This document shows positions 1 to 64,000 of a stretch of DNA of 64,000 nt, piece by piece. The notes below the pieces were generated by a model. That model saw nothing but the letters and a program-made list of their open reading frames with translations. It ran no database searches and had not been told where the DNA came from. A program made the translations under genes and the position numbers. This stretch comes from Clostridia bacterium (GTDB lineage Bacteria; Bacillota; Clostridia; Oscillospirales; CAG-272), in the NCBI GenBank assembly GCA_017938205.1, contig JAGBCA010000050.1, forward strand, positions 53,881 through 117,880, read 5' to 3'. Each line of letters starts with the position of its first letter. Position 1 is the first letter of the stretch.

Positions 1-115
1 CATCCGCGGTGTACTCGCGTATCAAAGCCGTAAAAACAGAAGAAAGCATTATGATAAATACACCGAGTATGCACAAAAACGTGATGAAATACTTCGCGAA
101 GGTTGATTTAGACAT
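1..115 (-). CDS. N-terminus of an unidentified membrane protein (partial)
   Basis: The gene runs off the left edge, so only about 38 residues are visible. They begin MSKSTFAKYF and contain one long hydrophobic stretch (ITFLCILGVFIIMLSSVF), which reads as an N-terminal transmembrane anchor or uncleaved signal followed by a charged segment. The start at 115 is preferred because AAGGAAG lies about 8 bases upstream. An in-frame ATG at 142 lacks a good ribosome binding site. The gene is divergent from gltX. Function cannot be assigned from this fragment; an anchored sensor, transporter subunit or cell-wall enzyme are all possible. Confidence 0.55.
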   Translation of the reverse strand, partial: MSKSTFAKYFITFLCILGVFIIMLSSVFTALIREYTAD

Positions 116-194
116 TTTCGCACTTCCTTTTTTGATTTCCATCTTTAATTATAACAGGACGCGATGTGCTTGTCAAACTATTTTTTTAAATCCA

Positions 195-223
195 TTGACA
201 TTATATTTAAAATATGATAAAAT
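195..223 (+). promoter_or_regulatory. Sigma-A promoter of the gltX operon
   Basis: TTGACA at 195-200 and TAAAAT at 218-223 are separated by 17 bases. The expected start lies about 35 bases before the gltX ATG, and GGAGGT follows at 254-259. Confidence 0.75.
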
Positions 224-265
224 ACTATGTGAATTTCATTTTCATTAAATTTCGGAGGTAATATC

Positions 266-1711
266 ATGACCGTTACAAGATTTGCACCCAGTCCTACGGG
301 TTATATGCATATTGGAAATCTGAGAACCGCTCTTTACGCTTATCTCATCACCAAGCACGACAATGGCAGATTTATTCTGCGCATTGAAGACACGGACAGA
401 GAGCGCCTTGTTGAGGGGGCTGTTGACGTGATTAAAGACACCCTGAAAACCACGGGCTTACTTTGGGACGAGGGTCCCGAGGTTGGCGGTGATCACGGAC
501 CTTACGTGCAGAGTGACAGAAAGCCGATCTATATGGAATACGCCAAGAAGCTTGTTGATCTTGGCGCGGCTTATTACTGCTTCTGCACCAAGGAGCGTCT
601 TGAGCAGCTGCACGAGGAGGATGCAACGGGTGGATATGACCGCCATTGCCGCAATCTTTCCAAGGAAGAGGTCGAGAAAAATCTCGCGGCAGGCCTCCCC
701 TTCGTTATTCGCCAAAAGATGCCTCTTACCGGCGTCACGACCTATACGGATGCTGTATTTGGTGAAATATCCATGAACAACGAAGAGCTGCAGGACCAGA
801 TCCTTATGAAGGCAGACGGGTATCCTACTTACAATTTTGCACACGTAGTAGATGATTATCTGATGCAGGTAACGCACGTGGTTCGCGGCTCGGAATATCT
901 GTCCTCCACCCCCAAATATGCTCTTCTTTACGATGCATTCGGGTGGGAAAGACCGACCTATGTGCATTTGCCGCTTCTGATGGGAAAAAATGCAGACGGA
1001 ACAGTGTCCAAGCTTTCCAAGCGGCACGGTGCCGTTTCCTTTGCAGATCTCGTAAACGATGGTGTTTTGCCCAAAGCGATCATCAACTATATTGCACTTC
1101 TCGGCTGGTGTCCGAAGGAAAATCAGCAGGAGATCTTCTCGCTTGAGGATCTCAAGGGGCTCTTCTCTCTGGATGGAATCTCCAAATCTCCCGCCGTATT
1201 TGATTTTGAAAAGCTGCTTTGGTTTAACGGAGAATATCTGCGCGCCATGGACGATGCAGATTTCCTGAAAGTATCCGCTCGTTTCATCAAAAGCGAGATC
1301 CATGAAGATATTAACAAAAACAAAATGCTCGCGCTCCTTAAGACGCGCATTTCCAAGCTTACCGAGCTTGACGAAAAAATGGCATTCTTCCTTGCTCTTC
1401 CCGACTATGATAAGGAGCTTTTCCTGAACAAAAAGAATAAGATCAACGAATTTGATACGGTCAAGACCGTCCTTTGCGCCGCAAAGGATGTTCTTACAAA
1501 CGTCGAAAGCTTTGATAACGACACGCTCTTTGCGGCCCTCGCTCCTCTGACAGAGAAGCTCGATCTAAAGACCGGAGCGATCATGTGGTGCATTCGCATT
1601 GCGGTCTCGGGTCTCTCTGCAACCCCGGGTGGCGCAACCGAGATCATGGAGGTCATCGGTAAAGAAGCAACACTTGCACGCATAGACTGTGCGCTTGCAA
1701 AGCTCGTATGA
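266..1711 (+). CDS. gltX: Glutamyl-tRNA synthetase
   Basis: Class I aminoacyl-tRNA synthetase that charges tRNA-Glu (and in many Clostridia also tRNA-Gln before amidation) in the cytoplasm. The 481-residue product opens with the Rossmann-fold signature FAPSPTGYMHIGNLRTALY, which contains the HIGH-like motif (HIGN, residues 15-18). The KMSKS-type loop appears as SKLSKRHG near residue 250. An all-helical anticodon-binding region fills the C-terminal third. Length matches the bacterial family. GGAGGT sits 6 bases before the ATG. It is the first gene of a co-directional operon, with the RpiR-type regulator starting 26 bases downstream. Whether it is discriminating or also charges tRNA-Gln cannot be read from the sequence. 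Confidence 0.97.
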   Translation: MTVTRFAPSPTGYMHIGNLRTALYAYLITKHDNGRFILRIEDTDRERLVEGAVDVIKDTLKTTGLLWDEGPEVGGDHGPYVQSDRKPIYMEYAKKLVDLGAAYYCFCTKERLEQLHEEDATGGYDRHCRNLSKEEVEKNLAAGLPFVIRQKMPLTGVTTYTDAVFGEISMNNEELQDQILMKADGYPTYNFAHVVDDYLMQVTHVVRGSEYLSSTPKYALLYDAFGWERPTYVHLPLLMGKNADGTVSKLSKRHGAVSFADLVNDGVLPKAIINYIALLGWCPKENQQEIFSLEDLKGLFSLDGISKSPAVFDFEKLLWFNGEYLRAMDDADFLKVSARFIKSEIHEDINKNKMLALLKTRISKLTELDEKMAFFLALPDYDKELFLNKKNKINEFDTVKTVLCAAKDVLTNVESFDNDTLFAALAPLTEKLDLKTGAIMWCIRIAVSGLSATPGGATEIMEVIGKEATLARIDCALAKLV

Positions 1712-1737
1712 TCACTCCAACTCCTTCGAGGTGAAAT

Positions 1738-2595
1738 ATGGCAATTGATATTTCTCAACGCATACGGCGTAAATACTCTACCTTTTCAAAAGGGCAGAAG
1801 AAAATAGCCACTGCCATTTTACAGGACTATGATAAGGTGGCATTTATGACCGCCGCGCGTCTCGGTCGCTTGGTTGGCGTTTCGGAATCCACCGTCGTTC
1901 GCTTTGCAGGTGAGCTCGGTTTTGAGGGCTATGCCGAGTTTCAACGCGCAGTGCAGGAGCTGATGCGCATAAAGCTCACTCCCAATCAGCGCATCGCCGT
2001 CACAAAGAACCGTGTCGGCCGCTTGGATATGATCGATTGCGTGATGGAAGCAGATATTAGAAAGATCCGCTACACCTTGAAGCACATCAACCGTGAACAT
2101 TTTCACAATGCTGTCGGCGCTATTATCAGCGCAAGAAATATATACATTATGGGCGCGCGCAGCTCGGAGGCACTTGCCTATTTCTTAAAATACAATCTAA
2201 CACTTATTTTTGACAACGTAAAATACGTGCAACCCACCTCCTCAGCCGAGTTATTCGAGCAGCTTCTTGCCATCAACGAGCAGGACGTTCTGATCGCCTT
2301 CTCCTTCCCACGTTATTTCAACAAGATGATCAGCGCGGTGAAATTTGCAAAGCAGAGCAATGCCAAGGTCGTTGTTATTACCGATTCCGAGGTTTCTCCT
2401 CTCGCTGAGCACGCATCCTTTCTCCTCACAGCACAATCGGATATGGCTTCCTTCTCGGATTCACTTGTTGCACCTTTCAGCATTCTGAATGCACTGATTG
2501 CAGAGATCGCGCAGCAGATCGAGGGGCGTATCACCAGACGCTTTGAAAAGCTCGAAAAGGTGTGGGATGAATACAACGTATATTCCAAACGATAA
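1738..2595 (+). CDS. MurR/RpiR-family transcriptional regulator
   Basis: The 285-residue protein has an N-terminal RpiR-type helix-turn-helix (about residues 1-77, with KGQKKIATAIL and VGVSESTVVRFAGELGF). A SIS sugar-phosphate-binding domain follows (about 105-240, with IYIMGARSSEALAYFLKY and VVVITDSEVSPLAE). Such proteins usually sense a phosphosugar or amino-sugar phosphate and control nearby metabolic genes. Here the neighbours are housekeeping genes (gltX, a flavoprotein, cmk-plsC), so the target is not evident. It sits 26 bases after gltX and 17 before the next gene, so it is probably in the same transcript. The family assignment is firm; ligand and targets are unknown. Confidence 0.9.
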   Translation: MAIDISQRIRRKYSTFSKGQKKIATAILQDYDKVAFMTAARLGRLVGVSESTVVRFAGELGFEGYAEFQRAVQELMRIKLTPNQRIAVTKNRVGRLDMIDCVMEADIRKIRYTLKHINREHFHNAVGAIISARNIYIMGARSSEALAYFLKYNLTLIFDNVKYVQPTSSAELFEQLLAINEQDVLIAFSFPRYFNKMISAVKFAKQSNAKVVVITDSEVSPLAEHASFLLTAQSDMASFSDSLVAPFSILNALIAEIAQQIEGRITRRFEKLEKVWDEYNVYSKR

Positions 2596-2612
2596 AGGAT
2601 ACGATTCTTTTT

Positions 2613-3836
2613 ATGGATGAAACAACGAAAATTGCCGTGATCGGAGGCGGTGCGGCCGGGCTTATGGCCGCAGGAACGGCGGCTTCACTCGGTGCTGACG
2701 TTACGATCTTTGAGCACATGCAATATGTCGGGCGAAAGATCGGCATTACAGGCAAAGGCAGATGCAACGTAACAAACGCCTGCACTTTGCAGGAATTTAT
2801 GGAAAACGTGCCAAGAAATCCGCGTTTTCTTTATGCCGCTCTTTCTGCATTGACCCCCGATGACACGATGCAGTTTTTTGAATCCCTCGGTGTAAAGCTC
2901 AAGGTGGAGCGCGCACGGCGCGTTTTTCCCGAAAGCGATAAGGCGGCCACCATCGTGAACGCACTTCGAAAATACACGCAAGGTACGAAAATCCTGCAAG
3001 AAAAGGTCACTTCTGTCACAAAAGAAGAAAAAGGGTTCATTATCAACGGAAACGATGCACGGATCTATGATAAGGTGATTCTTGCCACAGGTGGACGTTC
3101 ATACCCCCGTACCGGGTCGGACGGCTCGGGGCACCGTCTTGCACGAAAGCTTGGTCACACGGTAACGCCGCTTTCGCCCTCACTTGTGCCTCTTGAATCC
3201 CCCTCCCCTTACTGTGAAAGGATGCAGGGGCTTTCGCTCAAAAACGTTGGGATACGCATCGAAAAAGGCGGAAAGCTTCTCTATTCCGATTTTGGAGAAA
3301 TGCTTTTTACCCATTTCGGTGTCAGCGGCCCGATGATCCTTTCCGCATCTGCGCATCTTTCGGGAGAAAGCCTTGATGGCGTTTCGCTTCTGATCGATTT
3401 CAAAAGTGCGCTCGATGAAAAAACGCTGGATGCACGTCTTATATCCATATTTGAGAAGGAAAGCAATAAGGATTTTGCCAATGCACTTTCTTCGCTTCTT
3501 CCCTCTACCGCTATTGACGTTTTTATCGATGCGTCCGGGATTCCGCCCCATAAAAAGGTGCGTGAGATCACCAAGGAGGAAAGACGGCGGCTTCTCTCGC
3601 TTCTCAAGAGCTTTTGCATTCCGCTCTCCGGATTTCGCCCGATCGAGGAAGCGATCATTACGCGTGGCGGGATCGAAGTGAAGGAGATCTCTCCCAAAAC
3701 CATGGAATCAAAGATCTGCCCCGGCCTCTATCTCGCAGGCGAGATCATTGACGTTGATGCCTATACCGGCGGATACAATCTGCAGATTGCCTTTTCAACC
3801 GGATATTTGGCCGGAAAAAGTGCAGCAGAATATTAA
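2613..3836 (+). CDS. HI0933/YhiN-family FAD-dependent oxidoreductase
   Basis: Flavoprotein of 407 residues. The N-terminus has a dinucleotide-binding fold (IAVIGGGAAGLMAAGTAASLGADVTIFE, quoted as the GxGxxG region at residues 9-16). The family signature GRKIGITGKGRCNVTN follows, with LATGGRSYPRTGSDGSG near residue 155. The C-terminus carries a second FAD-contact motif, LYLAGEIIDVDAYTGGYNLQIA. HI0933-family proteins include BaiN-type enzymes that reduce bile-acid intermediates, but most members are unassigned. The context (between an RpiR regulator and cmk-plsC) is a common Clostridia arrangement and suggests a housekeeping flavin role rather than a dedicated catabolic one. Substrate is unknown. 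Confidence 0.9.
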   Translation: MDETTKIAVIGGGAAGLMAAGTAASLGADVTIFEHMQYVGRKIGITGKGRCNVTNACTLQEFMENVPRNPRFLYAALSALTPDDTMQFFESLGVKLKVERARRVFPESDKAATIVNALRKYTQGTKILQEKVTSVTKEEKGFIINGNDARIYDKVILATGGRSYPRTGSDGSGHRLARKLGHTVTPLSPSLVPLESPSPYCERMQGLSLKNVGIRIEKGGKLLYSDFGEMLFTHFGVSGPMILSASAHLSGESLDGVSLLIDFKSALDEKTLDARLISIFEKESNKDFANALSSLLPSTAIDVFIDASGIPPHKKVREITKEERRRLLSLLKSFCIPLSGFRPIEEAIITRGGIEVKEISPKTMESKICPGLYLAGEIIDVDAYTGGYNLQIAFSTGYLAGKSAAEY

Positions 3837-3852
3837 ACGCAAAGGAGCTACT

Positions 3853-5139
3853 ATGACTCATATTGCAATTGACGGTCCCGGAGGCGCCGGTAAATCCTCC
3901 GTCGCTAAGCTGATTGCAGCAAGGCTGAAATTTATATACGTTGACACCGGCGCGCTTTATCGAGCCGTTGGATACTACATGGTATCAAACGGGATCGCAC
4001 CAAGTGACAAAGAAAAAGTGATTGCCGCACTCCCATCTGTTAAGATCACCTTAAAATTCACCGACAAGCAGGAGCTTTATCTCTGCGGCAAGGACGTTGG
4101 AGATAAAATCCGTACCCCTGAAATATCTATGGCGGCAAGCACCGTCAGCGCAATTCCCGAGGTACGTGCCTTTTTGCTTGACACGCAACGAAATATCGCA
4201 AAAAAGAATAATGTCATTATGGATGGACGCGATATAGGTACCGTTATCCTTCCCAAGGCGGATCTGAAGATTTTTCTGTTTGCTTCTCCCGAGGCGCGTG
4301 CACAGCGCCGATACGAGGAGCTGAAGAACAAGGGCGAGGTTACTACCTACGAGGCAGTGCTTGCAGAAATGAATGAGCGTGACAAGAATGATTCCACAAG
4401 AGCGACGGCCCCCTGCGTTCCCGCAGAGGATGCCATTTTGCTTGACAATTCCACGCTCGATCTCAACGGTACCGCGGATGCAATTATTTCACTTCTCGAA
4501 AAACGAAAAAAACTCACGAAAGAGATCCGCAACTACTCGTTTTGGAGAGCTATTCTCGGCGCACCGCTCCGTGTTCTCTTCGGGGTCAAGCTCATCGGAA
4601 AAGAAAATATCCCCAATGAGGGCGGTGTTCTGATCTGTGCAAACCACATTGGAATGCGTGACCCCGTTCTGTTGGCAGCCTCATATCCACGCCAGGTTCG
4701 TTTTCTTGCAAAAAAGGAGCTCTTCTCCGTGCCTATCATCCGCGGTATCATCACCGCGTTTGGCGCAATTCGCCTCGATCGCTCCACCAGCGACGTGGGC
4801 GCACTTAAAAAAGCCGAGGAAATGATACGATTCCGCCAAACGGTAGCCATCTTCCCACAGGGGCACAGAAATCCTTCTACCCCCGTAGGTGAAACCGAAT
4901 TTAAGCGCGGTGCATCCTTTATTGTATCTCATACAGGGTGCAGCGTTCTTCCCGTCTATATCCAAACCAAAAATCAAAAATACGGCCTTTTCCGCCGCGT
5001 GAAGCTCCACATCGGAAAGCTTATCCCCCCCGAGCAGTTATTGTCACGCGAGGGTGAAAGCGGTTACGAAGCCATCATTGATCGCATCCGCGAAGCCATC
5101 ATTGACCTGGAAGCAAAGGCAAACGGAGAAGTCAAATAA
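3853..5139 (+). CDS. cmk-plsC: Fused cytidylate kinase and 1-acylglycerol-3-phosphate acyltransferase
   Basis: Two-domain protein of 428 residues. Residues 1-220 are a CMP/dCMP kinase: P-loop IDGPGGAGKSS near the N-terminus, DTGALYRAVG, and MDGRDIGTVILP. Residues 240-428 are a PlsC acyltransferase: the HX4D-type motif appears as ANHIGMRDPVLL and the FPQGHRNP motif follows, so both catalytic regions look intact. The kinase phosphorylates CMP for nucleotide pools. The acyltransferase makes phosphatidic acid at the membrane. The ATG at 3853 is chosen over an upstream in-frame ATG because AAAGGAG lies at 3841-3847 and the kinase family begins here. The stop is one base before ispH, so the two are translationally linked. 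Confidence 0.93.
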   Translation: MTHIAIDGPGGAGKSSVAKLIAARLKFIYVDTGALYRAVGYYMVSNGIAPSDKEKVIAALPSVKITLKFTDKQELYLCGKDVGDKIRTPEISMAASTVSAIPEVRAFLLDTQRNIAKKNNVIMDGRDIGTVILPKADLKIFLFASPEARAQRRYEELKNKGEVTTYEAVLAEMNERDKNDSTRATAPCVPAEDAILLDNSTLDLNGTADAIISLLEKRKKLTKEIRNYSFWRAILGAPLRVLFGVKLIGKENIPNEGGVLICANHIGMRDPVLLAASYPRQVRFLAKKELFSVPIIRGIITAFGAIRLDRSTSDVGALKKAEEMIRFRQTVAIFPQGHRNPSTPVGETEFKRGASFIVSHTGCSVLPVYIQTKNQKYGLFRRVKLHIGKLIPPEQLLSREGESGYEAIIDRIREAIIDLEAKANGEVK

Positions 5140-5140
5140 T

Positions 5141-6004
5141 ATGGAAGTCATTCTTGCCAAAAATGCCGGCTTTTGTCCCGGCGTGAAGCGTGCGGTGGAC
5201 AAAGCACTCGCATATAAAGATGTTCCCCATACTTATACGCTCGGTGCTTTGATCCATAATCCCGTTTTTCTCAAAAGACTTGAGGATATTGGGATACGAT
5301 CGATCGAATTCGATGAGATCCTCGCAGAGCTTGACGCTATTGCGCCCAAAACGATGCACCTCATTCTTCGAACGCACGGCGTTCCAAAGGAGCAGGAGAC
5401 TGCACTTCGTGCGCTTGCATCGGAGAGCGGACGGCTGGATATTATTGATATGACCTGTCCCTTCGTAAAAAATATTCACCGTATTGCCGAGGAGAATACG
5501 TCGGATAAAACAGCATTTATCCATTTCTGCCACAAGGACCATCCCGAGGCGCTCGGCAACATGAGCTACGCAAAGGGAGAAAAATACGCCATTTCCTCCC
5601 TTGACGAGCTGAAAATGTTAAATTTAGATGGCAAAATTCCTATATTATGTTCACAAACGACCGAGAATTTGGTGGAATTTAAAAAAATTAAAAATTTTTT
5701 GAAAAACCTATATACAAATGCGATTTTTTTTGATACAATATGTAGTGTCACTGAAATCAGGCAAACCGAGGCCACTGCTCTCGCGAAGGTCTCAGATGGG
5801 ATGATCGTGATCGGAGGAAAAAACAGCTCGAACACGCAAAAGCTTTTTGCACTATGTAAGGAGCACTGCAAAGAAACGATCTGCATTGAATCCGCATCCG
5901 AGATCCCGAAAGACTTCCCTATTGGGAAACAAAAAATTGGTATAACTGCCGGTGCCTCCACGCCCGGCGATATAATAACGGAGGTTTTAAAACTATGGAA
6001 ATGA
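5141..6004 (+). CDS. ispH: 4-hydroxy-3-methylbut-2-enyl diphosphate reductase
   Basis: Last step of the MEP isoprenoid pathway: reduces HMBPP to IPP and DMAPP using a [4Fe-4S] cluster. The 287-residue protein carries the three cluster cysteines in their family contexts: AGFCPGVKRAV near residue 13, DMTCPFVKN near 107 and TICSVTEIRQ near 200. It also has the RTHGVP and TAGASTPGDII motifs. The start at 5141 follows the cmk-plsC stop by one base, with GGAGAA upstream. The gene end overlaps the S1 gene by 10 bases. ispE of the same pathway lies at 32983. A short stretch around 5615-5750 is unusually AT-rich compared with its flanks. Confidence 0.95.
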   Translation: MEVILAKNAGFCPGVKRAVDKALAYKDVPHTYTLGALIHNPVFLKRLEDIGIRSIEFDEILAELDAIAPKTMHLILRTHGVPKEQETALRALASESGRLDIIDMTCPFVKNIHRIAEENTSDKTAFIHFCHKDHPEALGNMSYAKGEKYAISSLDELKMLNLDGKIPILCSQTTENLVEFKKIKNFLKNLYTNAIFFDTICSVTEIRQTEATALAKVSDGMIVIGGKNSSNTQKLFALCKEHCKETICIESASEIPKDFPIGKQKIGITAGASTPGDIITEVLKLWK

Positions 6005-7191
6005 CAGAGAACAACTTTGTTACAATGCTGGAGGAATCAATCAAACCTTTACATACAGGAGAAACCGTGACCGGTATCGTGTACGCTATTACCGATAACG
6101 AGATCTATCTTGATCTCGGCGCAAAGTTTACCGGCGTGATCGTTAAAGAGCAGATCACCGACGATGCATCGGCGAAGCTCCAGGATATGTTTAAGGTAGG
6201 CGATGAGGTTACCGCCTTCGTCATCAGAGTGGAAGATGGCAAGGGCATGGCTACCCTCTCTAAGACGCGCGTTGACCGCGACAGAAGCTGGATCGTTCTT
6301 AAGGAAGCATTCGAGGCAGGCACTGACCTTGAAGGCGAGGTTACCGCTGTTGTAAAGGGTGGCGTTGTTATGAACGTTGCATCCAACCGCGTATTCGTTC
6401 CCGCTTCTCAGACCGGTATTCCCAAGGATGGCGATATGTCCGTTCTTGTCGGAACCACCCAGAAGGTCCGTCTCATCGAGTTTGACGAGGGCAAGAAAAA
6501 GGCTCTCGGATCGATCAAGGTTATCCTCAACGAGGCAAAGAAGGCCGCTGAGGATGCTATTTGGGCCACCCTTGAGGTTGGTGCTCACTATCGCGGCGTT
6601 GTTAAGAATCTCGTCCCCTACGGTGCTTTCGTAGACATCGGCGGTGTTGATGGTATGGTTCACAATTCCGAGCTTTCCTGGAAGAGAATCAAGCACCCTT
6701 CCGTGGTTGTATCCGTTGGTCAGGAGATCGAGGTATTCATCAAGGAGCTTGACACCGAGAAGAGAAGAATTTCTCTTGGCTACAAGACGCAGGAGAATGA
6801 TACCTGGTACCAGTTCACCCAGAAGTACAGCGTTGGTGACATCGTTCCCGCTAAGATCGTTTCCCTTATGCCCTTCGGCGCATTCGCTGAGGTTTACGAG
6901 GACGTTGACGGCTTGATCCACATCTCCAGAATCTCCACCGAGAGAGTAAACTCCCCTGCTGACGTTCTTTCCATCGGTCAGATCGTAAATGTTAAGATCA
7001 CCGAGATCGACGACGAGAACAGAAAGCTTGCGCTTTCCATCCGTGCGATCGAGGAGGCTGAGAAGAAGGCTGCTGAGGCTGAGGCAAGAGCTGCTGAAAA
7101 GGCCGCAAGAGATGCCGAGAGAGCTGAAGAGGAAAAGAGAATCGCCGAGGAAAGAGCCGATATGGCTCCCTACATCGTAGGTTCCATTTGA
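5995..7191 (+). CDS. rpsA: S1 RNA-binding domain protein (ribosomal protein S1-like)
   Basis: The 398-residue protein has about four consecutive S1 OB-folds (roughly residues 17-85, 100-170, 190-258 and 275-345). The last two are the most canonical (PYGAFVDIGGVDGMVHNSELS, and MPFGAFAEVYEDVDGLIHISRIS, each ending in a KRRISL/NRKLAL strand). A charged Ala/Glu/Lys/Arg coiled-coil-like tail follows. It is shorter than the six-domain proteobacterial S1 and matches the Firmicutes type that binds mRNA and may act in translation initiation or RNA stability. In many Clostridia it is fused to IspH; here it is a separate frame overlapping ispH by 10 bases. GGAGG at 5980-5984 supports ATG 5995 over the ATG at 6001. 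Confidence 0.9.
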   Translation: MEMTENNFVTMLEESIKPLHTGETVTGIVYAITDNEIYLDLGAKFTGVIVKEQITDDASAKLQDMFKVGDEVTAFVIRVEDGKGMATLSKTRVDRDRSWIVLKEAFEAGTDLEGEVTAVVKGGVVMNVASNRVFVPASQTGIPKDGDMSVLVGTTQKVRLIEFDEGKKKALGSIKVILNEAKKAAEDAIWATLEVGAHYRGVVKNLVPYGAFVDIGGVDGMVHNSELSWKRIKHPSVVVSVGQEIEVFIKELDTEKRRISLGYKTQENDTWYQFTQKYSVGDIVPAKIVSLMPFGAFAEVYEDVDGLIHISRISTERVNSPADVLSIGQIVNVKITEIDDENRKLALSIRAIEEAEKKAAEAEARAAEKAARDAERAEEEKRIAEERADMAPYIVGSI

Positions 7192-7206
7192 TTTTTCGAA
7201 CAATCT

Positions 7207-7249
7207 ATAAAAACTCCTTGCTTCAATAAATGAAGCAAGGAGTTTTTAT
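7207..7249. terminator. Bidirectional intrinsic terminator after rpsA
   Basis: A perfect 19-bp stem (7207-7225 paired with 7231-7249) closes a 5-base loop. T runs are present on both strands. It separates the gltX-rpsA operon from the convergent gene at 7250-9157. Confidence 0.92.
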
Positions 7250-9157
7250 TTAAACCGAAAGCTCAAAGGCTGCCATTCCATACGGCGCAACGTCACCAAT
7301 AATACGAACGTTGTTCCCTTCCAAAATGCACTCGCAACCAACCGTTCTAATGCTCTTATAAGCACGATCAAGCATAACAACCGGTGAAATGATTTCGTCG
7401 ATACTCATATTGAAAAGTGCAACGGCCAAAGTGCCGTCATTCTCGCTCCTCGCCGTTTGCATATAGAGATAAGGATGCTTTTCGCACACAACCGGCATAG
7501 TTTTACCGCAAAGCCATTCGATCGCACGAATGAGCTGAGCCTGCCTATAGTAGTTGTTGAAATAATTATAATTGTTTTTACTGCTTCGGTACGCATCGAT
7601 CAGAAGAACAAAATAACGCTCTCCCGCCTTATTTTTATAGAAATAAGAGGCCGGTGCGCCATTCGGCATAAAGGTGCTATCAATTTCCGCTTTAGGCGAG
7701 ATTTTCGCTTTCTGCATTGCAATATCGTTGATGCCGCGAATCTCATCCATTTCTTTTTCAAAATATTCGCCTGTATAGTTTGCACTTTCACAGGATTTTA
7801 ATCCTGTATCAAATCCACGCTTGGAAAGAATGCGCGCCGCAACTGCATCAAGGATCAGACCGTTTTTCATATCCTGAGCATCAATATATCTTGCATTTTC
7901 GCCAAAAACGATCGTAGGATAGTCGGACGAAGGAGTATAAACCGTAGGAATGGAGTTTTCGCTCGCAAGCTTCTGTGCTATGCTGAAATAGGCGTTCCAC
8001 GCAAAGGAAGAAATGCCGGGCTCGTATTTTTGGGGAAGGTCGTATTTTTTCACCTTGTGCATTGCTTCAAACACACGAAGACCGATATGTTTCTTCCCTG
8101 CAAAAAATTCTGCAAGCCGCGAGCGAAGCTCTGCATTCCGTACGTGACGATCACAATAGCCCGTTTCGTAGCCGAAGGGGCGGTTATAATCCAACATATA
8201 TTTGAGTCGGCCTTCCACACTGCCGGAGGCAAGGACGGCAAAATCAAAGATTTCCAACTGCCGTGCGGGTACGGCGTACCGAGGACGCGGATACACGTCT
8301 CCCTCTGAAAAAAGTTCGATATCCTCTCCCTCGCACCAAGCCGCCTGCATACGCGTATGCTCCACAGCATACTGTACACGCGGACCGTGATACGGCGCAC
8401 CAATGGTACGAATGAAAGGTCTCGTTTTACCTGCAAAAGCCTTAGCGAGAGCAATCATATCCGTTCCTTCAAAATCCCATGTGGTGTAGACGGCGCAAGC
8501 ACCGAGACGGATGTTTTCGTTGATCTCATCTACGGCAGAACGAAGTTGGTAAGCAAAATCCAAAAGTGTTTCGCCCATAAGATCCATCCAAGCTGTGCGA
8601 TATTTGTTTTCCCCGCCCGTAAAAGCAAGCTCCTCCATTTTTTCATAAGGAATTTGCTCACCCAAGCGATCACAAAGGATCTTCATATGCCGATCACAAC
8701 AGCAACCCATATTATATTGTCGGATATTGAGGCGAAAATCATCATCCAGCATAATGAGATCGGGTCCCATTTTTGCTACTGTTTGAATCGCGCGAATAAA
8801 GCACGCTCTGAATTTTTCATCTAAGGGGCAAAAGCCTTCCTGTGCCATATGGCCATCAGCGCCACGGATACGCGTGAAATCCGCCACGTATTCGCTCTGT
8901 GTGCTATGTGCAAGAATGCCGCCGTGACCAAAGGAATCCATCCATACACCGACCTCAAACCCTTCACTCTTAAAATAGGAAATGGCGCGTGTCATACGTT
9001 CAGGCGCACTGTATAGATAACAGTTCGTGCGTGTGATCGCCTCTGTAGAAAATAGAAACACACGCTCTGCGCCAATTCTCCTAAGTTCTTCCGCATATTT
9101 TTTCTTTGTTTCATCATTGAGAACTTCAATACTGAGCGGTACAGAAAGCTTATACAT
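7250..9157 (-). CDS. Putative glycoside hydrolase with TIM-barrel catalytic domain
   Basis: The 635-residue cytoplasmic protein has no signal peptide. The N-terminal half reads as a (beta/alpha)8 barrel of the kind seen in GH42/GHL-type hydrolases: an early strand FEVGVWMDSFGHGG, a strand ending IMLDDDFRLN near residue 140, and a later segment EDIELFSEGDVYPRPRY with candidate catalytic carboxylates. A Rossmann-like or trimerisation-like middle domain and a C-terminal beta-sandwich follow. I cannot place it in one GH family with confidence. It overlaps the upstream GH78-like gene by 8 bases and is the last gene of the four-gene minus-strand island read from 13726, so it probably acts on the same glycan. 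Confidence 0.6.
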   Translation of the reverse strand: MYKLSVPLSIEVLNDETKKKYAEELRRIGAERVFLFSTEAITRTNCYLYSAPERMTRAISYFKSEGFEVGVWMDSFGHGGILAHSTQSEYVADFTRIRGADGHMAQEGFCPLDEKFRACFIRAIQTVAKMGPDLIMLDDDFRLNIRQYNMGCCCDRHMKILCDRLGEQIPYEKMEELAFTGGENKYRTAWMDLMGETLLDFAYQLRSAVDEINENIRLGACAVYTTWDFEGTDMIALAKAFAGKTRPFIRTIGAPYHGPRVQYAVEHTRMQAAWCEGEDIELFSEGDVYPRPRYAVPARQLEIFDFAVLASGSVEGRLKYMLDYNRPFGYETGYCDRHVRNAELRSRLAEFFAGKKHIGLRVFEAMHKVKKYDLPQKYEPGISSFAWNAYFSIAQKLASENSIPTVYTPSSDYPTIVFGENARYIDAQDMKNGLILDAVAARILSKRGFDTGLKSCESANYTGEYFEKEMDEIRGINDIAMQKAKISPKAEIDSTFMPNGAPASYFYKNKAGERYFVLLIDAYRSSKNNYNYFNNYYRQAQLIRAIEWLCGKTMPVVCEKHPYLYMQTARSENDGTLAVALFNMSIDEIISPVVMLDRAYKSIRTVGCECILEGNNVRIIGDVAPYGMAAFELSV

Positions 9158-11294
9158 ACGAGAGAATATCCTTTACAAAAAATTCGGATTCTTCGTCTTC
9201 GAACACATATTCCTTTTGACCAAAAAGACGAAGATGTTTTCTCACACCCTTTGGTGCGCGAACAGAGATACGAAAGCCACCGTTCTCTTTTTTCCAGCTT
9301 ACAAAAACCTCGCCCAACCGTGTTGGTACGATTCCCTTCGCATATGTCAGCGAGCCGGTGATGGGTTGAATCTGAATTTCGTCTTCTTCATCCGCAGATA
9401 CCCCCAACACATGTCTTGTAAATTCATAAAGCGGCGTACTGCTCCAACCGTGACATTCGCTTCTTGGAGAATCGGGGTTTTCGCACCATGAGGTACATCC
9501 GTTTTCAAGCATTTCCTTCCACTGATCAAAAATTCGGAAACCGCGCTCGTAGCACCCACATTTTTCAAGTGCTCTGAATAGGAAATAATTCATCGAAAAG
9601 CAAGCCCTGCTGATATCCTTATAAAAGAAGCTATCGATCAAGGCATCCCGCTCATTTTCTTCATACGCCCCCGCAAGGATCGCAAAGATCGAGGTGTGAG
9701 CACTAAAGCTTTTACCCGAAGAGGAATCGCTGAACATCCCTTTTTCGGCTTGATAGCAGGTGTTTCGCAGAATCTCGATTGATTGCTCTTTTCTTTTTAG
9801 ATATTCCTCGGCAAGACCATCTCTTTTAAGGGCTTTTGCAAGCATAGCCGCATCATCCAGCGCGATCGCATAGTACAAATGATAGAGGGCGTGCACTTCT
9901 CCATCAGCTACGGGAGGACCACCGTTTTCCCACTGCGGCACCCAATCAAAGAAATCCCAATAACGCGTATTCGTGATATGCCCCTTCTCCTTGATCATAC
10001 GATCAAAGAAGCCGAGAATACCGTCTGCAATTCCCGTATAAAGCGACAAAAACGTGAGATCACCTGTTTGTCTGTAGTAATTTCCAAGCATCAAAATCCA
10101 AATCAAGGAATAAGAAGGAATAATCTGCTGAGCCCATCCGGCAGGATAAATCGAAAGCAAAAGTCCGCACGGCTGCTGCGAGCGTGCAAATTCATCGATG
10201 CATTTTTTTGTCAGCCGCACGTCCTTCGTTATTGCGGAAATTGCTTGGATAGAAACTGCACTGTCAAACTGGTACTGCTGCTGCTCGTAATACGGACAGT
10301 CGGAAATGATCTCGTGACAGCAGCTAAGTATCGTATTGACCGATACATCCCAAATTCGGTTAAAATTCGGATCGGAGCATTCAAAGCTGCCCGTAATATC
10401 GAAGGGATAATGGATGCGACTCATTTGCAGTGAAAAAACAGCGCTCACATCGCCCTCAATACGAATATAACGGAAGCTGCGAAACCAAAAGGTTTCATAG
10501 TTAAGAGAAGAATCTGCGGAAGTAACGGTATCAAAATAGCCGCGCAGTTGCCCGCTTGGATCATCTCGCCGATGCTTTCCGTCTTCAAATTCGTAAGACT
10601 CGGCATAAATGACCTTGACAGCGCTATTATTCGATAAGGTTAACGAAACCTTCGCTGTCGTATAAGCACCGGCGTCGAATTCGGCGAAATCTTCCCCTTT
10701 GCGGATGAGTCGCAAGGGCCCAGGTGCTTGTGGATAAATCATAGGGATCGGGCGTTCCTCCATGATATACGGAAAAGCTGCCCCACCGCGCGTGAAGAAT
10801 CCGTCACTTTGAAACATTGCCTTTTCAGCTTCTTCAAGAGGCAAAGGAATGCTTTGCTCTCTTGCATCGTAGGCCTCATAAGGAGGTAAAGACTTCATCG
10901 CATGACAAAGCAATCGGTATGCACCGAGAAAACGGCAGGTCCAGCTTTTATCCGTAGAAAGGATCACCGCATTTTCGCTTCTTCCTTCAATTGCAAGCTG
11001 CGGCGTTGGCGTATTGTAAACGGAAGTAAAATATGTGCAGGTATGAAGCACCTTCACGTAAATTTTATTTTTACCTTTAGAAAAAACATGGCGAACGCGG
11101 TCAAAATATCTGACCTTTTCATGTGAGCGGCACGGTCCTTCGCAAACATATTTTCCGTTCACGTATAAAATGTACCTTGATGCGGCAAAGATGCAAAGCT
11201 CAAGCTCAACCTCATGATCAAGGCTGAGCGTTTTTTCGAATGCATACACACCATCCACACGCGGCGCATACGTTGGTTTAATATAATAAGTCAT
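9150..11294 (-). CDS. GH78-like alpha-L-rhamnosidase family protein
   Basis: The 714-residue protein has N-terminal beta-sandwich domains followed by an (alpha/alpha)6 barrel. Family hallmarks are WFRSFRYIRIEG, FNRIWDVSVNTILSCCHE, DCPYYEQQQYQFD (the DCP-x-x-EQ acid motif, near residue 330), the aromatic stretch RYWDFFDWVPQW and the late TSWCENPDSPRSECHGWSSTPLYEF. Enzymes of this type release terminal rhamnose, or related deoxysugars, from glycosides. No signal peptide is visible, so it should act on imported oligosaccharides. The start overlaps the PHP gene by 17 bases and the end overlaps the next hydrolase by 8, indicating one transcript. Exact sugar specificity is inferred from the family and could differ. 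Confidence 0.78.
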   Translation of the reverse strand: MTYYIKPTYAPRVDGVYAFEKTLSLDHEVELELCIFAASRYILYVNGKYVCEGPCRSHEKVRYFDRVRHVFSKGKNKIYVKVLHTCTYFTSVYNTPTPQLAIEGRSENAVILSTDKSWTCRFLGAYRLLCHAMKSLPPYEAYDAREQSIPLPLEEAEKAMFQSDGFFTRGGAAFPYIMEERPIPMIYPQAPGPLRLIRKGEDFAEFDAGAYTTAKVSLTLSNNSAVKVIYAESYEFEDGKHRRDDPSGQLRGYFDTVTSADSSLNYETFWFRSFRYIRIEGDVSAVFSLQMSRIHYPFDITGSFECSDPNFNRIWDVSVNTILSCCHEIISDCPYYEQQQYQFDSAVSIQAISAITKDVRLTKKCIDEFARSQQPCGLLLSIYPAGWAQQIIPSYSLIWILMLGNYYRQTGDLTFLSLYTGIADGILGFFDRMIKEKGHITNTRYWDFFDWVPQWENGGPPVADGEVHALYHLYYAIALDDAAMLAKALKRDGLAEEYLKRKEQSIEILRNTCYQAEKGMFSDSSSGKSFSAHTSIFAILAGAYEENERDALIDSFFYKDISRACFSMNYFLFRALEKCGCYERGFRIFDQWKEMLENGCTSWCENPDSPRSECHGWSSTPLYEFTRHVLGVSADEEDEIQIQPITGSLTYAKGIVPTRLGEVFVSWKKENGGFRISVRAPKGVRKHLRLFGQKEYVFEDEESEFFVKDILSYV

Positions 11295-12630
11295 AACCCA
11301 AAAATTCTCCTTCGAAGTTCTTAATTTTTTCTTCCGCTTCGCATATTTGTTTTTTCACATCGGCATCACCGGCCAAATATCTTTTCAACAAAGCCCCCGA
11401 CATTTTGCACAAGTGATCATGCGTTGGGAAATAGGCTCGAAGAAGGAAATGTGCAAATTTTGCAAGTGTAAGATCTCCTACAATTCTTGGCGATTCCCCC
11501 TTCGCACAATATACTGCCACGCTTTTTCTATCGGATATTGATTTTATAATATTAAGATCTTTAACAAAAGCAAGCGTGAATATCTCCCCAAAGGCCGTAA
11601 TGCCATCCGAAACGGTATGAGAATCAGACGAGGCAACGACGGATAAATTTCTGTTTTTTAAGGAATAAAAAAGAGAGACCTGCAGATCGTTTCCCTCAGG
11701 GGTGCAACCGCCGAAGACCTCGAAAGCATCGGCTATGCCATTCTCCAGAACGGCCGTGCTCATTCTCGTATCTGCGTTGAATCGCTCGGGTAGCTGCCAA
11801 AAGGGATGCGGAAGAATCGCATAACCGCCGCTCTTTTTTATTTGCTCGTAAATCACCGCACGCAAAAGGTATTCTCTCTCATAAAGCCCATTCGGAACGG
11901 TATATTTTTCTTTCGCTTCTTCTAATAGGTGCGCAAGCCTTTGCGGCCGATTTTGCAACAAATCGCTGATAGAACGGTCGCCGCCGATACAGACGGTATG
12001 AATCACAGCGTCTTCCTTTTCGTGAATCTCCTCACCCGGCAAAACGATCAAGGGGTTGGCGAAAGAAAAATATTCCGTCAATGATTTACCGTCAGAAAAC
12101 CTATGATGATCCGTGATGGATATGAAATCAAAACCCGCCTCTCGGTATGCGGCCACGTTATATTCGGGCGTCTCCTTTCCATCTGAAAGAGTGGTGTGAA
12201 TATGCAGATCCCCTTTCATGGGTATACGGCCATACAGATCGTCCGTCAAGCAAAATATGGAAAGCCTTGCGCGCGTTTCGGGGAAGGAATCTGTCCAATA
12301 CCACTCGACTTCGTTATCATCTTTTTTTCTAAGATAGATTATCCATTCCTGACAGCCGTAAAAACGGTATTCAAACGATATTACGCCGTCCTTCGGAGAA
12401 AGATCAATCGCCTTTGTTTGCTTTTCCGTACCAAGCTGCGAAAAATATCCATCGCCAATAGGTTCGCTATAGTCCTTTGGAAGTATCCGAAGCTCAAAAG
12501 CATCCGTATCACAAAATGCTAAGTTTTTTTCCGCAGGATAAATGCGTATCTTAGAAACCTGTCCGTTTTGGACAACGGACGGGCGAATGTAGTATTTCGT
12601 TTCGTTTATATAAGAATGAGAAGGATACAT
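11278..12630 (-). CDS. PHP-domain metallohydrolase (CehA/McbA-like)
   Basis: The 450-residue protein has an N-terminal beta-rich domain (about 1-130). A PHP phosphoesterase domain follows, whose first motif is GDLHIHTTLSDG near residue 140. ITDHHRF supplies further His/Asp metal ligands, and conserved HPFW and SSDSHTVSDG follow. PHP proteins hydrolyse phosphoesters or related bonds with two or three metal ions. It lies between the CapA-like gene (2 bases upstream) and the GH78-like gene (17-base overlap). A role in processing a phosphorylated or esterified sugar product of the island is plausible but not shown. The family call is firm and the substrate unknown. Confidence 0.8.
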   Translation of the reverse strand: MYPSHSYINETKYYIRPSVVQNGQVSKIRIYPAEKNLAFCDTDAFELRILPKDYSEPIGDGYFSQLGTEKQTKAIDLSPKDGVISFEYRFYGCQEWIIYLRKKDDNEVEWYWTDSFPETRARLSIFCLTDDLYGRIPMKGDLHIHTTLSDGKETPEYNVAAYREAGFDFISITDHHRFSDGKSLTEYFSFANPLIVLPGEEIHEKEDAVIHTVCIGGDRSISDLLQNRPQRLAHLLEEAKEKYTVPNGLYEREYLLRAVIYEQIKKSGGYAILPHPFWQLPERFNADTRMSTAVLENGIADAFEVFGGCTPEGNDLQVSLFYSLKNRNLSVVASSDSHTVSDGITAFGEIFTLAFVKDLNIIKSISDRKSVAVYCAKGESPRIVGDLTLAKFAHFLLRAYFPTHDHLCKMSGALLKRYLAGDADVKKQICEAEEKIKNFEGEFLGYDLLY

Positions 12631-12631
12631 T

Positions 12632-13726
12632 TTATTCTTCGTCTAAGCAATTCGTGTGGTTGTAGGTCTTGAAAAGCTCGCGCCAAACGTCCGTATGCGC
12701 TTCGCAATCGAGGAAGTGACCGAAAACATCGGTTTCCTCCTGCGTAGCATCGGGAGCAAGCGTACGAGCAAGCACATTATAGTAAAGCTCGGAGCGTTCT
12801 TCGCAGAAGGCATGCCAGCCCTTTTCCCATTCTCCGTTCGTAAGCTCTGCATTTCTCTTCTCAAATCCGGCCATGATCTCCTTTGCATCCTCCCCCTCGG
12901 CAAGCGAAATACCGTTTTCAAGAGCACGGATGGGAGTAAATTCGATTGCATGGGTTTTTGTATCGTATTTGACTCCAAGAGAGGTAAACCAGCCCTCTTC
13001 CTTGGAATTTTTATTCACGAAATGGAAGTTGCCCTGGCCGTAGAGAATATGACATCCCTCATACTCTTCATAGCAGCCGATACAATGGCTATGCTGGCAG
13101 ATGACAACGTCTGCGCCGTTTCTCGCCATAGCACGGCAGAGGCGCATAAGACGGGGCGAGGGATAACGGCAGTATTCCTTGCCGCCGTGATAAATCACGA
13201 TAACGCGGTCAGCATTCGCCTTTGCTTTGCGGATATCCTCCATCGTATCATATTCATCATAAGGACGTGCTCCCATACGATTTTCGAGTGCATAGGAATA
13301 CTCATGCTCGCAAACAGTGATAAAGACGATCCTTTCTCCGTCTCTTTCAAGAATATAATCTTTTCTTGAATCCTCGTAATTCTTACCCCAACCGGTGTAA
13401 TCGATACCAACCTTATCAAGCGCGGCAAGTGTATCCTTAATTCCCTGCACGCCAAGGTCAAAGGTATGGTTGTTGGAAAGGCCGCAAAGATCCACCGAAA
13501 GCTCCTTCAAAACCTCTGCGGTTTCAAGCGGAGCGGCGAGATTTGGGCCAAACTTTTTGATTTTTCCATCGGTTTCCGTAAGGGCGCATTCAAGATTGAC
13601 AAAGCAAAAATCCTTATCCATCATATAAGGAATTACGTTTGTGAAAAGCTTTTCCGTTTCCTTTGCGCGGAAGAGCTCTTTTGTGTTGTAGACGGGGGCG
13701 GTATCGCCGAGAAGCAATGTTTTCAT
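12632..13726 (-). CDS. CapA/PgsA-family metallophosphoesterase-like protein
   Basis: The 364-residue protein shows the CapA pattern: MKTLLLGDTAP at the start, FVNLECALT, LSNNHTFDLG, VIVIYHGGKEY, then GADVVICQHSHCIG and YGQGNFHF. These carry the Asp, Asn and His ligands of a calcineurin-like metal site. Characterised relatives act in poly-gamma-glutamate capsule synthesis, but those are membrane-anchored. This protein has no signal or anchor and sits in a glycosidase operon, so a soluble hydrolase role is more likely. AAGGAG lies 8 bases before the ATG. It is the first gene of the island and divergent from the AraC regulator. Confidence 0.8.
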   Translation of the reverse strand: MKTLLLGDTAPVYNTKELFRAKETEKLFTNVIPYMMDKDFCFVNLECALTETDGKIKKFGPNLAAPLETAEVLKELSVDLCGLSNNHTFDLGVQGIKDTLAALDKVGIDYTGWGKNYEDSRKDYILERDGERIVFITVCEHEYSYALENRMGARPYDEYDTMEDIRKAKANADRVIVIYHGGKEYCRYPSPRLMRLCRAMARNGADVVICQHSHCIGCYEEYEGCHILYGQGNFHFVNKNSKEEGWFTSLGVKYDTKTHAIEFTPIRALENGISLAEGEDAKEIMAGFEKRNAELTNGEWEKGWHAFCEERSELYYNVLARTLAPDATQEETDVFGHFLDCEAHTDVWRELFKTYNHTNCLDEE

Positions 13727-13757
13727 AATCTTTCTCCTTATTTGTACAATTTTAATC

Positions 13758-13785
13758 TTGACTTTTCATGATTTTATGCTATTAT
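13758..13785 (+). promoter_or_regulatory. Candidate promoter of the AraC regulator gene
   Basis: TTGACT (13758-13763) and TATTAT (13780-13785) have 16-base spacing. The flanking 13787-13800 is very AT-rich and could also serve the divergent capA-like operon. Its minus-strand promoter could not be pinned down. Confidence 0.5.
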
Positions 13786-13865
13786 TATAATATAATCACG
13801 GATTTTTTTCCATATCCTATATTGTTGACTTTATTTGTTTTTTTCACAATTTTAAGGAGAACTCT

Positions 13866-14618
13866 ATGTCTGCATTCATTGCACGCACTCTTTTGCACTA
13901 CTGCAACGTGTCCCGAAAGAACTCCACCTATATGGCACCGCTGAAGATCGATTTTTATGATTTTACCTTTGTACTTAAGGGGCGGTTACGCTACGTCGTG
14001 AACGGCGAGGCGCAGGATATTCTTGAAAACGATGCTGTTTTTATCCCGCCGGATTCGATCCGTGAGCGCATTGCGCTGGATGAACCCGTGAAATACGTGA
14101 GCTATAACTTCATTGCAGGTGAGGGAGAGCGGTTGCCAAGTGGGCCGTTTCTTAAAGGGATCATCTCCGAGCAGATCCGACAAATCGTTTCCTGCTTCTC
14201 TGCCAGCCACCTCGCGGAGGTCTACAGCACGCGCGAGAAGGTGATCAACCTTCTCAACGTGATCCTGCACGAATTAAATGATATTTTAGACTTCCGCAGC
14301 AGCAATCCGCATATCATCAACATCATCCGCTACATCAACGAGCATATCACAGAGCCGATCACACTCCATTCCGTCAGCGCATATGCCGGTCTCACCAAGG
14401 AATATACCGCGCACATTTTCAAGAAAGAAACAAGCATGACCGTGACAGAATATATCAACCACAGAAAAATGCTGCTTGCAAAGGATATGATCCACAGCAC
14501 CTCCTATCCCTTGCACGAGATCAGCGATCGATTGGGTTATGAGGGATATAGCTATTTTTCACGTGTTTTTAAAAAGGAATTTGGCGCCTCGCCCACGAAG
14601 ATCAAGCGTGAAGAATGA
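13866..14618 (+). CDS. AraC-family transcriptional regulator
   Basis: The 250-residue protein combines an N-terminal cupin sensor (about 20-95, DFTFVLKGRLRYVVNGEA and AVFIPPDSIRERI) with a C-terminal double helix-turn-helix (about 150-248). The second HTH shows the AraC signature ISDRLGYEGYSYFSRVFKKEFGASPTKIK. It is transcribed away from the CapA/PHP/GH78/TIM-barrel operon with a 139-base shared upstream region, the usual arrangement for a local regulator. It probably activates the operon in response to a sugar bound by the cupin. The inducer is unknown. Confidence 0.92.
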   Translation: MSAFIARTLLHYCNVSRKNSTYMAPLKIDFYDFTFVLKGRLRYVVNGEAQDILENDAVFIPPDSIRERIALDEPVKYVSYNFIAGEGERLPSGPFLKGIISEQIRQIVSCFSASHLAEVYSTREKVINLLNVILHELNDILDFRSSNPHIINIIRYINEHITEPITLHSVSAYAGLTKEYTAHIFKKETSMTVTEYINHRKMLLAKDMIHSTSYPLHEISDRLGYEGYSYFSRVFKKEFGASPTKIKREE

Positions 14619-14648
14619 TTGACTTTATAACACGATCCGAATAATAGT

Positions 14649-14690
14649 ACAAGGACGGAGAAGCCTATTGCCTTCTCCGTCCTTGTTTTA
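14649..14690 (+). terminator. Intrinsic terminator after the AraC gene
   Basis: A 15-bp perfect stem (14649-14663 with 14672-14686) has an 8-base loop and is followed by TTTTATTT. Confidence 0.88.
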
Positions 14691-14716
14691 TTTCAAAAAA
14701 CGATCTAAATATTTAA

Positions 14717-16264
14717 TTATTCAACAGTCTGCGCCTCTTCGGCCTCTGCAGGTGTTTCAGCGACCGCAGATTCCTCTGCTACAGTGTCGGTAGATTCCTC
14801 TGCGGCAGTCTCATCCGTGAGATCGGCAACAAGCTGCTCCGCATCGGCGAGCTGTTCTGCAGAGGTTTTTGCAAGACCCATCATCAAGGTTTCGGCCTCA
14901 GCCGCGGAAAGCTCCTTGCAGAAAACCTTTCTGAGAACGATCATAGCGATCTCAGCAACGATCATGATAATGATACCGACCAGAGCGGCAGACAATGCCT
15001 TTTCTCCATCCGCACTCAGGGCGATAAAGCTCGCATCACCCTCGGATGCAGTGGAATAAATATCCTCAAAGTAGTGCTTTGCACCCTTGATATAAGTGGG
15101 AATGATAAAAGCGAATGAAGTAATAACAGCTATTACGATATTGTTATCGCTTGCCTTATCGGGGAAAAATCTTCCGATCAATCCACCGGGGCGTTCCTTC
15201 TTCACCGCACAAGCAAATCTTCTGGTTACCTTTCCAAGATAAGCAACGCAGTTCATCATCACGATAAGATAAACGATGATCAAAACGCCGTCAATAATGT
15301 ATGCTTCATTAACAGCCTTATCGGAAAGCTCAAGCTCCTTCGCGGCGATCGCCTCTGCCATATAGAGAGCAAACTTACCGCCGGTGAAGGCCTTGAATAC
15401 ACCGGTCTTGATCATATTGAAGAAGAACACAAGGAATCCAACGATTCCGACAGCGGCAGTTCCCTGCAGGATATTCAGATATTTGAACTCCTTTGCGGGA
15501 TACTCACGGAGTCTGGAGATCACGAAGTTCAGAACCATAGAGGCAACGGCAATGTAGCAAACAGCCATTACACCGGAGCCGGGCTTCATGCCGGGAACCA
15601 CGCATTGGAAAAGCATAAGGATCAACGGAAATGAAATAACTCCGGAAAGCCTGCTTCCAACGGCAGCGGCAGCATTCTCTGGGGTCTTGATATTTCTAAG
15701 GGATTTGAAAAGAGCAACGAGACAATGAAAAATCAGTATAATAGGAAGAATCAACGACATAACGATCACTGCCAATTCAGCGATTATAGCAATGAATACG
15801 TTAAGGATCATGGAAAGGAAGTTGTCATTTTGCTTGCTGTCGCCGGCTTTGAATGCATTGGTAAACGAGGCTGCAATGGAGATCGCAGTAACGATATCCT
15901 CCTTGCCCTCCTCGGTCTGCAGATATGCTTCCAGATCCTTCTGCTTGTTAACCAGTTCCTCCTTCTCGGCGGCGGTCAGATCCTTCTTTGCGGAATCTAT
16001 GGCAACGCCTGCCACCTTTACTATGGTGGAAACGCTGCCGATCAGCTTAGGCGCGGTAACGTCGATCTCCTCGGGAATCTTAAAATCCGCCATCTCGGAT
16101 GGAAGGATCTGCTCCATCGTTTGGTTGATTTCGTCAGCATTTTCCACGGTGGTCAATGTAATAATGGGGGTCAGACTAAACACGGTGGCGAGAAAAATCA
16201 GCAAAAGGCTCACCCATAGCTGAACGTTGGATACGATTTTTCTCGGAACATTGAATTGCGGCAT
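14717..16264 (-). CDS. Multi-pass membrane protein of unknown function with acidic tail
   Basis: The 515-residue protein begins with a short amphipathic segment and a first membrane helix (VQLWVSLLLIFLATVFSLTP). An extracytoplasmic loop of about 120 residues rich in Lys/Glu follows, then about seven further membrane helices (for example IIAELAVIVMSLILPIILIF and IVYLIVMMNCVAYL). Residues from about 455 to the end form an Ala/Glu-rich, strongly acidic cytoplasmic tail without helices. I do not recognise a family. It is monocistronic, with its own promoter at 16310-16338 and a convergent terminator at 14649. GGAGAA lies upstream of the ATG. Confidence 0.75.
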   Translation of the reverse strand: MPQFNVPRKIVSNVQLWVSLLLIFLATVFSLTPIITLTTVENADEINQTMEQILPSEMADFKIPEEIDVTAPKLIGSVSTIVKVAGVAIDSAKKDLTAAEKEELVNKQKDLEAYLQTEEGKEDIVTAISIAASFTNAFKAGDSKQNDNFLSMILNVFIAIIAELAVIVMSLILPIILIFHCLVALFKSLRNIKTPENAAAAVGSRLSGVISFPLILMLFQCVVPGMKPGSGVMAVCYIAVASMVLNFVISRLREYPAKEFKYLNILQGTAAVGIVGFLVFFFNMIKTGVFKAFTGGKFALYMAEAIAAKELELSDKAVNEAYIIDGVLIIVYLIVMMNCVAYLGKVTRRFACAVKKERPGGLIGRFFPDKASDNNIVIAVITSFAFIIPTYIKGAKHYFEDIYSTASEGDASFIALSADGEKALSAALVGIIIMIVAEIAMIVLRKVFCKELSAAEAETLMMGLAKTSAEQLADAEQLVADLTDETAAEESTDTVAEESAVAETPAEAEEAQTVE

Positions 16265-16309
16265 GGTATATTCTCCTTTTTAAATATTTTGTGTCGAAGC
16301 ACTGCTTGT

Positions 16310-16338
16310 ATTTTAATACAAAATCCATATTTTGTCAA
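16310..16338 (-). promoter_or_regulatory. Sigma-A promoter of the 14717-16264 membrane gene
   Basis: Read on the minus strand, TTGACA (16338-16333) and TAAAAT (16315-16310) have exactly 17 bases between them. Confidence 0.75.
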
Positions 16339-16387
16339 TATAAATCGGATATTTTATTCAAAAATAAATCTGTTTTTTCTACTACGT

Positions 16388-16425
16388 AAAAATCCGCCCG
16401 GGGCATAAGCCCAAGACGGATTTTT
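16388..16425 (-). terminator. Terminator of the ABC exporter operon
   Basis: Outer stem AAAAATCCG/CGGATTTTT (16388-16396 with 16417-16425) encloses an inner GGGC/GCCC stem. It lies just past the stop of the downstream ABC gene (16446). Confidence 0.7.
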
Positions 16426-16445
16426 AAATATAAAACCGATATAGA

Positions 16446-18404
16446 TCAATCCAATTCCTTTTTACCGGTGTAGAGCTCGTAATAACGGCCCTTCATTTCC
16501 AGCAGCTCGTCATGCGTACCGCGCTCGATGATCTCGCCCTTTTCCAGTACCATGATCGCATTGGCGTTGCGTACCGTGGAAAGGCGGTGTGCAATCACAA
16601 AGGTGGTACGGTTTTTCATCAAGCGATCCATACCGTGCTCAATGTGACGCTCCGTTCGGGTATCGACGGAGGAGGTAGCCTCGTCAAGAACGAGGATGGG
16701 CGCTTTGGAAAGAGAGGCGCGTGCGATATTGAGAAGCTGGCGCTGACCTTGGGAAAGGTTCGCACCGTCTCCCTCAAGAACAGTATCGTAGCCGTTTTCC
16801 AGACGCATGATAAAGCTATGCGCGCTTGCGGTCTTTGCGGCCTCTACGACCTCGTCATCGGTGGCATCCAAGCGGCCGTAGCGGATATTTTCTCTCACAG
16901 TACCCGTAAAGAGGTGGGTATCCTGCAAGACCATGGCAATATTTTTGCGCAGATGCTCTCGCTTATAGGCCGTGAGAGGTTTACCGTCGATCGTAATGCT
17001 TCCCTCTTCAATATCGTAGAAGCGGTTGAGTAGGTTCGTTACCGTGGTTTTTCCGGCACCGGTCGAGCCGACGAAGGCGATCTTTTGCCCCGGCTTTGCG
17101 TACAGAGAGATATTCTTCAGGACGGTTTTATCCGGCAGATAACCGAAGGTGACATCCTTCATAATCACGTGTCCCTCGATCGTTTCGTCCGTTGCGTTCT
17201 CGACATCGGCGATCTCGGGCACTTCATCCATTACCTTAAACACGCGCTCCGCTCCTGCAAGGGCCGCAAAAAGAGCGGAAACCTGCATCGAAAGCTGGTT
17301 GATCGGCATAGAGAACTGTTTGGAGTAGTTGGCGAATGCGGTAAGTTCACCGGGCGTGAAGCCCTTTACGCAGATCAGAATACCACCAACACCAAGCGTA
17401 ATCGCGTAGCAGATCAAACTGATATTGTGCATGATCGGACCCGTAACACCGCCCCAGAACTGTGCTTTTTCCTGCTTATCGCGAAGATCCTCGTTAAGAA
17501 GATTCATCTCCTCGACGCAGGACTCCTCGCGGTTGAAGACCTTGATGACCTTCTGGCCGCTGATGGTTTCCTCAATATACCCGTTCACGGCGCCGAGGGC
17601 GGCCTGCTGCGCACCGTAATACTTTGCGCTATTCTTACCGATCACACCGGCAGCAAAGATCAGAAGCGGAACGAATACGACCGTTACAAGCGTGAGCCAT
17701 CCGTTGGTCGTTAACATAAAGATAAACGTACCGACAAGGCTGATCACACCACTGACGATGGAAGTCAAGGAGTTATTGAGCATAACGTCGATATTATCCA
17801 CGTCATTTGTGAAGCGGCTCATGATCTCGCCCGTGGGGTGCGAATCAAAATAGCGAACAGGAAGTCCCTGAAGCTTATGAAAAAGATCGTCTCTGATATT
17901 CTTAATGGAATTTTGCGAAACGGAGAGCATCAGGCGCGCTTGCACGTAGCTTCCAAGGGCTGAAATCAGATACACCGATCCGAGAACGATCAATGCAGCA
18001 AATACGTATACAGAAACCTCTGCTACCGTATTTTTCATTAAAGAAGAAACGAGATGCGTATCTACCAGGGATTCGATGATACTGTCAGCAAACTGCGCGA
18101 TCTTGCTGGGCTGCAGATCCGCCGCGGGATTGATAGCGAGGGTGATGCGGTTGATGATCGGAACGATCAGATAACCGCCGCAAAGAGAAGCAAGCGTTGT
18201 CAATCCCATACAGACGAAAACAAGAAGAAGTCTTGCCTTGTATTTCCCTACGTAGGAAAGAAGACGTCCAACGGTTTTCTTTATATCCTTCGGCTTACCC
18301 TTGGCTCTCGGGCCGGGGCCTCTGCCGGGACCGCCGCCACGAAGCGACTGACCGTGGGAAACGCTGTTATATTGCGCACGAAGCTTTTGAAGAGATCTTG
18401 CCAT
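16446..18404 (-). CDS. ABC exporter half-transporter, consensus-site subunit
   Basis: The 652-residue protein has an unusual Gly/Pro/Arg-rich N-terminal extension (about 1-60), six transmembrane helices (about 60-350) and a nucleotide-binding domain. The latter has Walker A GSTGAGKTT, signature LSQGQRQ, Walker B ILVLDEATS with the catalytic Glu, and H-loop IAHRLST. The start at 18404 is chosen because AAGGAGG lies 8 bases upstream and the upstream gene's stop is at 18406-18408. An earlier in-frame ATG would overlap that gene by about 100 bases. It pairs with the next gene as a heterodimeric type IV exporter. Cargo could be a drug, peptide or lipid; the MarR regulator points towards a toxic compound. 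Confidence 0.93.
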   Translation of the reverse strand: MARSLQKLRAQYNSVSHGQSLRGGGPGRGPGPRAKGKPKDIKKTVGRLLSYVGKYKARLLLVFVCMGLTTLASLCGGYLIVPIINRITLAINPAADLQPSKIAQFADSIIESLVDTHLVSSLMKNTVAEVSVYVFAALIVLGSVYLISALGSYVQARLMLSVSQNSIKNIRDDLFHKLQGLPVRYFDSHPTGEIMSRFTNDVDNIDVMLNNSLTSIVSGVISLVGTFIFMLTTNGWLTLVTVVFVPLLIFAAGVIGKNSAKYYGAQQAALGAVNGYIEETISGQKVIKVFNREESCVEEMNLLNEDLRDKQEKAQFWGGVTGPIMHNISLICYAITLGVGGILICVKGFTPGELTAFANYSKQFSMPINQLSMQVSALFAALAGAERVFKVMDEVPEIADVENATDETIEGHVIMKDVTFGYLPDKTVLKNISLYAKPGQKIAFVGSTGAGKTTVTNLLNRFYDIEEGSITIDGKPLTAYKREHLRKNIAMVLQDTHLFTGTVRENIRYGRLDATDDEVVEAAKTASAHSFIMRLENGYDTVLEGDGANLSQGQRQLLNIARASLSKAPILVLDEATSSVDTRTERHIEHGMDRLMKNRTTFVIAHRLSTVRNANAIMVLEKGEIIERGTHDELLEMKGRYYELYTGKKELD

Positions 18405-18405
18405 A

Positions 18406-20157
18406 TCACTGCGCCTCCTTCTTTTCCATTTGAGAATAATAAATTTCACCGTATTCGGCATTGCCCGCAAGAAGCTCCTCGTGCGTTCCGATGCCGGTAA
18501 TTGCACCGTCGTTCATAACGATGATCTCATCTGCATCCTTGACAGAGCTTATGCGCTGAGCAATGATGATCTTCGTGCATTCGGGCAGATCGTTTGCAAG
18601 CGCATTTCGGATCTGTGCCTCGGTAGCGGTATCCACGGCGCTCGTAGAGTCGTCGAGAATCAGGATCTTTGGCTTCTTGATCAAGGCTCTTGCAATGCAA
18701 AGGCGTTGCTTCTGTCCACCGGAGAGATTCATGCCACCTTTATCGAGCATAGTATCATAACCTTCCTTGAAGGAAGTAACAAACTTATCCGCGGCGGAAT
18801 GCGCAGAGGCAATTTTGAGCTCATCATCCGTGGCCTCTTCATCTCCCCAACGAAGGTTTTCCGCTATTGTTCCCGAGAAAAGAAGGTTCTTTTGCAGAAC
18901 GATACCGATGCCCTCACGCAGGCTATGGAGTGCATAATCCTTGACGTTTACGCCGTCGATCAAGACCTCTCCGCTATCCACGTCATAGAGTCTCGGGATC
19001 ATGGAGATCAGTGTGGTTTTTCCGCATCCGGTGGATCCGATGATGCCTACGGTTGCCCCTGCATTGATCGTCAGATTGATATTTTCAAGAACGGCCTCCT
19101 CACTGTTTTTGTAGTAGCGGTAAGAGACATTTCTGAATTCGATCTTTCCTGCCTCAATTTTTCTATCGGAATCTACGTTTTCGACATCACAAATATCGAT
19201 TTTTTCGTCCAACACCTCGCAGATACGCTTGCCGGATGCCATGGCACGAGAGGTGTTCATCAGAAGGAAGGTAACCATCATAAGAGAAGAAAGGATCTGC
19301 GTGGCATAGGTGATAAATGCACTGAGATCACCGACCTGCATTCCGCCAACGAGTGTGTGCTCCGAAAGAACGATGCCGTGGCCAAACCAAATAATGGCAA
19401 TGACCGCCGCGTACATGAAAAGATTCATTACAGGGCCCATATAGATCATGATCTTTACTGCACGCATACCTGCATTTTTAAGCTCTGCATTGTCCGTGCT
19501 GAATTTATCCTTCTCAAAATCCTCACGAACGAAGGACTTCACCACTCTGACGTTGGTTACGTTTTCGCGTACGGTGGAATTGAGCTTATCGATCTTCTTC
19601 TGCATGATTGTAAAGCGCGGAAAGCTGACTTTGATAAGAATAGCAATGACGATCAGCATCAAGGGAATTGTGACCGCCAAAACCACAGAGAGGGAGGGCT
19701 TCAGAGAGATCGCCATGATCACGCCGCCGATCAGCATGCCGGGAGAGCGAAGCGCCATACGTAAAAGCATATTCACAAAGTTTTGCAGCTGCGTTACGTC
19801 ATTCGTCATACGAGTTACGAGAGATCCCGTAGAAAAGCGATCAATGTTTGCAAAGGAAAACTTCTGGATCTTTGCATATACGTCACTTCTCAAATCTGCC
19901 GCAAAATTCACGGATGCCTTCGATCCAAAATAAGCACCGGCGACACCGCCCGCCATCATACAAAGCACAATGCCTGTAAGAATTGCGCTGATTCCTATAC
20001 TCTTCCCAATTGTAAGCGTTCCCGCCTCTCCGCTATTGATGATCGCAGCAAGAAGGATCGGCATAAACATTTCACCGATCACCTCAATGATCATACCGAG
20101 TGGACCGAGAATAAAGGATCTCATATACGGCGTTACGTATTTAAGCCATCGTTTCAT
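18406..20157 (-). CDS. ABC exporter half-transporter, degenerate-site subunit
   Basis: The 583-residue protein has six membrane helices in the first 320 residues and a nucleotide-binding domain with Walker A GSTGCGKTT, signature LSGGQKQ and Walker B ILILDDSTSAVD. The residue after the Walker B Asp is Asp, not the usual catalytic Glu. The H-loop reads IAQRISS, with Gln in place of His. Both changes mark the non-hydrolysing half of heterodimeric exporters. This fits pairing with the downstream gene, which has the intact Glu and His. It begins one base after the MarR gene stop and ends one base before its partner, so the three are one operon. Confidence 0.93.
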   Translation of the reverse strand: MKRWLKYVTPYMRSFILGPLGMIIEVIGEMFMPILLAAIINSGEAGTLTIGKSIGISAILTGIVLCMMAGGVAGAYFGSKASVNFAADLRSDVYAKIQKFSFANIDRFSTGSLVTRMTNDVTQLQNFVNMLLRMALRSPGMLIGGVIMAISLKPSLSVVLAVTIPLMLIVIAILIKVSFPRFTIMQKKIDKLNSTVRENVTNVRVVKSFVREDFEKDKFSTDNAELKNAGMRAVKIMIYMGPVMNLFMYAAVIAIIWFGHGIVLSEHTLVGGMQVGDLSAFITYATQILSSLMMVTFLLMNTSRAMASGKRICEVLDEKIDICDVENVDSDRKIEAGKIEFRNVSYRYYKNSEEAVLENINLTINAGATVGIIGSTGCGKTTLISMIPRLYDVDSGEVLIDGVNVKDYALHSLREGIGIVLQKNLLFSGTIAENLRWGDEEATDDELKIASAHSAADKFVTSFKEGYDTMLDKGGMNLSGGQKQRLCIARALIKKPKILILDDSTSAVDTATEAQIRNALANDLPECTKIIIAQRISSVKDADEIIVMNDGAITGIGTHEELLAGNAEYGEIYYSQMEKKEAQ

Positions 20158-20158
20158 T

Positions 20159-20647
20159 TTAATTCTTCCCTTCGGTTATTTCTTTTTTGCATCGGGGCAG
20201 ATCCCCGATCTGTCGCCGCATATTTTCCTGCAGCTTCTCAAGACAGGCAATATAAGAGGAAAGCTCCTCCTCCGAAAATCCGTCAAACATAGACATATCC
20301 GCCTCGGAAAACAGACGGCGCGTAAGCTTGACAAGCTCTCTGCCCTTTTCCGTGATCTGCAGCTCATTATATCGGTTGTCCTGACCGAGCGTTCGCTCAA
20401 TGTATCCATCCCGCTCAATCTTTTTCAGCGCTCCCGTAACAGCCGCAGGTGTAATATCCAAATGCTCTGCAAGCTCCTTTTGCGACGGAAGTCGCCCATG
20501 CCTTGCAAGATGCATGAGGATCCTATGCTGTGTACGGTGAACACCGATCTCGCGCACGCGACTATCGATCATCGCTCTGTGCATATGATCCGTGCGGATC
20601 ATCATATCCACGGCACGTGAGCGTTGCTCACTTCCGGCCTTCATCAT
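20159..20647 (-). CDS. MarR-family transcriptional regulator
   Basis: The 162-residue winged-helix protein has an HTH near residues 55-80 (LPSQKELAEHLDITPAAVTGALKKIE). The wing follows (DGYIERTLGQDNRYNELQITEKGREL). The start at 20647 is chosen because AAGGAG lies 7 bases upstream. It is the first gene of an operon with the two ABC half-transporters, one base apart, which is the classic layout of a ligand-relieved repressor controlling its exporter. A dyad TTAATGATTAA lies just downstream of the -10 box, consistent with autorepression. Confidence 0.92.
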   Translation of the reverse strand: MMKAGSEQRSRAVDMMIRTDHMHRAMIDSRVREIGVHRTQHRILMHLARHGRLPSQKELAEHLDITPAAVTGALKKIERDGYIERTLGQDNRYNELQITEKGRELVKLTRRLFSEADMSMFDGFSEEELSSYIACLEKLQENMRRQIGDLPRCKKEITEGKN

Positions 20648-20672
20648 AAGTATCTCCTTTTTTAAATTTAGC

Positions 20673-20723
20673 ACTTAATGATTAACCACTTAACTATTAT
20701 ACTCAAAACAATAAAAATGTCAA
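20673..20723 (-). promoter_or_regulatory. Promoter and candidate MarR operator of the ABC exporter operon
   Basis: On the minus strand TTGACA (20723-20718) and TATAAT (20701-20696) have 16-base spacing. The palindrome TTAATGATTAA (20675-20685) and two direct ACTTAA copies (20673-20678, 20688-20693) lie immediately downstream, where a bound repressor would block transcription. Confidence 0.7.
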
Positions 20724-20791
20724 TACCCTTTTATATTTTTACAGAATATACATAATATATTTTTAATATTCGCAGCACTACAAAAATGGAC

Positions 20792-20820
20792 TTGAAATGC
20801 ATAAAAATTGATGCTATAAT
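20792..20820 (+). promoter_or_regulatory. Sigma-A promoter of the Nudix gene
   Basis: TTGAAA (20792-20797) and a perfect TATAAT (20815-20820) have 17-base spacing. Transcription should start about 27 bases before the ATG. Confidence 0.78.
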
Positions 20821-20854
20821 ATAGGCATACAACTATTGAGGAGATCGGCCGATT

Positions 20855-21325
20855 ATGTTCAATACCACTCTTTGCTATATCGAGAAGGATGATAAATATC
20901 TTATGCTTCACCGTGTGAAAAAGAAAAACGATATGAATCACGACAAGTGGATCGGTATCGGCGGCAAGCTTGAGGACGAGGAGTCTCCTTTTGACGGTGC
21001 ACGCCGCGAGATCCTTGAGGAAACAGGGCTTACCGTGAACGAACTCTCCTATCGCGGGATCATCACCTTTGTTTCGGACGAATTCGGTACGGAATATATG
21101 CATCTCTTCCATACAACCGAGTTTCAAGGAAAGCTCCGAGAGGACTGTGACGAGGGAAATCTTGAGTGGATAGAAAAACAAAGGCTTCTTTCCCTTCCCA
21201 TCTGGGAAGGCGATAAGATCTTTCTTTCTCTGCTTGACCAAAACGTCCCCTTCTTTTCTCTGAAGCTATGTTATAAGGGTGACACGCTCGTTTCACATAC
21301 GTTGGAGTATGCAAAAAATGTTTGA
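20855..21325 (+). CDS. Nudix hydrolase (MutT/8-oxo-dGTPase-like)
   Basis: The 156-residue protein carries a complete Nudix box at about residues 37-59 (GGKLEDEESPFDGARREI then LEETGL), with the REx2EE metal-binding core. The N-terminus (NTTLCYIEKDDKYLMLHRVKKK) and the context DKWIGIGGKLE match the 8-oxo-dGTP diphosphatase subgroup of Firmicutes, which sanitises oxidised nucleotides. Substrate is inferred from similarity only. The stop overlaps the start of the YgjP-like gene by 8 bases. GAGGAG lies about 10 bases before the ATG. Confidence 0.9.
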   Translation: MFNTTLCYIEKDDKYLMLHRVKKKNDMNHDKWIGIGGKLEDEESPFDGARREILEETGLTVNELSYRGIITFVSDEFGTEYMHLFHTTEFQGKLREDCDEGNLEWIEKQRLLSLPIWEGDKIFLSLLDQNVPFFSLKLCYKGDTLVSHTLEYAKNV

Positions 21326-21845
21326 ATACAAAGTGATCTATTCGGATCGGCGCACGATCACACTCACCTTTGATAAGGACGGCGAACTGCTTTTGCGCGC
21401 ACCGATCGGAACGAAAAAGAAACGATTGGATGCGATCGTGCTCGAGCATGCATCATGGATTGAAAAACACCGTGAGCGCACTATAATGAGAGCAGAGACC
21501 GAAGCGGCACTCACGAGCGAGCGTGTTGCCGCGCTAAAAAGCGAGGCAAGAACGCGTCTGCTTCCTCTAACAAAGCATTATGCCGCATTGCTCGGCGTTT
21601 CCTACGGCAGGATAACGATTACAAGCGCCAAAACGCGCTTCGGCTCTTGCTCCTCTAAAGGAAACATCGCGTATTCCTACCGTTTGATGCTCTACCCGCC
21701 CGAGGCGCAGGAATACGTTGTGGTGCACGAGCTTTGCCACCGTTTTTATATGAATCATTCTGCAGCCTTCTACAAAAAGATCGAAAGCGTGCTTCCTGAT
21801 TACAAAATGCGACGGGCATTGCTGAAAAGGATTCCCAAAGAATAA
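21318..21845 (+). CDS. YgjP/DUF45-family zinc metallopeptidase-like protein
   Basis: The product has 175 residues from the ATG at 21318, which overlaps the Nudix stop by 8 bases and has GGAG 10 bases upstream. The hallmark is VVHELCHRFYMNHSAAFY: an HExxH zinc site plus the third His, with TRFGSCSSKGNIAYSYRLMLYP before it. This matches the M48-related YgjP-like family, whose members are often beside housekeeping genes and whose substrate is unknown. An N-terminal beta-rich segment binds the core. Coupling to the Nudix gene is translational. The fold assignment is firm; function is not known. Confidence 0.88.
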   Translation: MFEYKVIYSDRRTITLTFDKDGELLLRAPIGTKKKRLDAIVLEHASWIEKHRERTIMRAETEAALTSERVAALKSEARTRLLPLTKHYAALLGVSYGRITITSAKTRFGSCSSKGNIAYSYRLMLYPPEAQEYVVVHELCHRFYMNHSAAFYKKIESVLPDYKMRRALLKRIPKE

Positions 21846-21853
21846 ATACAAAA

Positions 21854-21887
21854 AGCATCCCTTGACCGTTTTTCGTCAAGGGATGCT
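21854..21887. terminator. Terminator between convergent YgjP-like and PPi-PFK genes
   Basis: A 13-bp perfect stem (21854-21866 with 21875-21887) has an 8-base loop. The minus strand has the better T run, so it serves mainly the phosphofructokinase gene. Confidence 0.8.
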
Positions 21888-21900
21888 GATTTATTAAATC

Positions 21901-23121
21901 TTAATCAAAGTAAAAATGCAGGGGCATACCGTTTTTATAAATGATAGGCAATTCGCCGATAATCAAGGGAGCGAGATAATCGATGCACGCCTGCGTTACA
22001 CCGTTGTGCTCCTCATTGATATATTCAAGCGGAACGCTTCTTACGGCATTCGCGATAGAGGCAACGTCAAGCGCCTCGAAATAGGTCTCGTATTTTTCTC
22101 CCTCATAACGCTTAATGCATACCATCGTTCCCACTCTTCCGAGAAGTGCAAAATTGACAGCAGCCTCACCCGTTTGTACGGACTCCTGAATATCGGTCAA
22201 GGAGGCAAGATGTGCCGCGCACCTCTGCATCAGGCTAATCTCGATAGAGCGCACCTTACATCCGATGCGATCACGCACAAGTGCTTCCAGCACGCGGCCG
22301 GCACCCGTAAGCTGAACGTGTCCGAAATTGTCCTTAGCGCCGCTTGCGCTGATATAATTACCATCCTTATCACGAATACCCTCGGAAACCGCAATGGTGA
22401 CATTGGGGTGGCGCGCAAGTGCTTTTTTTACATCCTCAATAAATGCATCAACCGAGAAGGGCACCTCGGGAAGATAGATATAATCCACGCCCTTACCGTG
22501 AAGCGAAGGAAGTGCCGCCGCCGTGGTCAACCAGCCTGCATCACGCCCCATGATCTCTACGATGGTGACCGCAGGAATCTGATATACCGCCGTATCGCAA
22601 AGGATCTCAGAGATCGTTGTGGCGATATATTTCGCGGCAGAACCGAAGCCCGGCGTATGATCCGTTGCGGCAAGATCGTTATCAATGGTTTTCGGAACAC
22701 CAACGGCGCGAAGCTCGTGACCGATCATTTTGGCATACTGCGTCAGCTTTGCGACCGTATCCATCGAATCATTACCGCCGATGTAGAAGAAATAGCGAAT
22801 ATTGTATTTTTCAAAAAGCGAGAAGATCTTCTCGTAGGTCTCATTTCCAAGCTCAGGCGCAGGAAGCTTTTTACGGCAAGAGCCGAGTGCGGCTGCGGGT
22901 GTTGCCTCCAAAAGCGAAAGATCCGAAAGCGAAGCAAAGGTGGCATCCAGATCCACCAACCGCTCCTGCATAAATCCTTCGATTCCGTTGCGCATACCGT
23001 ATATTTTTTCAACCGCGCCATCGGCAATGGCCTTCTTTGCGCCGCGGATAACTCCGCTGAGCGTTGCGTTTATAGCGGCGGTAGGTCCGCCGGACTGACC
23101 GACAATTACATTTCCCTTCAT
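21901..23121 (-). CDS. pfp: Pyrophosphate-dependent 6-phosphofructokinase
   Basis: The 406-residue protein transfers phosphate between pyrophosphate and fructose 6-phosphate, the reversible committed step of glycolysis in many anaerobes. It has VGQSGGPTAAINATL at the N-terminus, GGNDSMDT near residue 105, GVPKTIDNDL near 130 and MGRDAGWLT near 180. The Asp in GGNDS at the position that is Gly in ATP-dependent enzymes (GGDGS), and Lys in PKTIDND, indicate PPi use. The start at 23121 is preferred to an in-frame ATG 33 bases upstream because AAGGAG lies 7 bases before it. It is transcribed from its own promoter at 23150-23178. Confidence 0.9.
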   Translation of the reverse strand: MKGNVIVGQSGGPTAAINATLSGVIRGAKKAIADGAVEKIYGMRNGIEGFMQERLVDLDATFASLSDLSLLEATPAAALGSCRKKLPAPELGNETYEKIFSLFEKYNIRYFFYIGGNDSMDTVAKLTQYAKMIGHELRAVGVPKTIDNDLAATDHTPGFGSAAKYIATTISEILCDTAVYQIPAVTIVEIMGRDAGWLTTAAALPSLHGKGVDYIYLPEVPFSVDAFIEDVKKALARHPNVTIAVSEGIRDKDGNYISASGAKDNFGHVQLTGAGRVLEALVRDRIGCKVRSIEISLMQRCAAHLASLTDIQESVQTGEAAVNFALLGRVGTMVCIKRYEGEKYETYFEALDVASIANAVRSVPLEYINEEHNGVTQACIDYLAPLIIGELPIIYKNGMPLHFYFD

Positions 23122-23149
23122 GCTTTTGCTCCTTGTTTTTGATGTCTTT

Positions 23150-23178
23150 ATCATATCACACTATAATTAAAAAGTCAA
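23150..23178 (-). promoter_or_regulatory. Promoter of the PPi-PFK gene
   Basis: Read on the minus strand, TTGACT (23178-23173) and TATGAT (23155-23150) have 17-base spacing. Confidence 0.65.
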
Positions 23179-23246
23179 TGGTATTATAGCAAATGTCGTG
23201 TTTTTTTGCATATGCACGAAATGCAAAATGCGCCGTATTTGCTTTT

Positions 23247-23693
23247 TTACTGTTTTAGCCTTGAAAAATCAAGATGCGAGAGTGCGGCTTTAAGATAGGA
23301 GATGTAATCAAAGCCATAGTCAAGAAAATACGCGTGCTCCCACAGATCCAATGCAAGCGCTGCACGTGCGAGATTTTTTTCTTCTGTTCCAAAGCCGACA
23401 AAGGGATAACGCGCCATGGGATAGATATATAGGAAGCCAAAGCGTTGCCGCTTCACATATTCCAAGAGCTCAAAGCAAAAATCATTCTCTGATCGATAAC
23501 CTGCACGTACACGCTCACACGGCACACGCTCACGACGAAAAGAAGAAAAGTAAAGCTCATGTGAGCGAATTTGCACCTCTAAATCTTCCCTTTCCCGGTG
23601 TGTTATGCAAATTTCTTTTTTCATCCTGAGTGCACAAAGATGCTCTTTATGTATTCTCAGGCTCTCCTCCGAAACGAAGCACTCGATTCCCAT
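23247..23693 (-). CDS. Divergent Fe/Mn superoxide dismutase-like protein
   Basis: The 148-residue product is much shorter than the usual 190-210. All four metal-ligand positions appear to be represented: IHKEH (His15), SHELYF (His45, the NHxxYW region of true enzymes), and ALALDLWEHAYFLDY (Asp116 and His120, the DVWEHAYYLDY motif). The N-terminal first helix is shortened, and the central beta-sheet strand GFLYIYPMARYPFVGF replaces the usual GSGWTWL segment. It may be a minimal or repurposed dismutase-fold protein. The start at 23693 has GGAGGG upstream. It lies between the hslO operon and pfp. Enzyme activity is doubtful. Confidence 0.7.
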   Translation of the reverse strand: MGIECFVSEESLRIHKEHLCALRMKKEICITHREREDLEVQIRSHELYFSSFRRERVPCERVRAGYRSENDFCFELLEYVKRQRFGFLYIYPMARYPFVGFGTEEKNLARAALALDLWEHAYFLDYGFDYISYLKAALSHLDFSRLKQ

Positions 23694-23709
23694 ACTCTCG
23701 CCCTCCATA

Positions 23710-23750
23710 AAAAATGACCTTTATCACAGATTATGAGAAAGGGCATTTTT
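23710..23750 (-). terminator. Probable terminator of the terB_N-hslO operon
   Basis: A 13-bp stem with one mismatch (23710-23722 with 23738-23750) is followed by six T on the minus strand. It sits between hslO and the SOD-like gene and overlaps that gene's upstream region. Confidence 0.5.
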
Positions 23751-23753
23751 CGT

Positions 23754-24644
23754 TCATTTCAGAAGTTCTTTTTCCGAGAATGTGTATTCCGATCCGCAGA
23801 AGCGGCAAATTGCGGTCAGCTCTCTGGGCTTTCCCTCCGCCTCCTGCTCATCGAGCATTGTAAGGATCTCGGTTTTTGCGAGTGAGCGGATCTTTTTCTT
23901 CATACGATCCGAAGAGCAATCACAGCGATAAGAGACCTCGAGCGTATCAAAGGGATCAAAAGGAATGTCCTTTAAAGCAATATCGGCGATCTCCTGATTG
24001 GAGAGTCCCTTTTCAAAAAGCGCGGAAATATGTGAGAGTGCTTCTGCATTGCGCTCAAGGAGCGAAACGGTCTGCTCTTCGGGGAAAGGAAGCAATTGAA
24101 TCAATACGCCGCCGGCCGAAAGACAAGAGCCATCCTTGTCAACAGAGACTCCAAGCGAAAGCAACGTTGGCACCTGCTCACTCTTTGCAAAATAAGTAGC
24201 GATGTCCTCCGCGATCTCACCGCTGACGATCTCGACCGTTCCCGTTTGAGGTTCACCGCTCGCAAGATCGCGTACCATGAATACAGTGCCTGCGCCAATC
24301 GCGTTACCAACATCAGGCGCGCCGTTTTTTTTGCGCGGAAGATCGACAGAAGGGTTCTCGATATATGCCTTCACGCATCCGTAGTAATCCGCAACCGCAA
24401 GCAGCTGCCCGAGCGGGCCGCTCCCCTTGAATCCAACCGTTACGGAATCTCCGGCCTCGGGAAGCATGCTGCCGATCATTGAGGCGGCAGTAACAAGGCG
24501 ACCGAGCGCAGCCGTTGCTGTAGGAGCGGTTTTATGCGTTTTGATCATTTCATTGACCATATCACGCGAATTCAAAACGAGAACACGGGCACTGCCATCT
24601 CTCGTCATTCCGCGAAGCATCGTTGCATTTTGATTGTTTTGCAT
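23754..24644 (-). CDS. hslO: Hsp33 redox-regulated chaperone
   Basis: The 296-residue holdase is switched on by oxidative unfolding of its C-terminal zinc centre. The N-terminal domain shows LRGMTRDGSARVLVLNSRDMV and GPLGQLLAVADYYG. The C-terminal zinc ligands are present as CDC near residue 240 and CRFC near residue 278, matching the CxC...CxxC pattern. GAGGAAA lies 8 bases before the ATG. The gene starts 10 bases after the methyltransferase stop and is the last gene of the operon that begins with the TerB_N gene. Its presence adds an oxidative-stress flavour, along with the SOD-like gene that follows. Confidence 0.94.
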   Translation of the reverse strand: MQNNQNATMLRGMTRDGSARVLVLNSRDMVNEMIKTHKTAPTATAALGRLVTAASMIGSMLPEAGDSVTVGFKGSGPLGQLLAVADYYGCVKAYIENPSVDLPRKKNGAPDVGNAIGAGTVFMVRDLASGEPQTGTVEIVSGEIAEDIATYFAKSEQVPTLLSLGVSVDKDGSCLSAGGVLIQLLPFPEEQTVSLLERNAEALSHISALFEKGLSNQEIADIALKDIPFDPFDTLEVSYRCDCSSDRMKKKIRSLAKTEILTMLDEQEAEGKPRELTAICRFCGSEYTFSEKELLK

Positions 24645-24654
24645 AGCATTTTCC

Positions 24655-25410
24655 TCACTTTTTACATCTTGCGACTATATACAGACGGTCATCGGTATCA
24701 TCTGCCGCGTGAAAATCAAAATCATTATAAGCACCGATAAATTCAAACCCCGTTTCTTCAAGAATACGGCGAAGGGTTGCGAGAGGATACATTTTCTCGC
24801 TCTGCACCTCTTCGGAGCGCACGTATCTGCCGTCACGCTCCTTCGAAAACAAGGTGATAAAGAAGCGACAAAGGTGGCTTTTTTCGTTATACTCGTTTTC
24901 CCAGATACAAAAATCGTTCCCCTCCTCGAAAACGTAGGTCTCATCGGCGTAAACGGTTTCGAATTTATGCTTTCCGTTAACGTCAAAGATAAACAGACCA
25001 TCGGGATCAAGATAATTATGAACGAGAGAGAAAACAGAAGAAAGATCCTTTTCCTTCGTAAGATGATTGATCGTATCAAGACAAGAGACGATCGCCCCCA
25101 TCGTACCGTAAAGCTCAAAGCGGCGCATATCCTGACATAACCAAAGAATACGCTCCGAAAGTCCGGCCTCTGCTGCCGCCTCACGTGCACGCCCCAGCAT
25201 ATTGACGGAATAATCAATACCCGTCATATCATAGCCTTTTTTTGCGAGGGCAAGCGTCATTTTTCCCGTACCGCAACCGAGATCCATAACCAGATTTGGG
25301 CGTGATTTCATTTCCCTATCAAAGATCTGCTCTATAAAAGAAGCCCAGGCATCGTAATCGATTTCACTATTGATGCGATCGTAAAAATCGGCAAGCAAAT
25401 CGTATATCAT
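24655..25410 (-). CDS. Class I SAM-dependent methyltransferase
   Basis: The 251-residue protein has the Rossmann motif I VMDLGCGTGKMTLALAKKG (about residues 43-60), motif II MTGIDYSVNML and motif IV-like IVSCLDTINHL. The last ends in Asn-His rather than the NPPY or DPPY of DNA N6-methylases, so a small-molecule or protein substrate is more likely than DNA. Its ATG overlaps the helicase stop by 4 bases (ATGA), so it is translationally coupled to the helicase. That coupling makes a functional link possible but does not prove it. Substrate is unknown. Confidence 0.88.
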   Translation of the reverse strand: MIYDLLADFYDRINSEIDYDAWASFIEQIFDREMKSRPNLVMDLGCGTGKMTLALAKKGYDMTGIDYSVNMLGRAREAAAEAGLSERILWLCQDMRRFELYGTMGAIVSCLDTINHLTKEKDLSSVFSLVHNYLDPDGLFIFDVNGKHKFETVYADETYVFEEGNDFCIWENEYNEKSHLCRFFITLFSKERDGRYVRSEEVQSEKMYPLATLRRILEETGFEFIGAYNDFDFHAADDTDDRLYIVARCKK

Positions 25411-27644
25411 AGATCTATCCTTTCTCCCCCGAGATAACGCGCTTGAAGCTCATGCAATTGCAAACGGTCCGAAGCATACGCTTGCCGCAAAAGCTCAGGA
25501 GGTATAAATTCATCATATTTGTCATAAACGGGACATTCGGATGCACCTACCAAGCGTTCGGTATCCTCGCCGAGATTTTCGAGAATATCGCGAATCGCAT
25601 TTTCAAGATGCTCTGCGGCACCGTCCTTTGCCTTGAAGGTAATATAGCAACACCCCTGAGACTCTATATCGGAAATACCAAGCTCGGAGGAATAGGTTTT
25701 CAAAATGCGGCGAAGCGTTCTGAAGGAGACCGTTCCGAGCCACGGGAACAAAACATAGCTTTGTCCACCAAGCGAAACGAGATTTTTCTTCGCAAGCCCC
25801 GCCTTGGCGGCCAGGTGACGCGCATCCGATAGGCGATGCGCTGCATTTTCCGAAAGATAAGGATATTGCTTGTCCGAAAGAAGCACGCGGCGCATCGCAA
25901 GCAGAAGCTTGGTATGGATCTCGCCGCTATCTCCCGGCCAGGAGACCTCCATTTTTCCGTTCACGTGATGAACGAAGACAAGGCGGCGCGAAACGTCCAG
26001 ATCCTCAACCTCCCAAACGCGACCCGCAAGAGCAAAGCGATCGCCCGCGGGCGGCGGCGTCGTGATCGTTCCGATCTCTTCACTGCCGCAACGCACAGTA
26101 AAATCCTCGCTATCCTGAAAGACAGCATAAAATTTATAATTGTTGAGTATACGCTCGCCAGCAAGACCGATGATCAACGTTTTCTCCTCCGTCAGCTCCA
26201 AATATTCGTTATTGATCATGGAGACGAGAAGTGCGCGGTATGTATCCTTAGGCAAAGCCGAAAGCGGCGGAAGTGATAAAAGGCTCTCTGCCAAGGCGGC
26301 AGGCGTTTTTTCGCCCTCGGAGACAAGCAGGCTGAGCGTTTGATGAAAGGCAAGGCTAAGCGGCATTTTTTTGACACGCGGGGGCTCGATAAACCTCTCA
26401 TCCGCATATAGATCCACGATGGCAATGCCCCGCAAAAGATCCCAGGGAATCAACTGCGGCAAAGGCGCATTCGGTAGCGGTGTCGCTTCCCTATAAACCA
26501 TCACCATTTCGGGTGGTGAGCCGCGGCGGCCGCTGCGGCCAAGCCGTTGCAAGAAGCCAGAAACCGTGGTTGGTGCGCCCACCTGTGCCACACGTTCAAG
26601 ACGGCCGATATCAATACCAAGCTCCATCGTGACCGTTGCGCAGGTGACAGCCCGTGTAATGCTCTCGTCCTTCATTCTCTGCTCTGCATCCTCGCGAAGC
26701 GAAGCGGAAAGATTACCGTGATGAATAAGAAATACATCCTCCTCACCGCGTGACGCCGCAATTTGGCGCAAGGTAGCGGTCACGTACTCTGTTTCTTCTC
26801 TGGAATTGGAAAAAACCAATGCCTTTAAATCAGAAACGCAGTCATAAAGATATTCATATCCCGGATCGAGAGCCGCATGACCGCCCTCGTTTTCTTCCGT
26901 CGGACGAAGCGTTTGGCACTCTCTTTGATCCTCCACGTAGAAATGCGCCATACCAAGACGCCATTTTAGAGGCAAACGTAAGGGCTCGGGAGCAATACAG
27001 CCTCGACCGCTCCCCGCGTTGAGCCAAGCAGTAGCAACCGAGGTATCTCCGATCGTGGCGCTGAGACCGATCCGACGAGGATGATACCCTATAAAGCGCG
27101 CAAGGCGCGTGAGCTGACAAAGGATCTGACTGCCGCGATCCGAGCCGATCATCGTATGGATCTCGTCCAATACGATAAAACGAAGTCCGCCAAAAAGACG
27201 GCAAATATCGTTGGGGCGGCGGATCAGAAGCGACTCCAAGGACTCGGGCGTGATCTGTAAAATACCCGAGGGATTTTTCAAAAGATTGGTTTTGTGTGAG
27301 GCACCAACATCTCCGTGCCAATGATAGACAGGGATACCGGAGGCATCCATCACCTCTTCCATACGCAAAAACTGATCGTTGATGAGGGATTTAAGCGGCG
27401 CGATATAAAGAACCGCCACAGAATTTTCTACCGGCTGCTCCGTCAGCAACGTAAGGATCGGAAAGAAGGCAGCTTCGGTTTTTCCGGATGCGGTGGAGGA
27501 AGCAAGAAGAAGGTTCTCATCGCTATCAAAGATCGCATCCGCGGCAGCGATCTGAATGGAACGAAAGCTCTCCCAACCGCGAGAATAGATATATTCTTGG
27601 ATGAACGGTGGGAATCTTGTAAAAATCTTATCCGCTTCAGTCAT
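25407..27644 (-). CDS. Lhr-like superfamily II DEAD/DEAH helicase (third gene of TerB_N/BrxD-like module)
   Basis: The 745-residue protein has helicase motif I TASGKTEA (residues 51-58), Ia IAPLKSL, II DEIH (160-163), III LSAT and motif VI QRLGRSGRRG. TMELGIDIGRLERVAQVGAPTTVSG precedes motif VI as in the Lhr/YprA group. A winged-helix and a C-terminal region resembling the Lhr core follow, but the protein lacks the large extension of full-length Lhr. It starts 14 bases after the BrxD-like ATPase and overlaps the methyltransferase by 4 bases. Helicases of this type recur in BREX and other defence or DNA-repair modules. Translocation on DNA is inferred. Confidence 0.9.
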   Translation of the reverse strand: MTEADKIFTRFPPFIQEYIYSRGWESFRSIQIAAADAIFDSDENLLLASSTASGKTEAAFFPILTLLTEQPVENSVAVLYIAPLKSLINDQFLRMEEVMDASGIPVYHWHGDVGASHKTNLLKNPSGILQITPESLESLLIRRPNDICRLFGGLRFIVLDEIHTMIGSDRGSQILCQLTRLARFIGYHPRRIGLSATIGDTSVATAWLNAGSGRGCIAPEPLRLPLKWRLGMAHFYVEDQRECQTLRPTEENEGGHAALDPGYEYLYDCVSDLKALVFSNSREETEYVTATLRQIAASRGEEDVFLIHHGNLSASLREDAEQRMKDESITRAVTCATVTMELGIDIGRLERVAQVGAPTTVSGFLQRLGRSGRRGSPPEMVMVYREATPLPNAPLPQLIPWDLLRGIAIVDLYADERFIEPPRVKKMPLSLAFHQTLSLLVSEGEKTPAALAESLLSLPPLSALPKDTYRALLVSMINNEYLELTEEKTLIIGLAGERILNNYKFYAVFQDSEDFTVRCGSEEIGTITTPPPAGDRFALAGRVWEVEDLDVSRRLVFVHHVNGKMEVSWPGDSGEIHTKLLLAMRRVLLSDKQYPYLSENAAHRLSDARHLAAKAGLAKKNLVSLGGQSYVLFPWLGTVSFRTLRRILKTYSSELGISDIESQGCCYITFKAKDGAAEHLENAIRDILENLGEDTERLVGASECPVYDKYDEFIPPELLRQAYASDRLQLHELQARYLGGERIDL

Positions 27645-27658
27645 AAATCTGCCTCGTT

Positions 27659-29050
27659 TTAAATTTCTATATCAAAGATTGTTACGGTTTTCTTCTGTGA
27701 ACTATTTGGTTGTTCCTCCGGCGAAGCGCCCGAAGCTGTTTCCGTATTCACTGTCATATTCTTCTGTGCAGCTTCGTTTTTCATGCCGCGAACAAGCGCA
27801 TCAAAGGTGGCATCGGGATTATCTCTTAAAATGTTCAGAAGCGTCAAAAAGTCTCTTATGATCTCACGCGGCGTAACCATATCCTCTGCTCCGATCTTGC
27901 CGAGAGCACAGGACATAAAGGTTTCTATCTCTGTCTGCGAAAGCTTGGGAGCTCGTTCCCCCTCCTTTTGGACATAAAGCTTATAAAGTCGCACGACAAG
28001 CGCGTACAGCTCGTTATCCGAAAGACGGCGCAAACGGATCACAGGAGATGCAAGATTTCTATATCCAAGCTCTGTATAACGCGAATCGCAAAGGCGCGAG
28101 CGCAAAGCCTCGTAGCTGAAGAGGCCGCGGCGTGTATCCTCGAGGAACTGCGGTACACCGCCAATCACAACGCCTATGCTTTTTGCTTTGCCCTGCAATG
28201 TGTCGTTAAAGATCGCAAGAAGCTTTTCGTAATTCGCCTCACGGGAAATACGGTTGGGGATCTTATAAAGATTTACGCATTCATCCACAAAAAGAAGCAG
28301 GCCCTTGTAGCCGATCTTTACGGTTAAAGCGGCAAAAAGCTTGATAAACTCATACCAATTGTCGTCTCCGATAATGTGGCTGACCTGGAAGCCGAGGGCG
28401 TTTTTCGCCTCGGTTTTGGTTATAAACTCGCCGCGTAAAAAGCGCAGGCAGGCACTCTTTCTCTCCTCGTTTTCCTCTAAGGATGCAAGATAATATTCCG
28501 CAAGGACCCGTGCAAAATCAAAACCGCCAACATCCCCCTCAAGCTGTGCAAGCGTGCGGTATACCTTCTTTTGCAAAAGCGTGGCAAACGTGGGATCTCT
28601 CGGCAGCGTTCCTTCTTCGATCACTGCATTTTTCAGACTCACGAAATAGCGCGAAAGTATGAGCGGTAACGCTCCGCCCTCCGGTGAGGCCGATGAAGCG
28701 AGATGCGCAATCAGTTCCCTATAGGTCGCAAGTCCTGCACCGTTGCCGCCCGTAAGTCTACGCTCCGGAGAGAGATCGGCATCGGCAGTGAGAAAACCGC
28801 GCTCCAATGCATGACTGCGAATGAGCTGAATCAAAAAGCTCTTACCGCTTCCGTATCGACCGATCAGAAAGCGACAAAAAGCCCCACCGTCTGCCACCGT
28901 CTCAAGATTCTCAAGCAAAGCGGCGATCTCATCGTTTCGACCAATGGCAATATAAGGCGCACCACTACGCGGTACAACACCTGCCGCAAGGGATGCGATC
29001 AGTGTATTTAATATTCTTTTTGGTATTTTTACTTCTGCCTGTTCAACCAC
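27659..29050 (-). CDS. BrxC/BrxD-family (DUF2791) P-loop ATPase
   Basis: The 463-residue protein has Walker A GRYGSGKS (residues 64-71) and Walker B LLLFVDE (251-257). The arrangement, RILNTLIASLAAGVVPRSGAPYIAIGR up front and YRNLASPVIRLRRLSDNELYALV near the C-terminus, is that of the DUF2791 ATPases, which include BREX BrxD. The C-terminal 30 residues are polar and Ser/Glu-rich, likely disordered. It starts with GTG at 29050, inside the TerB_N gene end (22-base overlap), with GAGGAA 9 bases upstream. The enzyme probably forms an ATP-driven DNA-handling complex with its neighbours; that is inference. Confidence 0.88.
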   Translation of the reverse strand: MVEQAEVKIPKRILNTLIASLAAGVVPRSGAPYIAIGRNDEIAALLENLETVADGGAFCRFLIGRYGSGKSFLIQLIRSHALERGFLTADADLSPERRLTGGNGAGLATYRELIAHLASSASPEGGALPLILSRYFVSLKNAVIEEGTLPRDPTFATLLQKKVYRTLAQLEGDVGGFDFARVLAEYYLASLEENEERKSACLRFLRGEFITKTEAKNALGFQVSHIIGDDNWYEFIKLFAALTVKIGYKGLLLFVDECVNLYKIPNRISREANYEKLLAIFNDTLQGKAKSIGVVIGGVPQFLEDTRRGLFSYEALRSRLCDSRYTELGYRNLASPVIRLRRLSDNELYALVVRLYKLYVQKEGERAPKLSQTEIETFMSCALGKIGAEDMVTPREIIRDFLTLLNILRDNPDATFDALVRGMKNEAAQKNMTVNTETASGASPEEQPNSSQKKTVTIFDIEI

Positions 29051-30612
29051 TCGGACACTTCCTCTCTGTAATCCTCGATCAAGACGGCACCGCCGTCACA
29101 AATTTCCAATACAACGTCGTCAAGGATGGCGAAAAATATTTCATTAACCTTTTCCGCAAGAGACTCCTCCGGCAAAGCGGATCGCCTTACGGTTTCTTTT
29201 TTCTCGGTTTCATCTGCACTTATTAGCGCACGCAAATAACGAACTACATATACATCCGCAGATTCTTCGGCGCGCTTCGTATCTTCCTGTACCTCGGCCT
29301 CGACGATTGGTTCGTCAATAGAATGCTCTTCATCGGAAATCTTTTCATTTTCCTCTGTGTCAACAAGACGCCAAGTGTTTTCCCAGGAGCTTTGCTCGAT
29401 CGCATCAGCGCCGGCAAAGGACATTTCTTGTCTTGGCGCATCGTAGAGCGTTTCATACGATTCGCGCTGCTCCAATCGGCGTTTTTCGTTCACGGCACGA
29501 AAGAGCGTTTCAAAATACATATCGATCAACGCCTTATCCTTCTCGTGAAGATTTTTCACAGCAAGACGGCTTTTAACGGAAAGTGCCGAGCGCAAGCAGT
29601 TTTCAACGTACTTCAACGCGCTTGTCACACGTGCACGAAGCGCATCCGAACGGCCAAGCGGATAATACTCGATCTCTATGCGGCATTTAACGCTATGCGT
29701 GCATAGCGAGCAAGGAAAAGCATCTCGCGTAAGACGCTCTGTAGCGGCATCCTCACAAAAAAGCGCACCGCTTTCCCAAAGAGAGCGAAGCACAGGGAGC
29801 ATGGCTCCCTCAACGTGCTTTTTATACATATCACGGTGCTCACCGCCCGAATAGCGGCCGCTCCGCCAATCATAATCCGAAAGACATGAAAGCAAAGCCG
29901 TGATCTCCCCGGCATTTTTTGAATACACGCCGCCGAGGTAAAACTCCTTGAAGGAGGCGGCATCTATAATCTCATATATAAAATCCTCGATCTCGGCCGT
30001 AGGCGCATCAAGCTGATGCACGATGCAATAATCCTGCACCCAAACCGAGAAATACCGATCGATCGCAGGCAGGCTCTTCCGATAAGCGCGCCACAGCTTG
30101 CACAAAAGAGAAATTCCTTGTTTCGGCGGTATTTTTTCGGGCAGATTTAAGATTTCATATACATAAAGATACAAGTAGGAGATGTCAGCCCGCAGTGAAT
30201 AATTGCCCTTACGGATCTCGGAGCGAAGATAAAAATAGTAGCTCTTTTGCTCCGCATTCATCTGCGAATACTGCGGCATATAGGAATAAAAGGAAACGAA
30301 GGACGATGGCTCGGCAGCCACGTCATAGTACAGGAGTGCTGCCTTTCGGAAGCTCTCGTAAAAATCATATCCGCCCTGCATACGGCGAACGGTAACCTTA
30401 CGAATGAGGGGATTGGAGAGCGGCACGTAGGTGCTCTCCTCCATTTTCGCACTGCGGCCAAGCACCGTAATGCGGTTTTCTTCAGGCTTTGCATCGCCCG
30501 CGATCTCGAAGGAGACCGTTTCATTCTCGGTTTTGAAGCGAGGCTGCGGCTTTTTCGCATTCGGAGCAAGCTTCGAAATATCCCAAAAATCGTCTCTTTG
30601 ATCCTGTGCCAT
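29029..30612 (-). CDS. TerB_N-domain protein, first gene of the ATPase/helicase module
   Basis: The 527-residue protein has a TerB_N domain at about residues 60-270, including SFVSFYSYMPQYSQMNAEQK, YYFYLRSEIRKGNYS and SYLYLYVYEILN. A Cys cluster CSLCTHSVKC (301-310) may bind metal. A charged helical region, an acidic low-complexity stretch (about 430-475) and a short C-terminal helix follow. TerB-type domains occur in tellurite-resistance-linked stress and defence systems. The start at 30612 is chosen for AAAGGAGG 7 bases upstream. The gene has its own strong promoter and overlaps the BrxD-like gene by 22 bases, so all three products are expected in fixed ratio. Confidence 0.85.
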   Translation of the reverse strand: MAQDQRDDFWDISKLAPNAKKPQPRFKTENETVSFEIAGDAKPEENRITVLGRSAKMEESTYVPLSNPLIRKVTVRRMQGGYDFYESFRKAALLYYDVAAEPSSFVSFYSYMPQYSQMNAEQKSYYFYLRSEIRKGNYSLRADISYLYLYVYEILNLPEKIPPKQGISLLCKLWRAYRKSLPAIDRYFSVWVQDYCIVHQLDAPTAEIEDFIYEIIDAASFKEFYLGGVYSKNAGEITALLSCLSDYDWRSGRYSGGEHRDMYKKHVEGAMLPVLRSLWESGALFCEDAATERLTRDAFPCSLCTHSVKCRIEIEYYPLGRSDALRARVTSALKYVENCLRSALSVKSRLAVKNLHEKDKALIDMYFETLFRAVNEKRRLEQRESYETLYDAPRQEMSFAGADAIEQSSWENTWRLVDTEENEKISDEEHSIDEPIVEAEVQEDTKRAEESADVYVVRYLRALISADETEKKETVRRSALPEESLAEKVNEIFFAILDDVVLEICDGGAVLIEDYREEVSEWLNRQK

Positions 30613-30648
30613 AACCGCGCCTCCTTTGTCTGCTTTTCTTAACAATAT

Positions 30649-30677
30649 ATTATATCATAGCAGTCGTAGTTTGTCAA
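30649..30677 (-). promoter_or_regulatory. Strong sigma-A promoter of the TerB_N/BrxD-like/helicase operon
   Basis: On the minus strand both boxes are perfect: TTGACA (30677-30672) and TATAAT (30654-30649) with 17 bases between. Confidence 0.88.
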
Positions 30678-30713
30678 GATTTTGGGGGCGGAAACCATTT
30701 TTTTGAAAAACTA

Positions 30714-30742
30714 TTTACTTTTCTCGATACGCGTGGTATAAT
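30714..30742 (+). promoter_or_regulatory. Promoter of the structured RNA upstream of the LRR lipoprotein
   Basis: TTTACT (30714-30719) and TATAAT (30737-30742) have 17-base spacing. The predicted start falls at about 30748, at the foot of the long hairpin. Confidence 0.75.
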
Positions 30743-30747
30743 GGAAT

Positions 30748-30896
30748 TGCGACGTAACTGAATATTTTCCAAATAAGGATGTACTATGCCATTTTAGTAC
30801 TTCCGTCTTTTTCTATACCTTATTTGGAAAAGTTGCGTCGCGGCAAAGTGAAGTGCTTTATGGAGTGCGCTCGCTTTGCGGGCGCATTTTTATTTT
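30748..30896 (+). ncRNA. Candidate structured small RNA or terminating leader
   Basis: From the predicted start, 30749-30758 pairs with 30832-30841 (10 bp, one G-U). After a 6-base one-sided bulge, 30765-30778 pairs perfectly with 30818-30831 (14 bp). The apical region holds a 6-bp hairpin GTACTA/TAGTAC. The RNA ends in a GC-rich 10-bp stem (30865-30874 with 30878-30887) and a T tract, a typical intrinsic terminator. No open frame of useful size is present. It could be a 6S-like or trans-acting RNA, or a conditional leader for the lipoprotein gene that begins 29 bases downstream and has no other visible promoter. No match to a known RNA family was recognised. Confidence 0.6.
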
Positions 30897-30924
30897 AGAA
30901 AACAAAAAAAGGAAGGAAAACGAA

Positions 30925-32433
30925 ATGAAAAAAACTCTAAGCCTTATGCTTCTTACGGCAATGCTTTGCACGATGCTGACCGCCTGCGATTGCAAACATA
31001 AGGAAACCGATTGGGAGACCACAAAAGAAGCAACTTGTACTACCGAAGGTCTGCGTAAGGAATTTTGCAAAAAATGCAAAGAGACATTGCAAACGGAAAC
31101 AGTCAAAAAGCGCACTACGCACACGTCTGGCACACCCGTACAAGAAAACATTGTGAATGCCACGGCAACACAAATGGGCTCTTTTGATGAGGTTTTTTAT
31201 TGCACGGTTTGTCATACCGAAATTTCGCGAACAAAGAAGGATCTTCCTATTGGATCTATCATTTCTCCCGACAGCGGCAATAACGAAGGTAATAGTAGCG
31301 GTGAGGGCGCACCCGAAAAAACACCAACGGAGGGTGTAATCTACGAGCTTTCCGATGATAGCACATACGCAATCGTTTCAGGGTACGAAGGCGCGAGCAC
31401 GGACGTTATAATCGCATCCACATATCAAGGCGTGCCGGTGACGGAAATTGGCTATCGGGCGTTCAAAGACCGCACGCAGCTTGCAAGCATTCACATTCCC
31501 GATAGTGTAACGTGCATTAATACTTCTGCATTCCAAAATTGCACTGCCCTCACGAGCATCAATATTCCAAGCAGCGTGACGAATATTCAATATTGGGCAT
31601 TTGAGGGGTGCGACAACCTTGCCTACAATACGTACGATAACGCATATTATCTTGGTAACGCAGAAAATCCTTATTACGTACTGATGGAAGGCATCAATAA
31701 AAATATCACCTCCTGCAAAATTCATGTGGATACAAAAGTTATTGCAGGGAGAGCATTCTATGCCCATAAAAGCCTTTCGAGTATCACCATTCCGAATAGC
31801 GTGATGAGTATTTGCTATCAAGCGTTTGATATTTGCGAAGGACTTACAAGCATTCACATCCCCAATAGCGTGCAAATATTGGACAGCTGGGCTTTTGGTG
31901 CTTGTTCAAGTCTAAAAGCGGTCACCTTTGAAGAGAGTAGTCAATTATCGATCATCGGTTGGGCAGCGTTTTGTAGTTGTAAAAGCCTTACAAGTATTAA
32001 CATTCCGGATAGCGTGACGAATATTGGCATGGATGCCTTTTTTGAATGTACGAGTCTTACGAGCATCCATATTCCGAAAAACGTGCAAGCAATCGGAGAC
32101 TCTGCTTTTAGCGACTGCTCAACCTTACAAACAGTCACTTTTCAGGAGGGGAGCCATTTGGTAAGCATTGGCTATGGGGTTTTCAACAATTGTGTAAAAC
32201 TTAGTAGCATCACCATTCCGGCTAGTGTAACGAGTATTGGCGATTATGCATTCAGCTGGTGTATCAAACTTACGAGTCTTGCGTTTGCAGATCCAACCGA
32301 TTGGTATAGGACGAATAATTACGAGGGCTGGGAAAATAAAACCGGCGGTACGCAGACTTCTCTAAGCGACACGAGCACGAATGTTGACTATTTCATATCA
32401 GCATATATTGACAGTTATTGGTACAAGAAATAA
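30925..32433 (+). CDS. BspA-type leucine-rich-repeat lipoprotein
   Basis: The 502-residue protein has a lipoprotein signal peptide: Lys-rich start, hydrophobic core and lipobox LTAC with Cys21. A short Cys/Lys segment with three CxxC-like pairs follows (CTTEGLRKEFCKKCKETLQ, CTVCHTEISR), which resembles the metal-binding or disulphide linker found before LRR_5 domains. From about residue 170 to 480 there are about a dozen LRR_5 repeats of about 23 residues (pattern IPDSVTxIGxxAFxxCxxLTSI). Such proteins are surface-exposed adhesins or ligand binders in gut bacteria. AAGGAAGG lies before the ATG at 30925. An intrinsic terminator follows. Confidence 0.92.
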   Translation: MKKTLSLMLLTAMLCTMLTACDCKHKETDWETTKEATCTTEGLRKEFCKKCKETLQTETVKKRTTHTSGTPVQENIVNATATQMGSFDEVFYCTVCHTEISRTKKDLPIGSIISPDSGNNEGNSSGEGAPEKTPTEGVIYELSDDSTYAIVSGYEGASTDVIIASTYQGVPVTEIGYRAFKDRTQLASIHIPDSVTCINTSAFQNCTALTSINIPSSVTNIQYWAFEGCDNLAYNTYDNAYYLGNAENPYYVLMEGINKNITSCKIHVDTKVIAGRAFYAHKSLSSITIPNSVMSICYQAFDICEGLTSIHIPNSVQILDSWAFGACSSLKAVTFEESSQLSIIGWAAFCSCKSLTSINIPDSVTNIGMDAFFECTSLTSIHIPKNVQAIGDSAFSDCSTLQTVTFQEGSHLVSIGYGVFNNCVKLSSITIPASVTSIGDYAFSWCIKLTSLAFADPTDWYRTNNYEGWENKTGGTQTSLSDTSTNVDYFISAYIDSYWYKK

Positions 32434-32441
32434 TTTTACTG

Positions 32442-32474
32442 CACGATGCCCCTCCCTTGGGGTATCGTGTTTTT
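32442..32474 (+). terminator. Terminator after the LRR lipoprotein gene
   Basis: An 11-bp stem with one G-U (32442-32452 with 32459-32469) has a 6-base loop and T-rich tail. Confidence 0.85.
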
Positions 32475-32567
32475 GTATAATGAAAACCACGCGATAGTCG
32501 CGTGGTTCAATAAAGGCTATTGCCGATAAGCAGAAAACAAATAAAAAGTCAGGGCAGAATTTCCTTG

Positions 32568-32731
32568 TGTCAAAGGCTCCCTCCGGGAGGGAGCTGGCGA
32601 GCGAACGCGAGACTGAGGGAGCACGCGCACGCTCAATCATGCAGTTGAAATGAGGCGAGAGGGAGAACTATAGTTTTCGCGGGCTCCTTCCACCGCAAGC
32701 GGTCCCCCTTCCTCCCGGAGGAAGGCTTTTT
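32568..32731. repeat. Pair of imperfect inverted repeat units (MITE-like element)
   Basis: The left unit (32568-32621) contains GGCTCCCTCCGGGAGGGAGC and then a CTGAGGGAG tail. The right unit (32681-32731), read on the opposite strand, contains GCCTTCCTCCGGGAGGAAGG and a GGAAGGAGCC tail. The units are about 50 bases, face each other and are similar over most of their length. From memory, palindromes of this GGCTCCCTC...CTGAGGGAG type recur between genes in many gut Clostridia. No transposase is present, so it is best called a non-autonomous element. Confidence 0.6.
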
Positions 32732-32918
32732 ACGCAACCCGTTTACGGGTAGCAAGTAGCAATTGCGTGGCTGGCAGGCCAATCTAAAACGCACTTGTGC
32801 GTTGCCAGTAACATTTAGGGTTTTACCCGAAAATGAAATACCCCCCGTTTTACGGGGGGATCTTTATTCATAGGAGGCGCACGCATTGCGTTATTAAAAC
32901 GGCTTGAAATTCATAGGG

Positions 32919-32947
32919 TTGATTTTTTATACAAAAAATGCTATAAT
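32919..32947 (+). promoter_or_regulatory. Promoter of ispE
   Basis: TTGATT (32919-32924) and TATAAT (32942-32947) have 17-base spacing. The start expected near 32954 makes the upstream GTG at 32956 an unlikely initiation codon. Confidence 0.7.
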
Positions 32948-32982
32948 TATTATACGTGAGAAAAAAGAAGGGGCGAACGTAT

Positions 32983-33855
32983 ATGAATCACACGGAAAAA
33001 GCACCGGCAAAAATCAATCTATATCTGAACGTGACGGCGCGGAGAGCGGACGGCTTTCACAACATTGAGACCGTGATGCAGACGATCGACCTCTATGACA
33101 CCTTGCATTTCTCTCTTTTCCCTGCCGAGCAGACCGAGATTACGCTTCGCTTTTCCAAGGCTTGCGATTTACCGACGGACGATCGCAATCTGATCGTGCG
33201 GGCGGCAAAAGCGTTTCTTTCGGCGGCAAAAAAATGCGCCCAGGTGAAAATTTTGCTCGAAAAGAAAATACCGATGGCGGCGGGGCTTGCCGGAGGATCG
33301 GCCGATGCGGCAGCTACGCTACGGGCGTTGGATTCGATGCTTCCGGGCATACTCACACGGGAGCAGCTATTTGAGATTGCGGCCTCGCTTGGCAGTGATA
33401 TTCCCTTTTGCCTGCTTGGCGGACGGGCGCTTTGTTATGGGCGCGGTGAAATTTTAGAACCGATTTCTGCGAGGGATGAGGGATTTTTCGGCGTACTTGC
33501 CAATACGGATGAGGTTTCCTCCACGCCAAAGGCGTATGGCGATTTGGATCGGAGGTATCATAATTTTGACGGCAGTGTGGCATTGCCTGCAGATCTTTTG
33601 GGGCGCGACGCGCTTGGCGCGGTGCGTGAGGGGGTCACGCCTCCCTTCTATAATATTTTCGAGGAAGCGGTGCTTCCGCTCTGTCCTCGTGCTACCGAGG
33701 CAAAGGCGCTCCTTTCATCTATGGGCGCAGAAGCTGTGATGATGAGCGGCAGCGGACCTTCGGTTTTTGCTTTGACAAAAAACGAGGCTCTTGCAGAAAA
33801 AATGCAGTCCGCACTCGCCGAGCGCGGATATGATGCGCGGCGTTTTTCCTTTTAA
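32983..33855 (+). CDS. ispE: 4-diphosphocytidyl-2-C-methyl-D-erythritol kinase
   Basis: GHMP-family kinase of the MEP isoprenoid pathway, 290 residues. It has APAKINLYLNVTARRADGFH at the N-terminus (Lys and Asp-like catalytic region), the ATP-binding MAAGLAGGSADAA near residue 97, and MSGSGPSVFAL near 250. Length and motif order fit the family. The ATG at 32983 is chosen over a GTG 27 bases upstream because the promoter places the transcript start about there and AAGGGG lies 10 bases before the ATG. It works with IspH (5141-6004) to make isoprenoid precursors. The gene stands alone and is followed by tRNA-Lys with a separate promoter. Confidence 0.95.
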   Translation: MNHTEKAPAKINLYLNVTARRADGFHNIETVMQTIDLYDTLHFSLFPAEQTEITLRFSKACDLPTDDRNLIVRAAKAFLSAAKKCAQVKILLEKKIPMAAGLAGGSADAAATLRALDSMLPGILTREQLFEIAASLGSDIPFCLLGGRALCYGRGEILEPISARDEGFFGVLANTDEVSSTPKAYGDLDRRYHNFDGSVALPADLLGRDALGAVREGVTPPFYNIFEEAVLPLCPRATEAKALLSSMGAEAVMMSGSGPSVFALTKNEALAEKMQSALAERGYDARRFSF

Positions 33856-33881
33856 TTTATAAGTTTTTTTGTGAAAAACTA

Positions 33882-33910
33882 TTGACAAATCGGGCATAAT
33901 GTGCTATTAT
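33882..33910 (+). promoter_or_regulatory. Promoter of tRNA-Lys
   Basis: TTGACA (33882-33887) and TATTAT (33905-33910) have 17-base spacing. The mature tRNA begins 19 bases past the -10 box. Confidence 0.72.
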
Positions 33911-33928
33911 ATTATGGCGCGGTGATAT

Positions 33929-34004
33929 GCCCCTGTAGCTCAGTCGGTAGAGCACTTGACTTTTAATCAAGGTGTCCGGGATTCGAGTTCCCGCAGGAGC
34001 ACCA
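33929..34004 (+). tRNA. tRNA-Lys (UUU anticodon)
   Basis: Cloverleaf by eye: 7-bp acceptor (33929-33935 with 33994-34000), D arm GCTC/GAGC, anticodon stem CTTGA/TCAAG with loop CTTTTAA (anticodon TTT), variable loop of 5, T arm CGGGA/TCCCG with loop TTCGAGT, and encoded CCA at 34002-34004. Acceptor position 3-70 is C opposite A, a mismatch. The anticodon loop fits lysine. The antisense reading of this tRNA gives the familiar spurious peptide. Confidence 0.95.
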
Positions 34005-34006
34005 TG

Positions 34007-34043
34007 AAAACGACAGATTCCTTCGCAGGAATTTGTCGTTTTT
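34007..34043 (+). terminator. Terminator after tRNA-Lys
   Basis: A 16-bp stem including one G-U pair (about 34007-34022 with 34027-34042) and a T run begin 3 bases past the CCA. Confidence 0.85.
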
Positions 34044-34091
34044 CCATATATACGAAAATCCAAGCAAATCTATTTTAAGAGAGGTGCTATT

Positions 34092-35381
34092 ATGTCTTCT
34101 TACAAAATCGAAACCAAATGCGTGCAGGGTGGTTATACCCCCGGAAACGGCGAGCCCCGTCAGATTCCGATCGTTCAGAGCACGACCTTCAAGTATGCCA
34201 CCAGCGAGGATATGGGAAAGCTCTTTGACCTTGAGGCCTCCGGCTATTTCTATACCCGTCTGCAGAACCCCACCAACGATTCCGTTGCCGCAAAGATCTG
34301 CGAGCTTGAGGGCGGTACGGCGGCTATGCTGACCTCTTCGGGACAAGCTGCCAACTTCTACGCCATTTTCAACATTGCTTCCTGCGGCGATCACGTGGTT
34401 GCAAGCTCCACCATTTACGGCGGTACCTTCAACCTCTTCTCCGTAACCATGAAGCGTATGGGCATTGAGTTTACCTTCGTTTCCCCCGATTGCTCGGAGG
34501 AGGAGCTGAATGCGGCATTCCGCGAGAACACAAAGGCTGTATTCGGCGAGACGATCGCGAACCCTGCGCTCACCGTGCTGGATATTGAGCGCTTTGCAAA
34601 GGCTGCACACGCGCACGGCGTACCGCTCATCGTGGATAACACCTTTGCTACTCCCATAAACTGCCGTCCCTTTGAATGGGGCGCAGATATCGTTACCCAT
34701 TCTACCACCAAATACATGGACGGACACGGCGCGGCCGTTGGCGGTTGTATCGTTGACAGCGGTAAATTTGACTGGACGAAGTATCCCGATAAGTTCCCCG
34801 GCCTTTGCACACCCGACGATAGCTATCACGGCGTGACTTACACCGAGCGCTTCGGCCTTGGCGGCGCGTTTATCACCAAGGCTACCGCACAGCTGATGCG
34901 CGACTTCGGCTCGATCCAGTCTCCACAGAATGCATTTCTTTTGAACCTCGGTCTTGAAAGCCTGCACGTTCGTATGGCACGTCACTGCGAGAACGGACTT
35001 GCCGTTGCAAAATATCTTGCATCCGATGATCGCATCGCATGGGTCACCTATCCTTCTCTCGAAGGTGACAAGTATTATGAGACTGCAAAGAAGTATCTTC
35101 CGAACGGTAGCTGCGGCGTTGTCAGCTTCGGCGTAAAGGGCGGAAGAGCAGCTGCAGAAAAATTCATGAAGCATCTGAAGATCGCAGCGATCGAAACACA
35201 CGTTGCCGATGCACGCAGCTGCTGTCTGCATCCCGCAAGCGCCACGCACAGACAGATGACGGACGAGGAGCTGATCGCGGCCGGCGTAAGCGCCGATCTC
35301 GTACGTCTTTCCTGCGGTATTGAGAACGCTGAGGATCTGATCGCAGATATCAAGCAGGCACTCGATGCCGTTAACGCATAA
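34092..35381 (+). CDS. metY: O-acetylhomoserine sulfhydrylase (PLP-dependent)
   Basis: The 429-residue Cys/Met-metabolism PLP enzyme has TKCVQGGYTPGNGEPRQIPI at the N-terminus, LTSSGQAANFYAIFN, NPTNDSV, LIVDNTFATP and the PLP-lysine context THSTTKYMDGHG. The shape and length match O-acetylhomoserine aminocarboxypropyltransferases. These make homocysteine from O-acetylhomoserine and sulfide (or methionine from methanethiol). The next gene makes O-acetylhomoserine, so the two form a direct-sulfurylation methionine pair. The 48-base gap after the tRNA terminator holds GAGAGG but no recognisable SAM riboswitch. A promoter could not be placed firmly. Confidence 0.95.
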   Translation: MSSYKIETKCVQGGYTPGNGEPRQIPIVQSTTFKYATSEDMGKLFDLEASGYFYTRLQNPTNDSVAAKICELEGGTAAMLTSSGQAANFYAIFNIASCGDHVVASSTIYGGTFNLFSVTMKRMGIEFTFVSPDCSEEELNAAFRENTKAVFGETIANPALTVLDIERFAKAAHAHGVPLIVDNTFATPINCRPFEWGADIVTHSTTKYMDGHGAAVGGCIVDSGKFDWTKYPDKFPGLCTPDDSYHGVTYTERFGLGGAFITKATAQLMRDFGSIQSPQNAFLLNLGLESLHVRMARHCENGLAVAKYLASDDRIAWVTYPSLEGDKYYETAKKYLPNGSCGVVSFGVKGGRAAAEKFMKHLKIAAIETHVADARSCCLHPASATHRQMTDEELIAAGVSADLVRLSCGIENAEDLIADIKQALDAVNA

Positions 35382-35398
35382 AATAACGGAGGCAAGCT

Positions 35399-36316
35399 AT
35401 GCCAATTAAAATTCCAAACCAACTGCCCGCAACACAGATTTTGCATGAGGAAAATATTTTCGTAATCACCGAAACGCGCGCAACCACGCAGGACATTCGT
35501 CCTCTGCGCATTGTGATGCTCAATCTGATGCCGCAGAAGATCGTGACGGAAACACAGATTGCACGTCTGATCGGTAACACACCCTTGCAGGTTGAGCTTG
35601 AGCTTTTGCAAACGGCAACGCATCAATCAAAGCACACATCCGCGGAGCATATGCTCTCTTTCTACAAGGTCTTTGACGATATTAAGGATCAGAACTTCGA
35701 CGGTATGATCATCACGGGTGCACCCGTGGAGAACCTTCCCTTTGAAGAGGTTGAATATTGGGATGAACTCTGTGAGATCATGGAGTGGAGCAAGACGCAC
35801 GTAACCAGTACGCTTCACATTTGCTGGGGTGCGCAGGCTGCACTCTACTACCACTACGGTGTGAAAAAATATCCTCTCGATAAAAAGCTTTTCGGAGTTT
35901 TTGAGCACAAGCTCGACTACAAGCGTTCGATTCTCTTCCGCGGCTTTGATGACACGTTTCTCGTTCCCCATTCACGCCACACGATGAACCGCAGAGAGGA
36001 TATCGAGGCCATTCCCGGCATACGCATTCTTGCAAGCTCCGAGGAGGCAGGCGTTTTCGTTGCTTCTACCGACCGCGGCAGACAGATCTTCGTTACCGGA
36101 CATTCGGAATACGATGCCGATACGCTGAAAAAGGAATATTTGCGCGACAAGGGTCAGGGACTTGAAATTCAGCTTCCAAAGAACTATTTCCCGAATGACG
36201 ATGACACGAAGGAGCCGATCGTGCGTTGGAGAAGCTGTGCAAACCTTTTCTACTCCAACTGGCTCAACTATTTCGTTTATCAGACCACGCCTTACGATAT
36301 TACGCAAATCAAATAA
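35399..36316 (+). CDS. metA: Homoserine O-acetyltransferase (MetA family)
   Basis: The 305-residue MetA-type glutamine-amidotransferase-like enzyme has the catalytic Cys142 in [15 protein letters not shown], and [25 protein letters not shown] is recognisable. Residue 111 is Glu (GAPVENLPF), the residue known to select acetyl-CoA over succinyl-CoA in Bacillus-type enzymes, so the product should be O-acetylhomoserine. This agrees with the metY gene 17 bases upstream, which needs that substrate. The promoter is presumably shared with metY, and GGAGG lies 7 bases before the ATG. A terminator follows. Confidence 0.95.
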
Positions 36317-36335
36317 TGGTTACTTAAATCGAGGC

Positions 36336-36372
36336 AGAAAAACGGCGACACGTTATGTGTCGCCGTTTTTCT
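36336..36372. terminator. Bidirectional terminator between metA and the AraC gene
   Basis: A 16-bp perfect stem (36336-36351 with 36357-36372) has a 5-base loop and T runs both ways, between convergent genes. Confidence 0.92.
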
Positions 36373-36382
36373 TTGTTTGGAT

Positions 36383-37222
36383 TCAGCTTTGAGAAAGCGC
36401 TTTTCGATATGCGATCGGGCTTACGTCCATATATTGCTTGAATATCTTATGGAAATAATTCGGATTGCAAAATCCGATCTCCTCCGCCACCGCTGCAACG
36501 GAAAAACGAGGATTTTCAAGAAGCTCCAGCGCGCGATTGATACGCAGGCCGTTGATATAATCGATCGGTGTTTTGCCGATAGACTCCTTAAACATACGCG
36601 TGAAATAATCGGGAGAAACCATCAGCTTATCCGCAAGATCATCGATATAAATCTTTTCTTTATAATTCTCTTCTATGTATTCCATAACAGGACGAAGACG
36701 CAGCACATTGTGATACACCATCCGCTCGGACTCGTCTTTAGAGCCGCAGTAGTGCCTCAAATACGCCGTCATCATTAAATAGATATTGGCACGGATCGGA
36801 AGCTTATAACAAACGTCCTTTGCTTCAAACTCCTCGTAAGACTCTGCCATATATTTCTTCAGTATCGGATAGATCGGATGATCCTTTCCGAGTGGCGCAA
36901 TACGATTACGGGATTGCACACGGAACATATACAAAATTTCCGTATCGAAGTGAGCCATATTTTCTTCAAGAATCGAAGACTCGAACACTAGGCCGCGCAA
37001 AGAAGCACGCCCCTCCGCTTCTATACGATGCGTGATATCCGCAGGGATAAAAACAAAATTACCCGCCTCTGCCACAAACCGCTCCGTTCCTACGGAAAAA
37101 TTCAACCTTCCATCCAAAACCTGGACGATCTCCATGGAATCGCTATGCTTATGTGCGGGGATCAAGCACCCCTCACCACTCTCCGAATAAACAGAAAATG
37201 GGATTTTCGGCTCTCTCTTCAT
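36383..37222 (-). CDS. AraC-family regulator downstream of two G3E GTPases
   Basis: The 279-residue protein has an N-terminal cupin (HKHSDSMEIVQVLDGRLNF, VFIPADITHRI). A C-terminal AraC HTH pair follows (about 180-275, ending YFHKIFKQYMDVSPIAYRKAL), with DDLADKLMVSPDYFTRMFK as the first helix pair. The start at 37222 has GAGGTG 7 bases upstream; a longer reading frame would start inside the upstream gene. It lies 37 bases after a GTPase stop, so it is probably the last gene of the metal-handling operon. It may simply be co-transcribed, or regulate targets in response to a small molecule; neither is shown. Confidence 0.9.
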   Translation of the reverse strand: MKREPKIPFSVYSESGEGCLIPAHKHSDSMEIVQVLDGRLNFSVGTERFVAEAGNFVFIPADITHRIEAEGRASLRGLVFESSILEENMAHFDTEILYMFRVQSRNRIAPLGKDHPIYPILKKYMAESYEEFEAKDVCYKLPIRANIYLMMTAYLRHYCGSKDESERMVYHNVLRLRPVMEYIEENYKEKIYIDDLADKLMVSPDYFTRMFKESIGKTPIDYINGLRINRALELLENPRFSVAAVAEEIGFCNPNYFHKIFKQYMDVSPIAYRKALSQS

Positions 37223-37259
37223 CTTACACCTCAAAACGTATTTTTTTGGGCTAAACAGT

Positions 37260-38201
37260 TTAATAGAAGGTAGCAACCTCCTGCTCGGGCTTCTCTGCTT
37301 TCGCAATTTCTTTTACAGTAAGGACCGGACCGCGCGCACGGTAAAGCTTTGAATACTCCTCGGCAAGCGTTCCCTTCACCGTTACCCAATCTCTCGTAGC
37401 AAGCTTCAATTTACCCATACCCTTGGCAACTACGCCACGGTAGGCAATATCCGCCTCACAACAGGTCATAATATGACGACCGATTGCAAATTGACCCGAA
37501 GGAAGTGCTTTATCCAAGGCAACAATGCCCTTGAAGGCGATCGTTTTGCCGAAATACTTTTCGGGCTCCTCAGACATATCGCGGTAGAAGATCGCAAAGT
37601 CCTCATCCTTGATCACGACCTCGGGCGCGGAAAGATCATACGGCAAGGGATCTTCGATATCATCGAAGGCGATCTCGCCTTGAAGATCCTCGTAGCAAAT
37701 ATTGGCTCTGCGGCTGACACCGCGCACGAGCTTATGCAGTGCAAGCTTATCCACTTTGTCGCTATAACGATTAAATACCACCATTTCTGCGCTGGAAAGT
37801 TTGTCAACGACCAGCTGACGCATATTGGCGTTATAATTCAGAATCGTGTTTGCATCTGCAATCAAAATTTCCTGAAAAACCTTGAAATTTTCGGGCAGAG
37901 CGTTATAAATGCTGTCAAGCGACCACATGCCGTTATACTCGATCACAATAATTTCCGCACCCGCGCGCTTCTGCATAGCAGCAATACGGTCCGGTGTTAA
38001 CATCTGCTCTTCATCGAAGGTGCTCATTTTTACGTTCGATGGCAAAACATCGGGATCGTATTCCTCCTCACCTTCTTCACAGCAGATCAAAAGGTATGGG
38101 CGCTTTCCATCATTAAAATTCGGATCGTGGAGCGTCTCGGTGATAAATTTTGTTTTTCCGGCCTCTAAAAATCCGGTAAAAAGATATACGGGAATTTCCA
38201 T
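37260..38201 (-). CDS. G3E-type GTPase fused to a DUF1980-like C-terminal domain
   Basis: The 313-residue protein has an N-terminal G3E (CobW/HypB-like) GTPase: Walker A GFLEAGKT (residues 10-17), IVIEYNGMWSLDS as the switch region, and FNRYSDKVDK near 165. Residues about 205-305 read as the OB-fold-like domain of DUF1980 proteins (AFKGIVALDKALPSGQFAIGRHIMTCCEADIAYRG and DWVTVKGTLAEEY). In other Firmicutes that domain occurs in genes beside permease-like partners under zinc control. A metal-chaperone role is inferred. It follows the His-rich GTPase by 21 bases and precedes the AraC gene. The CICC motif of the partner is absent. Confidence 0.8.
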   Translation of the reverse strand: MEIPVYLFTGFLEAGKTKFITETLHDPNFNDGKRPYLLICCEEGEEEYDPDVLPSNVKMSTFDEEQMLTPDRIAAMQKRAGAEIIVIEYNGMWSLDSIYNALPENFKVFQEILIADANTILNYNANMRQLVVDKLSSAEMVVFNRYSDKVDKLALHKLVRGVSRRANICYEDLQGEIAFDDIEDPLPYDLSAPEVVIKDEDFAIFYRDMSEEPEKYFGKTIAFKGIVALDKALPSGQFAIGRHIMTCCEADIAYRGVVAKGMGKLKLATRDWVTVKGTLAEEYSKLYRARGPVLTVKEIAKAEKPEQEVATFY

Positions 38202-38222
38202 GTTTACTACCTTCTAAAAAGA

Positions 38223-39443
38223 TTACTGATCAAGTCCAAAGAGTGCTGTGAGCTTATGCTCATCTATACCTGCACCGATCACGCAAAGACGTCCGATCAC
38301 CGATGCGCCGCCGATTCTGACGTCGGGCTCACCGGGAACATAGTCAAAGTGAAGCCAAGTTCCGTCCTCTGCCGCAACGATTCCCTTTGCGCGAAGCACC
38401 ATGCCATACGCGGGATCCTCGGAGAACGTCTCCAAAATGGAGAGCAAGCCCTCCTTCGTATACTTTTTCGTGGTTTCTCTTCCGAAGCTCTGAAAAACCT
38501 CATCTGCATGATGATGGTGGTGATGATCATGACCGCAGCCGCACTTCTCGTCATGATCATGGTGATGGCGGCCGCATTCGCACTTCTCGTCATGTTCGTG
38601 GTGATGATGGCCGCATTCGCATTCCTCATCATGATCGTGGTGATGGTGGCCGCATTCGCACTTCTCGTCATGTTCGTGGTGATGATGGCCGCATTCGCAT
38701 TCCTCATCATGATCGTGGTGATGATGGCCGCATTCGCATTCCTCATCATGATCGTGGTGATGATGGCCGCATTCACATTCCTCATCATGATCATGGTGAT
38801 GATGCTCGTGATGCTCCTTCTCCAGCGCTTTCATCGCAGCATGCAAGGTATCCTTATGCTCCATCGTTTCAAGGATAGCCTTACCGTCAAGAAGCTCCCA
38901 AGGCGTTGTTACGATCGTTGCCGTCTCATTGTTCTCGCGAAGAAGTGCAACTGCATCGGCGATCTTCTTATCCGAGATGCCGCCCGTGTGAGAAAGAATG
39001 ATGGAAGTTGCATTGCGGATCTGATCGATATAAAACTCGCCAAAATTCTTGGCATACATCTTGCATTTATTTGCATCGGCAACCGCGCAGAGGCAATTCA
39101 GCACAACGGTTTCCGTCAAAACAGAGGAAACGGCACGCACCACGTCCGAAAGCTTACCAACGCCGGAGGGCTCGATCAGAATACGGTCGGGATGATACTG
39201 CTCCAAAACCTGCGCGAGAGCCTTGGTAAAATCACCAACAAGCGAGCAACAGATGCAGCCCGAATTCATTTCCGTGATGTTAATGCCCGCTTCGCTGAGA
39301 AAGCCGCCGTCGATTCCGATCTCACCAAATTCGTTTTCGATCAGAACGACCTGCTCGCCCGTATAAGCCTCCTTCAATAGCTTTTTAATCAAAGTTGTTT
39401 TTCCTGCGCCGAGAAAGCCGGAAAAAATATCTATCTTTGTCAT
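38223..39443 (-). CDS. G3E GTPase with His/Cys-rich metal-binding repeat (zinc chaperone-like)
   Basis: The 406-residue protein has GTPase Walker A GFLGAGKTT (residues 9-17), a GCICC metal-relay motif (62-66) and ENEFGEIGIDG. A large insertion at residues 214-304 contains seven 13-residue repeats of the form HHHHDHDEECECG, with His and Cys as ligands. The C-terminal CobW_C domain follows. Proteins like this (ZNG1/YeiR relatives) transfer zinc to client enzymes. Seven repeats give many potential metal sites, so this may be a zinc store as well. The gene has its own promoter at 39502-39530 and heads an operon with the next two genes. Confidence 0.92.
   Translation of the reverse strand: MTKIDIFSGFLGAGKTTLIKKLLKEAYTGEQVVLIENEFGEIGIDGGFLSEAGINITEMNSGCICCSLVGDFTKALAQVLEQYHPDRILIEPSGVGKLSDVVRAVSSVLTETVVLNCLCAVADANKCKMYAKNFGEFYIDQIRNATSIILSHTGGISDKKIADAVALLRENNETATIVTTPWELLDGKAILETMEHKDTLHAAMKALEKEHHEHHHHDHDEECECGHHHHDHDEECECGHHHHDHDEECECGHHHHEHDEKCECGHHHHDHDEECECGHHHHEHDEKCECGRHHHDHDEKCGCGHDHHHHHHADEVFQSFGRETTKKYTKEGLLSILETFSEDPAYGMVLRAKGIVAAEDGTWLHFDYVPGEPDVRIGGASVIGRLCVIGAGIDEHKLTALFGLDQ
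38532..38804 (-). repeat. Seven tandem 39-bp coding repeats (13-residue His/Cys units)
   Basis: Each 39-bp unit encodes HHHHDHDEECECG or a close variant (HHHHEHDEKCECG; RHHHDHDEKCGCG in the last). Most units are nearly identical in bases, so the array looks recently expanded and prone to change in copy number. The downstream side continues into a His-rich run. Confidence 0.93.
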
Positions 39444-39501
39444 TGTTTCTCTCCTCCCGCTTGGTAATCCTAAAAGATATTATTGCATATATTATATATA
39501 A

Positions 39502-39530
39502 ATTATATTACAGTTTCAGCAAAATGTCAA
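39502..39530 (-). promoter_or_regulatory. Promoter of the G3E GTPase operon
   Basis: On the minus strand TTGACA (39530-39525) and TATAAT (39507-39502) have 17-base spacing, with a long leader before the ATG at 39443. No Zur-like palindrome was found by eye. Confidence 0.75.
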
Positions 39531-39583
39531 GGAGTTCAAAAAAATGTAACGAAGAAAACTTCCCTAACAGATTGGAGAACACG

Positions 39584-40162
39584 ATGAGACTATTACTCGT
39601 TAATACAAGTCCGCATAAGAATGGCGCAACGCAATGCGCTCTTTCACACATTATTGACGAATGGGAGAGGCTTGGCGGAGAAGCAAATTTGTTTTGGTGC
39701 AAAAACGGACCAACGTTTTCCTGCATTGCCTGCGGACTTTGCAAGCATGGAGACGGCTGCTTTTATCAGGATGCCGTGAACGAGCTACGACCGCTTTGCG
39801 AAAAGACGGATGCTTTCGTATTCGCAAGTCCGGTGCATTACGGAGGCGCGACCGGTATGGCAAAATCCGTGATGGGGAGACTCTTTCACTCGTCCGGAAA
39901 ATTGCTTAGAAAAAAGCCCGCCTTTGCCGTTGCGGTTGGACGGCGTGGCGGGCATATAGGAACACTTTGGGAAATGGAAAAGTTTTTTACCTTCAACGAG
40001 ATGCCGATCGCATCCTCAAACTACTGGCCGCTTCTCCACGCAGGCACGCGTGAGGATGTGGAAAAAGACATCGAAGGAATCAATACACTCAAGGTAGCAA
40101 CCAAAAATCTTTTCTGGCTCACTTCTCTTATCGTTTCCGAAAAAGATAAAAGCAAAGAGTGA
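39584..40162 (+). CDS. NADPH-dependent FMN reductase/flavodoxin-fold protein
   Basis: The 192-residue flavodoxin-like protein has an FMN phosphate-binding loop at the start (VNTSPHKNGATQCAL) and a Cys-rich redox segment SCIACGLCKHGDGC near residue 45. The flavin-contact strand VFASPVHYGGATGMAKSVMGR follows. It matches iron-sulfur-flavoprotein-like NADPH:FMN reductases that reduce small electrophiles. The start at 39584 has GGAG 7 bases upstream. The gene is divergent from the G3E operon and convergent with GH31, 9 bases apart. The physiological substrate is unknown. Confidence 0.85.
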   Translation: MRLLLVNTSPHKNGATQCALSHIIDEWERLGGEANLFWCKNGPTFSCIACGLCKHGDGCFYQDAVNELRPLCEKTDAFVFASPVHYGGATGMAKSVMGRLFHSSGKLLRKKPAFAVAVGRRGGHIGTLWEMEKFFTFNEMPIASSNYWPLLHAGTREDVEKDIEGINTLKVATKNLFWLTSLIVSEKDKSKE

Positions 40163-40171
40163 ACGAGCGTT

Positions 40172-41722
40172 TTATACTTTTTTGAAGTATAAGAGTTTTC
40201 CAAGAGGGGATGCAATAACGCAGGTTCTTCCACCCTCATACACAACTTGGTCCGCATCGATCCATTTCCCTCTCGGAAATACTACACCACGCTCGCGTGT
40301 TCCTTTGGTGATAACGGGAGCAACAAGTATTTTCTCGCCAAGCATAAACTGGTCGGTAATGGCATGATAGCCTTCGTTGGGATAATTGTACTCCATAAAA
40401 CGCACGATCGGCTCACCTGTTTCTCTTGCGTTTTCCACAAGCGCAAGAATCTCATCACTCATTTTAAGGTGTAGCTCGGACATTTTACGAACATTGCTAA
40501 GATTCTCATTAGAGAGCAAACGCCATGGTGCCCAAGAGAACTGCATCATAGGAAGCAGTGCCGAGGCCTCCGCCATACGAACAAAAAGCTCCTCGTCTAC
40601 ATGAAAATCGGGCATCGTATTATAGATCCATTCACCTCCGCCGATCATATCGGGACAGATGAACGGATGCCCAAGGAGCCCTGTGATCGCGCAAGCGGGC
40701 ACAAAGGTATCAATACCGTTGCCGATCCAGCGGTGATCCTTATCGCAGAGGCGCTGAATACCGCATTTACCGCCGCCGTGATATGTATCCTTATATTCAT
40801 GATAATCATAACGACGACCAAAATCGTTCCATGCAATGTTCATTGCATGCGCATCCTCGTCCTCTCGCGGCGTTCCGCCAAGAACGGACGCATACATATC
40901 CACAGTTCCCCCGTCAAACTTGAAGCCATCCACGCCGTAATCTTCCATCAGATGGCGCAGCTGTGCATCCATAAATTCCCTGTCACAAGCCTTACGCATA
41001 TCCAAAGCGGCGGAGAAACCGTTCCACCATTTGAACAGCGCGACCTCACCCTCTTTGGTACGAACGAAGAGGCGCGAAGCATCCGGCACAGCGTCAGGAA
41101 GATTTTCAAAGCAATGGCGAATAAAAAACTGACCGTCCGGGCAAACGAGAGGCACCACCCATAAAAGCACCTTAAATCCCATCTTGTGGAGCTTTTCTAT
41201 CATTTCCTTAGGATGAGGAAATTTATGGGGATCAAACTCCCATTGGCCATATCTGCCGTGCCAGCCCTCGTCTATGATCAGAATACCGGGAGCAAAGCCG
41301 TTTTTGATTACCGCCTCCGCATATGCAAGCACCTTCTCCTCTGTGGGATCGTAGGTATATTCCATCCAGGTATTATACTGCGCCGTACGAAAAAAATCTT
41401 CGGGAAGTGCGCGACCGTCAAAAGGAAAATGCGCGTGCATGGCGGCAAGATATGCTTCACGCAAGCAGTTCCCTGCTTGATATTCCTTTACTTCGCCACC
41501 GTCGAAGGTGATCTCTCCGTTTTCTATCGTCACGGCAAAGGGCGTTTCGCTATAAAAATACCGTCCCTTGGTTGAAAGATACAGCGGCATCGTTTGATTT
41601 TGGCAAAGAACACGAAAATCCGCATGATATACCGAATCTGCGGTAAAAGGATTCCTCGCACCGTCATATGCCGTGCCGCCGTATAAGCATTCGTCTTTTT
41701 GAAATTTGAAGGTTTTTTTCAT
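40172..41722 (-). CDS. GH31-family glycoside hydrolase
   Basis: The 516-residue protein has the GH31 (beta/alpha)8 barrel: TAQYNTWMEYTYDPTEEKVLAY, PGILIIDEGWHGRYGQWEFDPHKFPHPKEM, GVDGFKFDGG with the candidate nucleophile Asp, and DHRWIGNGIDTF in the acid/base area. The C-terminal sandwich GEKILVAPVITKGTRERGVVFPRGKW is diagnostic. Members cleave alpha-linked glucosides, xylosides or sulfoquinovosides; the substrate is not decidable here. No signal peptide is present. The start at 41722 has AGAGGAAA upstream and lies just after a promoter at 41749-41778. A longer in-frame start (41848) would be upstream of that promoter. Confidence 0.88.
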   Translation of the reverse strand: MKKTFKFQKDECLYGGTAYDGARNPFTADSVYHADFRVLCQNQTMPLYLSTKGRYFYSETPFAVTIENGEITFDGGEVKEYQAGNCLREAYLAAMHAHFPFDGRALPEDFFRTAQYNTWMEYTYDPTEEKVLAYAEAVIKNGFAPGILIIDEGWHGRYGQWEFDPHKFPHPKEMIEKLHKMGFKVLLWVVPLVCPDGQFFIRHCFENLPDAVPDASRLFVRTKEGEVALFKWWNGFSAALDMRKACDREFMDAQLRHLMEDYGVDGFKFDGGTVDMYASVLGGTPREDEDAHAMNIAWNDFGRRYDYHEYKDTYHGGGKCGIQRLCDKDHRWIGNGIDTFVPACAITGLLGHPFICPDMIGGGEWIYNTMPDFHVDEELFVRMAEASALLPMMQFSWAPWRLLSNENLSNVRKMSELHLKMSDEILALVENARETGEPIVRFMEYNYPNEGYHAITDQFMLGEKILVAPVITKGTRERGVVFPRGKWIDADQVVYEGGRTCVIASPLGKLLYFKKV

Positions 41723-41748
41723 ATATTTTCCTCTGGGCATTTTTCTAT

Positions 41749-41778
41749 ATTCTATCAAATTGCAAATCCCATTGTCAA
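41749..41778 (-). promoter_or_regulatory. Promoter of the GH31 gene
   Basis: On the minus strand TTGACA (41778-41773) and TAGAAT (41754-41749) have 18-base spacing, 27 bases before the chosen start codon. Confidence 0.65.
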
Positions 41779-41893
41779 TATATGCGCTGCATTTTCCGTG
41801 TTTTTTATTATCATACGGTTGGTAATTTAATACTAAATTTAAAGCCATAGGCGTATTTTACCTATGGCTGCTTGTTTTATTTCGATAATATGG

Positions 41894-43309
41894 TTACAAG
41901 GACAAAACGATACTCCGCTCTGAAAACGGAAGGCTTTTGCCTTTCATTTTTTGCACACGCTCATGCCCTTTGCCAAGTAAGAGAAGCGTATCGCCCGGGC
42001 GGCACAGCGAAAATGCATAGCGGATGGCCGCGGCACGGTCGGTCACAATGCGTGCCTTTGTTTTATCATCAAAAGCGGCATAGATCTGAGCGCAGATACC
42101 AAGCACGCTTTCTTCCCCGGGATCATCTGCCGTGATGACTGAGAAATCCATCCACTCGCCCGCCACCTTCGCAAGCTCGGTTCGCCTTCCCTCTCCTCTG
42201 CCGCCAACCGATCCGAACACGCAAAGCAAACGTCCTTTGGAGCGCCCGAACGCTGCCCTTGCAACTGCAGTAAAGCTTTCACGGTTATGCGCATAGTCGA
42301 TCACGACATGAATGCCCTTATGCAGGATTTGCTCGTATCGGCCGGGGATCGAAGCATCGGCAAGATACGGAAGGAACTCCACATCTCTTTTTCCCGTCAA
42401 CACAGCTGCCGCTGTTAGTGCCAAGCATGCATTGATCCGATTGTGCGCTCCAATGAGAGAAAGAAACGCTTCTCTCCCTTTATAGGAAAAGTTTTGCCCA
42501 TTTTCCCTCTCCGCAATCGTACGTGCGTCGTCTTTCATATGGATGATGTTTGGGGTATCGGAAACAATATGCTCCCCCAGCATCACCCCATGCGGCAATA
42601 TAGCCGCGGAAATTCCGTATAAAGAGAAAAGCGAACGCTTTGCACAAAGATATTCCATCATGCTTTCGTGCTCGCCTTTACCTACGTGATCCTTTGAAAA
42701 CGAAGTGAGTATCCCCAGTTGAAATTGCATACCGTACAACCTGGCACCGGATAAAGCAGCGCTCGAAACCTCGATCACCACGAAACGCATTCCCTTTTGC
42801 TTTAATTTTGAAAGCCAAGGAACGATCGTAAAAAGATTCGGGGTCGTATTGCTCGTCTGCTCCCATTTTTCTCCATCAAAAAGCCCAAGCGTTGTACTAC
42901 ATGCCGTCGGATACCCCGCACGACTCAAAATATGAGATAAAAGTTGAGCGGTAGTCGTTTTACCCTTCGTTCCCGTCACGGCGATAAGAGTGAATTCGTT
43001 TTTTTCTACACCGTAAAGATCCATCATAAGTCTGCAAAGATGTATCCGAACACTCTTTACGATCGCATAGGAGACCTCGCTTGGCAAAACGAGCTTATGC
43101 TCGCATAGAAAATGCCTGCACCCATGATTATACGCATCTCTTACATAATCATGCCCATCTCTCTGCACACCGCGCAAGCAAACGAAAAGAGATCCGTATT
43201 TGGCCTGCCCCGAGCTTTCCACTATTTCTGAAACTGCGGAAAAATCACCCGAAACAACAGCGCTCGGATCGCTTTTCAGAATATTTTCTATCGTTCCTTT
43301 TCGATTCAT
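41894..43309 (-). CDS. MurE-like Mur ligase paralogue
   Basis: The 471-residue Mur ligase has an N-terminal MurE-like domain (GSLFVCLRGVQRDGHDYV), the ATP loop VTGTKGKTTT near residue 112 and NTTPNLFTIVPWL. The central domain has VEVSSAAL-like VIEVSSAALSG, and HNRINACLALTAA and YAHNRESFT follow. The meso-diaminopimelate motif DNPR reads DDPG here, so that amino acid is not expected as substrate. Its ATG overlaps the stop of the D-aspartate-ligase-like ATP-grasp gene (4 bases). The pair probably builds a peptide on a nucleotide or lipid precursor, for example a Lys-containing stem. This is not the cell's only MurE candidate unless shown otherwise. Confidence 0.85.
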   Translation of the reverse strand: MNRKGTIENILKSDPSAVVSGDFSAVSEIVESSGQAKYGSLFVCLRGVQRDGHDYVRDAYNHGCRHFLCEHKLVLPSEVSYAIVKSVRIHLCRLMMDLYGVEKNEFTLIAVTGTKGKTTTAQLLSHILSRAGYPTACSTTLGLFDGEKWEQTSNTTPNLFTIVPWLSKLKQKGMRFVVIEVSSAALSGARLYGMQFQLGILTSFSKDHVGKGEHESMMEYLCAKRSLFSLYGISAAILPHGVMLGEHIVSDTPNIIHMKDDARTIAERENGQNFSYKGREAFLSLIGAHNRINACLALTAAAVLTGKRDVEFLPYLADASIPGRYEQILHKGIHVVIDYAHNRESFTAVARAAFGRSKGRLLCVFGSVGGRGEGRRTELAKVAGEWMDFSVITADDPGEESVLGICAQIYAAFDDKTKARIVTDRAAAIRYAFSLCRPGDTLLLLGKGHERVQKMKGKSLPFSERSIVLSL

Positions 43310-44505
43310 GCTTTTTTCTTCCTTTCTTCTTTAAGTGCCATCGTGCGTCGCACGGCATGCACCGGCAGATAAAGGCATCGTTTCAGAGTTAATCGCTCCC
43401 CCTCATAAGCAAATGGCGAAACTGCGCGCCCTCTGCGCCGCAAAGAAAGCAGCAATGCACGATTTTCAGCACTGACTCTGCGCACCACAGCACGAAACGG
43501 AACGGCGTGCCAAAGGCTGATACGTGAAGTAAGATCCGTTTCTATCATCCTTTTTCCTATGGCATCCACAAGAAACTGAGCGAGACTGATACCGCATGCG
43601 CGAAGATAATCGCAGCTACGTCCCTGCCGTGCATTCAATTCAAGAATATACGTTTTCCCTTTGAAAGTGAGAAGATCAAAATTCGCAATTCCAATATAGC
43701 CAATTCGTTCCAAAAAAGAAATCAGTCTACAGGTCAGGGCATCGGGCGGGCGACTGAGGATCGCTGCGTAATTGCCGCGAGCTCCGGCCGCACTTTCCTC
43801 TATCAACGCCTCGCCAAGCGCGCCGCGGCGCACGCGCCCTTCGCGATCCAAAAAAAGTGTCAGCGTCTTGGAAACGGCAGGCTCTTCCTTCGTTCCGATT
43901 CGTTCCTGTAATATGAGCTTGCCGCTATACCCCGAGGCATAGATCTTTTCTGATATATCCATGGCCTCCTTGGGATTTTTAGGAAAATAAACCTTCTGCA
44001 TTTCAGAAAAAGGATGCGCATAATACGCAACACTATCGCTTGGCTTCAAAACTGCAGGATACTCACCTATTGAGAGCAAATGTCCAAGAGAAAGATCCTC
44101 TTGCGAAAGAACTGTGGTCTTTGGATAAGGCAAAGTTGCCTTCTCCAGAAGAGAATAAAAGCTCGCTTTATCATGCACCGAAGCATACACCTCGCGCGGT
44201 GGTATCAGAAAGTGATAATGCTCATCCAGAGCATCTCGGTTTCTCTCCAAAAAATCTACGTACCAATCCCCACAAGGAACGAGAAAAGGGCGCTCCGACA
44301 TTCCTTTTGCAAAGCTAAGAAGCGCCGCTGTTCCAACCGCATCGTCTAAAATGTTCGGCTCTATGTGCACGTCTATAATAGACGAAACACCCGTGATACC
44401 GCAACGGTATCTGCAAAACGCTGTGCTTTTTACGCCGAATGCCGCGTGAAACGAAATAGCAACCGAATATGCATTCAGATCTCCGCCAAGCAAAACCACC
44501 CTCAT
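43306..44505 (-). CDS. ATP-grasp ligase resembling D-aspartate ligase
   Basis: The 399-residue ATP-grasp enzyme starts VVLLGGDLNAYSVAISFHAAFG. FLVPCGDWYVDFLERNRD and IPPREVYASVHDKASFYSLLEKATLPYPKT follow, the layout of enterococcal D-aspartate ligases that add D-Asp to the Lys side chain of the peptidoglycan stem. The C-terminal ATP-grasp domain shows IANFDLLTFKGKTYILELNARQGRS, with the usual Glu-Asn metal ligands. The start at 44505 has GGGAG with 6-base spacing; an adjacent ATG three bases upstream is possible. It overlaps the murE-like gene by 4 bases, so both are made together. The amino acid it adds is inferred. Confidence 0.78.
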   Translation of the reverse strand: MRVVLLGGDLNAYSVAISFHAAFGVKSTAFCRYRCGITGVSSIIDVHIEPNILDDAVGTAALLSFAKGMSERPFLVPCGDWYVDFLERNRDALDEHYHFLIPPREVYASVHDKASFYSLLEKATLPYPKTTVLSQEDLSLGHLLSIGEYPAVLKPSDSVAYYAHPFSEMQKVYFPKNPKEAMDISEKIYASGYSGKLILQERIGTKEEPAVSKTLTLFLDREGRVRRGALGEALIEESAAGARGNYAAILSRPPDALTCRLISFLERIGYIGIANFDLLTFKGKTYILELNARQGRSCDYLRACGISLAQFLVDAIGKRMIETDLTSRISLWHAVPFRAVVRRVSAENRALLLSLRRRGRAVSPFAYEGERLTLKRCLYLPVHAVRRTMALKEERKKKA

Positions 44506-44596
44506 CATTTTCTCCCTTACATGTGAGTTATAAAAAATGAGCCGCCCCGACAACCGTCGGGACAGCCCAAAAATATGTTAAAAGCAAGCGACACGT

Positions 44597-45079
44597 TTAA
44601 AGCGCGCCTGAGATCTCCATATCCGCAAAGCCGCCGCTGCGCAAAACCTCATACACGGCCACAGCCACCGCATTGGAAAGATTTAAGCATCGCAGGGTCG
44701 GAAGCATGGGGATCCGCACGCAACGGTCCAAATGCTCCCTCAAAAGCTCCTCCGGAAGACCGCGCGTTTCCGGCCCGAACATCAGGAACACCGGGCGAGG
44801 ATAGGCAACGTCGCAATAGTTCTTGTGTCCCTTAGAGGAAAAATAATAGATCTCGGCATCGGGATTTTTTTCATAAAAATCCGCAAGGCTCTCATAATAT
44901 GTGACGCTCAGCTTGTCCCAATAATCAAGACCTGCACGCTTCAAGGTTCTGTCACTGATCTCAAAGCCAATGGGCTTAATGATATGCAGAGCCGCTCCCG
45001 TAACAGCGCAGGTGCGGGAAATGTTGCCCGTATTCTGTGGGATCTCGGGACAATACAGTACGATATTGATAGGCTTCAT
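44597..45079 (-). CDS. trmL: tRNA (cytidine/uridine-34-2'-O)-methyltransferase
   Basis: The 160-residue SPOUT-fold methyltransferase modifies the wobble ribose of tRNA-Leu. It has NIVLYCPEIPQNTGNISRTC at the N-terminus, the knot-forming motifs FGPETRGLPEELL near residue 100 and LRCLNLSNAVAVAVYEVLR near 135. The length is right for TrmL. The start at 45079 is chosen because AAGGAT lies upstream and the protein family begins MKPINIVLY; an upstream in-frame ATG adds a non-conserved 25 residues. It lies divergent from secA with a 217-base gap. A GC-rich hairpin at 44545-44565 may terminate it. Confidence 0.93.
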   Translation of the reverse strand: MKPINIVLYCPEIPQNTGNISRTCAVTGAALHIIKPIGFEISDRTLKRAGLDYWDKLSVTYYESLADFYEKNPDAEIYYFSSKGHKNYCDVAYPRPVFLMFGPETRGLPEELLREHLDRCVRIPMLPTLRCLNLSNAVAVAVYEVLRSGGFADMEISGAL

Positions 45080-45296
45080 ACAAAGGATATCCTTTTTTTC
45101 TTTTTTTATGTGCTCTACGATACATATTTTACTCCCGAAGGACAAAAAGGTCAAGTATTATTTCAAAAAAATAAATATATTTCAAATATTTACATTTTTC
45201 TCTTTTATTTCCGAGCAAAGCGTGCTATACTATAATGTAAATATTTTTTCATTTTCCGCGGAGCAAAAAAATGCACCGCAAAAAAAGGAGATCTAC

Positions 45297-48041
45297 ATGG
45301 GACTTTTCAAATCATACAGCGAAAAGCAGATCAAGCGTATCATGCCCTTGGTGAACCGCATCGAGGCACTTGCCCCCACCTTTGCCGCTATGAGCGACGA
45401 GGAAATGCGCGCATATACAGACAAGCTGAAGGGTGACCTTGCAAACGGCAAGACCCTTGACGATATTCTTCCCGAGGCCTTTGCGCTCGTGCGCGAGGCG
45501 GCTGACCGCGTGCTCGGCAAGCGCCCCTTCACCGTACAGCTGATGGGCGGTATCCTTCTGCACCAAGGCAGAATTGCCGAAATGAAAACCGGTGAGGGTA
45601 AGACTCTCGTTGCAACCCTTCCCGCCTATCTGAATGCGCTGACGGGCAAGGGCGTGCATATCGTTACGGTCAACGATTATCTTGCGAAGCGTGACAGCGA
45701 CGAGATGGGCAAGGTTTACGGCTTCCTTGGGCTGACGACCGGTCTGATCATTCACGGCCAGACTCCCGATGAGAAGCGCCGCGCCTATGCTGCCGATATT
45801 ACCTACGGAACGAACAACGAGCTCGGCTTCGACTATCTTCGTGACAATATGGTAGTCTACAAGGAGCGCATGGTGCAGAGAGGCCACGCCTTTGCCATCG
45901 TGGACGAGGTGGACTCCATTCTGATCGATGAAGCGAGAACGCCCTTGATCATTTCAGGCGCGGGAACGAAGTCCACCGATCTCTATGCAGCGGCGGACAG
46001 CTTTGTTCGCACCCTGAAGCGCCACGTGATCAAGGAGATCGACACCAAGCAGGATCTCGACGTTTACGAGGAGGATTATATCGTTGACGAGAAGGCCCGC
46101 ACCGCCGTTCTGACACAGCACGGTATCGCCAAGGCAGAAAAATATTTTCACCTTGAAAACCTCTCCGATCCCGAGAACAGCTCCCTCTATCATCATATCA
46201 ACACCGCCATCAAGGCGCACGGCGTTATGAAGGTGGATGTGGACTACATCGTGAAGGACGACCAGGTGATCATCGTTGACTCCTTTACGGGTCGTCTTAT
46301 GCCCGGCCGCCGCTTTAACGACGGCTTGCACCAGGCGCTGGAGGCAAAGGAAAAGGTTAAGATCCAGAAGGAAACGCGCACGCTTGCTACCGTTACCTTC
46401 CAGAACTACTTCCGTATGTACGGCAAGCTCTCGGGTATGACGGGTACGGCTTTGACCGAGGAGGACGAGTTCCGCGACATCTACGCGCTCGATGTTGTTG
46501 AGGTTCCTACAAATAAGCCCATGATCCGTGTGGATGAAAACGATGCAGTCTACCGCACCTATGCCGGCAAGATCCGCGCCATCGTTGCACAGATCAAGGA
46601 GTGCCACGAGAAGGGACAGCCCGTGCTCGTTGGTACGGTTTCGATCGATAAATCCGAGGAGCTTTCCGCCATTCTTAAGCGCGCGGGTATTCCCCACAAC
46701 GTGCTGAATGCAAAGCAGCACGAGAAGGAGGCGGATATCGTTGCGCAGGCAGGCCGACTCGGCGCCGTTACCATCTCAACGAACATGGCCGGACGTGGTA
46801 CGGATATTATGCTGGGCGGTAACCCCGAATATATGGCGAAGGCCGATCTGCGCAAGCGCGGCTATGAGGACGGCGTGATCGCAGAGGCCGTTGGCACCGC
46901 GCCCGCAAGCAACGAGACGGTTGCAGAGGCGAGGGAGCTTTTCCGTGAGCTTTACAAGAAATATAAGGAGCAGATACGCCCCGAGGCTGAAAAGGTGAAG
47001 GCCGCAGGCGGTCTTTATATCCTCGGCACGGAGCGGCACGAGAGCCGCCGTATTGACAACCAGCTGCGCGGCCGAAGCGGCCGTCAGGGCGACGAGGGCC
47101 GCTCGCGCTTCTATCTCTCCTTGGAGGATGATCTGATGCGTCTCTTCGGCTCGGAGCGTCTGATGGGAATTACGCAGAAGCTCGGTCTTGGCGATGATAT
47201 GCAGATCGATGCACGCATTCTTTCCGGCTCGATCGAAAAGGCACAGAGAAAGATCGAATCGATGAACTTTGCTCGCAGAAAGAACGTATTGACCTACGAC
47301 GACGTGATGAACCAGCAAAGAAGCGTGATCTACAAGCAAAGAAGCGACGTGCTTTGCAGTGATAATATCCGCGAAACCATTGAGAATATGATTCTCTCCT
47401 CCGTGAAGGAGCAGGCAGAATTCTGCTTCGGTGTTCCCGAAAAGGATCATTGGAAATTTGATGAGTTCCGCAATCACTATATGGGGCTTCTTACGGATGA
47501 CAAGGATTTCAAATACACTGACGAGGAGCTTGCATCGCTGGACAAGGACGCTCTCACCGAGGAGCTTTGTGACAAAGCACTTTCGATCTATCGCGGCAAG
47601 GACGCGCTCTTTGCGGCCATCGAGGGAATGCACCCCGATGCTATGCGCGAGATCGAGAAGGTCATCCTGCTCGAAAACGTGGACAAAAAATGGATGGAGC
47701 ACCTCGATAACATGGAGGAGCTCAAGGAATATATCGGCCTCAACTCCTATGCACAGCGCGATCCCGTTGCTATGTACCGCATCCAGGGCGCCGATCTTTT
47801 CGACACAATGATCGACGATATTAAAGAGGATACCGTTCGAAAGATCCTCTCCGTCGTACCTAAGATACAGAAGGTGGAGCGTGTGCAGGTCGCAACGCCC
47901 TTGGTCGAGGGCTTCGGCGACGGAAAGTCCGTAAAGAAAGCGCCCGTGAAATCCACTAAGGTGGGAAGAAACGATCCCTGCCCCTGCGGAAGCGGACAAA
48001 AATACAAGAAATGCTGCGGCAGAAACAGCACAGAAGCTTGA
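45297..48041 (+). CDS. secA: Protein translocase ATPase SecA
   Basis: The 914-residue motor of the Sec translocase has the DEAD-type ATPase MKTGEGKTLVATLPAYLNALTGKGVHIVTVNDYLAKRD, then DEVDSILIDEARTPLIISG, VTISTNMAGRGTDIMLGG and the helical scaffold. The C-terminal zinc tail NDPCPCGSGQKYKKCCG binds SecB or membrane lipid. All essential motifs are intact, and the length is slightly above Bacillus SecA. AAAGGAG lies 7 bases before the ATG at 45297; a much longer in-frame reading upstream is non-coding because the family begins MGLFKS. The two following membrane proteins are co-directional and close, 11 and 7 bases apart. Confidence 0.98.
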   Translation: MGLFKSYSEKQIKRIMPLVNRIEALAPTFAAMSDEEMRAYTDKLKGDLANGKTLDDILPEAFALVREAADRVLGKRPFTVQLMGGILLHQGRIAEMKTGEGKTLVATLPAYLNALTGKGVHIVTVNDYLAKRDSDEMGKVYGFLGLTTGLIIHGQTPDEKRRAYAADITYGTNNELGFDYLRDNMVVYKERMVQRGHAFAIVDEVDSILIDEARTPLIISGAGTKSTDLYAAADSFVRTLKRHVIKEIDTKQDLDVYEEDYIVDEKARTAVLTQHGIAKAEKYFHLENLSDPENSSLYHHINTAIKAHGVMKVDVDYIVKDDQVIIVDSFTGRLMPGRRFNDGLHQALEAKEKVKIQKETRTLATVTFQNYFRMYGKLSGMTGTALTEEDEFRDIYALDVVEVPTNKPMIRVDENDAVYRTYAGKIRAIVAQIKECHEKGQPVLVGTVSIDKSEELSAILKRAGIPHNVLNAKQHEKEADIVAQAGRLGAVTISTNMAGRGTDIMLGGNPEYMAKADLRKRGYEDGVIAEAVGTAPASNETVAEARELFRELYKKYKEQIRPEAEKVKAAGGLYILGTERHESRRIDNQLRGRSGRQGDEGRSRFYLSLEDDLMRLFGSERLMGITQKLGLGDDMQIDARILSGSIEKAQRKIESMNFARRKNVLTYDDVMNQQRSVIYKQRSDVLCSDNIRETIENMILSSVKEQAEFCFGVPEKDHWKFDEFRNHYMGLLTDDKDFKYTDEELASLDKDALTEELCDKALSIYRGKDALFAAIEGMHPDAMREIEKVILLENVDKKWMEHLDNMEELKEYIGLNSYAQRDPVAMYRIQGADLFDTMIDDIKEDTVRKILSVVPKIQKVERVQVATPLVEGFGDGKSVKKAPVKSTKVGRNDPCPCGSGQKYKKCCGRNSTEA

Positions 48042-48052
48042 GGTAGGGGAAG

Positions 48053-48745
48053 ATGGGATTCGGTATTCTCTTTATCGGTTATATCTTTCTTCTCAACATC
48101 TCCTTCTACGCATATACGGACGTTTTAGCGGGTGTGCTCATGCTACTTGCCTTGGAAAAACTCAGAGTTTGGAACCAAGGCTTTAAAGCCTCCTTTTTTG
48201 CAACGATCCCTTTCTTTCTGATCGGAACGATTGAATTCGTATTGAAGCTGCTAACCATGTTTTCGATCGCAGTTGCACCCGCACTTTCCGTCACGGTGGC
48301 CGTGCTTCGTATGGTTTCGCTCTGCCCGTTGCACCTATGCCTCCTCGTTGGGATCAAGCAGATCACAAAGGAGGTTGGTCTTGACAAGATGGAAAGCCGT
48401 GCGATCATGCTTCTCCCCTTCTCCCCCTTGCTCCACGTGTGCCAGGCCTTCTTTGAGATCCCGTCTCTTTTTTCCGGTGTTAAGGAACAAAATCTTCTTA
48501 CCGTGCAATTTATACTTCTGATCGCGTCACTCGTATTTTCATTCATTATGCTAAGCTTCATTTACAAATGCTATGCAAGGATCTGTCTGCCATCCGACGT
48601 TAATATGGAGCAGAAGCCTTCGCGTTTTCGCTTTGTGAACGAATACAGAGCAAAAAAGGAAGAAGAACAGCGTGCCGAGATCGAAGCTCGCATCGCCGAA
48701 ATGAAGCAAAAGAATCAAAAAGCAAAAAAGAAGAAAAAAAGATAA
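48053..48745 (+). CDS. Multi-pass membrane protein of unknown function
   Basis: The 230-residue protein has about five or six membrane helices between residues 1 and 165, then a charged helical C-terminus ending in a Lys-rich run (KKKKKR). I recognise no family. It begins 11 bases after secA with GGTAGGGGAAG upstream, and the next membrane gene starts 7 bases after its stop. The position after secA suggests an export or membrane-biogenesis accessory, but the order alone is weak evidence. It and the next protein share the style of several short hydrophobic segments and a cytoplasmic basic end, without clear sequence similarity. Confidence 0.8.
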   Translation: MGFGILFIGYIFLLNISFYAYTDVLAGVLMLLALEKLRVWNQGFKASFFATIPFFLIGTIEFVLKLLTMFSIAVAPALSVTVAVLRMVSLCPLHLCLLVGIKQITKEVGLDKMESRAIMLLPFSPLLHVCQAFFEIPSLFSGVKEQNLLTVQFILLIASLVFSFIMLSFIYKCYARICLPSDVNMEQKPSRFRFVNEYRAKKEEEQRAEIEARIAEMKQKNQKAKKKKKR

Positions 48746-48752
48746 GGTTTTT

Positions 48753-50192
48753 ATGAAAAAGAAAAAGAATTACTACTTGCGCCTTGGTGCGGCACTGCTT
48801 CTGCTTTGCAATCCAAACATCCATGTCATAGATATTCTGCCCGATTTTATCGCATATTTTTTGATTTTTTCTGTCATATCTGAGGCAGCGGATCTTGCAC
48901 CGCATTTTGCACAGGCGAGAGACGCTTGCAAAAAGCTTGCAATTCTCGGACTCCTAAAAATTCCCGCATCCTTTTTGATCCTGCTTGCACGATCTCACAA
49001 CACGATGGACTCCAATCTCATCCCCACCTTTGCGATCATTTTTGCGGTTTTCGAGATGATACTCGGGTGCACGTTTATATACCGCGCATCCGAAGCGCTC
49101 TTCTATCTTGGCGAGCGCAGTGATGCATCGGCTCTGATCTCCTCATTTTATATTACCGCCCCCAAGTCACAAGCGACCGCACCGCGTTCTCCTTTTTGCC
49201 GCAGCCGACAGCCGGAGGAGCTGCGCACGCTTTCTTATTTTTTCCTCTTCGTTAAGTGCTTTGCTTCCTTTCTTCCCGAGCTTCTACTGCTGACGAGAAA
49301 GCAGGAATACGTTGGCGATTACCAAGGACAGACCGCACTTATGCGGCTCTATCCGTACGTTCTGATCCTCGCCCTCGTTCTCACGCTTTCCGTTGGGATC
49401 TATTGGTTTATTCTCTCTTTTGCATACCTACGTTCGGTTCGTACGGAAGGAAAATTCCTTTTTGCACTTCAAAACCTTGCAGGTGAGGATCTGATCAAAA
49501 AAAAGGAGCAGCGCACGCTTTGTGCCGCTCACATACTCGGTTTTTCCCTGCTTGCGATCGCAACGCTATTTTCGCTCAATTTCATGCCGATCTTCTGCTA
49601 TGCGCTCTTTCTGATGCTCGGCGCATCCTGGCTACGCACGACGAAGACATTGCGACGTTGTGTTCGAGCATTCGGTATTCTTTCCATTCTCTCCTCGCTT
49701 GTGCAGGCGCTCATGCTTGAAGTATTTGAATATGACTATGGCTACAAAAGTCTTTATGCCGACCTTGAAGCACAGCAGGCCTATATCCCCTGTGTGATCG
49801 CCGCGGCGATCAATAGTGCTCTGATCCTTGCATTGGTGGTCTCCGTATTTTTTTCGCTTCGCCATACAACGCTTTATACGCTCGGCACATCCCCCACAAG
49901 CGAACGCTATGGTCCTGCCGAGAGAAAATATCACGCGGAGCTTTCTCGCTTCAATCTTGTTTTTCTCGTTTTTGGCGCATTATCCACAATTTGTCGCGGA
50001 ATCTACGTGTATTTGCGCGGACAGGTCATCTTCGTTCCCTCAAGCATCGTGGCCACAGCCGGCGCATTTTCGCATAAACTGGAATTCTGGCCTCTGATTC
50101 TCGTTGGAATTGCAATTCCCTATATAATCTTCGGATTTTATTACATGGGTGTTATGAAAGAGGAGATCACTCTCACCTTGAACGAGGAATGA
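48753..50192 (+). CDS. Large multi-pass membrane protein of unknown function
   Basis: The 479-residue protein has about ten to twelve hydrophobic segments interspersed with short polar loops. It starts MKKKKNYYLRLGAALLLLC, a positive-inside N-terminus, and its second and third helices hold paired aromatic residues. No motif of a transporter or enzyme is visible. It follows the 230-residue membrane protein by 7 bases and is followed by a strong terminator, so secA and the two membrane genes may be one transcript. Function is unknown. Confidence 0.8.
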   Translation: MKKKKNYYLRLGAALLLLCNPNIHVIDILPDFIAYFLIFSVISEAADLAPHFAQARDACKKLAILGLLKIPASFLILLARSHNTMDSNLIPTFAIIFAVFEMILGCTFIYRASEALFYLGERSDASALISSFYITAPKSQATAPRSPFCRSRQPEELRTLSYFFLFVKCFASFLPELLLLTRKQEYVGDYQGQTALMRLYPYVLILALVLTLSVGIYWFILSFAYLRSVRTEGKFLFALQNLAGEDLIKKKEQRTLCAAHILGFSLLAIATLFSLNFMPIFCYALFLMLGASWLRTTKTLRRCVRAFGILSILSSLVQALMLEVFEYDYGYKSLYADLEAQQAYIPCVIAAAINSALILALVVSVFFSLRHTTLYTLGTSPTSERYGPAERKYHAELSRFNLVFLVFGALSTICRGIYVYLRGQVIFVPSSIVATAGAFSHKLEFWPLILVGIAIPYIIFGFYYMGVMKEEITLTLNEE

Positions 50193-50220
50193 TTTCCTAT
50201 TTCAACCTTTTTATATTTAG

Positions 50221-50273
50221 AATGCCAAGGCATTACACTCTTTGAGCGGAGGGGATGCCTTGGCATTTTTTTT
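50221..50273 (+). terminator. Terminator after the secA-membrane gene group
   Basis: A 13-bp perfect stem (50221-50233 with 50255-50267) has a 21-base loop and is followed by T8. Confidence 0.9.
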
Positions 50274-50283
50274 GCAAAACCCC

Positions 50284-50315
50284 TTGACAAAACCATACTA
50301 TGTGTTGTATAGTAT
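50284..50315 (+). promoter_or_regulatory. Promoter with overlapping PadR-type dyad
   Basis: TTGACA (50284-50289) and TATAGT (50308-50313) have 18-base spacing. A perfect 7-bp dyad ATACTAT/ATAGTAT (50295-50301 with 50309-50315, 7 bases between) covers the -10 box, so the PadR protein may repress its own operon. Confidence 0.72.
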
Positions 50316-50335
50316 TATGTGTAAGGAGGTATCAG

Positions 50336-50647
50336 ATGGATATTCAAATGAAACGCGGCCTATTGGACGTTCTCGTTCTTGCGGCAATCAAGGATGAGGA
50401 TTCCTACGGCTATAAGATCATCAAGGACGTTTCTCCCTTTGTGGAGATTTCGGAATCCACACTGTATCCCATTTTGCGCCGCCTTGAGGCCGTATCTCTT
50501 CTGACAGTACGCACGGCCATTCACAATGGGCGACTGCGAAAATACTATCGCATCACCCCTGCAGGACTTTTGCGCCTCGAGGAATTCAAGCGAGAATGGA
50601 AGGAGCTTCTTTCCATCTATAAATTCGTTACCAAGGAAGGACTTTAA
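50336..50647 (+). CDS. PadR-family transcriptional regulator
   Basis: The 103-residue winged-helix protein reads MDIQMKRGLLDVLVLAAIKDEDSYGYKIIKD. SESTLYPILRRLEAVSLL and GRLRKYYRITPAG follow, the core of the PadR HTH. It begins at 50336 with AAGGAGG 7 bases upstream. The gene forms an operon with a DUF1700 gene (3 bases downstream) and a DUF4097 gene, a combination widespread in Firmicutes and linked to envelope stress. A dyad covers the promoter, consistent with autoregulation. The ligand is unknown. Confidence 0.95.
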   Translation: MDIQMKRGLLDVLVLAAIKDEDSYGYKIIKDVSPFVEISESTLYPILRRLEAVSLLTVRTAIHNGRLRKYYRITPAGLLRLEEFKREWKELLSIYKFVTKEGL

Positions 50648-50650
50648 GTC

Positions 50651-51292
50651 ATGAAGAAAAATGAATTTTTACGCGAGCTGCGCATTCGGCTCTCGGATCT
50701 TCCCGCGGCGGATCTCAGAAAATCCCTTGATTATTACAGCGAGATGATCGATGACAGAATGGAGGACGGCCTTTCTGAGGAAGAGGCTGTGAAAAAAATC
50801 GGAACGCCTGCTATGGCGGCGGCGCAGATCATGCAGGAGCTCCCTATGATAACACTTGCACGCGCAAGAGTTGGCGAAGATAGATCTGCACTTGCTATTA
50901 TCCTTATCATCCTCGGCTCTCCTCTGTGGATCTCACTTTTTGCGGTTACATTCTCACTTGTAATAGTTTTTTTTACAGTTCTTTTAGCCATATTAGTTAC
51001 ATTCTTTTCTCTTTGCGTGGCTTTTTGGGCGGCGGAGCTATGTTTTGCAGCCGGAGCGATCGCCGGATTGATCGGATGCCCGTTAACAATTATTTTCGAG
51101 GGACGGGTGGTGCTCGGCATTCTTTTTCTCGGCGCTGCATTGGTTTTTGCGGCGCTTGCGATCTTCGGATATTTTGGCGCGATCCTTGGCACAAAGGGCC
51201 TACTTTTTCTTTCTAAATATATAATGAAGCTATATGAGCTTATTTTCAAATTTATAAAATTCTGCTTGATTCGAAAGGAGACGATACGATGA
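50651..51292 (+). CDS. DUF1700 (HAAS-domain) membrane protein
   Basis: The 213-residue protein has an N-terminal cytoplasmic HAAS-like domain (MKKNEFLRELRIRLSDLPAADLRKSLDYYSEMIDDRMEDG and EEEAVKKIGTPAMAA). About four membrane helices follow (for example IAGLIGCPLTIIFEGRVVLGILFLG). DUF1700 proteins are usually encoded between a PadR regulator and a DUF4097 protein, and are thought to transmit envelope status to the regulator; the mechanism is not settled. The stop overlaps the next gene start by 4 bases. Confidence 0.92.
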   Translation: MKKNEFLRELRIRLSDLPAADLRKSLDYYSEMIDDRMEDGLSEEEAVKKIGTPAMAAAQIMQELPMITLARARVGEDRSALAIILIILGSPLWISLFAVTFSLVIVFFTVLLAILVTFFSLCVAFWAAELCFAAGAIAGLIGCPLTIIFEGRVVLGILFLGAALVFAALAIFGYFGAILGTKGLLFLSKYIMKLYELIFKFIKFCLIRKETIR

Positions 51293-52293
51293 AGCCTTTA
51301 TTTATTACTGCAGGAATCCTGCTTCTTATCGGTTTAATGCTTTTTGGCGGTGCGTACTTTATCAACGGCGGATTTTCTGATGAGAAGGTCTTTAATACCC
51401 AAACCGTCACGGTTGAGGAAGATATTTCTTCTATTTTCATCGATGCTGATACAACGGATATTGCCATTCTCCCCGCAACCGATGAAACATGCACGGTAAG
51501 ACTCTATGAAAAGAAAAAGCTTCCGCACACGGTATCCGTAGAGAATGGTACGCTTACCGTTACGAAGGCCGAAAAAAAATGGTATGACTATATCAATTTC
51601 TTTAATTTCTCTACACCAAAGATCACGGTTTACCTCCCTGCCGTCGAATATCAAAGACTTTCCATCAAGGGCTCAACCGGCGACATCACGGTGTCGAAGG
51701 ATCTGTTATTCGAATCGATGGATTTAAGGTTAAGCACGGGCGACGTGGAAATATCCGCTTCTGCCGCCAATATGATCAAGGTTCAGGCAAGCACGGGAGA
51801 TATTATGCTTAAAGGTGTTCGTGCCGGCAACATCGATATTACCATTTCAACCGGTGATACTACACTGAATGAAGTTGAGTGCGGAGGCGATATTCGTATC
51901 AAAAGCACTACCGGAGATATAAATATAAACAATACAGATTGCACGGGTGATATTAAAGCGAAAAACAGCACGGGAAAATCCACGATGGTCAACGTTCGAT
52001 GCGAAGATCTGATCAGCGAAGCAAGCACGGGAAGTCTACGGATGACAAACGTGATCGCAAGCGAAAAGTTCACTCTTGAAAGAGATACCGGTGAGATACA
52101 CTTTGATAGATGTGACGCGTCAGAGATATTTGCTGAAACCGACACGGGATCCGTGAAAGGAACCTTGCTTACGGACAAAATCTTTATAACGAAAACCGAT
52201 ACGGGCACAATAAATGTACCGGAAAGCACACAAGGCGGAAAGTGCAAGATCACGACAGACACCGGAAATATTACGATTTCGATCATTCAATGA
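51289..52293 (+). CDS. DUF4097 beta-helix protein, probably exported
   Basis: The 334-residue protein has an N-terminal hydrophobic anchor (FITAGILLLIGLMLFGGAYF). A long repeat region from about residue 110 consists of short turns ending in S/T-T-G-D (STGDI, STGDV, TTGDI, DTGSV), the pattern of a right-handed beta-helix in DUF4097 (putative adhesin) proteins. The C-terminus ends in GKCKITTDTGNITISI. It is the third gene of the PadR-DUF1700-DUF4097 operon and probably faces the cell envelope. A terminator follows. Confidence 0.92.
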   Translation: MKPLFITAGILLLIGLMLFGGAYFINGGFSDEKVFNTQTVTVEEDISSIFIDADTTDIAILPATDETCTVRLYEKKKLPHTVSVENGTLTVTKAEKKWYDYINFFNFSTPKITVYLPAVEYQRLSIKGSTGDITVSKDLLFESMDLRLSTGDVEISASAANMIKVQASTGDIMLKGVRAGNIDITISTGDTTLNEVECGGDIRIKSTTGDININNTDCTGDIKAKNSTGKSTMVNVRCEDLISEASTGSLRMTNVIASEKFTLERDTGEIHFDRCDASEIFAETDTGSVKGTLLTDKIFITKTDTGTINVPESTQGGKCKITTDTGNITISIIQ

Positions 52294-52309
52294 TCAAATT
52301 CCAAAAAAA

Positions 52310-52350
52310 GCCTTCGGCTTAAGATTTTTCTTAGCCGAAGGCAATTTTTA
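52310..52350. terminator. Terminator between the DUF4097 and gmk genes
   Basis: An imperfect 14-bp stem (GCCTTCGGCT(T)AAGA with TCTTAGCCGAAGGC, one bulged T) is followed by ATTTTTATTT on the plus strand. The genes converge here. Confidence 0.82.
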
Positions 52351-52351
52351 T

Positions 52352-53005
52352 TTAAAACTCAAAATTTACGGCCCTAAGAAAATAATCCCGCATGGTGATC
52401 GCTTCTTGTGCAGAAAGCAAACGGCGCTCTTCAAAAATCGAAAGCACTTCTCTTGCGGCAGCATCGGCACAAAGATTCTCCACAAAAGCATCAAAAAGAT
52501 GCAAACGACCGTCCGCCAGCGAGCGGAAGTCCTCGCGGTTATTCTCCAAGCGACGGGCAATGCGCTTTCTATTTTCTTCACAGCCATCACCAAGATCGCG
52601 TGCTTGCAATCGATCACGGATCTGCGCTGGATCGGCATAAAGATATACGGCAAAGATAGGAAGGCTCGGATGATCGCGGCGAATGCTCTCCACGCCGTTG
52701 ATATCCAGGATCATCAAAGGAATCTTCCCCTCCGAATGCGATCTTTCTACCTCCGACATGGGTGTTCCGTAATAATTACCGCCATAGAGCGTATATTCCA
52801 GCATTTTTCCCGCCTGCACGCGCGAAAGAAACTCCTGTTCGGAAACGTACAGATATTCATCTGCATACGTACCACGCGGATCACGCGTGGTCAATGAACG
52901 GGAATAGGAAAAAGGGCTATCCTTGGCACCGAGAAGTATCTCGGCAACCGTATTCTTCCCCACCCCCGAAGGGCCTACAAGGATCAGAGCAGGTGCGTGC
53001 ATCAT
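52352..53005 (-). CDS. gmk: Guanylate kinase-like protein
   Basis: The 217-residue protein has the guanylate-kinase fold: P-loop VGPSGVGKNTV near residue 10, SRSLTTRDPRG (GMP-binding), and YGGNYYGTP. LMILDINGVESIR corresponds to the VLDID region. It should convert GMP to GDP. The C-terminal extension is unlike E. coli Gmk but within the range of Clostridia. Start ATG at 53005 overlaps the serS stop TGA (53002-53004); an ATG at 53002 is also possible. The gene lies directly after serS and is probably under the same T-box leader, which would tie a purine enzyme to serine-tRNA charging. A second guanylate kinase elsewhere cannot be excluded. Confidence 0.88.
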   Translation of the reverse strand: MMHAPALILVGPSGVGKNTVAEILLGAKDSPFSYSRSLTTRDPRGTYADEYLYVSEQEFLSRVQAGKMLEYTLYGGNYYGTPMSEVERSHSEGKIPLMILDINGVESIRRDHPSLPIFAVYLYADPAQIRDRLQARDLGDGCEENRKRIARRLENNREDFRSLADGRLHLFDAFVENLCADAAAREVLSIFEERRLLSAQEAITMRDYFLRAVNFEF

Positions 53006-54291
53006 TTCTTCGGCACCAGCTTTTCCATGCCGCCCATATAAGGACGAAGGGCAACGGGAATATTCACACTGCCGTCTGCATTGAGGTTGTTCTCAAGGAA
53101 GGCGATCAGCATACGGGGCGGCGCAACCACGGTGTTATTCAGCGTGTGCGCAAGATAGGGCTTATCCTCGCCTGCCTTCACGCGGATGCGAAGTCTTCTC
53201 GCCTGCGCATCACCAAGGTTCGAGCAGGAGCCAACCTCAAAATACTTCTTCTGACGGGGCGACCATGCCTCAACGTCTACGCTCTTCACCTTCAGATCCG
53301 CAAGGTCACCGGAGCAGCACTCCAGCGTTCTTACGGGAATATCCATGGAGCGGAAAAGATCCACGGTGTTCTTCCAGAGCTTATCAAACCACATAGGAGA
53401 TTCCTCGGGCTTGCAGACAACGATCATCTCCTGCTTTTCAAACTGATGGATACGGTATACGCCGCGCTCCTCAAGTCCGTGCGCACCCTTCTCCTTACGG
53501 AAGCAGGGAGAATACGAGGTGAGCGTATAGGGCAGCTCTGCCTCCGGAACGATCTGGTCGATAAACTTGCCGATCATAGAGTGCTCGGAGGTGCCGATCA
53601 AGTAAAGATCCTCGCCCTCAATCTTATACATCATGGCGTCCATCTCGGCAAAGGACATAACGCCCGTTACCACGTTGGAACGGATCATGAAGGGAGGCAC
53701 GCAATAGGTAAAGCCTCTGTCGATCATGAAATCTCTTGCATAAGAGATAACAGCAGAGTGCAGGCGTGCAATATCACCCATCAGGTAATAGAAGCCGTTT
53801 CCTGCCACGCGGCGGGCGGACTCAAAGTCGATGCCGCAGAAGCGCTCCATGATCTCGGTGTGGTAGGGGATCTCGAAATCGGGAACGAGAGGCTCACCAA
53901 ACTTCTCTACCTCGACGTTTTCGCTATCGTCCTTTCCAATCGGAACAGAGGGATCGATGATGTTCGGGATCGTCATCATAATGGTCTTGACACGCTCCTC
54001 AAGCTCGCCCTCCTTTGCCTCGCAAGCAGCAAGCTCGGCGGCCTGCTTGGCAACCTCCTTCTTTACGGCCTCGGCCTCCTCAAGCTTCTTCTGCCCCATC
54101 AGCGCACCGATGGACTTGGAAAGCTTATTACGGTTGGCACGAAGATCGTCCGCTCTCTTCTTATTCTGGCGAAGCTCCTCATCCAGAGCGATCACCTCAT
54201 CCACGAGAGGAAGCTTGTCATCCTGGAACTTGTTTTTGATGTTCTGCTTTACGACCTCAGGATTTTCGCGCAAAAAACGGATGTCAATCAT
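53002..54291 (-). CDS. serS: Seryl-tRNA synthetase
   Basis: The 429-residue class II synthetase charges tRNA-Ser. The N-terminal arm (about 25-110) is a long coiled-coil, EEAEAVKKEVAKQAAELAACE, that grips the extra arm of tRNA-Ser. Motif 2 is CFRKEKGAHGLEERGVYRIHQFEKQEM and motif 3 is near the C-terminus with NNTVVAPPRMLIAFLEN. The serine pocket TSEH is present. The gene is preceded by a T-box leader and a promoter at 54543-54571, and is followed by gmk (4-base overlap). Length and motifs fit the family. Confidence 0.98.
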   Translation of the reverse strand: MIDIRFLRENPEVVKQNIKNKFQDDKLPLVDEVIALDEELRQNKKRADDLRANRNKLSKSIGALMGQKKLEEAEAVKKEVAKQAAELAACEAKEGELEERVKTIMMTIPNIIDPSVPIGKDDSENVEVEKFGEPLVPDFEIPYHTEIMERFCGIDFESARRVAGNGFYYLMGDIARLHSAVISYARDFMIDRGFTYCVPPFMIRSNVVTGVMSFAEMDAMMYKIEGEDLYLIGTSEHSMIGKFIDQIVPEAELPYTLTSYSPCFRKEKGAHGLEERGVYRIHQFEKQEMIVVCKPEESPMWFDKLWKNTVDLFRSMDIPVRTLECCSGDLADLKVKSVDVEAWSPRQKKYFEVGSCSNLGDAQARRLRIRVKAGEDKPYLAHTLNNTVVAPPRMLIAFLENNLNADGSVNIPVALRPYMGGMEKLVPKK

Positions 54292-54324
54292 TGTATTTTC
54301 TCCTTAAAATTTATTTTTGAAAAT

Positions 54325-54525
54325 AAAAAAAGAGTTCCTTCGCCCGACAATGGGACGAAGAAGCTCCGTGGTACCACCCAAATTGCAGAAAGATCTGCCA
54401 CTTTATTGCCGATAAGGGGGCATTCCCTCGGCTTTCACCGAATGCTCAAAAAGCGGAGCCGCAGAATCCAACGACCGCTTACACCAACCGCGGCCTCTCT
54501 TTCGAAGGTTTTTCTGCATTATCTT
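54325..54525 (-). promoter_or_regulatory. T-box leader of serS
   Basis: On the minus strand the leader shows the AAAGAGAG element followed by a GGTTGGTG hairpin of Stem I. The T-box GGGTGGTACCACGGAG (around 54365-54379) and a terminator stem (54332-54366) with a T run before serS follow. Uncharged tRNA-Ser should favour antitermination. Two Ser codons are candidates for the specifier: TCC at 54457-54455 and TCT at 54465-54463; I cannot decide between them by eye. This makes serS-gmk responsive to serine supply. Confidence 0.88.
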
Positions 54526-54542
54526 TTTTCAACGCATATATT

Positions 54543-54571
54543 ATTATATACCATTTTTTTGAAAAAAGCAA
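54543..54571 (-). promoter_or_regulatory. Promoter of the serS T-box operon
   Basis: On the minus strand TTGCTT (54571-54566) and TATAAT (54548-54543) have 17-base spacing, just upstream of the T-box leader. Confidence 0.75.
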
Positions 54572-54614
54572 GAGGTTTTTTAAATATATTTATTTTTCAG
54601 CGTATTAAAAAAAC

Positions 54615-54639
54615 GGACATGTTTTTTGAAATTATGTCC
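54615..54639. promoter_or_regulatory. Dyad upstream of the 54712 glycosidase gene
   Basis: GGACAT (54615-54620) and ATGTCC (54634-54639) form a dyad with 13 bases between, just upstream of the promoter at 54650-54678. It could be an operator or a short terminator; flanking A and T runs make either possible. Confidence 0.45.
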
Positions 54640-54649
54640 CGTTTTAGAA

Positions 54650-54678
54650 TTGAAAAAACAAAGCCGATATGTTATACT
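54650..54678 (+). promoter_or_regulatory. Promoter of the 54712-56166 glycosidase-like gene
   Basis: TTGAAA (54650-54655) and TATACT (54673-54678) have 17-base spacing. Confidence 0.7.
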
Positions 54679-54711
54679 ATTTACACCACTGTCTGAAAGG
54701 ATTTTTTCATC

Positions 54712-56166
54712 ATGGGAAATAATGCAAATCGCTTTTTTTGCTGGGATAAAAAGATGGTTGAGAAGGAGAAGGATCTTCTTTTGCTCCCGCACAAACCGGA
54801 AAAGAAAAATATCGCTCTGCTCTGCGACGATGAATGGGAGGGCGTTCATAACGGTTACGGTTGCACCGTGCGCGTAGGGGATACGATCAGGCTCTATTAT
54901 CGCGCCTCTACGGAACGAATTATTCTAACCGAGCATGCACCGAACAACGGCGGCGGCACGAACGTGATCTGCGTTGCGGAAAGCAGGGACGGTATTACGT
55001 TTCATAAACCCAATATCGGCCGCTACGAATATAATGGCTCAACTTACAATAACATCGTATTCATGCGAGACAAGGAGATCGACAACTTCTCCGTTTTTTA
55101 CGATACCAATCCGGCTTGTCCCAAAAACGAGAAATTTAAGGCGCTTGCCGCAGAATACAAGGATGGCAAAGCCTTTCTGCGCTGTTACTTGAGCGCGGAC
55201 GGATATAATTTTAAGGAAGGAGAGTTGCTTCCACTTTACGGCTCCTTTGATTCTTTCAATCTCGCCTTCTGGGATGAGGATACCGAACAATATTTCCTCT
55301 ACTTCCGCGCATTTCATCCCGTTGGCCATCCCGAAATTCCCCAGCACGATATTTTCAAGAGCGATGATGTTCGCGATATTCGCCTGGCGACGAGCAAGGA
55401 TTTCCATACCTTCACAACACATGGGTGTCTGAAATTCGAGGAGGGACAAGAGGAGATTCCGCTCTATACCAATCAGATCGAAAAGTATTACCGCGCGAAA
55501 AATACGTTTATCGGCTTCCCTGTTCGTTATTCCGACCGCAAGGACGAATACGAAAGCTTCGATGAGATGCCGCTCGCGGATCAAAGACGTGCTACCACCG
55601 AAAAATTCGGGCGTACAGGCACGGCGCTCACGGACTGTCTTTTCATGACATCAAACGATGGCTACACATTTAACCGCCGCGACGAGGCGTTTATGACACC
55701 CGGCCCGGAGGGACGAAACAACTGGAGATACGGAAACTGCTACACCGTTCACGGAATCGTTGAAACCAAGGCAGACGTAGAGGGAGCCTCCAACGAGATC
55801 TCTATTTACACCGCCGAAAACTACCGAATGAAAAGCGCAAGCTTCCGCCGCTACACCATTCGCCTTGACGGTTTTTACTCTTGGTTTGGCTCTTACAAGG
55901 GAGCAGAAGTTTTAACCAAGCCGATCACCGTGACGGGAGAGCGCCTTTCGGTCAACTTCGCAAGCTCCTGCGCAGGATCCATGCAGATCACGCTCTGTGA
56001 CGAAAGCGGAGCTATCATCGATGGCTTTACGAGCAATACGATCTTTGGCGACAGCACCGATCGCACCGTTCGCTTTGCAGGTGAGATGGGCGCACTGATT
56101 GGTAAAAGCGTGCGCCTCAAGATCGCCTTGAAGGACTGCCATCTCTATTCATTTGCATTCATATAA
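54712..56166 (+). CDS. Five-bladed beta-propeller glycosidase-like protein
   Basis: The 484-residue protein has no signal peptide. Repeated short strands and Asp-rich turns indicate a GH32/GH43-type five-bladed beta-propeller (RLYYRASTER, ESRDGITFHKPNIG, NNIVFMRDKEIDNFSVFYD, RDIRLATSKDFHTFTTHG, CLFMTSNDGYTFNRRDEAFMTPGPEGRNNW). The C-terminal beta-sandwich is ITVTGERLSVNFASSCAGS. It resembles the two minus-strand paralogues at 58507 and 59973 but is clearly diverged. The precise GH family and substrate are not decided. It has its own promoter and terminator. Confidence 0.75.
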   Translation: MGNNANRFFCWDKKMVEKEKDLLLLPHKPEKKNIALLCDDEWEGVHNGYGCTVRVGDTIRLYYRASTERIILTEHAPNNGGGTNVICVAESRDGITFHKPNIGRYEYNGSTYNNIVFMRDKEIDNFSVFYDTNPACPKNEKFKALAAEYKDGKAFLRCYLSADGYNFKEGELLPLYGSFDSFNLAFWDEDTEQYFLYFRAFHPVGHPEIPQHDIFKSDDVRDIRLATSKDFHTFTTHGCLKFEEGQEEIPLYTNQIEKYYRAKNTFIGFPVRYSDRKDEYESFDEMPLADQRRATTEKFGRTGTALTDCLFMTSNDGYTFNRRDEAFMTPGPEGRNNWRYGNCYTVHGIVETKADVEGASNEISIYTAENYRMKSASFRRYTIRLDGFYSWFGSYKGAEVLTKPITVTGERLSVNFASSCAGSMQITLCDESGAIIDGFTSNTIFGDSTDRTVRFAGEMGALIGKSVRLKIALKDCHLYSFAFI

Positions 56167-56175
56167 AGGAAAAAA

Positions 56176-56216
56176 GGTGCTTCCGCATTCCACCGCGGAG
56201 GCACCAACATTTTTAT
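56176..56216 (+). terminator. Terminator after the 54712-56166 gene
   Basis: An 11-bp stem with one G-U (56176-56186 with 56195-56205) has an 8-base loop and is followed by a T-rich tail. Confidence 0.75.
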
Positions 56217-56328
56217 TATAGCATATATATCTGCGCTTGTAAAGGCTTTTTTTGAATTTTTTTGTGCAAAGAGTATATTTTCTCCGTTTTCTATAAAATA
56301 AAAATGTTATTTTCGTACAATTTACCAA

Positions 56329-56357
56329 TTGAAAAATGCGAAAAAATATGGTACAAT
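56329..56357 (+). promoter_or_regulatory. Promoter of the 56364-56867 noncoding transcript
   Basis: TTGAAA (56329-56334) and TACAAT (56352-56357) have 17-base spacing. A very strong AAAGGAGGAAGG follows at 56366-56377. Confidence 0.7.
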
Positions 56358-56363
56358 AGAATC

Positions 56364-56867
56364 ACAAAGGAGGAAGGACCAATGTACAAGTAAAACTCCT
56401 ACAAAAGAACTCAAGCAGCCGAACAGGTGATGAAAAAAGGCCAAAGACGTTAGCCTTTTAAAAAACAAGATCTCGCTACGATAACAAAAAAACACGGCGG
56501 TGATACGCAAAAAGATAGATGCGGACAGCGAGGAGGATATGCGCTGACGATCCGCAATTTGAAACCGGCGAGATAATAGTAGGTTAGCTTGAGAAAAAAG
56601 CACCCACGATTTTAATGTGTGCCATAAAAAGATGAACGGTATTCTTGTTAAAGAATGAGGAGTAAAAAAGTTTTCCAAAGGTGGCAAAAAAAGAAGATCG
56701 ATGGGTAGAAAAAAGAAAGTGAGGATTAAGAAAGATGTTAGATACTAAGAACGAACAGAAGTGACCCTTGGTCGGTACAAAGTCGCAAAGGCATGCGGCT
56801 CGATCAAGGGTCACTTCACTTTTATACTGAGGATCTGCACCACGAAGGATTTCGCGGTGTTTTTTTA
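56364..56867 (+). ncRNA. Candidate 500-nt purine-rich noncoding transcript
   Basis: No credible long ORF spans this region. From the promoter it begins with a strong ribosome binding site and a micro-ORF ATG TAC AAG TAA (56382-56393), followed by CTCCT that could pair with the AGGAGG. Further tiny ORFs with their own GAGGAGG or similar sites appear (for example 56525-56547). The sequence is unusually rich in A and G. It ends at a 17-bp terminator stem (56758-56774 with 56801-56817) and a second hairpin (56838-56859) with a T run. It could be a structured RNA, an attenuator set or a decayed gene; none is recognised. Confidence 0.45.
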
Positions 56868-57290
56868 TTTTTGCCTGCTTCGCAAGGCCGCGAGCGCAGC
56901 TCGGATCGCACGGAGGGCTGACGAAGGATCTTTCTCGGCAAAAACAGCGCTCTCCATCGGGCAAAAGCCCGTGCCTTCCCTGTTTTTGATGCGCGGCACG
57001 CAAACCTCATAGCCCACGGCAATGCCGTATCCTTGCAAAAGCGCAAGCGCACTCTCACTGACCGTAAGAGCAAAGACGCGGCGAATACCGAGGAGAATAT
57101 AGAGAAAGGCGGCCGCCTTCCCCACCACCTTATCCACGGCAGAAAAGGATGCGCAGTTCTTTTTCCCGTCAAGAAGTGAAACAAGGGGGGCGACGCCGCG
57201 TGCACGCTCCGTTATTATTTCGGTTTCGTTATAAAGCAACAGCGTGTATCCTTCGTTCTTTAAAAGTGCTATTGCGGCGTTTTCCTGCAT
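56865..57290 (-). CDS. DUF1893-family protein
   Basis: The 141-residue protein matches DUF1893 by LVSLLDGKKNCASFSAVDKVVGKAAAFLYILLGI and YGIAVGYEVCVPRIKNREGTGFCPME, with conserved Cys residues near 48 and 100-110. The family has a cytidine-deaminase-like fold and unknown function. It lies 34 bases after the aldo/keto reductase and is probably co-transcribed with it. The start at 57290 has a modest GGAAG site. Confidence 0.88.
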   Translation of the reverse strand: MQENAAIALLKNEGYTLLLYNETEIITERARGVAPLVSLLDGKKNCASFSAVDKVVGKAAAFLYILLGIRRVFALTVSESALALLQGYGIAVGYEVCVPRIKNREGTGFCPMESAVFAEKDPSSALRAIRAALAALRSRQK

Positions 57291-57324
57291 ATTTCTTCCC
57301 TTTCCGCTCTCAAAGAGGGCGTTT

Positions 57325-58443
57325 TTATTTTAACTTACCCGCAAATTCCTCCATAATAGCAGAGATCTCAATTTTCTGCGGACATTTCTGCTCACAGGCG
57401 CGGCAGGCGATGCATTCGCTCGGCATTTTTCCGTCCGGGAAGGTGATCTTTCCCTTGGGCGTACTGCCTGAAACGAGAAATTTATCGTTAAATAGCTTCA
57501 GCAGCGAGGGGATCGGAAGCTCCATCGGGCATTCCGTGACACAATATTTGCAGTTCGTGCAAGTGAGGGTGCGCTTCGAGAGGATCTGATCCGCGATGGA
57601 AAGAAGAGCGGCTTGCTCCTCGGCAGAGAGCGGTTTATTTTCGGCGTGTGTTTTCAGGTTATCCTTTACCTGAGAAAGATCCGACATACCCGAGAGCACC
57701 ATGGTGACCCCCTCGATTCCCTGCAGAAAACGGAAGCACCAGGCGGGTACACTTTCCTCGGGACGATAGGTGCGAAGTACGGCCTCGTGATCGCTTGAAA
57801 GCGAGGCCAGACGGCCGCCGCGCACAGGCTCCATCACCCAGATCGGAATGCCGTAGCCGTTCAGTATTTCGACCTTCTCTTTTGCATTTTGAAGCTTATA
57901 ATCGAGCCAATTGAGCTGGATCTGACAAAACTCCATATGCGCATGATATTTTGCAAGAAAGTCCTTTAGCACAGGAATGGAGGCATGGGTAGAAAAGCCA
58001 AGGTGTCGAATACGTCCAAGACGTTTCTGCTCCAAAACAAAGTCGATAATTTTAAGTTTTTCATCGGTAAAAATGGAAACCGTATCGTCCGAAACATTGT
58101 GCAAAAGGTAGAAATCAAAATAGTCGAGGCCGGTGCGTGCAAGCTGGGTTTCGAAGGTTTTTACGACCTCCTCGTGGGAAGAAAACTTGTTAAAAGGCAT
58201 CTTATCTGCCACATAGTAGCTATCCCTTGGATATTTGGAAAGCAAGCGCCCAGTCAGCTCCTCGGATTTTCCCTGATGATAGAACCATGCTGTATCATAA
58301 TAATTCACACCGTTCTTCATGCAAAGATCAAAAATTTCGGCAGCCTTCGCTTCGTCCACCGCGCCGCTCTCATCCGTCGGAAAACGCATACAGCCAAGTC
58401 CCAAGGAAGAAAGGCTCTTATCTTTAAACTGCTTATAGATCAT
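57325..58443 (-). CDS. Aldo/keto reductase with C-terminal ferredoxin-like domain
   Basis: The 372-residue protein has an AKR barrel (about 1-290): YDTAWFYHQGKSEELTG gives the catalytic Tyr, DKMPFNKF the Lys, and YLLHNV the His. The C-terminal domain has two cysteine clusters, CTNCKYCVTECP and CIACRACEQKCP, each like a [4Fe-4S] site. It should reduce aldehydes or ketones with electrons from a ferredoxin or from NADPH. The start has AGAGGGG upstream and follows its own promoter (58474-58502). It is co-directional with DUF1893. Confidence 0.94.
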   Translation of the reverse strand: MIYKQFKDKSLSSLGLGCMRFPTDESGAVDEAKAAEIFDLCMKNGVNYYDTAWFYHQGKSEELTGRLLSKYPRDSYYVADKMPFNKFSSHEEVVKTFETQLARTGLDYFDFYLLHNVSDDTVSIFTDEKLKIIDFVLEQKRLGRIRHLGFSTHASIPVLKDFLAKYHAHMEFCQIQLNWLDYKLQNAKEKVEILNGYGIPIWVMEPVRGGRLASLSSDHEAVLRTYRPEESVPAWCFRFLQGIEGVTMVLSGMSDLSQVKDNLKTHAENKPLSAEEQAALLSIADQILSKRTLTCTNCKYCVTECPMELPIPSLLKLFNDKFLVSGSTPKGKITFPDGKMPSECIACRACEQKCPQKIEISAIMEEFAGKLK

Positions 58444-58446
58444 AGA

Positions 58447-58497
58447 AAATCCCCTCTTTTATTTACTACTAAAATTGTAGCACATCCGAGGGGATTT
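58447..58497. repeat. Perfect 10-bp inverted repeat around the AKR promoter
   Basis: AAATCCCCTC (58447-58456) and GAGGGGATTT (58488-58497) are exact complements, 31 bases apart. They flank the -10 box of the AKR promoter. The right arm lies between the -35 and -10 boxes, and the left arm overlaps the ribosome binding site region. It may be an operator or a weak terminator of the upstream glycosidase gene. Confidence 0.6.
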
Positions 58498-58502
58498 GGC
58501 AA
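58474..58502 (-). promoter_or_regulatory. Promoter of the aldo/keto reductase gene
   Basis: On the minus strand TTGCCA (58502-58497) and TACAAT (58479-58474) have 17-base spacing. Confidence 0.65.
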
Positions 58503-58506
58503 GACT

Positions 58507-59958
58507 TTATTCAAATTTTATTGCATAGAGATCCGCATCAAGAAGTCGCACCGTGAGAACGACCTCCTTGCCGGAAAACAAGACGACGGGATCGCGGAAG
58601 GCGATCGGCTTATCCGTTGCATCACCAAAATATTCAACGCTTTCCGTGCAAAGCGTTCCATCCGCGGTTTCAAGCTTGAAAATCGCATAGCCAAACGCGG
58701 AGGTGGAAAGATTTACCGTAAGCCTTTCCCCCTCAAAGACGAAGGGCTTTGTGACGAGAAGCTTCTCCTCCCCGCCCGCATGGCGGGAAACGAAGCCGTC
58801 ACGACGAATGGTGTAGCGACGAAGACGAAGATTTCCGCCATACCGTTCGCGGTCATGGCACAGCATTGACAGCTCCTTATCCACTCCCTTTCCCGATTTT
58901 TCGGGATCGGTAAGAATAAAGCCGCGCGCAGGATAACAATCACCATAGATCCAGTTTCCGTCATATTCCGCGCCCGGCGTCATGAACGCTTCATTATAGC
59001 GTTTAAAATTCACGCCATCACGCGAGGTCATAAAGATGCAATCGGTTAATGCAAGACCAAGACGCGCATTTTCTTTAATACGTTTCAATCGCCCTTCTTT
59101 CGTGCATAGTGCCTCATAGGAAACAGACCAAGTACCGCGATTCACATATCGCGACGGAAATCCGACAAAGATATGCGGCGCAAAGGGATACGAAGAGACA
59201 CAATTGGTATAAAGAGGTATGTCGCTTTCTTCTCCGAAATTTATACATCCATGAACACAAAAATCGCGAAAATTTTCACTCGTGGCTACACGGATGTCGC
59301 GAATATCCTCCGGAGCAAGAACTCGATCCTGCACAATTTCGGGTGTGTTCTTGTTATGATAAGTACGATAATACACATAGTATTTTTCCGTGTTTTTATC
59401 CCAAAGTGCTGTATTCAGGGAATCAAATGCACCAAAAAGCGGAAGCTCGTACATGTCATTAAAGGAAAATCCGTCCGCACTTGCAAAATAACGAAGCGTT
59501 TGCCGCTTGTCCTTGGTCTCTGTGTATACCAACGCTTTATATCTTTCCTCCGGCGGACAAGTTGGATTTTCATCATAGAAAACAAAGAAATTATCAATTT
59601 CCGCTTCGCGGTCAAATACAATGTTGTTATCCTTTGATCCTTTGTATTCGAAGAGCCCGAGAGATGGCTTCATCCAACGGCAACCATCCTCGCTCTCAGC
59701 ATAAGCAACACGGATCTTTTCGCTCATAACAAGATCCGTAAGTGCTTCTCTTGCCAAATAATACATTCTGTATTTTTTTAATTGCGAATCAAAGAAAAAA
59801 TTCTCATAGGTTAAGCCGCGCGTTTCCCACGGCTTATCGCAGTTCAGCACAACCTCGCGCGGTACGGGGTGATGCAGGCGCGCTTCAGCCGTCGTTTTTT
59901 TCTCGTCAATCAAATAATTATCAAAAAAGCATTCTCTGCGATGTCCAATATAAATCAT
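58507..59958 (-). CDS. Five-bladed beta-propeller glycosidase-like protein (tandem copy 2)
   Basis: The 483-residue protein is a close paralogue of the next gene upstream (59973-61439) and a distant one of 54712-56166. The N-terminus is HRRECFFDNYLIDEKKT. The propeller has YAESEDGCRWMKPSLG, DREAEIDNFFVFYDE, RDIRVATSENFRDFCVHG and CIFMTSRDGVNFKRYNEAFMTPGAEYDGNW. The C-terminal sandwich LTVNLSTSAFGYAIFKLETADG is almost identical to the neighbour. GH32/GH43-like fold; substrate unknown. It starts 14 bases after the upstream copy, in the same operon. Confidence 0.75.
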   Translation of the reverse strand: MIYIGHRRECFFDNYLIDEKKTTAEARLHHPVPREVVLNCDKPWETRGLTYENFFFDSQLKKYRMYYLAREALTDLVMSEKIRVAYAESEDGCRWMKPSLGLFEYKGSKDNNIVFDREAEIDNFFVFYDENPTCPPEERYKALVYTETKDKRQTLRYFASADGFSFNDMYELPLFGAFDSLNTALWDKNTEKYYVYYRTYHNKNTPEIVQDRVLAPEDIRDIRVATSENFRDFCVHGCINFGEESDIPLYTNCVSSYPFAPHIFVGFPSRYVNRGTWSVSYEALCTKEGRLKRIKENARLGLALTDCIFMTSRDGVNFKRYNEAFMTPGAEYDGNWIYGDCYPARGFILTDPEKSGKGVDKELSMLCHDRERYGGNLRLRRYTIRRDGFVSRHAGGEEKLLVTKPFVFEGERLTVNLSTSAFGYAIFKLETADGTLCTESVEYFGDATDKPIAFRDPVVLFSGKEVVLTVRLLDADLYAIKFE

Positions 59959-59972
59959 ATGTATTTCTCCTG

Positions 59973-61439
59973 TTATATAAATTTAAAGGAGTAAAAATCC
60001 GCATCCAAGAGGCGGACGGTCAATATGACCTCCTTGCCCGAAAAAAGAACAGCGGGATTGCGGAAGGCGATGGGCTTATCCGTGGCATCACCGAAATACT
60101 CCACGCTTTCCGTGCAAAGCTTTCCATCCGCAGTTTCAAGCTTGAAAATCGCATAGCCAAACGCGGATGTGGAAAGATTTACCGTAAGCGCTTCGCCCTC
60201 AAAGACGAAGGGCTTTGTGACGAGGATCTTTTCTTCCTCGCCCGCATGGCGCGAAACAAAGCCGTCACGGCGAATGGTGTAGCGGCGAAGACGAAGATTT
60301 CCGCCATATCTTTCGCGCTCGTGGCAAAGGATCGAAAGCTCTTTGTCTACTCCCTCTCCGCCCTTCTCGGGATCAGAGACGATAAAGCCGCGGGCAGGAT
60401 AGCAATCACCGTAGCACCAATTGCCGTCATATTCCGCACCGGGGCGCATAAACGCTTCGTTGTAGCGTTTAAAATTCACGCCGTCACGCGAGATCATAAA
60501 GACGCAGTCCGTAAGAGCAAGGCCATAGCGCGGATGCTCTCTTGCAACCCTCACGCGGTCCTTGTTCGTGCAAAGCGAATCGTAGGCGGCACTCCATTGC
60601 TGCCGATAGAAATACCTCGTTGGAAAACCGACAAGAAGATGCGGAGCAAAGGGATAGGGGGAAATACAGTTGGTATAGACCTGAACGTCATCGCCCGTCA
60701 TACGAATACGCTTTTGCTCTGTAAAGTTCACAAAATCATCCGATTCCATATAGCGGATATCACGGATAAACTGTTCCTTTTTCTGCCACGGAAGCGCAAG
60801 AGGCGTTTGATCAAAGGGGCTTTTGCCTTCATCGTCACCCGGCTCGTGGAGGCCGCGAAAATACACACGGTACTTTCCTATTTCCTTATCGTAAAAGGCG
60901 GTATTCAGCGAATCGAAGCTTCCCCGATCGGTGATCAGATCTCCCACCTTGAAATGCAGACCGTCTGCGCTGAAAAAGCAGGTCAAGGTATGCTGATGAT
61001 CCCCAATTCCCTTATAACGCTTTTCGGGAGGGCAAGCGGGATTTTCATCCTTGAAAACCATAAAGTTGTCATAAAAGGGAGCCGTTTTTTCATCGAGAAT
61101 AATATTTGTCGCATTGCTTCCTTTGAATGCGCAGATACCGAGATCGGGCTTTGTCCAGCTCAAGCCGTCCTCACTTTCGGCATAGCAAACGCGGATCTGC
61201 TCCCCACGCAGCGACTCGGTAAGTGCTTCTCTGCCAAGGTAATAAAGACGGTATTTTCCGATCTCCTCATCGTAGAAAAAATTTTCGTAAGCGATACCGC
61301 GCGTTTCCCACGGCTTATCGCAGTTCAGCACGACCTCGCGGGCAACCGGGCGATGCAGGCGAGCTTCGGCCGTCGTTTTTTCCTCGTCAATCAAATAATT
61401 ATCAAAAAAGCATTCTCTTTTATTCCCGATACATATCAT
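59973..61439 (-). CDS. Five-bladed beta-propeller glycosidase-like protein (tandem copy 1)
   Basis: The 488-residue protein starts at 61439, with GGAGAG 9 bases upstream. An in-frame ATG 60 bases further upstream would lie at the promoter. It has the same order of motifs as the 58507-59958 copy: KRECFFDNYLIDEEKT, YAESEDGLSWTKPDLG, FRGLHEPGDDEG and MISRDGVNFKRYNEAFMRPGAEYDGNW. Its C-terminal third is nearly identical to that copy. The promoter at 61471-61499 drives it and probably the second copy. It is divergent from the heparinase-like gene. GH32/GH43-like; substrate unknown. Confidence 0.75.
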   Translation of the reverse strand: MICIGNKRECFFDNYLIDEEKTTAEARLHRPVAREVVLNCDKPWETRGIAYENFFYDEEIGKYRLYYLGREALTESLRGEQIRVCYAESEDGLSWTKPDLGICAFKGSNATNIILDEKTAPFYDNFMVFKDENPACPPEKRYKGIGDHQHTLTCFFSADGLHFKVGDLITDRGSFDSLNTAFYDKEIGKYRVYFRGLHEPGDDEGKSPFDQTPLALPWQKKEQFIRDIRYMESDDFVNFTEQKRIRMTGDDVQVYTNCISPYPFAPHLLVGFPTRYFYRQQWSAAYDSLCTNKDRVRVAREHPRYGLALTDCVFMISRDGVNFKRYNEAFMRPGAEYDGNWCYGDCYPARGFIVSDPEKGGEGVDKELSILCHERERYGGNLRLRRYTIRRDGFVSRHAGEEEKILVTKPFVFEGEALTVNLSTSAFGYAIFKLETADGKLCTESVEYFGDATDKPIAFRNPAVLFSGKEVILTVRLLDADFYSFKFI

Positions 61440-61470
61440 AATTTTCTCTCCGATACCTGTTGATGCTATT

Positions 61471-61499
61471 ATTATACAGTACGCCCCTTCGAAATTCAA
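61471..61499 (-). promoter_or_regulatory. Promoter of the tandem glycosidase-like operon
   Basis: On the minus strand TTGAAT (61499-61494) and TATAAT (61476-61471) have 17-base spacing. Confidence 0.75.
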
Positions 61500-61506
61500 T
61501 ACAAAA

Positions 61507-61537
61507 TTCGGCCATCTTTTTTGCTTTTATGGCCGAA
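61507..61537. promoter_or_regulatory. Palindrome between the divergent promoters
   Basis: TTCGGCCAT (61507-61515) and ATGGCCGAA (61529-61537) are perfect 9-bp arms 13 bases apart. They lie between the glycosidase-operon promoter and the heparinase-like promoter, a good position for one regulator to control both. Confidence 0.55.
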
Positions 61538-61635
61538 ACAAAAAGGATAGGATATATATTACTTTTACGCGCACGCACGTATGTGTAGAATACACAAAAT
61601 ATTTTGACAAAAACGCCAAAAATCCTTGATACGCC

Positions 61636-61664
61636 TTGATAAATCGAACGATCTATGTTACTAT
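61636..61664 (+). promoter_or_regulatory. Promoter of the heparinase II/III-like gene
   Basis: TTGATA (61636-61641) and TACTAT (61659-61664) have 17-base spacing. A TTGACA at 61604-61609 also occurs but has no good -10 at the right distance. Confidence 0.55.
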
Positions 61665-61732
61665 GACACAGAGGCGTAGCAATAATAAGATCCGTAAGGA
61701 TACTCTGCACGCCCAAAAAAGGAGAATTGAAT

Positions 61733-64000
61733 ATGTATAACTTTGAAAGGCACCCCAACCTGGTTCTCAAGCTGAACGTTCCCTTCGCACTGAAGGACGG
61801 CGAGAAGATCACGCTCGACTATGCGCCTATGCGCAAGGACGACGGCACGGTTCTGGTGCCCGCTTTTATTGAAGGCTTCGGCGGCAAGGCTGAGGACTTT
61901 GAGGGAAAGGCGTATTTCGCTCTGGAGAGCCTCGATGCAAACAAGAAGTTTGACGAGATGGGCTGCATTATAATCGATAAGGAAATCGATCTTTCCTGCA
62001 TCAACCGCAAGGACGATCTGGATCTGATGCTGCACTGGATGGGCGAATTTATTTTCGATATCGAAAAGGTGCCGATGCAGAGAAGCTACGCCCCCGCAAC
62101 CCCTGAAGAAAGAGCGGGGTTCATGCGCGTTGGCCAGGATATCAAGGCAAGACTTCTCGCCAGAGAAAACAAGCATCCGATTTTGGTTTCCAAGCCCGGT
62201 ATTCTCGATACGCTTCACGAGATCTATAAGACGAATTCCAATCCCACGTTAAAGGGTTACATGGATCGTCTTGTGGGGCTTGCCGACAAGGTTATGGAGA
62301 AGGAAGCCTATAAGATGAACGAGGATATGACCTCGCTTCTCAAGCCGCTTGACGATCCTTATGAGGATGGCTATGATGCGGGCGGCCGTTCGGCCGATCA
62401 CAATGACGTTGGCACGCATATCACGCATCTCGCCGTTGCATATCAGTTTACGCGCGACGTGAAATATGCGAAGCTTGCCTACATCCTCATGAAGGAGCTG
62501 ATCCGCCGTGCGCACTGGGGCCCCGGCCACTTCCTCAACTGCTCGATGTTGACCTATGACTACTGCTTTACCTATGACTGGCTCTATAACATCTTCGTTG
62601 AGCTCGGCTACGATCTGAAGGAGATCAAGAACGCGATCTATTCTCACGGCGTTTTGCAGTGCTATAACTCCATGATCTACGACAAATGCGACTATCCTTC
62701 GCCGAGAATGGGCACAGGCTGGCGCTTCAAGCTCAAGCCCGACAACTGGAACGCCGTTTGCAACACCGGTTGCATTACCGGCGCGGCAATGCTGATCTGC
62801 GACGGCGAAAGCGGATATATCACAAATCGGGTTTTGGATATCTGCACCGAATTGATCGGAGCCGCTCTCACATCGCTGATGCAGGATGGCCTGGTGCTGA
62901 AGCAATATGCAACCGACGGTTCTTACGTTGAATCCAACTCTTATTGGTCCTATGGAACGAACAATCTGTTCAAGACGATCGGATGCCTTCACAGCATGCT
63001 CGGTACCGATCTTGGTCTTCACTATACTTGGGGACTGGATAAGACCTGCTACTATGCCATTAACACCGAAAGCGCAGAATACGTTGGCTGGAACTATCAC
63101 GACGGTAGTCTTTCTGCCCAAAGCACCGGTTCGTTCTATCTTTACGGCTATATTTCCGGAGATAAAAATCTTTATGCGCTGCGCAAGGAGCATCTGAAAA
63201 ACGGAAAGGCCGCCGGTCTTTTTGACTTGCTCTATGATCCTGAGCTTCTCGGAGAAAAGATTCCTGCTCTGCAAGCACTCCCGCTTGACTACCTGATGGA
63301 GTCCATCGACGGCTTTACCGTTCGCAGCGGATGGGAAAAGGGATCGATCTATGCCGGTCTTCTCGGCGGCAAGAACCCTAAGGGCGCAAGCCATCAGCAG
63401 ATCGATGCAGGCACCTTCGTTTATCACAATCACGGCAAGCTTTGGTTTACCGATCTCGGAACGGACAGCTACACTCTTCCCGGTGGATATTTTGGAAACA
63501 ACCGTCTCTTCAGAAGAAACGCAGAGGGCAACAATACCCTCTTTATCAACTCGCTTCCTTTTGGTCAGGCTTTGGATAACAATTCTCCGATCACCGAATG
63601 GAAATCCTCCGATGCGGCTTCCTATTCGATCGTTGACACCACCGCGGCTTACGGTGATAAGGCTATAAAAACAACGAGAGGTATGCTTCTAACGGCAGAC
63701 AGAAAGACCTGGGTGCTTCGCGACGAGGCAGAATTCAAGGAAGCGGAAAATGCTTACTGGGTTGCAAACTTCGAGAGCGCGAAGATTGGGTGCGAAATTG
63801 CAGAGGACGGAAAGAGCTGCAGAATGTCCTATGAGGACGGCGCGGCTATCAACGTATATCTCTTCTCCGATGCTGACGTGAAGTTTGAGACCATCAGCTG
63901 CTACGACTTCTTACTTGCTGAAACACAGCCGAAGGTAGAGGGAGAGTATCCGAGAGACAACTACTCCCGTCTGCTCGTGCGCTTCGAGGGAATGAAGAAA
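61733..64000 (+). CDS. Heparinase II/III-like polysaccharide-degrading protein (partial at right edge)
   Basis: At least 756 residues are visible with no stop before the window ends. No signal peptide is seen. After an N-terminal domain, residues about 170-440 have the alpha-toroid of heparinase II/III-type lyases (SADHNDVGTHITHLAVAYQFTRDVKYAKLAY, GPGHFLNCSMLTYDYCFTYDWLYN, NWNAVCNTGCITGAAML). The later beta-sandwich contains GGKNPKGASHQQIDAGTFVYHNHGKLWFTDLG. Related enzymes cleave acidic polysaccharides by beta-elimination or hydrolysis. GGAGAA lies before the ATG at 61733. It is divergent from the glycosidase operon. Substrate unknown. Confidence 0.85.
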   Translation, partial: MYNFERHPNLVLKLNVPFALKDGEKITLDYAPMRKDDGTVLVPAFIEGFGGKAEDFEGKAYFALESLDANKKFDEMGCIIIDKEIDLSCINRKDDLDLMLHWMGEFIFDIEKVPMQRSYAPATPEERAGFMRVGQDIKARLLARENKHPILVSKPGILDTLHEIYKTNSNPTLKGYMDRLVGLADKVMEKEAYKMNEDMTSLLKPLDDPYEDGYDAGGRSADHNDVGTHITHLAVAYQFTRDVKYAKLAYILMKELIRRAHWGPGHFLNCSMLTYDYCFTYDWLYNIFVELGYDLKEIKNAIYSHGVLQCYNSMIYDKCDYPSPRMGTGWRFKLKPDNWNAVCNTGCITGAAMLICDGESGYITNRVLDICTELIGAALTSLMQDGLVLKQYATDGSYVESNSYWSYGTNNLFKTIGCLHSMLGTDLGLHYTWGLDKTCYYAINTESAEYVGWNYHDGSLSAQSTGSFYLYGYISGDKNLYALRKEHLKNGKAAGLFDLLYDPELLGEKIPALQALPLDYLMESIDGFTVRSGWEKGSIYAGLLGGKNPKGASHQQIDAGTFVYHNHGKLWFTDLGTDSYTLPGGYFGNNRLFRRNAEGNNTLFINSLPFGQALDNNSPITEWKSSDAASYSIVDTTAAYGDKAIKTTRGMLLTADRKTWVLRDEAEFKEAENAYWVANFESAKIGCEIAEDGKSCRMSYEDGAAINVYLFSDADVKFETISCYDFLLAETQPKVEGEYPRDNYSRLLVRFEGMKK

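Follow-up and report, generated by a model that had tools for sequence, protein, structure and literature searches.

On the minus strand of the window (the whole analysed stretch, 64,000 nucleotides), three closely packed genes encode a TerB_N protein, a BrxD-like ATPase and a helicase. The locus raises the question of whether this trio is a stand-alone defence system or a housekeeping unit. These alternatives had been named by the first-pass annotation, and they proved to be the right pair to weigh.

Layout and identity of the trio

The genes sngA (29029..30612), sngB (27659..29050) and sngC (25407..27644) all lie on the minus strand. According to the ORF coordinates, sngA and sngB overlap by 22 bases, a gap of 14 bases separates sngB from sngC, and sngC overlaps a methyltransferase gene at 24655-25410 by 4 bases. 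The earlier description of three packed minus-strand genes agrees with the ORFs at 29029-30645, 27659-29050 and 25407-27644. The sngA ORF opens at TTG 30645; the likelier start is ATG 30612, behind a ribosome-binding site, AGGAGG, read from the sequence at 30620..30625 on the minus strand, which yields a product of 527 aa. The single near-consensus promoter proposed at 30649-30677 was also confirmed. It is a sigma-70-type promoter with an extended -10 element (30649..30677, minus strand), reading TTGACA-17-TATAAT from 30677 to 30649 with TG preceding the -10, and it scored 12/12 consensus positions with a spacer of 17. It was the sole 12/12 site among the 7 found, with 7.3 sites expected at 9/12 or better. 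The base composition of the trio resembles that of the neighbouring genes.

In PADLOC, the SngA, SngB and SngC profiles of Shango were matched, in this order, by the three genes lying side by side on one strand, and both SngB and SngC were nearer to the Shango models than to the BREX models. Millman et al. reportedly described Shango as an anti-phage system in 2022. In the parts of PMC10250203 that concern it, the system is assigned to E. coli and Pseudomonas aeruginosa, with the P. aeruginosa copy located in a core defence hotspot. The window trio shares with it the adjacent TerB_N protein, BrxC/D-type ATPase and DExH helicase in the same order. Because its SngA is without a detectable TerB core, although the PADLOC SngA profile matches, the trio was filed as a variant rather than a typical member; judged by its sequence, it is a Shango (SngABC) variant.

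SngB is an AAA+ ATPase of the BrxC/BrxD family. It matched PADLOC SngB at 5.7e-158 and BrxD at 3.8e-43, and Pfam BrxC_BrxD/DUF2791 at 3.8e-144, while its score against NCBIfam BrxD was 148 bits, below the curated cut-off of 350. Walker A (GRYGSGK, residues 64-70) and Walker B (D256 E257) consist of conserved residues. The AlphaFold model reached a pLDDT of 81, and a fold search with it returned general AAA+ matches only (TM mostly 0.2-0.4), with BrxC at rank 17. SngC is a superfamily 2 DExH helicase, matching PADLOC SngC at 4.6e-236 and BrxHI at 5.6e-121, with Pfam DEAD/Helicase_C domains. At least 97% of the 71 rows compared retain its motifs GKTEA, DExH, SAT and QRxGRxGRR. In the relevant part of PMC12278908, SngC is placed in one possible SF2 clade with BrxHI, DruE and DpdJ; none of the effectors of the systems sharing that clade was present among the ten neighbours scanned. 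Thus the DUF2791-type ATPase with Walker A/B and the full helicase motifs noted in the second and third products both stand, as does the TerB_N domain of the first.

SngA matched its PADLOC profile at 4.6e-36 over positions 69-527 of 528. Pfam TerB_N was matched at 3.5e-17 (63.3 bits against a cut-off of 25), and the C-terminal similarity to TerB_C (5e-4) remained under the cut-off. A listing of the core domain PF05099 for Shango appears in the available part of PMC10952713. A Pfam search with E up to 0.001 gave no match to this core in the window SngA, and with E up to 0.05 it was absent in 8/10 scanned SngA proteins, including that of a Paenibacillus plasmid trio; both proteobacterial copies scanned, from Klebsiella and Pseudosulfitobacter, carry it. 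A core hidden in mid-SngA found no support in a profile-profile alignment to the proteobacterial proteins; the template was very shallow, and the alignment connected no more than the TerB_C region (probability 49%) and part of TerB_N (11%). AlphaFold of SngA, run on a two-row alignment, was unusable (mean pLDDT 36).

The CxxC-x5-C cluster reported in the first product is present in the sequence, but it is not conserved across the genus: among 42 rows, C312 was kept in 2/42, C315 in 33/42 and C321 in 25/42 (numbering from TTG 30645), and a metal site was rejected for this reason. SngA evolves fast. Its divergence was also dismissed as a mark of a resident lineage or of a receptor, since SngA diverges equally fast in the clade of mixed families.

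A degraded BREX locus can be considered at this point. BrxD shares an ATPase family with SngB, BrxHI is a helicase related to SngC, and each is matched by its counterpart in the window. However, the SngB and SngC profiles fit far better, BrxD stays below the NCBI cut-off, a TerB_N partner takes the place of the BREX partners, and the trio is intact and under selection. PglZ (PF08665) had no match in the window's own genome, which is 84% complete. A BREX remnant was rejected on these scores and on the missing PglZ, and it would be a most improbable origin. The initial reading of a coupled module outside BREX holds in its TerB_N, BrxD-like and BrxHI-like parts and in the unmatched PglZ; what it missed was that a named, experimentally shown system, Shango, has this composition.

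Presence and inheritance in the genus

The trio occurs as a single copy in the genus. SngC was found in 49/69 genomes and in 20/22 near-complete ones, compared with 57/69 and 22/22 for the hslO control. Wherever both partners were visible, SngA adjoined SngB (42/42 loci), SngB adjoined SngC (43/43) and SngC adjoined the methyltransferase (44/44); a chance grouping of the trio is ruled out by this constant adjacency. One genome (G008) differs in having the trio and the methyltransferase-hslO pair on different contigs. The usual Shango context is a defence island or mobile element, though this is perhaps not defining; the genus trio lies beside methyltransferase-hslO instead. No partial loss was seen in the genus; in G043, which shows no SngC, SngB lies at the end of its contig.

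The methyltransferase (24655..25410, minus strand) is a class I SAM enzyme (Methyltransf_25, 3.5e-18), matches small SAM methyltransferases and is the first gene of a host pair with hslO, which encodes the Hsp33 redox chaperone (23754..24644, minus strand; HSP33, 5.1e-77). The two adjoin in 50/50 loci showing both, 7 of which are trio-less. Eight genomes are trio-less; in the 7 of them that were fetched, ispE directly adjoins this pair. The suggestion that the methyltransferase may belong to the module did not survive, and it was rejected as a fourth Shango component: it is a host gene that keeps its place when the trio is missing. Its match to part of PADLOC mad2 (2e-17) was read as a general methyltransferase match. 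Within the ten near neighbours, no defence match was found at 1e-10 except for a Nudix-type protein with PDC-S07 at 4e-11.

The upstream side of the trio varies in the genus. In the window, ispE (32956..33855, plus strand; assigned by translation, without profile naming) is inverted, as it also is in G038. In 16 of the 23 trio loci showing both, ispE shares the strand of sngA and lies no more than 1.5 kb upstream of it; in 5 the distance is 2.9-6.7 kb, and in 2 ispE is inverted.

Trees of the Sng proteins and of neighbouring genes had 17/19 strong splits in common, with no strong conflict; the genes compared are neighbours of the trio, so that exchange together with the flanks would stay invisible. 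Median identity to the window protein was 64% for SngB and 68% for SngC, versus 63% for hslO and 60% for PFK. The dN/dS ratios indicated purifying selection on the trio, although they are rough, with dS above 1 in most pairs; one value, 0.59 for SngC between G032 and G105, was dropped because both are fragments. Absence of the trio falls in four independent places on the best tree. A single clade was rejected for all 7 trio-less genomes (p 5e-42) but not once G005 was left out (p 0.08), and for this reason four changes are given for the best tree and two as the safe count. From these data we infer mainly vertical descent, with losses of the whole unit, in this group of gut bacteria.

Linked and unlinked Shango across the order

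Across 394 genomes of this order of Clostridia, SngB was detected in 86, SngC in 86 and both in 84, leaving 308/394 without SngB. It had been proposed that a trio universal and syntenic in all related genomes would favour housekeeping. Synteny was found on the methyltransferase side, with mostly vertical inheritance in the genus; universality was not, as several members lack the trio and the order is patchy (86/394).

In 19/84 co-carriers, SngB and SngC are not neighbours. Separate SngA-SngB and SngC loci were confirmed by context in 16 of these 19, several of them among housekeeping genes, with unlinked copies adjoining lgt, folD, truA, alaS, dnaK or the RNase Y gene. In a class control, the pair was linked in 23/23 carriers sampled elsewhere in the class. 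SngB and SngC distances agreed among 15 unlinked genomes (r 0.80, 0/2000 shuffles) and among the 10 outside family f16 (r 0.82, 0/2000 shuffles); the agreement was weak within f1 alone (6 genomes, r 0.44, 101/2000 shuffles).

The resident SngB clade follows families f1, f6, f17 and f16. In f16, the five fetched genomes span two genera, with the place of SngC common to 4/5 and that of SngA-SngB to 3/5. With a support of 100, f16 SngC joins four members of the clade of mixed families, whereas f16 SngB stays apart from them. To judge from the trees, SngA-SngB and SngC of f16 may have separate histories of acquisition or exchange. A Shango of the taxonomically mixed clade is also present in three members of the window's own family.

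SngB-like genes also occur on 691/72,556 plasmid records, of which 542 are typed as conjugative, and on 8 viral contigs. BrxD may account for some of the plasmid genes; all four of the plasmid loci opened are full trios.

Competing explanations and their meaning

The reading we favour, and hold to be rather probable, is that the trio is a long-resident chromosomal Shango, mainly vertically inherited and probably serving as standing DNA surveillance. SngA, SngB and SngC would act together as a DNA-directed machine, with SngA presumably serving for recognition or docking. The BrxC/BrxD-like AAA+ ATPase SngB would assemble on DNA and engage SngC, and this helicase of the BrxHI/DruE/DpdJ clade would translocate on DNA and keep invading phage or other mobile DNA from replicating. 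In the lineage of the window, the trio would be an inherited surveillance system and not a travelling module.

Counted against this reading were the core-like conservation, single site and housekeeping surroundings, which also fit a maintenance role, together with the absence of SngB from most of the order, the f16 disagreement, the variable upstream side, the weak agreement within f1, the near neighbours with hardly a defence match and an SngA in which the TerB core went undetected.

The resident trio could instead be a housekeeping genome-maintenance complex, acting for example on replication or repair intermediates, while related mobile copies perform phage defence. Near fixation of a single copy in the genus, SngB and SngC identities at the level of hslO and PFK, purifying selection, the housekeeping neighbours of unlinked copies and the f16 places common to two genera all point that way. 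This alternative deserves weight but appears distinctly less probable, as the trio is absent from several genus members, at least two independent times, SngB is missing from most of the order, and the closest characterised relatives are anti-phage in the part of PMC10250203 describing them. An ordinary mobile defence module that has repeatedly entered a single hot spot, with recombination through the flanking genes carrying it from species to species, seems improbable. The plasmid and viral copies, the mixed-clade Shango in the window's family and the conflicting deep relatives of f16 SngB and SngC would suit it, but the concordant genus trees, within their blindness to flank-linked exchange, and a resident SngB clade that follows families argue for residence.

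On a broader scale, it is conceivable, though only tentatively proposed from sequence comparison, that Shango in this order belongs to the inherited core as a machine for DNA maintenance, with subunits that may lie at unlinked housekeeping loci, and that the mobile three-gene defence cassettes of other bacteria are its offshoots, or vice versa.

Patchy distribution, mobility and gene clustering are the usual marks of a defence system, whereas Shango in this genus is inherited and syntenic; in some relatives it is split yet co-retained. Such behaviour is uncommon among defence systems and hints at a standing role in the cell. If the trio still defends, such systems can become standing immunity that lasts as long as a genus. 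If not, Shango serves some cellular function, and its mechanism becomes accessible to ordinary genetics. The split genomes offer a clean test of which Sng proteins need each other. Tools requiring adjacency would miss split Shango, which speaks for dropping the adjacency rule when defence parts are sought.

Identity of the trio as a Shango variant

Three minus-strand ORFs, sngA (29029–30645), sngB (27659–29050) and sngC (25407–27644), were read in the window at the positions given by the first-pass annotation; the likely start of sngA is ATG 30612, placed there because of a strong ribosome site. The near-consensus promoter proposed at 30649–30677 was borne out, as 12/12 consensus positions and an extended -10 were found at 30677–30649, ahead of the trio. 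Pfam agreed with the earlier domain assignments, returning TerB_N (3.5e-17) for the first product, BrxC_BrxD (3.8e-144) for the second, previously read as a DUF2791-type ATPase, and DEAD/Helicase_C for the third, the helicase. The base composition of the trio resembles that of the neighbouring genes.

By PADLOC, the first product was identified as SngA (4.6e-36, covering positions 69–527 of the 528-position profile), the second as SngB (5.7e-158) and the third as SngC (4.6e-236), with BrxD and BrxHI, respectively, placed second to the last two by a wide margin. SngB scored 148 bits with the NCBI BrxD model, whose cut-off is 350, and PglZ, previously noted as absent, had no match in the window's own genome (84% complete).

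Millman et al. (2022) reportedly described Shango in E. coli. The system is presented in a passage of PMC10250203 as a published anti-phage system of TerB-like, ATPase and helicase genes, and an excerpt of PMC10952713 counts the TerB core PF05099 among its features. The window SngA differs from this excerpt in that a Pfam scan detected no TerB core, and for that reason the trio is called, on sequence grounds, a Shango variant. Among ten further SngA proteins scanned, PF05099 was found in two (Klebsiella and Pseudosulfitobacter plasmid copies) and was missing from eight, which include a Paenibacillus plasmid copy. In family f16 of the order, one SngA (L130:7128-9380) has about 290 residues preceding its TerB_N match (294–452), and other f16 SngA are likewise long.

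Position and inheritance in the genus

The genus sample comprised 69 genomes, including the window's own. SngC was found at 1e-100 or better in 49/69, and in 20 of the 22 genomes with ≥90% completeness and ≤5% contamination; the neighbour control hslO was present in 57/69 and in all 22 near-complete genomes. Neither gene was found in 12 genomes, all at most 80% complete; in one of these, G043, SngB lies at the end of a contig.

Adjacency was counted over fetched genus loci showing both partners. SngA adjoined SngB in 42/42, SngB adjoined SngC in 43/43, SngC adjoined the methyltransferase (24655–25410 in the window) in 44/44, and the latter adjoined hslO (23754–24644) in 50/50. Genome G008 lies outside the SngC–methyltransferase count, as its trio with ispE (L063) and its methyltransferase–hslO pair (L081) are on different contigs, the single such genus case seen.

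The upstream flank is variable. Of 23 trio loci showing ispE (32956–33855, plus strand, in the window), 16 have the gene on the strand of SngA and no more than 1.5 kb from it, five have it 2.9–6.7 kb away and two (the window and G038) have it inverted; the stretch fetched at the remaining genus trio loci gave no ispE match. In the window, a BspA-type leucine-rich-repeat protein (30853–32433; 8e-66) is divergent from sngA, and several further genus loci have BspA-like matches close to the trio. Between 23600 and 30900, 22 terminator-like sites were counted versus 10.2 expected from shuffles.

Eight genus genomes carry hslO and no SngC, and the loci of seven were fetched (G011 was left out). In all seven, the trio is missing and ispE adjoins the methyltransferase, with 29–327 bp between match ends. 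The first-pass annotation had suggested that the methyltransferase may belong to the module; since it is retained at 7/7 of these sites, it is ruled out as a Shango component. It matches part of PADLOC mad2 (2e-17). Among the ten near neighbours, one reached 1e-10 or better in PADLOC, a Nudix-type protein (PDC-S07, 4e-11). SngB was not found elsewhere in six of the seven genomes (E up to 0.001); for the seventh, G102, the search covered SngC only. At one trio-less site (L075 of G050, 12158–13228), an ORF resembling a transposase (of IS30 type, judged by eye) lies beside ispE.

On a tree of 52 genomes (hslO, PFK, methyltransferase, IspE), the presence and absence of the trio needed four changes. 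A single clade for all seven trio-less genomes was rejected (p 5e-42) and, without G005, was not (p 0.08), so that two changes can be counted safely and four are likely. Every deep branch of this unrooted tree includes carriers, a pattern that favours loss over gain.

For 39 genomes, the SngB+SngC tree had 17/19 strong splits in common with the hslO+PFK+IspE tree, without strong conflict and with a distance correlation of 0.77 (at most 0.36 in 500 shuffles), and all 13 strong SngA splits were found in the latter. As hslO, PFK and IspE are neighbours of the trio, joint transfer with the flanks would be invisible in this comparison. Median identity to the window protein was 64% for SngB, 68% for SngC and 41% for SngA, and 63%, 60%, 57% and 45% for hslO, PFK, methyltransferase and IspE, respectively. 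Rough dN/dS values were 0.04–0.12 (SngB), 0.04–0.10 (SngC, one fragment pair dropped) and 0.06–0.24 (SngA), compared with 0.03–0.11 for hslO and 0.04–0.16 for PFK.

Co-occurrence and split loci in the order

In an even draw of 394 order genomes (thresholds 1e-100 for SngB and 1e-110 for SngC), each gene was found in 86, both together in 84, SngB only in two and SngC only in two. Two loci, L176 (G398) and L177 (G226), hold SngC without SngB at 1e-100; in G398, a pnp-like gene, recognised by eye, is located upstream of SngC.

SngB and SngC lay within 5 kb in 65/84 genomes and did not in 19/84. For three of the 19 (G074, G208, G282), contig-end effects are possible or the context was unread; in the other 16, whose context was read, non-trio genes follow SngA–SngB and SngC is on another contig, with SngB alone in place of SngA–SngB in G316. 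Because these genomes are related, split events are fewer than split genomes and, counted by context, would number at most eight.

Neighbours were named from a Pfam scan of ten proteins, or by eye where marked. Across two genera of f16, SngC lies between a CvpA-type gene and lgt–folD in 4/5 fetched genomes, and SngA–SngB upstream of a Sua5/CoaE gene in 3/5. In f1 genome G246, alaS follows SngA–SngB (likewise G313, by eye), and a phosphofructokinase gene and one same-strand ORF precede SngC; in G456, also f1, SngA–SngB is near dnaK and SngC follows an alanine racemase gene. Beyond the window's genus, f1 flanks vary from genus to genus. In f6, SngA–SngB is upstream of an RNase Y gene (3/3).

The SngB tree comprised 69 sequences: 17 genus members, 48 of the order's 83 remaining positives and four plasmid copies. 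Families f17, f16, f6 and most of f1 formed clades following taxonomy, and a second clade mixed f1, f2, f7, f10 and f26. Of the strong SngB splits, 28/29 were in the SngC tree, and 28/33 strong SngC splits were in the SngB tree, with two strong conflicts. One of these conflicts is of consequence: in the SngC tree, f16 (L165–L168) joins four members of the mixed clade with support 100, a grouping missing from the SngB tree; given this difference in placement, the f16 SngA–SngB and SngC loci may have separate histories, one half possibly having been exchanged. SngB–SngC distances agreed in 15 unlinked genomes (r 0.80, 0/2000 shuffles) and in ten without f16 (r 0.82, 0/2000), agreed weakly in six f1 genomes alone (r 0.44, 101/2000) and gave r 0.99 (93/2000) in five f16 genomes, these significances being overstated because the genomes are related.

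SngB is immediately followed by two tandem SngC genes, giving a two-helicase Shango, in the f20 genomes G184, G337, G350, G362 and G432 and in G485, the second copy in G485 having an in-frame TAA. In-frame TAG codons inside otherwise good matches in SngB of G140 (L173) and SngC of G282 may reflect decay, assembly error or recoding.

Shango outside the order and its putative mode of action

The class control, 391 genomes, yielded SngB in 27 and SngC in 30 (both in 25, SngB only in two, SngC only in five). Of the 25 carriers of both, 23 were outside the order, and the pair was linked in 23/23; besides its linked pair, G459 of this sample carries one more copy of each gene, and these extra copies lie on different contigs. 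Fisher tests, uncorrected for kinship, gave p 0.011 for non-neighbours in the order versus this control (19/84 vs 0/23) and p 0.020 for context-confirmed splits (16/81 vs 0/23).

Elsewhere, Shango is a travelling system. A search of 72,556 plasmid records found SngB-like genes, some of which may be BrxD, in 691, and 542 of these are typed as conjugative; the four plasmid loci opened held complete trios. A relative of 36–39% identity was found on eight viral contigs and none among 50,697 phage records at 1e-5. Shango is shown on E. coli genomic islands in PMC11096173 and is reported among rumen genomes in a rumen survey (PMC13356809). The titles and abstract openings searched, subscription literature being outside the scope, described no vertical or split Shango.

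In the mechanism proposed, SngA would have a recognition or docking role, and SngB would assemble on DNA and drive or load SngC, which would move along DNA and halt the replication of foreign DNA. In the window's lineage, the target may be either DNA of phages or damaged DNA of the cell itself. Across 71 rows, conservation of the Walker A and B motifs of SngB and of the helicase motifs of SngC was 97% or higher, and an excerpt of PMC12278908 groups SngC with BrxHI, DruE and DpdJ. A fold search with the predicted SngB model (pLDDT 81) returned AAA+ proteins in general, including RdrA, ORC/Cdc6, HslU, TnsC and BrxC, with low TM scores.
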